From a virus, in IMG/VR virus record IMGVR_UViG_3300043409_002883, positions 1 to 27,284 of that record: a stretch of 27,284 nt of DNA. The stretch is one strand, 5' to 3'. The notes under the pieces are model-generated. The model was given only the letters and a program-made list of their open reading frames with translations, searched no databases and was not told where the DNA came from. Made by a program: the position numbers and the translations under genes. This document shows positions 1-27,284 of the stretch, one piece after another (position 1 is the first letter of the stretch; each line of letters begins with the position of its first letter).

Positions 1-168
1 TATCTGCCGATAATCTACCATGTTAACCTGACTGGCCAGATTGTATGTTGGCGTTGCTTTAAGTACCCAGTACGGGATTAGTCCTTGAGCGTCACTGACT
101 GTGGTCAGAGCCAATATCAGTGTCAGTGCCGCGAAAATCCAACCGTTTACTATATATTTAAAGTTCAT
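1..168 (-). CDS. Secreted or membrane-anchored protein, N-terminal part (runs off window)
   Basis: The frame opens with an ATG at 166-168 and stays open for 56 codons to the left edge, so only the N-terminus is visible. It begins MNFKYIVNGWIFAALTLILA, a short basic start followed by a hydrophobic stretch of about 14 residues. An A-Q-G sequence near residues 27-29 could be a signal-peptidase site. This suggests export to the periplasm or an N-terminal membrane anchor. The visible part of the mature region (LIPYWVLKATPTYNLAS) matches no family I recognise. An AAGGCG ribosome-binding site lies about 6 bases before the ATG. It follows the 100-aa gene by 21 bp and is probably co-transcribed with it. 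Confidence 0.6.
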   Translation of the reverse strand, partial: MNFKYIVNGWIFAALTLILALTTVSDAQGLIPYWVLKATPTYNLASQVNMVDYRQI

Positions 169-189
169 ATTTTCGCCTTGTGGGCTGAA

Positions 190-492
190 TTATCCCATCA
201 ACAATGAGCTTTTGCCCGGAGTTTTCAGTCCTGATGTGCCTTCAATCCATGCACTGACTATCTCTTCACGAGACGCCGCGTGCATAGCCACAGCGGATTT
301 ACGAATAATGATTTCGCGATCTGGCCGACCACTCATTAAACTCTGCATCAGTGCCATGCCCTGAGGGCCTTGCATCAGTGACAGTGGTTTGTATACTGCA
401 TATTCATCAGCGGTTTCTGATAGAAATCGGGTTACAATTTCTTCGCCGCTGACCAGCTTGAGTGTAACAATGTCATTTGATTGATAAGGCAT
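190..492 (-). CDS. Small Sm/LSM-like phage protein (conserved hypothetical)
   Basis: This is a 100-aa protein. Its first half (DIVTLKLVSGEEIVTRFLSE, residues 7-26) has the strand-turn-strand pattern of Sm-fold proteins, with a SGEE turn. A Met- and Gln-rich stretch (residues 40-55) and a charged helix follow. Proteins of this type are, from memory, common in aquatic T4-like phages, but no function is known to me. The gene starts 8 bp after the glutaredoxin stop. A late-promoter-like GATAAATA overlaps that junction, at 498-505. The ATG has only a distant AGGG as ribosome-binding site. The Sm resemblance is a pattern-level inference; RNA binding would be possible but is unproven. Confidence 0.6.
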   Translation of the reverse strand: MPYQSNDIVTLKLVSGEEIVTRFLSETADEYAVYKPLSLMQGPQGMALMQSLMSGRPDREIIIRKSAVAMHAASREEIVSAWIEGTSGLKTPGKSSLLMG

Positions 493-497
493 ATTGA

Positions 498-505
498 TAT
501 TTATC
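498..505 (-). promoter_or_regulatory. Possible late promoter box GATAAATA
   Basis: The minus strand reads GATAAATA, which differs from the T4 late consensus TATAAATA only at the first base. It overlaps the glutaredoxin stop codon and lies 5 bases before the ATG of the Sm-like gene. Transcription would start at or next to that ATG. This short distance, and the lack of a clear structural role for the gene, make it less certain than the other late boxes. Confidence 0.35.
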
Positions 506-758
506 CCTGGATTCTCATGCGTTCCTGGATTCGTGGCAGTGACATATTCTGCAACTCAGTCCATCCCGAAACAAACTGTGTGCTGCCCATATAGATCTGA
601 GGCACACTGCGATGTCCTTGCTGTTTAATGAACTCCAAGCTGGCAACATCATCGTGCAGATTTATTTCGTTGAAAGGCACAGACAATTCAGTTAGATACT
701 GCTTTGCCTGCTGGCAGTGTGTACAATTGGGTGTGGAATATACTGTTAATGTTTTCAT
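501..758 (-). CDS. Glutaredoxin (ribonucleotide reductase electron donor)
   Basis: This 85-aa protein has the thioredoxin-fold layout of short glutaredoxins. It has the redox motif C-T-H-C at residues 12-15 (YSTPNCTHCQQAK), the cis-proline loop SVPQIY near residues 51-56 and a glycine-containing C-terminal helix region (VSGWTEL). It would pass electrons from glutathione or NADPH systems to ribonucleotide reductase, like T4 NrdC. Its ATG overlaps the nrdB stop in an ATGA junction, with AAAGGA upstream. That implies translational coupling and supports the role. The motif C-T-H-C instead of the usual C-P-Y-C would be expected to change its redox potential. Whether it is closer to NrdC, NrdH or Grx3 cannot be decided here. 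Confidence 0.9.
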   Translation of the reverse strand: MKTLTVYSTPNCTHCQQAKQYLTELSVPFNEINLHDDVASLEFIKQQGHRSVPQIYMGSTQFVSGWTELQNMSLPRIQERMRIQG

Positions 759-1885
759 AAGCTAAATCCTTTAAATGAGTTGTCGTCTAAATCCTGCTTT
801 ACTGCGCCAATAGTGTAGGAGCTAATTTCAGTTTCCTGGGGAGCCACCTGAACTTCACTGCCAGCAATCCATTTATTAGTCCAGGGCAGGGGATTGCTGC
901 TGGGTACGCGCCAATCACACTGCAAGCCTACTGATGCCATACGCTTGGCACAGATATAATCTACATAATCACACAGCAGAGACTCGTTGAGGCCAATCAT
1001 GCTGCCATCTTTGAACAGATAATGAGCCCAGGCCTTTTCCTGAGCTGCTGCGTCTTTGAATAACTGAATACATTCAGCCTGCGTGTCAGCGCGAATGGTC
1101 TCAAAATCCGGGTCGTCTTTGGGCAATAGTTTCAGCAGAGCCTGCGTGCCAGCCAAATGCACATTCTCATCACGGCAGATCAGTTTGATGATCTTGGCGT
1201 TGCCTTCCATCTTCTTGACCTCGGCGAACGCCCAGCTGCAAGCAAAGCTCACATAGAATCGCAGCCCTTCCAGCACATTCACGCTCATCATACTAAGCCA
1301 CAGCAGACGCTTGAGCTCATACAATGACACAGTGATTTCCTTGCCATTGACTGTGTGGACCCCAGCACCCAGCAGATTATACCACTGAGTCTGTGTCAGC
1401 AGATCATCGTAGTTCTTGGTAATTTCATTGGCGCAATCCACAATCTCAGCAATGTTCATGATCTCATCAAATACTTTACTTGGGTCATGATACACATTGC
1501 GAATGATATGAGTATAGCTGCGGCTATGAATGGTCTCATTGAAGCTCCAGGTCTGAATCCAAGCTTCGATCTCTGGCAGAGTCACGATGGGTAGAAATGC
1601 CAAGCTGGGACTGCGACCTTGCACACTATCCAGCAGTATCTGCCGTTTGAGATTGCTGGTGAAAATGTGCTTCTCGTGTTCAGTAAGGTCTTTAAAGTCC
1701 TTGCTGTCTTTGTTAATATCTACTTCGTCGGGACGCCAAAAAAATCCCAACTGTTTGTCAGTTAATTTATCAAATTGCTTGTATTTCAGCGTGTCATAAC
1801 GCTGCATACCTAAACTACCAGATGTATCTAGAAATGCCTTGGCGGTCAGATGGTCTGATACCTGTTGATTGAAAACTGATTGCAT
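755..1885 (-). CDS. nrdB: Class Ia ribonucleotide reductase, beta subunit
   Basis: This 376-aa protein is the radical-generating subunit that, with NrdA, reduces ribonucleoside diphosphates to deoxyribonucleotides. It aligns along its whole length with Escherichia coli NrdB as I recall it. The iron ligands are visible: Asp in LLDSVQGR, Glu and His in NETIHSRSY, Glu in VLEGLRFY, and Glu and His in RDENVHLAG. The radical tyrosine is the last residue of ETIHSRSY. The C-terminal tail (DDNSFKGFSL) is the part that in this family docks onto NrdA. The ATG is preceded by AGGGG at five bases. It lies 19 bp after nrdA and overlaps the glutaredoxin gene by four bases, forming a nrdA-nrdB-grx operon. No intron or inserted endonuclease interrupts it. 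Confidence 0.97.
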   Translation of the reverse strand: MQSVFNQQVSDHLTAKAFLDTSGSLGMQRYDTLKYKQFDKLTDKQLGFFWRPDEVDINKDSKDFKDLTEHEKHIFTSNLKRQILLDSVQGRSPSLAFLPIVTLPEIEAWIQTWSFNETIHSRSYTHIIRNVYHDPSKVFDEIMNIAEIVDCANEITKNYDDLLTQTQWYNLLGAGVHTVNGKEITVSLYELKRLLWLSMMSVNVLEGLRFYVSFACSWAFAEVKKMEGNAKIIKLICRDENVHLAGTQALLKLLPKDDPDFETIRADTQAECIQLFKDAAAQEKAWAHYLFKDGSMIGLNESLLCDYVDYICAKRMASVGLQCDWRVPSSNPLPWTNKWIAGSEVQVAPQETEISSYTIGAVKQDLDDNSFKGFSL

Positions 1886-1904
1886 TTTTTCCCCTACTTA
1901 ACGA

Positions 1905-4178
1905 TTATATAACACAACTATCACAGGCGTCAACCGGATCAGTTATCTTGTCCATATTGATCTCGCCCTGGTTATCATTTGTTTGATTGTAGTAGAGTTG
2001 TTTGCCACCCAGCTTGTAAAACATTAGGATATGCTTCAACATCTCACTCATGGGGATCTTTTCCTCAGCATAAAAACGCGGGTTATAACTGGTGTTTACG
2101 CTGATACCCTGGTCTACCCATTTCTGTAACACCGCACAGATGCGCAAATATCCTTCGGGACTGCGTTGATTCCACAATAACTCGTATTTGTTCTTGAGCT
2201 TACGGAACTCTGGAACCACCTGCTTCAGCACACCATGCTTGCTCTGCTTAGTAGTGATCAGACTGCGCACTGGTTCGATACCATTGGTGCTGTTGCTGAC
2301 CTGACTACTGGTTTCACTGGGCATCAGTGCCATCAGCGTGGCATTGCGAATGCCAGTTTTAACCACCTGATTCCTCAGCAGGTCCCAGGGCATTCTCTCG
2401 GTATAGGGTACCAGATCATCCACATCGGATTTGCGAGTATCCACTGGCAACACACCATCAGCATATTTAAGATTTTGCCAGCCAGCGCAGGGCCCAAATT
2501 CCTGGGCCAGTGTTATGCTGGTTTTGATCAGATAATAACTCATGGCTTCCATGTATTCATCCACGGCTGGTAAACAGGTACTGTTGGTATAAGTATACCC
2601 GTTCTTGGCTAGCCAGTAGGCGAAATTGATGATGCCAATACCCAGTGGGCGGTATAAATCAGTGCTGTTTTTGGCCGCTGGTACTGGATAATGCTGGTAT
2701 GTCAGCAGGGCATCCAGACCACGCACTGCCAGTTCACAGGGTTTGGCAAAGTCAGCAGGATCCAGGATCATGCCCCAGTTGATGGCTGACAGGGTACACA
2801 GTGCGATTTCACCATCAGGATCATTGATTTCGTTCAGTGGTTTGGTGGGGAGGTCTATCTCGGCGCACAAATTACTTTGGCGAATAGGAGCAATGTCAGA
2901 CTTAAACGGGCTATGGCTATTGGCATGATCCACATTCTGTAGATAGATGCGGCCAGTATCCTTGCGTTCCTGCGCAAACTGGCTGAACAGATCTGCGGCT
3001 TTGATGGTCTTCTTGCGAATTGCTGGATTGGCCTCAGCAGCTTCATACAATTTAGTGAACTGGTCAGTATCAGCAAAGAAAGCATCATACAGCCCTGGCA
3101 CATCACTGGGACTGAACAATGTGATATTGCCACCACCCAGTAACCGCTCATACATCAGTTTGTTGAATTGCACACCATAATCCATGTGACGAATGCGATT
3201 ATCTTCAGTGCCCTTGTTGTTCTTCAGCACCAGCAGGTCTTCCACTTCCAGGTGCCAGATGGGGTAATACAGTGTAGCACTACCAGATCTTACTCCCCCT
3301 TGGCTACAACTTTTAACCGCACTCTGAAACAATTTGTAGAACGGAATCACACCAGTATGATACGCATCACCACGGCGAATAGGCGAGTTCAACGCACGAA
3401 TCCTACCACCACCGATGCCAATGCCAGCTTTTTGACTTACGTATTTCACAATGGCACTGCTGGTGGCATTGATGCTGTCCAGGCTGTCACCAGTCTCGAT
3501 CAACACGCAACTGCTGAACTGTCGCTGTGGTGTTCTGACTCCAGCCATCACTGGCGTGGGCAGGCTGATCAGGTGAGTGCTAATGGCTTCGTAGTATTCT
3601 TTGACCCAGTGTAGGCGAGTCTCAGCTGGATACTTCTGAAACAAGGTGGCTGCTATGAGAATATAACATACCTGTGGTGTCTCATAAATGCTGCCAGTGA
3701 CACGATTCTGTACCAGGTACTTGCCACGCATCTGCTCCATGCCCGCATAAGTCAGTTCACTGTCACGATCATGGCGGATCATGCTGTTGATCTTATCCCA
3801 TTCGGCATCAGTGTAGGCTGTGGAAATTTCAGTATCATACAGGCCCAGTTCCACATTCTGATCCACCAACCGCTTGATGTGCCAGGGTTCATAGTCACCA
3901 TAGACTTCTTTTCTGAGGTGATAGCTGATCAACCTGCCGGCCACATACTGATAGTTGGGCGAATCTTCACTGATTAAATCCGCAGCACTTTTGATCAGTG
4001 TCTCCTGGATATTGGTGGTCTTGATGCCATCGTAAAATTGCAAGCTGCTGCGGATTTCCACTTCACTAGGGCTCACGCCAGTGATACCTTCACATGCCCA
4101 AAATACCACACGATGCAACTTCTCTAGATCCAACGGCGCTTTTGCGCCCTTGCGTTTGATAACGGTAACTTGACTCAT
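1905..4178 (-). CDS. nrdA: Class Ia ribonucleotide reductase, alpha subunit
   Basis: This 757-aa protein has the full length of the NrdA family and aligns with E. coli NrdA as I recall it. An N-terminal ATP-cone (about residues 5-95) implies allosteric activity control by ATP and dATP. The first redox cysteine is in FSSCVLIETGDSLDSINAT. The active-site loop SNLCAEI and the second redox cysteine in GEIALCTLSA are present. The radical-transfer tyrosine pair is in GGKQLYYNQ. The C-terminal C-D-S-C pair (ACDSCVI) is where glutaredoxin would re-reduce the enzyme. All catalytic residues I can check are intact, so it should be active. The gene follows an unknown 147-aa gene by 3 bp. Phages of this group use it to raise dNTP supply during replication. 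Confidence 0.97.
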   Translation of the reverse strand: MSQVTVIKRKGAKAPLDLEKLHRVVFWACEGITGVSPSEVEIRSSLQFYDGIKTTNIQETLIKSAADLISEDSPNYQYVAGRLISYHLRKEVYGDYEPWHIKRLVDQNVELGLYDTEISTAYTDAEWDKINSMIRHDRDSELTYAGMEQMRGKYLVQNRVTGSIYETPQVCYILIAATLFQKYPAETRLHWVKEYYEAISTHLISLPTPVMAGVRTPQRQFSSCVLIETGDSLDSINATSSAIVKYVSQKAGIGIGGGRIRALNSPIRRGDAYHTGVIPFYKLFQSAVKSCSQGGVRSGSATLYYPIWHLEVEDLLVLKNNKGTEDNRIRHMDYGVQFNKLMYERLLGGGNITLFSPSDVPGLYDAFFADTDQFTKLYEAAEANPAIRKKTIKAADLFSQFAQERKDTGRIYLQNVDHANSHSPFKSDIAPIRQSNLCAEIDLPTKPLNEINDPDGEIALCTLSAINWGMILDPADFAKPCELAVRGLDALLTYQHYPVPAAKNSTDLYRPLGIGIINFAYWLAKNGYTYTNSTCLPAVDEYMEAMSYYLIKTSITLAQEFGPCAGWQNLKYADGVLPVDTRKSDVDDLVPYTERMPWDLLRNQVVKTGIRNATLMALMPSETSSQVSNSTNGIEPVRSLITTKQSKHGVLKQVVPEFRKLKNKYELLWNQRSPEGYLRICAVLQKWVDQGISVNTSYNPRFYAEEKIPMSEMLKHILMFYKLGGKQLYYNQTNDNQGEINMDKITDPVDACDSCVI

Positions 4179-4181
4179 ATG

Positions 4182-4625
4182 TTATTCCAATTTTTTAAAA
4201 TCTTCTGGGTAAAACTTGATGATCTGCTGAGGCTCAGCAGTAACTGACTGGATATTTACCACCTGATGCGGATGGAAATTAAGCACATATTTTCCCTGAT
4301 CCGCCACAGCTATAACCATGCGTTCGCCCACAGTGTTGTATAAGATCCAGATTTCAGGATTTAACTGACGAAATCTGGGCACCATGCACAGGGTGTAAAA
4401 CATGCCCAGTGCTCTGAGATGACCACAGTAACTATGGGTGTCAAACAACGCCCAGGGCGAGGGCCACATGGCCTGATCGTCTGTGAGATTGGTGACTTTC
4501 TTGATAGGAGCGGTGTGCCAGAACTCCTGTATTTCCAGCATGGCTGCTGGGATGTCTTCAGGTAATTGTAATCTCCAGCGACGCCACTCCAGAATGCGTT
4601 TGTCCAGGGGTTGATACCAATTCAT
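4182..4625 (-). CDS. Conserved hypothetical phage protein (147 aa)
   Basis: I do not recognise a function. The protein is Trp-rich: it starts MNWYQPLDKRILEWRRWRLQ and has a central block QAMWPSPWALFDTHSYCGHL, followed by ALGMFYTLCM. The second half looks like beta strands (WILYNTVGERMVIAVADQGKYVL). No signal peptide or membrane segment is evident. Proteins with the same W-P-x-P-W block are, from memory, found as hypotheticals in aquatic T4-like phages. It lies 4 bp after the late gene at 4630-5127 and 3 bp before nrdA, so it is likely part of the same transcript. The ATG has no good ribosome-binding site, which suggests coupling to the upstream gene. Confidence 0.75.
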   Translation of the reverse strand: MNWYQPLDKRILEWRRWRLQLPEDIPAAMLEIQEFWHTAPIKKVTNLTDDQAMWPSPWALFDTHSYCGHLRALGMFYTLCMVPRFRQLNPEIWILYNTVGERMVIAVADQGKYVLNFHPHQVVNIQSVTAEPQQIIKFYPEDFKKLE

Positions 4626-4629
4626 GAGG

Positions 4630-5127
4630 TTAGAGGTAATCTTCTCTCTTGAAATTTATCGTGGCTGCTGCGCCGCTGTTAACATATTTAAACACAATAA
4701 AATTTGTGCTCACTACTGCGGTAACAGTGACGTTGCTGGCGAGTCCCACTTGCCGTGTGGTAATGTTGACCGTGCCACCATTATAAGCAAATATAACCTC
4801 ATTCAACTGATAGTCACTACCACGTCGCACACTGAACTTCAGTACTCCCACTGGGTGGTCAGCCCAGTCAAACTGATAAAAAGGTGTGGCTACTGACACA
4901 CTAGCTGCGAGTGTGGCACTGGAATAGCCATTGTTCAATGGCGTGGCACTGTGCTCAGTGAGCACTTCGGTATTGCCTGCGGCTGGTGCTCCATCACTCA
5001 GTGAGCCATTGCCGATATACAATTGCTGAGTGTCCACCGCCCAGCCCAGCTCACCAGCAGCTAGTTGTGGTAAATTTTCTTTGCGCCCTTTGCGTACCGT
5101 GATCTTACTGATTTGTGTTATAGCCAT
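4630..5127 (-). CDS. Fibre-like structural protein with Mtd_N-type N-terminus
   Basis: This is a 165-aa protein. Residues 8-48 (ITVRKGRKENLPQLAAGELG, then VDTQQLYIGNG) match the pattern R-x-G...L-x-x-G-E-x-G...D-T...GDG/GNG. That pattern occurs at the N-terminus of many phage tail fibres and tropism proteins (Mtd_N-like domain), and in this window also in the genes at 17037-17900 and 19440-20078. The remainder is Ser/Thr/Val-rich and probably beta-structured, ending in NFKREDYL. A late-promoter box at 5148-5155 and an AGGA ribosome-binding site precede the ATG. A virion role is likely. It is isolated between the nuclease gene and the reductase operon rather than in the main fibre cassette. 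Confidence 0.75.
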   Translation of the reverse strand: MAITQISKITVRKGRKENLPQLAAGELGWAVDTQQLYIGNGSLSDGAPAAGNTEVLTEHSATPLNNGYSSATLAASVSVATPFYQFDWADHPVGVLKFSVRRGSDYQLNEVIFAYNGGTVNITTRQVGLASNVTVTAVVSTNFIVFKYVNSGAAATINFKREDYL

Positions 5128-5147
5128 GATGAGTTCCTGTTGTCAGG

Positions 5148-5155
5148 TATTTAGC
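5148..5155 (-). promoter_or_regulatory. Late promoter box GCTAAATA
   Basis: The minus strand reads GCTAAATA followed by CC. It is a variant of the T4 late box TATAAATA that recurs before five genes in this window. It overlaps the stop codon of the nuclease gene and lies 20 bases before the ATG of the fibre-like gene, with an AGGA ribosome-binding site in between. Late transcription in T4-like phages needs the phage sigma factor gp55; no gp55 gene is in this window. Confidence 0.7.
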
Positions 5156-5828
5156 GATAAAAATCGTCGACTCGCTGGATCCATTTTTGAGTATGTGCCT
5201 CAAATTCTGCCCCAGCAATCACCCAGTGCTGTAGTTCATACTCCTGACTGCACATTAGAATTACTCCCTGACTGATATTTGTGCCATAAACCTCATTATG
5301 GGCTAGTGCATAGGCACACAATTGCAGAAAGTAATCCTGAACCCACTCGGTTTTTTTGGGCTTGTTGGTTTGCTTGAAATCCAGTATGCTGACTTCACCT
5401 TGCCAGTTAGCTACACAGTCCGTGGTACCAGCATATAGTCCTGGATAATATAAGCTGACTTCTGTACCGTAGATTTCAGTGACATTGGGAGTTAGAAAGT
5501 TCTCAACGATGCCTGATGCCATTTTATAGCTTTGCTGGCTATAGGGATTGCTGCCAGGTTCGCCCATGGCGTCATCACACATATAATTTTCCAGCCACTT
5601 GTGCATTCTGGTTCCACGACTGGCTGCTTCTGTGGTGATTTGCTGAGCTTGCTGAGCACCCACTCTTTTTCTCCAATTATCCAGTGCTTGTTTGCTTTCT
5701 GCACTCTTGGTGGCTTCCAGAATAGTGGTTACACTGGAGACTCGCTGACCATCAGGCAGAGCGTACTTTCTGCTGCCCTCCAAGGTTTCGCGGCTGAGTT
5801 TCTGATAGGGAAATCTGGGAGTAATCAT
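5151..5828 (-). CDS. PD-(D/E)XK exonuclease, RecB/Cas4/MGME1-like
   Basis: This 225-aa protein has the single-domain RecB-type nuclease motifs in order. They are S-V-T-T-I-L near residues 31-36, R-G-T-x-x-H at 71-76, Glu in GTEVSLY (123), G-T-T-D (134-137), the metal-binding I-L-D-F-K-Q-T (148-154, D150 and K152), and Q-L-C-A-Y-A (169-174, motif with Gln and Tyr). It would cleave single-stranded or flap DNA during recombination, end processing or degradation of host DNA. The ATG lacks a ribosome-binding site and lies about 17 bases from the predicted start of an extended -10 promoter at 5852-5860. That sets it apart from its late-promoter neighbours on both sides. Family placement is firm; the exact substrate is not visible. 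Confidence 0.88.
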   Translation of the reverse strand: MITPRFPYQKLSRETLEGSRKYALPDGQRVSSVTTILEATKSAESKQALDNWRKRVGAQQAQQITTEAASRGTRMHKWLENYMCDDAMGEPGSNPYSQQSYKMASGIVENFLTPNVTEIYGTEVSLYYPGLYAGTTDCVANWQGEVSILDFKQTNKPKKTEWVQDYFLQLCAYALAHNEVYGTNISQGVILMCSQEYELQHWVIAGAEFEAHTQKWIQRVDDFYR

Positions 5829-5851
5829 GTATATATATTAACTATACATAT

Positions 5852-5860
5852 AGTATAGCA
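5852..5860 (-). promoter_or_regulatory. Extended -10 promoter TGCTATACT (nuclease gene)
   Basis: The minus strand reads tgTGCTATACTat, a TGn extended -10 element. The same 10-base core occurs before the genes starting at 10256, 14390 and 26761. No recognisable -35 is seen at 17 or 18 bases. It sits just past the stop of the upstream structural gene. It would be read by sigma70-type polymerase, either early or with a middle-mode activator; this is inference. Confidence 0.65.
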
Positions 5861-5867
5861 CATTTTA

Positions 5868-6386
5868 CTACTGCCGGCGTGCGCGGTCACGTGCTCGCTT
5901 GGCCATCTGTGCCACAATACTCGCACGATCTGGCCCAGCAGGCATGACTGGCTCAGCAGGTGCAGGCATTGCTGGTGGCGCAGGCATGGGCTCGGTGCCC
6001 ATGTCATCAGCTGGTGGTTCAGCAACTAGATCAGGTGCTGGCTGCTCAGCAGCTAGTTCATCTGCTGGTTGATCTGTTCCCATGTCAGCCATGGGCTCTG
6101 CATTAGGATCCAGCACAGCAATAGTGTTTTTATTGGTGTTGGCAGGATCCACCAATGCACTGATAGCCGGTATATTCTGTATATACTGAGCCAGTGTTTC
6201 ATAACTCAGTCTGTTTCCACTCACGTTATTCAACATTTGCAGAAATGTTTTAGTGGGCATGGTGGGCTGGAGTAATCTGCTGCGATCTTCATCCAGATTA
6301 GCCGATGATTCCACTTTGTCAACCCACAGACTCAGTAGGGTGAGAATTTGATTTTGAATTCTAGGTTGAGGTTTAAATGACGGCAT
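5868..6386 (-). CDS. Acidic Pro/Ala-rich structural-type protein
   Basis: This 172-aa protein has two parts. The helical N-terminal half (residues 1-90) includes SFKPQPRIQNQILTLLSLWV and a block ending in NIPAISALVDP. The acidic, low-complexity second half is built of repeats such as ADELAAEQPAPDLVAEPPAD and PMPAPPAMPAPAEP. It ends in a short basic tail, AKRARDRARRQ. The pattern of acidic linker and basic end is seen in phage internal or scaffold-type proteins, but I cannot assign a function. It begins 7 bp after the 295-aa gene and shares its late promoter at 7303-7310, with AGGTAACC before the ATG. It probably forms a structural pair with that gene. Confidence 0.7.
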   Translation of the reverse strand: MPSFKPQPRIQNQILTLLSLWVDKVESSANLDEDRSRLLQPTMPTKTFLQMLNNVSGNRLSYETLAQYIQNIPAISALVDPANTNKNTIAVLDPNAEPMADMGTDQPADELAAEQPAPDLVAEPPADDMGTEPMPAPPAMPAPAEPVMPAGPDRASIVAQMAKRARDRARRQ

Positions 6387-6393
6387 TGGTTAC

Positions 6394-7281
6394 CTATCTC
6401 TTGCCACGGCCCAGGGGTTGTTTTTTACCACCACTGGCCACTGCGGGAGTATTCATGAGTTCGTCAGCAACTTCACCAGTGTCTTCTGCACCCAGCTCTG
6501 GTTCAGTAACATCACCACTAAACTCATCGGTGCCAGCATCAACTGGCGCTGCGGGTTCTTCGCCAGCCAGTGACCGTGCTGCCACATCCAGTGACTCTTT
6601 GCTGCCACGCACTGCTTCCAGTGTGGCATTGAGGCTTTCCAGTGCGCTGGTGTTGTAGGTGTCAGCCTGAGTTGCTTCCATGGTGTCACGGATAGTTTCA
6701 GTCAGTGCGGGCAGCTCTTCATTGATCATCTTGCCCAGTGTTTCCACCATATCCTGCACACGATCAGCCAGGTCCTTGGCTGCCAGTATCACTTCGGCTT
6801 CGCCCATGGCGCTTTCCATGACCTTGGTGGGTTTAGGTCTTTTCTTGAGTTTTCTTGCTGCCCAATTTGCTGCTTCCACACCTGTGTTAGCTCCGCTAAG
6901 CATCCGCTTTGCTAAGCTGGCCGCAGAGCTGTCGCTATCAGTGTAATTTCTCCAAGCTTCACCAGTTCTGGGGCTGATGGCACTGGCTCCGGACTGAACC
7001 AATCTGGAAATTTTTCTAGTCAAAGGTTCAGTGTATTCAGTAACACGAGCACGCAGTGTCTGCTCCACCAACATCATGGCAGTGTAGTTGCTGTCCTGCT
7101 CAGCAAGGTGAGCAGATTTGCTGTTGCGATACTGATTCAGTTGAGTTTGCACTGATTCCAGCATACCCTGTGCCCGGGCTGGTGTTAGCTGAGCAACTGG
7201 CAACTGAATTCCGTGATGCTTCTTTAAGAGTTGTGCCAGCTGAACTGAATTCATGGGTGACTGTAGATCATCAAGTTTCAT
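6394..7281 (-). CDS. Probable virion or head-associated protein (295 aa)
   Basis: This protein is mostly alpha-helical and polar. Residues 1-35 (MKLDDLQSPMNSVQLAQLLK) are followed by a Gln-rich helix, a basic segment RKLKKRPKPTK near residue 140, long coiled-coil-like helices around 150-230 (ADRVQDMVETLGKMINEELP), and an acidic Gly/Ala tail. It ends in GGKKQPLGRGKR. It has no catalytic motif. The late promoter at 7303-7310 and the co-transcribed Pro/Ala-rich gene support a structural role, but which part of the virion is unknown. A similar MKL-start helical protein is a familiar hypothetical in aquatic myoviruses. Confidence 0.7.
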   Translation of the reverse strand: MKLDDLQSPMNSVQLAQLLKKHHGIQLPVAQLTPARAQGMLESVQTQLNQYRNSKSAHLAEQDSNYTAMMLVEQTLRARVTEYTEPLTRKISRLVQSGASAISPRTGEAWRNYTDSDSSAASLAKRMLSGANTGVEAANWAARKLKKRPKPTKVMESAMGEAEVILAAKDLADRVQDMVETLGKMINEELPALTETIRDTMEATQADTYNTSALESLNATLEAVRGSKESLDVAARSLAGEEPAAPVDAGTDEFSGDVTEPELGAEDTGEVADELMNTPAVASGGKKQPLGRGKR

Positions 7282-7302
7282 TTGTATGGGTCCTGTTGTT
7301 GG

Positions 7303-7310
7303 TATTTAGC
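7303..7310 (-). promoter_or_regulatory. Late promoter box GCTAAATA
   Basis: The minus strand reads GCTAAATAcc, the same ten bases as the box at 5148-5155. The ATG of the 295-aa gene follows 21 bases downstream, with AGGA in between. It lies in the 43-bp gap after the membrane-protein gene. Confidence 0.7.
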
Positions 7311-7324
7311 TTTTGGTGACAAAT

Positions 7325-7597
7325 TTATCCGGTTTTACCGTTGGTTATGATGTAGAATGCCAACACTCCTAGTGCGCCCAGCAGTGTGACTATTAGCCCC
7401 ATGCCCCAGCCTACTAGTTGATTGTGATTAGCGTCCTTGATATCCCATAATATCTGCTTGAGATCACCAATGGCAATCTCCATACTGTCCATGCGATTGT
7501 CTATCGCGGATAACTGGATCTGGAGATTATCATATCGCTCAGCACATAATTCAGTATGAGCTTCTAGATTGTTTTTTTCAATTTCCGTGGTTACCAT
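7325..7597 (-). CDS. Coiled-coil protein with C-terminal membrane segment (holin/XhlA-like)
   Basis: This 90-aa protein has an N-terminal amphipathic coiled coil (about residues 5-58, with the heptad-like stretch LSAIDNRMDSMEIAIGDLKQ). One transmembrane helix follows at about 64-84 (GMGLIVTLLGALGVLAFYII) and then a short tail. This layout is shared with XhlA-type hemolysin or holin accessory proteins of phages, so a role in lysis or a membrane-linked structural role is possible. I choose the ATG at 7595-7597 over the GTG one codon earlier because AAGGAG then sits at a normal six bases. The ATG overlaps the TGA of the upstream gene by one base, so translation is coupled. Confidence 0.75.
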   Translation of the reverse strand: MVTTEIEKNNLEAHTELCAERYDNLQIQLSAIDNRMDSMEIAIGDLKQILWDIKDANHNQLVGWGMGLIVTLLGALGVLAFYIITNGKTG

Positions 7598-8115
7598 CAC
7601 TGTCTCCTTGGTGTTGCCGGCTGAGCGGTTATTGGTTGAGACACAATAAAACTAGTATTGATAAATTCGCCCTGGGTTTCAATATAACTATCGGACATCT
7701 GTGCAGTTTCAGTTAATCCAGTGATCATGGGTACCAAGCGACATTCGGCGCGTAGTTGGCCCAGATAGTCGTCACTGGTACTGTATACCTGGGCATGTTC
7801 AGTGGAAAAACTGGCACACCATACTGTTTGAGGGGAGGCAAAGCCAGCGCCCAATCCCAGACTGGACAAATCAGCATTGATCAGAAGTTCAGGATTGGCT
7901 AACATGGTGGGTTGAGTTCGTAAACTGATTAGCTGCACCAAAATCTCCCAGTTTCTCTGCTGATTTCTACTGCGACACCATTGGATACGGTCACGCACAA
8001 TCTGACCCGCTTGATCCACAAATTCCGTTACTCTGGAGTCATACATCTTTAATACTCCAGTGTGGGTGATATCAAACAGTGTATACACTGTGATCACTTC
8101 TGACTCAGCCAACAT
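7597..8115 (-). CDS. Conserved hypothetical phage protein, probably structural
   Basis: The open frame reaches back to a TTG at 8169. A late-promoter box (8157-8164) lies inside that extension, just after a terminator, so translation must begin downstream. I take the ATG at 8113-8115, giving 172 aa; GTG codons at 8139 and 8151 are alternatives and no good ribosome-binding site decides between them. The protein contains VYTLFDITHTGVLKMYDSRV and RSRNQQRNWEILVQLISLRT, blocks I recall from conserved hypothetical proteins of T4-like cyanophages. The C-terminus is Thr/Pro-rich (SQPITAQPATPRRQ). No enzymatic motif is seen. The late promoter supports virion assembly or structure. Confidence 0.7.
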   Translation of the reverse strand: MLAESEVITVYTLFDITHTGVLKMYDSRVTEFVDQAGQIVRDRIQWCRSRNQQRNWEILVQLISLRTQPTMLANPELLINADLSSLGLGAGFASPQTVWCASFSTEHAQVYSTSDDYLGQLRAECRLVPMITGLTETAQMSDSYIETQGEFINTSFIVSQPITAQPATPRRQ

Positions 8116-8156
8116 ACTGTGTTGGTTCAGGGTTATCACTTGTTGTTTCACTGAGA

Positions 8157-8164
8157 TATTTAGC
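8157..8164 (-). promoter_or_regulatory. Late promoter box GCTAAATA, directly after terminator
   Basis: The minus strand reads GCTAAATAtc, three bases past the T-tract of the terminator at 8168-8197. Transcription would start near 8151. This places the real start codon of the following gene downstream and rejects the TTG at 8169. Confidence 0.7.
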
Positions 8165-8167
8165 TGC

Positions 8168-8197
8168 AAAAAAAGGACCCATCATTAAGATGGGCCC
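8168..8197 (-). terminator. Rho-independent terminator
   Basis: On the minus strand a 9-bp stem GGGCCCATC / GATGGGTCC (one G-U pair) with a TTAAT loop is followed directly by seven T. It lies 24 bp after the stop of the 119-aa gene. On the plus strand the hairpin is followed one G later by five T, so it may also work weakly the other way. Confidence 0.88.
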
Positions 8198-8221
8198 TGT
8201 TTTTAATTCACTGCTGATTGT

Positions 8222-8581
8222 TTACGCAAATGTGTTGATCGCACCACCAACAAATCCAGTGCTTTCAGTGATGGTCACTACATTGGCATTGAGGCCAGTC
8301 TTGATGCTCAGTGCCATGGCGCTGCTGCCGCCACTGTTACCTACGGCTGCGCCATAGCTGTTGTCAATCTGCACAACAAAAATATTGGCGCTGGGGGTTC
8401 CCAGGGTAACAATGCTGGCTTCTGAACCGATAGCAAATACTGCCTTTTCAAAGTTGCTGTTTGTTGCGGTATATCCAGTGGCAACTCCGACATTACCAGT
8501 TTCGATTTTGAGGTACCGAGGACTCAGTCCGTATACTGATCCTGGCTGTGCGCTTCCGTTTACTCTTGTAAATCCGGGCAT
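8222..8581 (-). CDS. Small putative virion protein (119 aa)
   Basis: This protein is Gly/Ser/Ala/Val-rich and likely beta-structured. Examples are MPGFTRVNGSAQPGSVYGLS at the start and VVQIDNSYGAAVGNSGG in the middle. It has no Cys and no enzyme motif. It forms its own transcription unit: a late promoter at 8615-8622, a strong AAGGAGA ribosome-binding site nine bases before the ATG, and a rho-independent terminator after the stop. Such a layout is typical of abundant small virion proteins such as decoration or head-fibre proteins, but the family is not recognised and this is inference. Confidence 0.65.
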   Translation of the reverse strand: MPGFTRVNGSAQPGSVYGLSPRYLKIETGNVGVATGYTATNSNFEKAVFAIGSEASIVTLGTPSANIFVVQIDNSYGAAVGNSGGSSAMALSIKTGLNANVVTITESTGFVGGAINTFA

Positions 8582-8614
8582 AATATTAATCTCCTTTAGC
8601 TTAACGCTTACTGT

Positions 8615-8622
8615 TATTTAGC
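8615..8622 (-). promoter_or_regulatory. Late promoter box GCTAAATA
   Basis: The minus strand reads GCTAAATAac. The ATG of the 119-aa gene is 33 bases downstream, with AAAGGAGA in between. It is one of five copies of the GCTAAATA form. Confidence 0.7.
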
Positions 8623-8655
8623 ATTTGACGTCAAAATATCATAGTTACTTTTTCT

Positions 8656-8680
8656 TTCTGCGCACCGCAGAACGTTTTTT
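8656..8680 (+). terminator. Hairpin with T-tract facing the plus strand
   Basis: A perfect 7-bp stem TTCTGCG / CGCAGAA with a CAC loop is followed, on the plus strand, by CG and six T. On the minus strand the same hairpin is followed by AGAAAAAG, not T. It lies in the gap between two minus-strand genes, so it would stop antisense transcription rather than the genes around it. The short stem makes it uncertain. Confidence 0.45.
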
Positions 8681-8686
8681 CTTTGG

Positions 8687-9607
8687 TCAGGATTCACGCA
8701 GAAATTCAGTGTACTTTGCTCTGAGATTTTCTTCGAGGCCGCGGCCACGACGGCCACGACGGCCACGACGGCCCTGGCGTTTGGTGGGGCCGGCACCGGG
8801 TTTGCGAGGGGCAACCGGCGGCCGGGCCGTTGGTAAACCTGCTTGTTTTCTTAACGCCGCGATATATGTTTCATATTGCGTCGCGTTGACCAGTTGCATT
8901 TTTTTAAGTTCCAGCAGATACGCAGCCATGGCCTTATCGGTCAGTGCAGTGTTTTTTTCCAGGGAGTCCACTAGTTCTTTAGCCTGTGCTTGAGTACTAG
9001 TAATTACAAAATGCTGCAAATCAACCGGAGTTTTCTGATTGTGATCAGTGCCCGCATATTTCTGAACCAACTGAGTGTACTTCAGCAACAAGGCATTCAA
9101 CTGCTTGTCTGCATTGCTAGGATTTGGTGGTGGTGGTGCTGGTGGTGCTGGTGGTGCTGGTGGTGCTGGTGCTGGCGCATCGTCTTCAGTCATAGGTGGT
9201 GCTGGTGGTGCTGGTGGTGCTGGTGGTGCTGGTGGTGCTGGTGGTGCTGGTGGTGCTGGTGGTGATCCAAAAGGCATTGCGGGATCTAACTTCAATGCTT
9301 TCACTGCTTCGTCCCAGGTCTTGTCACTATTGGTACCCACCAACTGGCTGTTACGAACATCATCAGGAGTAAGTTCGGTGATTTTCTTGCCTATTCTACC
9401 AGCGAATTGCATCACGGCTTTTTTAGCATTATTCACTGACTGAGATGTTTCACGCTGGCCGGTGGCGTTGGCCCCAGCGCCACCGGGTAATTTAGATCCA
9501 GCCCATTGCGTTAGTCTACTTCCGATTCCCACTGGGGCTTTGGCTGCCCTAACTACACCTTTGACCGCATCCACAAATCCTTCATTTATAAATTCACTAC
9601 TTCTCAT
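8687..9607 (-). CDS. Virion-type protein with PPA repeats and basic Arg/Gly tail
   Basis: This is a 306-aa protein. It starts MRSSEFINEGFVDAVKGVVR, a form I recall from structural proteins of T4-like phages. A helical, Ala/Lys-rich region (to about residue 113) leads into two low-complexity blocks of the unit P-P-A (about 115-160), separated by MTEDDAPAPA. A helical domain (165-265) follows, then a basic stretch with the repeated unit R-R-G near residue 283 (QGRRGRRGRRGRG). It ends LRAKYTEFLRES. The long rigid proline linkers suggest a spacer; the Arg/Gly block may bind nucleic acid or another acidic surface. It starts by ATGA overlap with the 79-aa gene, with AGGAG upstream, and uses that gene's late promoter. 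No enzymatic function is visible. Confidence 0.75.
   Translation of the reverse strand: MRSSEFINEGFVDAVKGVVRAAKAPVGIGSRLTQWAGSKLPGGAGANATGQRETSQSVNNAKKAVMQFAGRIGKKITELTPDDVRNSQLVGTNSDKTWDEAVKALKLDPAMPFGSPPAPPAPPAPPAPPAPPAPPAPPMTEDDAPAPAPPAPPAPPAPPPPNPSNADKQLNALLLKYTQLVQKYAGTDHNQKTPVDLQHFVITSTQAQAKELVDSLEKNTALTDKAMAAYLLELKKMQLVNATQYETYIAALRKQAGLPTARPPVAPRKPGAGPTKRQGRRGRRGRRGRGLEENLRAKYTEFLRES
8743..8769. repeat. 9-bp tandem repeat GGCCACGAC x3
   Basis: Three exact copies encode the R-R-G repeats of the 306-aa protein on the minus strand. The stretch is clearly more GC-rich than its surroundings. Copy number could vary by slippage. Confidence 0.85.
9126..9179. repeat. GGTGGTGCT tandem repeat, block 2 (P-P-A coding)
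   Basis: An imperfect run of GGTGGTGCT units, opened by GGTGGT and closed by GGTGCTGGCGCA, encodes the second proline-alanine linker of the 306-aa protein on the minus strand. Confidence 0.9.
9195..9263. repeat. GGTGGTGCT tandem repeat x7.7, block 1 (P-P-A coding)
   Basis: Seven exact GGTGGTGCT units plus GGTGGT encode the first P-P-A linker. The perfect DNA identity, down to the codon, points to recent expansion by slippage. Confidence 0.93.
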
Positions 9608-9843
9608 GTTAATCTCCTAGCAGCACGAGCAAATTTCTGAGTGTCACGACCACGAATGCTGTTGATCAATCTGCGTTCCATTTCATCAGCCACAGCATCA
9701 CCATAGTTTTCTTTGATGCTGGCCAGCAGATTTATAGCACCTGTGATGATATGATTACCGCGACTTTCCACCAACAGATTGCGGTTATGCTCAGGTAACC
9801 CGTTGGTTAACTCGTCAAGTATGGTTCTGGTAACAGATTTCAA
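9604..9843 (-). CDS. Small helical protein (79 aa), unknown function
   Basis: The start is a TTG at 9841-9843, supported by AAGGTG five bases upstream and by a late promoter at 9860-9867. The protein is polar and helical (ILDELTNGLPEHNRNLLVES, then ITGAINLLASIKENYGDAVA) and ends in a basic stretch FARAARRLT. There is no recognisable motif, signal or membrane segment. It is coupled by an ATGA overlap to the 306-aa structural protein and shares its transcript, so a joint role in virion assembly is plausible but unproven. Confidence 0.65.
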   Translation of the reverse strand: MKSVTRTILDELTNGLPEHNRNLLVESRGNHIITGAINLLASIKENYGDAVADEMERRLINSIRGRDTQKFARAARRLT

Positions 9844-9852
9844 GTGTTCACC

Positions 9853-9891
9853 TTTCTGATATTTATGGCCGCGCTGCCGAAATATCAGAAA
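9853..9891. repeat. 12-bp inverted repeat enclosing a late promoter
   Basis: TTTCTGATATTT (9853-9864) and its exact complement AAATATCAGAAA (9880-9891) flank 15 bases. The whole element lies between the stop of the 119-aa gene and the start of the 79-aa gene. The left arm overlaps the late box at 9860-9867. There is no T-tract. It could be a hairpin at the end of the upstream message or a protein-binding palindrome at the promoter. Confidence 0.75.
9860..9867 (-). promoter_or_regulatory. Late promoter box CATAAATA
   Basis: The minus strand reads CATAAATAtc, seven of eight bases of the T4 late consensus. It lies 16 bases before the TTG start of the 79-aa gene, with AAGGTG between. It shares bases with an inverted repeat. 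Confidence 0.75.
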
Positions 9892-9896
9892 CTGGT

Positions 9897-10256
9897 CTAG
9901 GAGATGACCTGACGGTGGGATGGATTGGCTGATCCAAATATACGATTGCCGCGACTTCTCACTAGGTCAGCCATGATCTGTGGACTATCAGCAAACTCAG
10001 CCCGCAGAGTATCAGCATCAACACTCTCATCAACCCAGATGCTGAATACTTCATAGTTACGCTGGCTGTTGGCACGAGCTCTGAGTGTCAGGTAGATGAT
10101 GGTCTGATTGAGCCACTGATTAAAATGGTCACTTTCGCGAATCATGTCAAACAACTGATTTTGCTGTTGGGCTGTGACATCAATTACTGCTTCCACACCA
10201 TACATATCCCACATAATCAACATCAGATGCCCAGTTTCTGGCTCAGCGGTATCCAT
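9897..10256 (-). CDS. Conserved hypothetical phage protein (119 aa)
   Basis: The frame is open upstream to 10388, but that part runs into the end of the endonuclease gene and past a promoter. I therefore take the ATG at 10254-10256. The protein begins MDTAEPETGHLMLIMWDMYG. It contains YLTLRARANSQRNYEVFSIW and DLVRSRGNRIFGS, blocks that I recall from a short conserved protein of T4-like cyanophages and relatives. Function is unknown. An extended -10 element (10266-10274) lies so close that the transcript would begin about three bases before the ATG, and there is no ribosome-binding site. The gene has its own promoter, separate from the late gene after it. Confidence 0.75.
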   Translation of the reverse strand: MDTAEPETGHLMLIMWDMYGVEAVIDVTAQQQNQLFDMIRESDHFNQWLNQTIIYLTLRARANSQRNYEVFSIWVDESVDADTLRAEFADSPQIMADLVRSRGNRIFGSANPSHRQVIS

Positions 10257-10265
10257 AATACTGCT

Positions 10266-10274
10266 ATTATAGCA
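10266..10274 (-). promoter_or_regulatory. Extended -10 promoter TGCTATAAT
   Basis: The minus strand reads tgTGCTATAATag, the best -10 in the window. It falls 18 bp past the stop of the endonuclease ORF. No good -35 is seen at 17 or 18 bases. The predicted start is about three bases before the ATG of the 119-aa gene. Confidence 0.68.
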
Positions 10275-10291
10275 CAGCAGCTCGGTGATTA

Positions 10292-12028
10292 TTATGTTTT
10301 GGTCAGGACCTGCATACTTTGCCAAACCCACACAGCTTGTCCCACATCCCAAATTCGATCCCAGCCAGCGGCCAGCATATTCTGCCATTCAGTACGATCT
10401 GCGGAAAAGTGTTCCAACACTGTGACTAATTTGTGTTTCTGATATTTTACACGATTTTCTAAAGTTTGATAATCCTGAGTGTAGAAGTAGCCCGGCGGAG
10501 TATTTTTCACAAAGGTAAACCCCAGCTTGGCATAAACTTTGCCACTGTTCCAGCGACGATCTGCGTAGCTGATTATTGACACTGGATTCATCTCTTTGAC
10601 GAAACTGGCAAACATGCGGCTGGCTCCACCCACCACCACGGTATTCTGTGAATTACACAATCGCAACATTTCCCATTGATAATTGGAATTATATCTGGCT
10701 TTGCCCCAGGACATGGCTGCCACCACATTATCAGTATGGTCAACCAATCCCCAGCAATAGCTACTATTCACATTGCCTTGAATATGATTTGCTTCGAAAA
10801 ATTCTCTGGACTGCTGGCTAGTTAACCTAACCACACTAGTTTTCCTGGCGGCAACTCTATGCAATGCTTGTCCCACCATGGTGGATATTCGACTTTTTAC
10901 AATGTGATTTTTGCTGTACCATTCACTGTCAAACAAGTGTATCAGTTTGATATCTTGATCAGCACAGGCCACAGTTTTGTTGAGATGATAGGCTGAGTTT
11001 TTTCTGCCTCGATGCTCACTATGCCAGTATATTCCATCACATTCAATCGCTATCTGATGCTGAGGCAAATATATGTCAACTTCTTTTTTCCCAGAGATTT
11101 TTTTGTGGGTTTCCACTTCAATACCCAAACTTCTGAGCCAGTTAACCACTGACCTTTCCCAATCACTCTCCTGTGGAACAGTTAACCCGTGATTTTTCGC
11201 AACTTTGCAAATGTTGGAATATGAAAAATTGTTATGATCAGCTATTTCTCTGAGACTTTGTGATTGCAGTTGTTCCACTAACCAAGCAGGATCAGCCAGA
11301 TTGGTAATAAATTCCAGGGAGAGGTGTTGCTGCTGGAAACTCACTCGGCCAAATTTCGCCAGCATAGTATGCTGTTGTTTGCGAAGAATATCTGGATTTT
11401 GCAATGGTGACTTAACTCCATGACGATCCAGCATAGTCTGGTGAATCTTCTGACGAATCTCACTAGATTCCAACGGAGAATTTGCCCCGTATTTCAATAC
11501 ACAGGTGTCCTGAGTCTTTTCTCTGATTTCCTGAAGTTGTTGCTGAGAATAGTTAGCCCATTTGTCTCGTTGGCCTTGCTGAAACTCTGCAGTCAAGGAA
11601 TAATTTGACACACCATAACGTTGTTGTGTGGTATGAGCAATTTTGTCAACAAACTGCTGCACTTTGCTGGGGTTATCTGCGCCATAGCGTGCCTGGCAGG
11701 TCTGCTGTCGTTTGTGTAATGAATGATTTGCGGCGCACACTGAGCTACAGCATTCACTGTATGATCCAGTGGATAAATGCCACTTTACTGAGTTGAGTCT
11801 GCACTCAGCACACACTGGGACCTGCCAGCATTCATGCTGTATATGCCAACATCTGCGCCGTATGGCTTTACCAGTAATAAATGCAGTGAGTAAGAATATC
11901 TGATCTAATTTATCCACAGCAGCGTGTTCAGTCCACCACGATTGAGTATGGGTACGATGTACCCACTCACCAGCAGGGTCTAATGCATGGGTGATTATAA
12001 ATGTTTTCAGATCGTCAATGCTACTCAT
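10292..12028 (-). CDS. Homing-endonuclease-like protein, Vsr-type (EDxHD-like) nuclease
   Basis: This is a 578-aa multi-domain protein. Order: an N-terminal region with a zinc-ribbon-like C-A-E-C (73-76) and C-C-x-x-x-C (93-98). Five spaced Y/F/H-G-x-x-S/N units follow (YGADNPSK 115, YGVSNYS 138, YGANSPLES 180, HGVKSPLQ 203, FGRVSFQ 226), a type of repeat known from phage homing endonucleases. A helix-turn-helix (QSLREIADHNNFSYSNICKV) follows at 257-276. Next comes a nuclease core with E291 (DWERSV), D318 (KEVDIYLP) and IECDGIYWHSE (328-338), as in Vsr-like EDxHD enzymes such as I-Bth0305I. A C-terminal domain (about 400-525) ends in YADRRWNSGKVYAKLGFTFV and is GNAT-like in pattern. It starts within the last bases of the helicase gene with AAGGA upstream. 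It is free-standing, probably mobile, and cuts DNA at an unknown target. Confidence 0.82.
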   Translation of the reverse strand: MSSIDDLKTFIITHALDPAGEWVHRTHTQSWWTEHAAVDKLDQIFLLTAFITGKAIRRRCWHIQHECWQVPVCAECRLNSVKWHLSTGSYSECCSSVCAANHSLHKRQQTCQARYGADNPSKVQQFVDKIAHTTQQRYGVSNYSLTAEFQQGQRDKWANYSQQQLQEIREKTQDTCVLKYGANSPLESSEIRQKIHQTMLDRHGVKSPLQNPDILRKQQHTMLAKFGRVSFQQQHLSLEFITNLADPAWLVEQLQSQSLREIADHNNFSYSNICKVAKNHGLTVPQESDWERSVVNWLRSLGIEVETHKKISGKKEVDIYLPQHQIAIECDGIYWHSEHRGRKNSAYHLNKTVACADQDIKLIHLFDSEWYSKNHIVKSRISTMVGQALHRVAARKTSVVRLTSQQSREFFEANHIQGNVNSSYCWGLVDHTDNVVAAMSWGKARYNSNYQWEMLRLCNSQNTVVVGGASRMFASFVKEMNPVSIISYADRRWNSGKVYAKLGFTFVKNTPPGYFYTQDYQTLENRVKYQKHKLVTVLEHFSADRTEWQNMLAAGWDRIWDVGQAVWVWQSMQVLTKT

Positions 12029-13427
12029 CTGCTTTCCTTTTCAACCCTGCCAACATGCTTTTTATCTTGCTGCCTTGTACGTCTGCCCTGACTGAGTTTA
12101 GGTTATTTCCCACTGAGTCCCGGGAGACCACTGTACTGGTTGTCTTCAGCTGATTCAATATGCCTGTGGTAGCTGGTGAATAAGGTGCGTCTGGGTTCTG
12201 TTCATCGCTGTCAGTAATTCTCAAACTGTTGACATCAAAGTCCAGATCCACTTTCTGCCCCACTCCGCTGCTGCTGCGAGTCTTCATCAATTGCAACTGA
12301 TACTTGCCTCGTTCACGCATTGCCCTGCTGGTGAAAATACCAAATACATTATCTGCTGTATTTATCTTACTGATACCACCACTGATATGGCTGTGGTCAA
12401 ACTCGACCTCTTCCACTGCTGACCTGTTTAATTGTGAAGCAGTAACGAAAAGTACATTGAGTTCTTTGGCCAGATTTCTCAATTCTTCACTGACATATTT
12501 GTCCTTGACAAACAAGTCATTGGGACTGACCTTGGCGCTCACTGGCATCAGCAGATCCAGATAATCCACGCACAGGAAATCAATCTGTACACCTGAGCGA
12601 ATCTGTAATTCTTTCACATAGCTGCGAATATCATTCACTGTGCTCTGTGCTGGTAGATATTTGATAAAGAAGCTGCCACTTTTCTTACCCAGCACACGCA
12701 CCTGTAGTTCCACATCATCCAGATTGTGAAATATTTCTTTAGTGGGTCGGCCAGTGAGCATACTGTCCACACGCATAGCACACAGATCTTCACTGAGTTC
12801 CAGCGTAATATATACACCATGCAACCGCATTGCAGACCAGTTACAACCCAGATTTTGCATGAACAGACTTTTCCCACTGCCTGAACCTCCGCAAAAAATC
12901 TGCAATTCACCGCGATTAAATCCGCCATACAGTTTGCGATCCAGATTCAACCAGCCAGTGCTGATCTGTCCGTTATTGTTCTTGAGTCGCAGCAGTCGAG
13001 CTCTGGGATCAGCAAAGTAGTCAGTACCCATGTCCTTGGTCAAGCTGATCTGCACCGCATCCTTGATCAGCTTTTCCACTGGATCATAGTCACCTTTTTC
13101 CAGCAGATCTGCGGCTTGTAGAATAGCTCGTTCCAGTTCCTGTCTGCGAGTAAACTGTTCGAACTCTTGTAGAAACCAGTCACAATGTCCAGAGTTGATG
13201 CTGTCAATGGACTTGAGATCCGTGCCGCTGACAGCTTGTAACTGTGTACGATCTGGCAGGGTACCGTGTTGAGCGGCATGTTCACTGATAAACTTGGCGG
13301 CTTTTTTCAGACTGCGATCAAAGTTTTCAGCATTGTAGATGTTGCTGACTCTGGTGTACAACTCAGGATCCTGTAGAATAAATTCCAGGAATAATTTCTG
13401 AACGTCAGCAGTGTATTCCATGCTCAT
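12021..13427 (-). CDS. Replicative DNA helicase, DnaB/T4 gp41 type
   Basis: This 468-aa protein is a hexameric 5'-3' helicase of the replication fork. The N-terminal helical domain (1-135) is followed by a RecA-type core. The core has Walker A GGSGSGKS (180-187), a catalytic Glu in ITLELSED (about 210), Walker B FLCVDYLDLL (284-293), a TASQLNR sensor (329-335), and the late motif LQLMKTRSSSGVG near 378-390, which holds the arginine finger of this family. The C-terminal tail from about 405 is polar and probably disordered. Length and motif order fit T4 gp41. The first ATG is three bases past the primase stop, with AGGA upstream; a second ATG two codons later is also possible. It pairs with the primase upstream. 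Confidence 0.93.
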   Translation of the reverse strand: MSMEYTADVQKLFLEFILQDPELYTRVSNIYNAENFDRSLKKAAKFISEHAAQHGTLPDRTQLQAVSGTDLKSIDSINSGHCDWFLQEFEQFTRRQELERAILQAADLLEKGDYDPVEKLIKDAVQISLTKDMGTDYFADPRARLLRLKNNNGQISTGWLNLDRKLYGGFNRGELQIFCGGSGSGKSLFMQNLGCNWSAMRLHGVYITLELSEDLCAMRVDSMLTGRPTKEIFHNLDDVELQVRVLGKKSGSFFIKYLPAQSTVNDIRSYVKELQIRSGVQIDFLCVDYLDLLMPVSAKVSPNDLFVKDKYVSEELRNLAKELNVLFVTASQLNRSAVEEVEFDHSHISGGISKINTADNVFGIFTSRAMRERGKYQLQLMKTRSSSGVGQKVDLDFDVNSLRITDSDEQNPDAPYSPATTGILNQLKTTSTVVSRDSVGNNLNSVRADVQGSKIKSMLAGLKRKADE

Positions 13428-13430
13428 TAG

Positions 13431-14390
13431 TTAGTGTTTCCTCAGTTTACGCCGTAGTTTAATCTGTGTGGTACCTGTGACCCGGCTGGCCCAGATATGC
13501 CGAGTAACAAACAGCGCGCCGTAATGCACCACTGCATCATTAACATCTTTGATTCCAGCTGGCCAATCACACCAGCTGACACTCCAGCCGTAATCAATAG
13601 CTGCTTGCACTAATTCATCGCCAGCACGATCCTGGTCTGGAACTATCACCACAGTGCGATCCAGTGCATCCAGTTGTTCGGCCTGTGCTTCACTGACTTC
13701 ATTACCCAGGGTAGCACACCCACCCACACTGAGTGCATCAAATACTCCCTCCATCACTGGGCACCAGGTCCAGTCACGATGTTGCAGATCAGCTCCGAAT
13801 ATATAGGGCATGGCCAGACTCTGTAGATACTTGGGTCGTTGTGCGCCAATACCACGAGCAGTGTATCCCACCAGGTTATCCTGAAAAGTAAATGGCACAA
13901 TCACTCTGCGAGCTAATTCAGTGCTGACAAAGTAACTGTAACCAGCTGGGTCTAGCCCACGATTCTGCAAATATTTCCAGTATTCTGGATGCTGATGTTG
14001 ATCCAGCAACACACTGTGATCTGGTAAGTCACGAGGAACAATTTCCAGTATGGGCGCTGGCTCAGTGTCAGGTTCTGCATACAATTCACGCTCTCTAAGC
14101 GCATGGATCTTCAGTGCATTGACTTCAGTTGCTGATACTCCCAACCAGATCAGCAGCCGTCTAAACTTAATTCCAAAGCCACTGCCCACAGTGTAACCCG
14201 TGGTGTAGTGGCAATTGAAACAATTGTATACCACTCCAGTGGGAGTCAGCTTAACTCCGCCGCGCTTGCGACGATCATGATTGTGCCCACGATGATCACA
14301 GCAAGGGGCATTGAAGCTCTGCCAGCCACTGACACTGGGTCGGTGAGCTGGCAGGTTATCCAACAAAGTTTGGATGATTATGCTATGCAC
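13431..14390 (-). CDS. DNA primase, TOPRIM type (T4 gp61-like)
   Basis: This 319-aa protein makes RNA primers for lagging-strand synthesis with the adjacent helicase. A Zn-binding region occupies the N-terminus: C30-C31-x4-H36 (APCCDHRGH) and C57-x2-C60 (YNCFNCHY). The TOPRIM domain follows, with Glu in VMEGVFDAL (E214) and the D-x-D pair in IVPDQDRAGDEL (D252, D254). It ends in a basic tail IKLRRKLRKH. The stop is three bases before the helicase start. The ATG has no ribosome-binding site, and the extended -10 element at 14397-14405 predicts a transcript starting at the ATG itself. A GTG three codons upstream is in frame but would lie inside the promoter. I keep the ATG. Confidence 0.9.
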   Translation of the reverse strand: MHSIIIQTLLDNLPAHRPSVSGWQSFNAPCCDHRGHNHDRRKRGGVKLTPTGVVYNCFNCHYTTGYTVGSGFGIKFRRLLIWLGVSATEVNALKIHALRERELYAEPDTEPAPILEIVPRDLPDHSVLLDQHQHPEYWKYLQNRGLDPAGYSYFVSTELARRVIVPFTFQDNLVGYTARGIGAQRPKYLQSLAMPYIFGADLQHRDWTWCPVMEGVFDALSVGGCATLGNEVSEAQAEQLDALDRTVVIVPDQDRAGDELVQAAIDYGWSVSWCDWPAGIKDVNDAVVHYGALFVTRHIWASRVTGTTQIKLRRKLRKH

Positions 14391-14396
14391 AACACT

Positions 14397-14405
14397 AGTA
14401 TAGCA
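14397..14405 (-). promoter_or_regulatory. Extended -10 promoter TGCTATACT (primase-helicase)
   Basis: The minus strand reads atTATGCTATACTag. The element ends 7 bases before the primase ATG, so the expected start point coincides with the ATG. It lies between the 75-aa gene and the primase and shares its core with three other sites in this window. Confidence 0.65.
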
Positions 14406-14408
14406 TAA

Positions 14409-14636
14409 TTACCCGTTACTGACAAAGCTATTGAGTTTATTAGCTTCAGTAATTATGGCTTCTGTTGTGGGAAATTCCGGCAGCTCTGGGTAATCCGGGG
14501 GATTTTCTTTATCCAGTTCCAGTGATACATTATACTGATCACGCAACTGGTCTCTTTTCTGGTATACTGGGTTGGTAAGAATTTCTGTGGCCAACTTCAG
14601 CAATTCTAGTCTGATTTCGTAGGGGGTCTTACTCAT
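14409..14636 (-). CDS. Conserved small phage protein (75 aa) under a structured leader
   Basis: The protein starts MSKTPYEIRLELLKLATEIL and ends in FPTTEAIITEANKLNSFVSNG. Both blocks are, from memory, typical of a small conserved hypothetical of T4-like marine phages. It looks helical with a Pro/Glu-rich middle (NPPDYPELPE). Function is unknown. It lies between the fibre cassette and the primase. Its AAGGAG ribosome-binding site is part of the stem described at 14639-14697, so its translation may be controlled by mRNA structure. No clear promoter of either class is seen right upstream; a GTAAATAA at the fibre-gene stop is a weak candidate. Confidence 0.75.
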   Translation of the reverse strand: MSKTPYEIRLELLKLATEILTNPVYQKRDQLRDQYNVSLELDKENPPDYPELPEFPTTEAIITEANKLNSFVSNG

Positions 14637-14638
14637 TT

Positions 14639-14697
14639 GGTGTGTCTCCTTGTGTAGTGGGCGTTGCAGCCCACTACTAGTTAGCCTGGAGACACAC
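14639..14697 (-). promoter_or_regulatory. Structured mRNA leader that sequesters a ribosome-binding site
   Basis: On the minus-strand RNA an outer stem of 10 bp pairs GUGUGUCUCC (14697-14688) with GGAGACACAC (14649-14640). An inner stem of 9 bp pairs GUAGUGGGC (14677-14669) with GCCCACUAC (14662-14654) around a six-base loop. The internal loop has 10 bases on one side and 4 on the other. GGAG, the ribosome-binding site of the 75-aa gene, is in the outer stem, three bases of linker before the AUG. There is no T-tract, so it is not a standard terminator. Confidence 0.75.
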
Positions 14698-14710
14698 TGC
14701 TGAGTATTAT

Positions 14711-16972
14711 TTACATACGGCCGATCACAGCTTCGATAATCAGTGTACCGCCGTTGTGATTGTTTTCCAAGCTCTTGCCAAGCACACAGCCTGGTACATA
14801 CTGATCAGCAGTCATCACCATGGCCACACCAGCAATATTGCTGCTGGTCAGCAGCGCGCCTTTGGTAACTGGTCCCAGCACACGGCAGGGCACGCGGCCA
14901 GTCAGTGCCACTGGCAGTCCACTGGCTGTGTCATTCATCAGGAACGCTGGCTGTTGGCTGATTACGCCGGCCACTCGGCTGTCATGGCTCACAGTGCTGA
15001 TGGTGATTTCCTGATCACCACCAAATACCACCACGGTGCCGTATTCATACACATCATCGCTGGAATAAATCTCAGCCAAATCGGCGTAGTTAGCGGATGC
15101 TTGGCGTGCATACAGTGTATCAAACCCTTGGCCTACTGCTCCGATGTTGCCAATGCCAGCTGTGCCTCCATTGGCAATAGCTGTGGCTATGTTGGCGGTG
15201 TTTACTGTGAGCGTATTACCCACCATAGCTGTGCTGGTGATCACCGCAGCAACGGCACTGATATTACCCACAGTGGCATTGCCTGTGACACTGAGTGAGC
15301 CCAGTGTACCAACTGATGTAATATTGGTTTGACTTGCTGTGGTTAATGTACCCACAATATTGGTTGCACTGATATTACCCACAGTGGCATTGCCAGTAAC
15401 ACTGAGTGAGCCCAGTGTACCAACTGATGTAATATTGGTTTGACTTGCTGTGGTTAATGTACCCACAATATTGGTTGCACTGATATTACCCACAGTGGCA
15501 TTGCCAGTAACACTGAGTGAGCCCAGTGTACCAACTGATGTAATATTGGTTTGACTTGCTGTGGTTAATGTACCCACAATACTGGTTGCACTGATATTGC
15601 CCACAGTGGCATTGCCAGTAACACTGAGTGAGCCCAATGTACCAACTGATGTGATATTGGTTTGACTTGCTGTGGTTAATGTACCCACAATACTGGTTGC
15701 ACTGATATTACCCACAGCAGCATTGCCAGTAACACTAAGTGAGCCCAGTGTGCCAACTGATGTAATATTGGGTTGACTTGCTGTGGTTAATGTACCCACA
15801 ATACTGGTTGCACTGATATTGCCCACAGTGGCATTGCCAGTAACACTGAGTGAGCCCAGTGTGCCAACTGATGTAATATTGGGCTGTGAGTTACTGGTAA
15901 CTGTGCCTGAAAATGCTGCGTTGAGATTGGCCACCTGAGTGGTGCTGTTGACTATAAAGGGTGCCGTGCCAGCAGTGGCTGTACTGTTGAATATATTGCC
16001 CTTGAATGTGCCATAGCTTCCACTAATGACACCACTGGTTTCAGTGGCCTGATAGTAGTAAGCCAAGCTTTGGCTGGCATTTTCCCAGCCAAAGAACGCT
16101 TGTTGGTCACTACCTTTGTAGTAGTGTACACGAATACCAATATCGCGCCCGTCATCAGTGACCCATGCACCAGTGCCATTGGCCAGATCGTGAAGTTCAA
16201 TAACATTGTCGGTAAAAAATGTGTTGGTTGTTCCTATAATGGTCTGATCACCCGACACTGTGATGTTACCAGTGATGGTGACATTACCAGTTATGATGTG
16301 ACTGGCGGTACTGGTACCAGCATTGAGATTTCCAGTAATACCCACCCCACCTGCAACCGTTAATGCTCCGCTGGTGGTATTAGTACTGACTGTGCTGGCT
16401 GATATCACAGCATTGCCTGCGCCTAAATTACCCACGTTGGCATTGCCACTGACACTTAAAATACCACTGACACTGTTGATATTACCAAATGTAGCATTGG
16501 CTGTGATCACCGCAGCAGCGGCACTGATATTACCCACAGTGGCATTGCCAGTAACACTGAGTGAGCCCAGGGTACCAACTGATGTAATATTGGTTTGACT
16601 AGCTGTGGTTAATGTACCCACAATACTGGTTGCACTGATATTACCCACAGTGGCATTGCCAGTAACACTGAGTGAGCCCAGGGTGCCAACTGATGTAATA
16701 TTGGTTTGACTTGCTGTGGTTAATGTACCCACAATACTGGTTGCACTGATATTACCCACAGTGGCATTGCCTGTGACCGTAATTGCTGTTACATTAGCAT
16801 TGGTAGCACCCAAATTACCCACATTAGCGTTGCCAGTAACACTGATGGTATTACCCACCGTGATGAAGTTGGCATTCACATACCCACTGGTATTGACATT
16901 TCCACTGCTGCCAGTGATGTTGGCATTTCCGATAGTGACCCCGTATTCTATGGTAAAATTCTGTAACGCCAT
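14711..16972 (-). CDS. Tail-fibre or adhesin protein with 37-residue repeats
   Basis: This is a 753-aa protein. The N-terminal part is a Gly/Asn/Thr/Val beta-repeat (GNANITGSSGNVNTSG). The repeat S-L-S-V-T-G-N-A-T-V-G-N-I-S-A-T-S-I-V-G continues to 37 residues; it occurs twice at 63-136 and five times at 374-558, with partial copies after each array. Between the arrays lies a non-repeat domain (about 245-335) containing TDDGRDIGIRVHYYKGSDQQ, a block I recall from cyanophage tail proteins. The C-terminal domain (617-753) has NYADLAEIYSSDDVYEYGTV and AGVISQQPAFLMN. It resembles autocleaving or chaperone-type ends of tail spikes, a tentative match. The repeats suggest a beta-solenoid shaft with the C-terminus as trimeriser or tip. 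Late promoter at 17006-17013; AGGAG before the ATG. Confidence 0.82.
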   Translation of the reverse strand: MALQNFTIEYGVTIGNANITGSSGNVNTSGYVNANFITVGNTISVTGNANVGNLGATNANVTAITVTGNATVGNISATSIVGTLTTASQTNITSVGTLGSLSVTGNATVGNISATSIVGTLTTASQTNITSVGTLGSLSVTGNATVGNISAAAAVITANATFGNINSVSGILSVSGNANVGNLGAGNAVISASTVSTNTTSGALTVAGGVGITGNLNAGTSTASHIITGNVTITGNITVSGDQTIIGTTNTFFTDNVIELHDLANGTGAWVTDDGRDIGIRVHYYKGSDQQAFFGWENASQSLAYYYQATETSGVISGSYGTFKGNIFNSTATAGTAPFIVNSTTQVANLNAAFSGTVTSNSQPNITSVGTLGSLSVTGNATVGNISATSIVGTLTTASQPNITSVGTLGSLSVTGNAAVGNISATSIVGTLTTASQTNITSVGTLGSLSVTGNATVGNISATSIVGTLTTASQTNITSVGTLGSLSVTGNATVGNISATNIVGTLTTASQTNITSVGTLGSLSVTGNATVGNISATNIVGTLTTASQTNITSVGTLGSLSVTGNATVGNISAVAAVITSTAMVGNTLTVNTANIATAIANGGTAGIGNIGAVGQGFDTLYARQASANYADLAEIYSSDDVYEYGTVVVFGGDQEITISTVSHDSRVAGVISQQPAFLMNDTASGLPVALTGRVPCRVLGPVTKGALLTSSNIAGVAMVMTADQYVPGCVLGKSLENNHNGGTLIIEAVIGRM
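15254..15853. repeat. 111-bp direct repeats, array of five plus a partial
   Basis: Five near-identical 111-bp units encode residues 374-558 of the fibre protein; a 45-bp partial copy follows. The units differ by a few bases, mostly silent, plus A for T, N for S and P for T changes. The strong DNA identity suggests recent duplication or gene conversion. Confidence 0.92.
16520..16786. repeat. 111-bp direct repeats, array of two plus a partial
   Basis: Two units of the same 111-bp repeat encode residues 63-136, with a partial copy to 151. They are nearly identical to those at 15254-15853, so recombination between the arrays could delete about 930 bp including the middle domain. Confidence 0.9.
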
Positions 16973-17005
16973 TGCTGATCTCCTGGTGGTATGCTTGTTA
17001 CAAGT

Positions 17006-17013
17006 TATTTATG
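17006..17013 (-). promoter_or_regulatory. Late promoter box CATAAATA (repeat fibre gene)
   Basis: The minus strand reads CATAAATAac, 33 bases before the ATG of the 753-aa fibre gene, with AGGAG in between. Confidence 0.78.
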
Positions 17014-17036
17014 GCAATTAGTGCTGATTTACATGG

Positions 17037-17900
17037 TTAAATCTTAGTAGAAAATACTTTGACGCTGTTGCCAGCGCCTGTGCCAGTGGCTCTGAGACGC
17101 ACATTACCACCGGATATATCTGCGTCCAGATTAATCAGTTTTATGTTGTTGGTCACACTGGCATACACCGTGAGATAAGCATTGGTGCCGTCGTTGACCA
17201 GAAAAGCCTCAGTGCTGTGGTAGTTGCTGCCATTGGTGGTCTGAATAATATACTTGGCTGTGGTGTAAGTACCCACCGCAAACTGATCCACTATGGTGGC
17301 TGAAGTGCCCACCGCCACCGCTGCTGAATTACTCAGCACAGTGGGTGTGCTGACACTGGTGCTGAAATTTCCAGTAGTAACACCGATGTTGTTACCACTG
17401 ATCACCAGCACATTATTCACATACAGATTACCCAGATTGGCTGACAGCACTGTGCCGCCCAGATCCAAGCTGTTGCCGCTGGCAAAGATAGTACCAAACC
17501 TAGCAGTGGGTGTACCGATATTAATAGTGTTGTTACTGGTGGGGTAAATGATGTCACCCACTGTGGTTTTACCAGTGACACTGGCATTACCGCCCAGGTT
17601 TAAGTTGCCACCCACGCCCACTCCGCCGGATACCGTGAGTGCGCCAGTGACTGTGTTGGAGCTAACAGTGGTATTGGTAATACTGAGTGCTATGTTAGTG
17701 GTGGAGCCCACCGTGGTGATTGCTTGAAGATCCGGCGAAAATAAACCATAGGGCAGCGGACGCCAGTTAGTGGTGCCATCTCCTATTTTGACTTTACGAG
17801 TATCAGTTTCAATACCCAGTTCGCCAGCAGCCAAGACAGGATTTGCTGAAGTCCATTCACTCGCCAATCCTCGTCTAAACTGAAATTGAATATAAGGCAT
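17037..17900 (-). CDS. Tail-fibre-like protein with Mtd_N-type N-terminus
   Basis: This is a 287-aa protein. Residues 4-46 carry the module FQFRRGLASEWTSANPVLAA, then GELGIETDTRKVKIGDGTTN. That module is common at the start of phage fibres and tropism proteins and may attach the fibre to the particle. The rest is a Gly/Asn/Thr/Val-rich beta region (for example TVTGALTVSGGVGVGGNLNL), similar in style to the 753-aa neighbour but without exact repeats. It ends in a compact region with NYHSTEAFLVNDGTNAYLTV. No enzymatic motif is seen. It is probably an adhesion or baseplate-wedge fibre. The late box at 17921-17928 and GGAG precede the ATG. Confidence 0.78.
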   Translation of the reverse strand: MPYIQFQFRRGLASEWTSANPVLAAGELGIETDTRKVKIGDGTTNWRPLPYGLFSPDLQAITTVGSTTNIALSITNTTVSSNTVTGALTVSGGVGVGGNLNLGGNASVTGKTTVGDIIYPTSNNTINIGTPTARFGTIFASGNSLDLGGTVLSANLGNLYVNNVLVISGNNIGVTTGNFSTSVSTPTVLSNSAAVAVGTSATIVDQFAVGTYTTAKYIIQTTNGSNYHSTEAFLVNDGTNAYLTVYASVTNNIKLINLDADISGGNVRLRATGTGAGNSVKVFSTKI

Positions 17901-17920
17901 CTACAGTAAGCTCCATTGTT

Positions 17921-17928
17921 TATTTATT
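17921..17928 (-). promoter_or_regulatory. Late promoter box AATAAATA
   Basis: The minus strand reads AATAAATAaa, seven of eight bases of the T4 late consensus, 20 bases before the ATG of the 287-aa fibre gene. Confidence 0.72.
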
Positions 17929-18804
17929 CTAAACCACGCCACCACAATCAAATGCTGGTCCACCCACATGGGATATACTAGGGTAACCTCCGTCAAAATT
18001 AATAATTCCAGCCACACCAGGAATTCCCTGTGTGCCCTGAACGCCAGTTGAGCCAGTAGCACCTGACCCCGTGGCTCCAGTTACGCCAATATTTCCCTGA
18101 GTGCCCTGCACGCCAGTTGCGCCAATAGTTCCCTGATATCCCTGCGAGCCCTGAACGCCAGTTGCGCCAAAAGTTCCCTGATTTCCTTGTGTGCCCTGAA
18201 CGCCAGTTGCGCCAATAGTTCCCTGATATCCCTGTGTACCCTGGGAGCCAGTCCAGCCGCGAAATCCCTGAATACCCTGTGATCCCTGAAATCCCTGAAC
18301 ACCAGTTGCACCCCCAAGGCCATCTATACCAGCCGTGCCTGATGCGCCCTGAGCACCCTGAGCTCCCTGAGCACCCTGAGCGCCCTGAGCACCCTGGGTG
18401 CCAATGCCGCCGTTGGTGACCAGTGTCTGCCAGGCTGCTGAGTAATAGATACGCAGTTGACCAGTGCTGTGCTGATACCATAAATCTCCCACAGCCGCAT
18501 CTGTGGGTGCAGTTTCAAAAATTTTAACCGGGACCACTTCCACACCAGCAACACCAGTGGCCACGGTGACTGTTACATTGTTACCGAAATTCAGTGTGGC
18601 TGCTGTGCCCTGTAATGATCCGTTATCCCGAACTTGTACAGCACCAGTGCCACCACCCAGTATGGGTACCCCGCCAGGAGTTATGCCATTGCTGAGTCTG
18701 AGTTCACCAGTGTCAATATCAAAGAAGATATTACCCCGCTCACCAATATACTCAGTGACAGGCGCGGGTACTAGACTGGCTTTGATTTTGCGAAAAAATC
18801 CCAT
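17929..18804 (-). CDS. Collagen-like fibre protein
   Basis: This is a 291-aa protein. Residues 1-130 form a head that includes GERGNIFFDIDTGELRLSNG, another variant of the fibre attachment module, and VGDLWYQHSTGQLRIYY. Residues 132-267 are a continuous G-x-y collagen repeat, dominated by GAQ, GTQ, GVQ and GAT triplets. The C-terminal tail (INFDGGYPSISHVGGPAFDC) resembles short fibre tips I recall from other aquatic phages. The repeat implies a triple-helical stalk in a trimer. Gln-rich triplets in place of hydroxyproline-type ones fit bacterial and viral collagens. It has a late promoter at 18823-18830 and GGAG before the ATG. The DNA of the repeat region contains near-identical blocks of about 40 bp, so length may vary. 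Confidence 0.85.
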   Translation of the reverse strand: MGFFRKIKASLVPAPVTEYIGERGNIFFDIDTGELRLSNGITPGGVPILGGGTGAVQVRDNGSLQGTAATLNFGNNVTVTVATGVAGVEVVPVKIFETAPTDAAVGDLWYQHSTGQLRIYYSAAWQTLVTNGGIGTQGAQGAQGAQGAQGAQGASGTAGIDGLGGATGVQGFQGSQGIQGFRGWTGSQGTQGYQGTIGATGVQGTQGNQGTFGATGVQGSQGYQGTIGATGVQGTQGNIGVTGATGSGATGSTGVQGTQGIPGVAGIINFDGGYPSISHVGGPAFDCGGVV

Positions 18805-18822
18805 GATAACTCCCGTATCTGT

Positions 18823-18830
18823 TATTTATG
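18823..18830 (-). promoter_or_regulatory. Late promoter box CATAAATA (collagen-like gene)
   Basis: The minus strand reads CATAAATAac, 18 bases before the ATG. The 7-bp arms AACTCCC (18808-18814) and GGGAGTT (18834-18840) flank it; the first arm includes the ribosome-binding site and the second overlaps the upstream stop codon. Confidence 0.78.
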
Positions 18831-18838
18831 GATGGGAG

Positions 18839-19354
18839 TTACCGGGCATGGCAACTATGGCTTTTTTGTTCACAGCTCTGCGCTGGTGCGGAATACCGCT
18901 GTATAAGCTGATCCCAAGCACGCTGGATATTCTGACACACTGTTTCAGTTAGCCTGAGCCTCAGTGATTCACCCAGCATCAAACGACCACAGAATGCGCA
19001 CATATTAAGTTCAGTTCTAACTTGATACTCCAGCAATCGGCTGCTGCGATGTGTGCTTTCGTGGAATTTTTCGTAATACCTCTTGGCTGCTTCTAAATCC
19101 AAAATCTGGTTGCCAACATCAGACTTGTTGTCAGCACTTTCCAGACTTTGCTTTAGTACATCCAGATGTTGCTGTAATGGTGGACTCCAGCGAGCATCAC
19201 CATCGTCAATTTTTGCCACAGTCTGTGCTTCAGCATCTGATGTCTTGGCGCTGAGCCCACCCAGCTTGCGAGCGATGGCACTGCGCAAATCCTGCTCGTC
19301 ATCGCCGGATTCAAAGTCACCATGTATTGTTATTTCAAAGTCTTTAAATCTCAT
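18839..19354 (-). CDS. Conserved hypothetical late protein (172 aa)
   Basis: The frame opens at a TTG at 19390, but a late-promoter box (19371-19378) lies between that and the next start, so I use the ATG at 19352-19354. The protein then begins MRFKDFEITIHGDFESGDDE. This start type and the block WSPPLQQHLDVLKQSLESAD (residues 57-76) are familiar from conserved proteins of aquatic T4-like phages. A helical region follows, then C-A-F-C-G (117-121) and further Cys residues near the C-terminus (SCEQKSHSCHAR), which could bind metal. No function is known to me. It sits between two collagen-like genes and is expressed late, so a virion or fibre-assembly role is plausible. Confidence 0.72.
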   Translation of the reverse strand: MRFKDFEITIHGDFESGDDEQDLRSAIARKLGGLSAKTSDAEAQTVAKIDDGDARWSPPLQQHLDVLKQSLESADNKSDVGNQILDLEAAKRYYEKFHESTHRSSRLLEYQVRTELNMCAFCGRLMLGESLRLRLTETVCQNIQRAWDQLIQRYSAPAQSCEQKSHSCHAR

Positions 19355-19370
19355 GTGGTATCTCAGTGAA

Positions 19371-19378
19371 TATTTAGC
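19371..19378 (-). promoter_or_regulatory. Late promoter box GCTAAATA
   Basis: The minus strand reads GCTAAATAtt, 16 bases before the ATG at 19354. Its position decides the start of the 172-aa gene against the longer TTG form. Confidence 0.7.
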
Positions 19379-19439
19379 ATAAACATCCAAATAACCGGTA
19401 GCAATTTCAGTGATCCAATCAGAACAAATCCAGTTACAC

Positions 19440-20078
19440 TTATATTAACTGTTGAGCTACTACAGTGATGTTGGGTGTTGAGCTGGTTCTGGTAAATATT
19501 ACTTGATACATTTTGGCAGAGGTAGTATTAATCAACCAGTATATTGCTGTGTCACCGTTGGTAGACATTGCCGCACTGCCTAGATTTGAAGCAGAGGAGC
19601 CTGCGGTCAAACTCACAGCACCGCTGCTACTGGTGCCACTGAGTATAGCAAGATAACTGCCCAATAATGTTTGACTTATTGACCCAGTTCTTGATACCTG
19701 TGGTATAGTTGAGGCCAAGCTAAATGTCAGAGTGTCAATGACCACATTGCCACTGCTGGGAATACCATTATTAATCTGCCAAATAGCTCCAGTGGCACCT
19801 GTGGCACCAGCGACACCTGTGGCGCCCCTTACGCCTGTGGCACCTATGACGCCAGTGGCACCTGTGGCACCTGCACCAGTGGCACCAGTGACGCCTGTGG
19901 CGCCCATTACGCCTGTGGCACCCACTGGTCCAGGAGATACCAAGTGACCACCCAGTGTGGTGCCGTCATGAAGTCGCAGGCTCCAGGTATCTGTATCCAC
20001 CGCAATCTCACGGGCTGCGCCAGTGAACGCATTGTTTTGACTAGTGGTACCACCGCGTAGTTGTAATCTCTTAGACAT
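19440..20078 (-). CDS. Collagen-like fibre protein with Mtd_N-type N-terminus
   Basis: This is a 212-aa protein. Residues 1-47 carry the attachment-type module: [20 protein letters not shown], then [19 protein letters not shown]. Residues 49-98 are a short collagen repeat made almost only of G-A-T and G-V-x triplets. The C-terminal 110 residues form a globular, Ser/Thr/Gly-rich beta domain ending in [10 protein letters not shown]. The order of anchor, short stalk and tip fits a small trimeric fibre. AGGAG lies nine bases before the ATG. The gene starts one base after the stop of the 173-aa gene and uses its late promoter. Confidence 0.82.
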
Positions 20079-20079
20079 A

Positions 20080-20601
20080 CTATAAAGCTCCTAGATCTCT
20101 GTTTTCGTACGCCAACTCTGGTATGCTTCCCAGATCCAGATTCTCTCCCAGTTCATAGAGATCTCCGCTGACACGATAACCCAGCTGTAGATTTACCGGA
20201 ATAGCCACACTGAAATTATCATCCGAATAGGCAGGCAGTGTGTCTGATCCCGAGGTATATTTGATCAGCAAATAATAATAGCCCACAGGCGCTGGGTTCA
20301 GCACTGTGGCTGGAATCATTATCTGTGCTAGGCCAGTGCTGGCTGAGATCACTGTGGCTGTGAATGAGCTTACAAAATCCCGCTGTGGGGTTCTGACCAG
20401 CTCAGCATAGAAGGTTAAACTAGTGATATTTACTGCTTTCTGATCAGAATTTTTAACCTGTATCTTAATGGGATTATCGATGCCCTTGAAAAGCACCAGT
20501 GGTTTAGTGTACACGATTCTGTCCTCCACAGTCAGGGCACTGTCACCAGAAATCTGCAACTGAATAGTCTGGTCATACAGATAAATTTTAATGGTCTGCA
20601 T
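20080..20601 (-). CDS. Probable virion or baseplate-associated protein (173 aa)
   Basis: The protein begins [20 protein letters not shown] and contains [20 protein letters not shown], then a beta-rich region ([13 protein letters not shown]). The middle block is familiar to me from structural proteins of T4-like marine phages. It looks immunoglobulin-like or beta-sandwich in pattern. A perfect late box TATAAATA precedes it. The box is only 8 bases from the ATG, so the predicted transcript starts about three bases before the start codon and the AGGA at two or three bases would lie almost outside the message. The gene heads the fibre operon and may be the adaptor of the fibres. Confidence 0.75.
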
Positions 20602-20609
20602 TGTCCTGG

Positions 20610-20617
20610 TATTTATA
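20610..20617 (-). promoter_or_regulatory. Late promoter, exact T4 consensus TATAAATA
   Basis: The minus strand reads tggTATAAATAcca: an exact late consensus within a near-palindrome (arms TGGTAT and ATACCA, 20607-20620). It drives the 173-aa and collagen-like genes. It is back to back with the candidate plus-strand box at 20636-20643. Confidence 0.85.
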
Positions 20618-20635
20618 CCATCCAGTGGCCATATG

Positions 20636-20643
20636 TATAAGTA
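20636..20643 (+). promoter_or_regulatory. Possible plus-strand late box TATAAGTA
   Basis: The plus strand reads TATAAGTA, one mismatch from the late consensus, 19 bases before the TTG start of the only plus-strand gene. It could alternatively be an extended -10 (TGTATAA). No better promoter is visible in the 61-bp divergent gap. Confidence 0.45.
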
Positions 20644-20662
20644 ACTGGAATGGGACTACATA

Positions 20663-21043
20663 TTGAGCCAAAATCTTTTTCAGAAGTTAACAGATAGATA
20701 CCCCTTCATCACAGTGATCGGCTATGGCGATAATGAATACATCGGAATAGTACAGAATCGTGACACTGTGGTAACTAATTTTTACGACCTCGCAGCCATC
20801 ACAGATAGTGATACTCGCCGTCAGTTTTTGGACCTAGGCGAGCAATGGTGGTGGGAAAGTAATAGACAGATCCCCATCAATATTTTTCTCAGAGAGGAAT
20901 GGGGTGTCTTCAGGGTTTATCTCAGAACCTTCAACAGCAAAGATGTTGTAGTATTACATGGTCCTGTGGTCAGCTTGGCCGAATTAGCTCAGAAGAAAAG
21001 TAAACGTCGCAGCATCACACTGATTCGCAAGATCAATCACTGA
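20663..21043 (+). CDS. Conserved hypothetical protein, only plus-strand gene (126 aa)
   Basis: The start is a TTG at 20663-20665; the ATG at 20650 is in another frame and soon hits a stop, and no in-frame ATG occurs early. The protein contains YPFITVIGYGDNEYIGIVQN, then LGEQWWWESNRQIPINIFLR and KDVVVLHGPVVSLAELAQKK. The W-W-W-E-S-N-R block is, from memory, strongly conserved in hypotheticals of T4-like cyanophages and pelagiphages. The C-terminus is basic (KKSKRRSITLIRKI), so nucleic-acid binding is possible. Its stop overlaps the 3' end of the opposite DnaE-like gene by seven bases. Function is unknown; it is transcribed against all its neighbours. Confidence 0.8.
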   Translation: MSQNLFQKLTDRYPFITVIGYGDNEYIGIVQNRDTVVTNFYDLAAITDSDTRRQFLDLGEQWWWESNRQIPINIFLREEWGVFRVYLRTFNSKDVVVLHGPVVSLAELAQKKSKRRSITLIRKINH

Positions 21044-21609
21044 TTCAGCAACACCATGTGAATTGCCACCAAGTACGAATAGGAACAGGCGTGAGCTTTT
21101 TTGAATCCATATTGTCCATCTGTGGATTTGTCCCACACTGTTTTAGCCACTTCAGCCCAGCGTTTTCCAGCCAGATGTCGTTTAGCTGGCCTTATCACTG
21201 CCAGAAACATAGCCAGTCTGGCTAAACTGTCCACCGGCTCTGGCATCCGTTGTAATAAATCCCAGTGAGCGTTGATGTGAACCACTTGCTGAACAAAGCT
21301 GTGATCAGTTAATCTATGCCAGGGCGGCTCAGTGGCCAACAACTGGTCCAGATGTGCTGGACTTTGCACCAGAGTATATACACTGTTGTTGAGAAAATCC
21401 AGCTTGATATAACCCAGTTCTTCAGCCAGCTTGTAATCTAGACTACACAAGCCAGTCAGTGAATCCACTGGCACTGGATTCACATATACACCAGTATTAT
21501 GTCGTACTGGTTTTCCCTCAGGCTGCTGCATCGCAGATGTGTACTGAATCAGATTCAGCGCCTGTGATCTATCAGCAAAATCCAGATCGATATCAAAGTT
21601 TTTGTTCAT
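21037..21609 (-). CDS. Mini DnaE-like protein (Pol III alpha palm remnant)
   Basis: The ATG at 21607-21609 has GGAG nine bases upstream; the open frame continues to 21672 without support. The 190-aa protein matches separate blocks of bacterial DnaE in order, by comparison with E. coli DnaE from memory. FDIDLDF (5-11) fits the catalytic PDFDVDF. RHNTGVYVNP (36-45) fits the NAGKHAGGVVIAP region. LDYKLAEELGYIKLDFLNNS (58-77) fits FDKSDVEYAGLVKFDFLG, with D71 at the third catalytic Asp. LARLAMFLAVIRP (129-141) fits IALVALFRPGP. YGFKKAHACSYSYLVA (167-182) fits YGFNKSHSAAYALVS. PHP, fingers and beta-binding domains are missing, so polymerase activity is unlikely. Probably a domesticated host-derived protein; function unknown. 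Confidence 0.7.
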   Translation of the reverse strand: MNKNFDIDLDFADRSQALNLIQYTSAMQQPEGKPVRHNTGVYVNPVPVDSLTGLCSLDYKLAEELGYIKLDFLNNSVYTLVQSPAHLDQLLATEPPWHRLTDHSFVQQVVHINAHWDLLQRMPEPVDSLARLAMFLAVIRPAKRHLAGKRWAEVAKTVWDKSTDGQYGFKKAHACSYSYLVAIHMVLLNQ

Positions 21610-21695
21610 ATGCAGGACTCCGTAATATGTAATATACCAGTGCGTCTGACAACATCTGTCGCATGCCTGCATCGTGCTGAGCCAGTGGAAGCATA

Positions 21696-22367
21696 TTACA
21701 TCCCCAACTGAGCCATCAGACGCTGGATCTCAACAAACTCAGATTCCTGGTGCAATTTACTTTGCCAGACTTCGGGATTAATCCAGCGATAAATCAGTTG
21801 CTGCTGATCTGGCATCAGCCGGCTCAGCCAGCCAACGCCATCGGCACTTGCGTAAATCAGCCATGCACTGATGCGACCTTTGACAATGTCACTAACAATA
21901 CGGCTGTCTGTGGCATATTTGAAGTAGTGAGCAGCCTCGCTGGTCTGCTGATCTGCCCAGTCGGTTGCTGTGAGCAGACTGCGTTGTACTGCGTCCCATG
22001 CTGGCTCAGTCTGAATCCAACTCAGCATAAACTCTTCGTATACCGAATCTGAACACCAACGATCCAGCGGAGTCTGCTGCTTTAATATGTAATTTATAAA
22101 CTCCTGAGTATTCACACACCGGACATCTATGGTGTACTGTGCAAACTTCTTAAAGGCAATGTAATACCTGCTGCTGGCAAATTCTGCCCAGTCTTTGGGT
22201 TTACTACTTGGTTGAATTCTCTGGTAGAACAGCTGATAAGTCTGCAACGCCAGTTTAACAACCACAGTGTTACGATCATTCCAGCGGCGTCTGGGTTCAC
22301 AGGCATGAGCTACCAGTGAATTTTCTTTCCGAAAACTCTTAGCACAGTGCTCACAAGAAAATGTCAT
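21696..22367 (-). CDS. C2H2-type zinc-finger protein (223 aa)
   Basis: The N-terminus (FSCEHCAKSFRKENSLVAHA, then C) is a classical zinc finger: C-x2-C-x12-H-x-C, so the fourth ligand is Cys in place of His. The basic segment EPRRRW follows. The rest is helical and Trp/Tyr-rich (for example SRYYIAFKKFAQYTIDVRCV and DSVYEEFMLSWIQTEPAWDA). Phages of this type carry, from memory, similar N-terminal finger proteins without known function; DNA binding or a role as regulator or recombination accessory are possible. The ATG overlaps the stop of the 162-aa gene (ATGA), with AGGTGAAG upstream. It precedes the DnaE-like gene by 86 bp. Confidence 0.78.
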   Translation of the reverse strand: MTFSCEHCAKSFRKENSLVAHACEPRRRWNDRNTVVVKLALQTYQLFYQRIQPSSKPKDWAEFASSRYYIAFKKFAQYTIDVRCVNTQEFINYILKQQTPLDRWCSDSVYEEFMLSWIQTEPAWDAVQRSLLTATDWADQQTSEAAHYFKYATDSRIVSDIVKGRISAWLIYASADGVGWLSRLMPDQQQLIYRWINPEVWQSKLHQESEFVEIQRLMAQLGM

Positions 22368-22852
22368 TTTTTTGACTTCACCTCAATACCGTGTTGCTGA
22401 ATCCATTCAGACACCGCCTCAACTGAATTCACGGTCATCCACAGATCAATCTCATCAGACTTCCAAGTAGGACATAAGTCTTGTACCTGTTTGCGCAGAG
22501 CTGATTGATTCTTTTCCACATCAGACTTCTTGGCTGCACCAATCCAATAATGTCGTTGTGAGCCCATGCCAGGACTAACTGTGGTACAGCTCAGCCACTG
22601 TAGTTCTGGATGTTTGCTGAGGTCAAAGAAGTTCTTGTTGACCCGCTCATTAGCAGCCATTAGGTAATAAGCTGCCATGTCAGCATTGCCTTCCACACTG
22701 GCCGCATATCTCAGCATCAGATATGTACTAAACTTCTTTTGCATCTCGGGTTCCATGGCCTGACGAAACTTGCGATCTTTGCGATCCAGCGCACGAAGTT
22801 CATCTGCCAGGACTGGTTTTACTGATGTTGTAGTACTGAGTTTCTTCGCCAT
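22364..22852 (-). CDS. Conserved hypothetical protein (162 aa), possibly clamp-loader-like
   Basis: The protein has LDRKDRKFRQAMEPEMQKKF, then FSTYLMLRYAASVEGN, NERVNKNFFDLSKHPELQWL and PGMGSQRHYWIG. These blocks are familiar from hypotheticals in aquatic T4-like phages. The order of a helical N-part, an F-S-x-x-L-M-x-R segment and a basic G-x-x-R-x-Y/H-W segment recalls the small clamp-loader subunit gp62 of T4. The match is only at the level of pattern, so I do not name it. The C-terminus is charged (GIEVKSKK). It lies 4 bp after the last small paralog and overlaps the zinc-finger gene. Ribosome-binding signals before the ATG are weak. Confidence 0.65.
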   Translation of the reverse strand: MAKKLSTTTSVKPVLADELRALDRKDRKFRQAMEPEMQKKFSTYLMLRYAASVEGNADMAAYYLMAANERVNKNFFDLSKHPELQWLSCTTVSPGMGSQRHYWIGAAKKSDVEKNQSALRKQVQDLCPTWKSDEIDLWMTVNSVEAVSEWIQQHGIEVKSKK

Positions 22853-22856
22853 GTCT

Positions 22857-23138
22857 CTATATTATATAACCTCCGTGGGAGATATCGCCACGTTTGACCT
22901 GATATGCTGCCAGACGTAATAATTCAAACTCGTTTAAGCAATATTGCCAATGCCCAGAGCCTTGAAACGTGCCGTCTGGGGAAATTTCAATACGACGGAA
23001 AATCTTCTCACACCAGACCCAATACCCCCAGCGAGATGCGGAATCTGGATTGGGCACAAACACTGGATGCCAAGCCCACCATGCGTGCCAGTTCTGGGAA
23101 TGTTGGGTATTATGATCCAGGTTTATTATCCCAACCAT
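22857..23138 (-). CDS. Small Trp-rich protein, paralog 3 of a tandem trio
   Basis: This 93-aa protein shares with the two genes upstream a common plan: S/N-x-W-H...W-x-P, a V-W-x-x-x-F/V-x-R-R segment (WVWCEKIFRR, 41-50), then W-x-Y-C-x-x-E-F/L-E-L-L (HWQYCLNEFELLRLAA, 63-78). The start shown overlaps the preceding gene by 29 bases, the only Met available; no good ribosome-binding site is seen, so coupling is likely. The N-terminal WHAWWAWHPVFVPNPDS is the richest in Trp. No known function; proteins with this W-rich plan are familiar from T4-like marine phages. Soluble, no signal peptide. Confidence 0.7.
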   Translation of the reverse strand: MVGIINLDHNTQHSQNWHAWWAWHPVFVPNPDSASRWGYWVWCEKIFRRIEISPDGTFQGSGHWQYCLNEFELLRLAAYQVKRGDISHGGYII

Positions 23139-23406
23139 TGAGGCCTATATAACGTGGTTTGCTGGGTTGGCTTGAACGTTTTAGCATTTCAAACTCATCA
23201 GTACAGTATTCCCATCTGTGATCCGTGATGATGAAGTCTCTTACTACTGCTCGACGAAACACTGTTTGAAACCATGCCCAGGTACGCATACCGTCTTGGT
23301 TAGATATGTCCTCGGGTAGCCACAGAAACTTTTTATGCCATTCACTGACTCGCGTCAAATACTCTTTACGCCGAGTTTCTTTGCTTTTAACTGTCCAGAT
23401 CATCAT
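23110..23406 (-). CDS. Small Trp-rich protein, paralog 2 of a tandem trio
   Basis: This is a 98-aa protein. The same plan is visible: SEWHKKFLWLPEDISN, RTWAWFQTVFRRAVVRDF and HRWEYCTDEFEMLKRSSQ. It has an added basic N-terminus (KSKETRRKEYL) compared with the other two. Two adjacent ATG codons at the start have GGA upstream. It overlaps the previous paralog by 20 bases and the next by 29. The divergence between paralogs is high apart from the R-R and W-x-Y-C positions, so the duplication is old. Function unknown. Confidence 0.72.
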   Translation of the reverse strand: MMIWTVKSKETRRKEYLTRVSEWHKKFLWLPEDISNQDGMRTWAWFQTVFRRAVVRDFIITDHRWEYCTDEFEMLKRSSQPSKPRYIGLNGWDNKPGS

Positions 23407-23632
23407 CTGTTTCCATATGTTTCCAGGTTTGTGTTAGTAATTCCCGCAGATCCAAGCAATATTCCCAGCCCTGTATTTGAGGGACTCTACCAGAGCCCAG
23501 TCCCAGTATTGCTCTGCGATATACAATCTTTAGCCAGACTCGGGTGGTTTTACCACTGCGAGTAAAGTGTAGTGGTTTCCACGTAAACACTGGATGCCAC
23601 TGAGACGCCTGCCTGAGTTGATTTGTGTTCAT
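23387..23632 (-). CDS. Small Trp-rich protein, paralog 1 of a tandem trio
   Basis: This is an 81-aa protein with ASQWHPVFTWKPLHFTRSGK, RVWLKIVYRRAILG and GWEYCLDLRELLTQTWKH, matching the two genes downstream. WHPVF is shared exactly with paralog 3. It starts 1 bp past the stop of the 166-aa gene, with GGTGAT upstream, and ends in an acidic tail (ETDDDLDS). No enzymatic motif is seen. The conserved Cys, Arg pair and Trp suggest a shared fold and binding function, perhaps a family of small regulators or host-interaction proteins; this is a guess. Confidence 0.72.
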   Translation of the reverse strand: MNTNQLRQASQWHPVFTWKPLHFTRSGKTTRVWLKIVYRRAILGLGSGRVPQIQGWEYCLDLRELLTQTWKHMETDDDLDS

Positions 23633-23633
23633 A

Positions 23634-24134
23634 TCACCAAGCCCGACTGTATTTCACTAGTTCGCTGCTGCGGCTAATATCTTTCACGAAATACACACAC
23701 ATGGGCTTGTCACCAGAACTCAGTGGCACACACAGCATCTGCCCATTCTTCATCTTGGGGAAGAACCAGCGATTCTCAGTGAATACATCCAGTATTTCCA
23801 CTGGCAAAAACTCAGGCCTGAAGCTGCTGAGTGGATTAAAACCAAAGGCCTTGAACCCACGATCATTGATGCTGGTCAGTGGCACTACTTCCAGGTCACC
23901 GTGATCAGGTTCACCGATCAGCAGTTGCCAGTCCACTGGCATAGTGATCTGCTGGTCGCCAATTTTTAATACCAGTGCTGGGCTCATGAAGCTCTCCAGG
24001 AAAATCAGTGGTACAAAGTAGTAGTCAGATTCCACAGGGTCTGAATTGTCAAACACACAAAACCTGAGGTCATCTACTTCTTCGGGAAGGTTCACTATGT
24101 CAAAGCTACGGTTGTCGTTCGTTAAGATTCTCAT
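23634..24134 (-). CDS. Conserved hypothetical phage protein (166 aa)
   Basis: The protein has blocks that I recall as conserved in T4-like marine phages: FVPLIFLESFMSPALVLKIG (40-59), MPVDWQLLIGEPDHGDLEVV, SINDRGFKAFGFNPLSSFRP, and CVYFVKDISRSSELVKYSRAW at the C-terminus. The pattern is alternating beta strands, compact and without membrane segments. Function is unknown. It lies between the UvsW-like helicase and the small paralogs. GGAG is nine bases before the ATG. A TGTTATACT element (24148-24156) in the 27-bp gap could be a local promoter, but a start there would fall at or past the ribosome-binding site. Confidence 0.75.
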   Translation of the reverse strand: MRILTNDNRSFDIVNLPEEVDDLRFCVFDNSDPVESDYYFVPLIFLESFMSPALVLKIGDQQITMPVDWQLLIGEPDHGDLEVVPLTSINDRGFKAFGFNPLSSFRPEFLPVEILDVFTENRWFFPKMKNGQMLCVPLSSGDKPMCVYFVKDISRSSELVKYSRAW

Positions 24135-24147
24135 TGTTGTTATCTCC

Positions 24148-24156
24148 AGTATAACA
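24148..24156 (-). promoter_or_regulatory. Possible extended -10 element TGTTATACT
   Basis: It is one base away from the TGCTATACT family. It lies right before GGAG and the ATG of the 166-aa gene, with no recognisable -35. The predicted start near 24141 would remove the ribosome-binding site, so it may be chance. Confidence 0.3.
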
Positions 24157-24161
24157 GACGG

Positions 24162-25616
24162 TTAGGGCCAGACGACCTTTGTGGTAGTATGAGGGTACTC
24201 AGCTTCAGAATAGAACTTCTTGCGCTGAAGCAGGTGCCGTTTGCTGAACTTCATGGTTGAAGTAATGTCCCAGATGTTGACAAAGTCTTTATCGCTGGCT
24301 CGTCTAAGACCGCGACCAATGCTCTGAATGGTTCTAACAAAACTTTTGCCAGGCTCAATCAGTACCACATTGAACAATCTGGGAATATCAATACCCACTG
24401 CTGCCACACCATAAGTTGCCACAGTTATTCGTCCATCACTAGTGGCCATCTGGTCATATTCAGACTTGCGGTCTTTCAACTTGTCCTTGCCGCTGATAAA
24501 CACTGCATCTGGTAATGCCACGCAGATATGGGCACCAGCACTGAGCCGGTCCACCAGCACCAGGGTATTGCCAGACTGAGATATCTTATCAATCATGCCA
24601 GCGATATGTGTCATGCGGTCAGCATTGTCCACTAGATATCTCAGCTCATCCTGGTAGTTTTTGTATTCACCATGATCCAGTAACTGCTGGATGTTAATGT
24701 GACAGTTGCTGAGAATGCCCAGTTCCTGCAAGTCCACCGCAGCCAATCTAGCTATAACTGGGCCCACACTGACCAATAGGCTCAGCATATCGTGTTCAGC
24801 TTTGGGCACGGTACCAGTGAGTCCCCATCTGATGGGTATACGGCTCATAACTCCTGTGAGTAATGTGGTCAGAACTTCTGATTTTACCTGGTGACATTCG
24901 TCATTGATTACTGCTACCACACCATCTAGGAATTCAGCGATGCTCACTTGTGCGGAATCAGTATGAGTATTCTTCAGCAGAACATTCAGACTTTGCCAGG
25001 TACAGATTGTGTGTGTCTTGCCCAGATCTTTACGATCACCAAACCAAACACCCACATCCATCCCCAGCAACTTGTAGTCTCGTTCGGTTTGTACCACCAG
25101 ACTCTTGTTGGGCACAATCACGATGGTCCTACCATGTGGCTCACACCTATGACTCAATGCCGTGGCAACCATCGTTTTGCCTGCGCCTGTTGCTACTTCT
25201 TGTAGACTCTGGGGATTCTGTAAGAACTGGTTCACCACAGAGACCTGGTGGTCTCTGAGCATAATGGGCTGGCCTGCTGCGAGGTGTTCTGGTGGCCACA
25301 TGCAATGAGCAAAGCTGTCAGCATTAACCGACTCAAACTCAAAGTGAGTCTGATAATCTCGCTGATCCACTAGATCAATGTCATAGCCAGCAGCTTCAAT
25401 AAGGGGCAGGATTTCTGGTAACAGATTCACATAGGTTGCGCCAGCTAAGCTGACAAAGGCTTTCTTGCCATCCCATCTACCCAGTCTGACTGCTGGCATA
25501 TACCTGGCACCTGGTATCTCTTTTTTAAACTGGTTACATAGACGCCGCCTAAAAGCTGCATCCAAACCCTCCAGTTTACAATTGACTTCGTCGAGAACGG
25601 TTATAGTGCATGTCAT
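24162..25616 (-). CDS. uvsW: UvsW-type superfamily 2 DNA helicase
   Basis: This 484-aa protein has the SF2 helicase motifs in order: RDHQ (121-124), Walker A ATGAGKT (142-148), DECH (239-242), GLTGT (265-269), and in the second RecA domain SATSDGRITVATYGVAAVGI-type and QSIGRGLRR motifs. The N-terminal 95 residues form the small domain typical of T4 UvsW (AVRLGRWDGKKAFVSLAGAT). UvsW unwinds branched DNA and R-loops and moves T4-type phages from origin- to recombination-dependent replication. Length and layout match. The ATG overlaps the stop of the 382-aa gene by four bases (ATGA). It shares the sigma70-like promoter at 26779-26808. No uvsW.1 or other recombination genes are visible next to it. 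Confidence 0.92.
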   Translation of the reverse strand: MTCTITVLDEVNCKLEGLDAAFRRRLCNQFKKEIPGARYMPAVRLGRWDGKKAFVSLAGATYVNLLPEILPLIEAAGYDIDLVDQRDYQTHFEFESVNADSFAHCMWPPEHLAAGQPIMLRDHQVSVVNQFLQNPQSLQEVATGAGKTMVATALSHRCEPHGRTIVIVPNKSLVVQTERDYKLLGMDVGVWFGDRKDLGKTHTICTWQSLNVLLKNTHTDSAQVSIAEFLDGVVAVINDECHQVKSEVLTTLLTGVMSRIPIRWGLTGTVPKAEHDMLSLLVSVGPVIARLAAVDLQELGILSNCHINIQQLLDHGEYKNYQDELRYLVDNADRMTHIAGMIDKISQSGNTLVLVDRLSAGAHICVALPDAVFISGKDKLKDRKSEYDQMATSDGRITVATYGVAAVGIDIPRLFNVVLIEPGKSFVRTIQSIGRGLRRASDKDFVNIWDITSTMKFSKRHLLQRKKFYSEAEYPHTTTKVVWP

Positions 25617-26761
25617 GATATCGAGTCCGGTACTACACGAATGTGCCGATTGTAGTTATGGCGCACATAGTGGTCAGCAGATTGTAAGGTATATTGGTCT
25701 ACCATGCTGGGGCAACGCACCAACCAGGGCACGCGCAATGATTGCGGTAACTGTAGTTCAGGCGGATATCCCAGTGAAAACTCCAGTATGGCTGGTTCAG
25801 GAAGGCTCACCAACTGACTGAATCCCCGCACATCCATCTGATAAGCAAAGGTAGGTGCATCCTGAGAATATGTCCAGTGTCGATGTACTGGAACGCCAGC
25901 GAGGTTTAGCTGTATTTGATTATCTGGATCCCAGCGATTCTGCACCAGTACCACAGGCCAGCAATTCACCAGGTCCAGTAGATCACGCAGTTCCGGCACT
26001 TGGCTGATTTCAATGATGGGATCTGAATCACACAGCATCTGTACCTGGCTGGGCGTTAACCAATTCTTCAGATAGTTTCTGGCTCGGTGATCAAACTCAA
26101 CCGCATAATCAGCCAATGCCAGCACAGTCTGTAACTGTGGCAGATTCTGTGCTATTACCCGATCCAGTAAGGGCCCCAGTGTATCTGATGCATGTGAGTG
26201 TTGCCAGGCACCGTTGAGATAAGTGATCACAGGTTGCATTACCTGGTCAGTTCTCAATCCATGTCGATGTTCCTGGCTGCATTGCCAGTGTGTATTTTGC
26301 GACAGCAGTTGCTGAACCAGCTTGCGTCCCTGTGGACCATTGTGGATGCGCCAGCTGAGGTCAGCTGGTATCCATTCAATAAGGTCATACATACTGTGGT
26401 GCTCAGCTACTTCTCTGAGACGATACACTGTGGGGCCATGATAGGGAAATTTTACAACCCACTGATCATCTTCCAGTGTTATGGACCATACCGTCACTGG
26501 CACATAATGCCGCACTGGTGTGCTCCACGTGGGGGTGAGTAGATCCTGCACTGCCCAACCTTGCTGCTGAAGCAGCAAAAGATATTTGCTCACTATGCTC
26601 TGAATCAACTCCTGCTGGCGTTGGGTGATTTCACTTCCACTCAGCCAAATACGCTTCCTGAGGTCATGGAGTTTGTTGAGGTCTTTTTTGTCCACAACAC
26701 TGCGGCACCCAGGATTAGTGACCAAGAAATCAACTGTTTGTTCCATTGAAACTACTGCCAT
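25613..26761 (-). CDS. Unknown 382-aa protein in the uvsW operon
   Basis: I do not recognise this protein with certainty. The N-terminal helical part (KLHDLRKRIWLSGSEITQRQ, then LIQSIVSKYLLLLQQQGW) resembles the short helical start of some phage helicase-associated proteins. The middle and C-terminus are mixed alpha/beta with many Trp and His (for example HGPTVYRLREVAEHHSMYDL), and there is no Walker motif. It is translationally coupled to the UvsW-like helicase, so a role with DNA repair or replication is plausible. The start at 26761 is 11 bases from the predicted transcription start. An in-frame ATG at 26746 is the alternative. No clear ribosome-binding site decides between them. Confidence 0.7.
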   Translation of the reverse strand: MAVVSMEQTVDFLVTNPGCRSVVDKKDLNKLHDLRKRIWLSGSEITQRQQELIQSIVSKYLLLLQQQGWAVQDLLTPTWSTPVRHYVPVTVWSITLEDDQWVVKFPYHGPTVYRLREVAEHHSMYDLIEWIPADLSWRIHNGPQGRKLVQQLLSQNTHWQCSQEHRHGLRTDQVMQPVITYLNGAWQHSHASDTLGPLLDRVIAQNLPQLQTVLALADYAVEFDHRARNYLKNWLTPSQVQMLCDSDPIIEISQVPELRDLLDLVNCWPVVLVQNRWDPDNQIQLNLAGVPVHRHWTYSQDAPTFAYQMDVRGFSQLVSLPEPAILEFSLGYPPELQLPQSLRVPWLVRCPSMVDQYTLQSADHYVRHNYNRHIRVVPDSIS

Positions 26762-26778
26762 CCGCCGGCCCCCATGTT

Positions 26779-26808
26779 AGTATAGCACTGTTGTGTTTCT
26801 GATGTCAA
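26779..26808 (-). promoter_or_regulatory. Sigma70-like promoter, TTGACA-18-TATACT with TGn
   Basis: A consensus -35 (TTGACA, 26803-26808) and an extended -10 (TGCTATACT, 26779-26787) are separated by 18 bases. It is the only member of the gTGCTATAMTA family with a full -35. It drives the 382-aa gene and uvsW. The expected start is near 26772. Confidence 0.82.
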
Positions 26809-26820
26809 TCAACAGTCCCA

Positions 26821-26849
26821 GTCGCACACGGCGGATCGCCGTGTGCGAC
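26821..26849. repeat. Perfect 13-bp palindromic hairpin
   Basis: GTCGCACACGGCG and its exact complement flank the triplet GAT. It is GC-rich and lies between the stop of the ATPase gene and the -35 of the next promoter. No T-tract follows on either strand, so it is not a standard terminator; it may still end or protect the 3' end of the upstream message. Confidence 0.85.
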
Positions 26850-26856
26850 CAGTGAC

Positions 26857-27284
26857 CTACTTCATCAGGGTAACTTCTGCCGTCCTTTTCCATGTCAGCG
26901 GCATGATTTTCTTAAGATCAGCTATCTTAATGATCAACCGCAAGCTGATCTCACGCATACGATCAGCATGAGTTTTTACAAACTGTACCAGTTCTTTCTG
27001 CTCAACTTCACTGAAGCCGTACTCATTCAACATACCAGCATCAATCACCTGCTCAATGCGCAGGATCTTGTCACGGCGTGAATTAACCGACAGGTCAATA
27101 AAGTGGCAACGGCTCTGCAGGGCGGCCAAATGATCTTGCAATTTGCTGCTCCGGATGTGAGCAAAGTCCAAGTTGGTGATGAAGATTACCGAACCCTTGA
27201 AGTCGAAGCTGTCCGGCACGCCTTCACGACGTAACATATGACTGTCAGCATTCCAGCAGATCCTGCGTTTCTTACCGCTGTCCA
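26857..27284 (-). CDS. AAA-type ATPase, C-terminal part (runs off window)
   Basis: The frame is open to the right edge (the first visible codons give DSGKKRRICWNADSHML), so the ATG at 27237 is internal and the N-terminal part with the Walker A motif is outside. Visible: FKGSVIFITNLDFAHIRSSK, a beta strand with Asn at the sensor-1 position, then LQDHLAALQSRCHFIDLSV with the R-C-H usual after sensor 1. A helical lid with IRxVSLR-like REISLRLIIKIADL follows. The layout matches a conserved ATPase of T4-like marine phages that I recall only as hypothetical. Its substrate is unknown. It is separated from the uvsW operon by a palindrome and a strong promoter. Confidence 0.72.
   Translation of the reverse strand, partial: DSGKKRRICWNADSHMLRREGVPDSFDFKGSVIFITNLDFAHIRSSKLQDHLAALQSRCHFIDLSVNSRRDKILRIEQVIDAGMLNEYGFSEVEQKELVQFVKTHADRMREISLRLIIKIADLKKIMPLTWKRTAEVTLMK

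Follow-up and report, generated by a model that had tools for sequence, protein, structure and literature searches.

The phage protein groups closest to the proteins analysed in this work are PHROG 14828, 18133, and 10835, which have no assigned function. They are separate small groups with the same Trp-rich core. The proteins analysed are P81, P98, and P93 (Table 1), which are encoded side by side in a virus record of 27,284 bases, the whole of which is referred to as the window. P81 matches PHROG 18133 at an E-value of 1.1e-4, and no match of P98 or P93 to that group is listed at E up to 1. PHROG 14828 is matched by P81 (E 1.5e-3), P93 (E 0.062), and P98 (E 0.14). Other members of the wide family described below match all three groups, and the family profile built in this work unites them.

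By structure, the closest entries are four phage proteins in BFVD (A0A6J5M6Z5, A0A6J5KUE5, A0A516LGV9, and G3KB13) that are matched with a Foldseek probability of 1.00 and 20–30% identity over 54–75 columns. Their E-values are just 0.0056–0.036 and no function is attached to them. The PC4-like fold (human PC4 and the T5 homolog, 4bg7) resembles the models in having a helix after a small antiparallel sheet. P81 aligns to it with Z-scores of 3.6–4.0 over 59–63 residues and an rmsd of about 5.2–5.4 Å, which is level with unrelated folds, and P93 with a Z-score of 2.1. In contrast to PC4-like proteins, the trio has no Pfam match and many members of its family stop after the last strand, so that the PC4-like fold with its C-terminal helix is not a family trait. 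AcrIIA22 is described as a PC4-like anti-CRISPR of 54 amino acids that is found in hypervariable loci of phage or bacterial origin (PMC8545432). AcrIIA22 as described there and the trio are both small beta-sheet proteins (predicted for the trio). The likeness is an analogy only, with no sequence or structure match behind it.

Homology and divergence of the three paralogs

The trio is transcribed in the order P81, P98, and P93, all on the minus strand. P81 and P98 overlap by 20 nt, and P98 and P93 by 29 nt. The spacing between p166 and P81 is 1 nt and that between P93 and p162 is 4 nt. The start of P98 may be the second ATG because its counterpart in the related contig L005 begins with MIWT, and the overlap of P81 and P98 would then be 17 nt. 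The balance of Lys and Arg over Asp and Glu is +3 for P81, +5 for P98, and -1 for P93, and none of the three is strongly basic.

Table 1. Coordinates of the cassette, its flanking genes, and other features of the window.
Feature	Position	Strand	Evidence
P81, first gene of the trio (81 aa)	23387..23632	-	ORF list and homology
P98, middle gene of the trio (98 aa)	23110..23406	-	ORF list and homology
P93, last gene of the trio (93 aa)	22857..23138	-	ORF list and homology
p166, marker gene between two slots	23634..24134	-	phrog_11279 (no assigned function), E 2e-49
UvsW-type helicase, upstream of the cassette	24162..25616	-	phrog_16 DNA helicase, E 7e-71
p162, closes the slot downstream	22364..22852	-	phrog_11758 (no assigned function), E 2e-14
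p223, next conserved gene	21696..22367	-	phrog_11058 (no assigned function), E 1e-53
211-aa ORF	21037..21672		phrog_11778 'DNA polymerase', E 6e-53
Collagen-like ORFs	17929..18804 and 19440..20078		Gly repeats
111-bp repeat arrays	15255..15882 and 16521..16771		96–98% match
753-aa ORF	14711..16972	-	tail-fibre-like in appearance
578-aa ORF	10292..12028		homing-endonuclease-like (impression from sequence)

The first-pass annotation had described three tandem, overlapping, Trp-rich paralogs, and the ORFs, their overlaps, the shuffled comparisons, and the profile all agree with it. P98 and P93 exhibit 29% and 27% identity to P81, respectively. Their alignment has 14 invariant columns that include W12, H13, W18, P20, W33, R39, R40, W56, Y58, C59, E64, and L66. 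The Smith-Waterman scores of the three pairs are 93, 72, and 96, and the means of shuffled sequences are about 26–28. Scores no better than those of shuffled sequences had been named as an outcome that would speak against common descent; the real score was reached by none of the 10,000 shuffles in each of the six directions.

A profile search with the aligned trio had been proposed at that stage; a profile of related sequences picks up all three proteins. This profile comprises 63 sequences of the family from other phages, with no member of the clade of the window. Searched against 869 real frames and as many reversed ones, it recovers exactly the 11 paralogs of the clade (from the window, L005, L009, and L051) at E-values of 1e-6 to 2e-15. 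The next match is at E 0.17, and none of the 869 reversed frames is below E 1. The E-values of the trio are 1.6e-14 (P93), 1.5e-9 (P81), and 1.3e-8 (P98). As judged from alignment and profile, P81, P98, and P93 are genuine diverged homologous duplicates.

The duplication also appears old and kept as a set, as had been claimed, because a separate counterpart of every one of the three is present in L005 and the group of L009 also has three copies. The family tree is mostly weak, with 5 of its 30 inner branches starred, and one-to-one orthology with the copies of L009 and L051 is left unfixed.

The dN/dS ratios relative to L005 are 0.13 for P81, 0.5 for P98, and 0.5 for P93, compared with 0.03 for UvsW; p166 exhibits no protein change. 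P98 is 61% identical to its L005 counterpart, which has 104 aa. Relative to the otherwise near-identical contig L004, P98 has nine nonsynonymous changes and no synonymous changes. P98 accounts for 297 of 3253 nt and holds 9 of 15 differences (P = 1.3e-6). A 7.5-kb block has 31 mismatches compared with L004, and 12 of them fall in the 500-nt bin of P98 (P = 3e-7, for bins picked after the data had been seen). P98 is a local hot spot of divergence. Recombination with a diverged relative possibly explains this clustering as well as fast evolution does. Positive selection in P98 was set aside since 0 synonymous changes among nine has a probability of 0.13 under neutrality. Adenine-directed diversification (DGR) was also considered; by eye, five of the nine changes are at A on the coding strand of the window.

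A wide family of Trp-rich phage proteins

The family to which the trio belongs is, on pattern and profile matches, far broader than the trio that the first-pass annotation described. Its consensus is W-x2-W-F-A-W-x-P-V ... W-V-W-L-E-x-V-x-R-R ... W-x-Y. Two WFAW/WVWL patterns retrieved 44 and 74 viral stretches, which represent 102 distinct loci on about 100 viral contigs, and the iterated profile matches 143 of the 144 collected sources (redundant copies included). The positions conserved in the family, in P81 numbering, are W12, F16, A17 (Thr in P81), W18, P20, W33, V37, R39, W56, and Y58; conservation at the positions of the search patterns is partly by construction, and R39, W56, and Y58 are outside them. 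In the family alignment of 75 sequences, W18 and P20 are invariant, the R39 position is Arg or Lys in 70 rows, and aromatic residues occupy positions 56 and 58 in 97% and 93% of the rows that reach them. P81, P98, and P93 all carry the core of W18, P20, W33, R39, and the aromatic residues at 56 and 58.

Among named phages, Achromobacter phage Motura (profile E 2e-15) and Arthrobacter phage Qui (profile E 5e-13) are members of the family. Weak matches of single queries were found in further Arthrobacter, Mycobacterium, Rhodococcus, and Rhizobium phages, where the proteins are annotated as hypothetical. The tblastn search of P93 against named phages gave matches at E 1 or worse only, including Motura, which is backed by the profile. 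The only tblastn match of P81 among named phages, Curvibacter phage TJ1, was rejected as a relative (E 9; best profile frame of TJ1 at E 2.4).

At E up to 1, no Pfam family was matched by the trio, and ten other family members had no match either. NCBIfam gave no match for the trio, and the PADLOC models, which are of defence and not of anti-defence, gave none. The PDB sequence search with the family profile (A3) gave none at E up to 10. The literature search found no publication on the WFAW/WVWL family among the papers listed. The first pattern was found on 4 contigs in 84,980 bacterial and archaeal genomes compared with 44 viral stretches. The profile confirms two of these contigs (L149 and L150) and not the other two (L148 and L151), and L149, which is equal in length to the viral contig L055, looks like the same contig or prophage. 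The family is apparently broad and phage-specific, and these matches would join at least three PHROG groups without annotation into one.

Tandem arrays of family members are also found elsewhere, with four copies in L036, two in L069, and at least two in L051. L036 is an unrelated viral contig of 97 kb, and its four members are tandem and partly overlapping at 3944–5184. The neighbours of other members include genes of UvsX, Sak4, DnaB, polymerase, and primase. Neighbour genes were greedy ORF picks, and 59 of 116 same-strand neighbours were scanned, which are the ORFs with a length of about 160 aa or more except L036:5929–6930 and L089:6771–7265. Pfam families of replication or recombination were found in at least 15–17 of these 59 neighbours, compared with at least about 9–11 of 85 farther ORFs. 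The lean of the neighbours to DNA replication and recombination is modest.

The cassette in its replication cluster

The genes of the cluster are in the order uvsW–p166–slot–p162–p223, and the trio occupies the slot. p166 is present in 61 phage records and at least 80 viral contigs. Relatives of the window were found through p166, and the best 80 of 594 were compared. In these 80 loci, the order uvsW–p166–p162–p223 holds in every contig as far as it extends over the four genes, and p162 follows p166 in 79. The clade is of the jumbo type because relatives with the kept order include contigs of 338–354 kb. The gap on one side of p166 is 3 to 2260 nt (36 of 73 measured are above 150 nt), and that on the other side is 6 to 2461 nt (59 of 79 measured are above 150 nt). 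The slots that flank p166 in the 80 loci hold 140 heterogeneous cargo ORFs in 25 groups, which, judged by reading, include methyltransferase-, SGNH-, and sulfotransferase-like ORFs.

None of the p166 slots in these best 80 of 594 relatives has a family member, and none was found around p166 of the jumbo phages Phosso, PA5oct, Atu_ph07, and slurp01. In related contigs, the copy number in this area is two or three. Three family copies follow p166 in the window, L004, and L005; L009 and five sister contigs have two before p166 and one after. In L051, at least two copies come immediately after uvsW, at the end of the contig. The trio thus has an accessory location and is patchy in relatives, which is no more than suggestive of a host-takeover or counter-defence protein. 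The trio is accessory, swappable cargo in a variable slot of a replication and recombination cluster. Since the cassette is such cargo, its adjacency to UvsW speaks only weakly for a role in recombination, and since the slot cargo elsewhere is as diverse as listed above, the adjacency says little on function.

Other features were observed in the window. The 211-aa ORF is probably a short DnaE-like gene, and Phosso likewise annotates a small DnaE-like gene nearby. The start of p223 has a C2H2-like zinc-finger stretch that is just under the Pfam cut-off (21.3 compared with 22.6 bits). The 111-bp (37-codon) repeat is present in about 5.7 and 2.3 tandem copies, and both arrays are inside the 753-aa ORF. 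In the collagen-like ORFs, the bins 18001–18500 and 19501–20000 have 19 and 22 mismatches compared with contig G001. The 578-aa ORF lies beside a DnaB-like helicase.

Predicted fold and possible functions

The structures of P81 and P93 were modelled with AlphaFold2 using the 75 aligned sequences. The P81 model has a pLDDT of 88.5 and a pTM of 0.70, and the P93 model has a pLDDT of 80.8 and a pTM of 0.66. Both models exhibit the same order of elements, which is a short helix, five strands, and a helix. Different folds would have spoken against the paralogs, and for these two of the three the predictions agree. The first-pass annotation also held that the trio shares little beyond its motifs. 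Given the low identity, this is almost accurate; the predicted fold and the motif of the C-terminal helix (E-L/M-L) are common to them in addition.

The Foldseek search of PDB structures gave no convincing chain (E above 2). VIA-align gave Z-scores up to 4.1 for P81, with COMMD, PC4, Pur-alpha, and the T5 PC4 homolog, and COMMD proteins are on top of one list. For P93, Z-scores are up to 3.9, with PARP zinc fingers in the lead and RuvA lower. The weak matches of both models are mostly nucleic-acid-binding domains, with scores at chance level. The PARP fingers were not taken as homologs since they head the list of P93 and are absent from that of P81. A zinc finger in the trio was also rejected since only one His and one Cys are shared and this Cys does not hold across the family.

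We tentatively propose that the trio represents diverged tandem copies of a phage-specific domain in an accessory cassette, that an aromatic and arginine-bearing sheet would bind nucleic acid, and that the set would be a non-essential helper. The part on the family and the cassette is very probable; the nucleic-acid-binding step is rather doubtful. The lean of neighbouring genes to replication and recombination gives the proposal modest support. The chance-level structural scores, the family members that lack the C-terminal helix, the diverse slot cargo of relatives, and the charge balance of the trio speak against it. The three copies would make up one overlapping operon in the variable slot, and each is predicted to fold into a small antiparallel beta meander with a short helix at the N terminus and a further helix at the C terminus. 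The conserved Trp, Phe, Tyr, and Arg residues of the sheet may form a binding surface. In the models, this sheet suggests binding of nucleic acid or of another conserved ligand, and the ligand would most likely be nucleic acid or a complex of nucleic acid and protein. Variable loops that differ among the paralogs may tune specificity, and the set may help in takeover or replication.

Host takeover or counter-defence, in which the paralogs would each bind and inhibit a host protein of their own and together extend the range of hosts or defences overcome, is considered just as tentatively and is an equally good reading as a nucleic-acid ligand. The accessory slot, the small size of the proteins, the recurrent tandem arrays in other phages, and the clustered changes of P98 argue for it, as does the faster protein evolution of P98 and P93 than of their neighbours, and the phage restriction of the family is compatible with it. 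The motif is nevertheless preserved across widely differing phages (Arthrobacter and Achromobacter by profile, and more weakly Mycobacterium), which points to a common ligand rather than to private targets. No defence-linked neighbour is found among the matches listed, and the changes in P98 do not amount to positive selection. A shared type of ligand with diversified edges is favoured because the most conserved residues are common to the trio and unrelated phages; distinct targets for each paralog are speculation.

It is unlikely that the paralogs are structural or regulatory subunits of recombination that form a heteromer with UvsW or neighbouring proteins. They share one operon with UvsW and p166, their tight overlaps suggest coupled translation, and the wider family occurs near genes of replication and recombination; the trio is nevertheless absent from all of the 80 related loci despite the kept gene order, and the four named jumbo phages have no family member around p166. 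That the copies arose by duplication of a mobile ORFan and are neutral or in decay is highly improbable. Rapid divergence and the tolerated change in the length of P98 are consistent with such decay, but none of the three ORFs is broken in L004 or L005, where all are conserved, their dN/dS ratios are below 1 (0.13–0.5), and the motif residues are kept. The trio and its family could also be an unrecognised superfamily with a minimal Trp/Arg beta-sheet nucleic-acid module that would be amplified into diversified sets for DNA-directed counter-defence, by analogy with AcrIIA22-type proteins, with the middle copy diversifying fastest, which we regard as very unlikely.

If the domain proposed here binds nucleic acid or blocks defence, many phage genes that are annotated as hypothetical could become annotatable at once. 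The trio is well suited to testing this, with three natural variants in one operon and close relatives that lack them.
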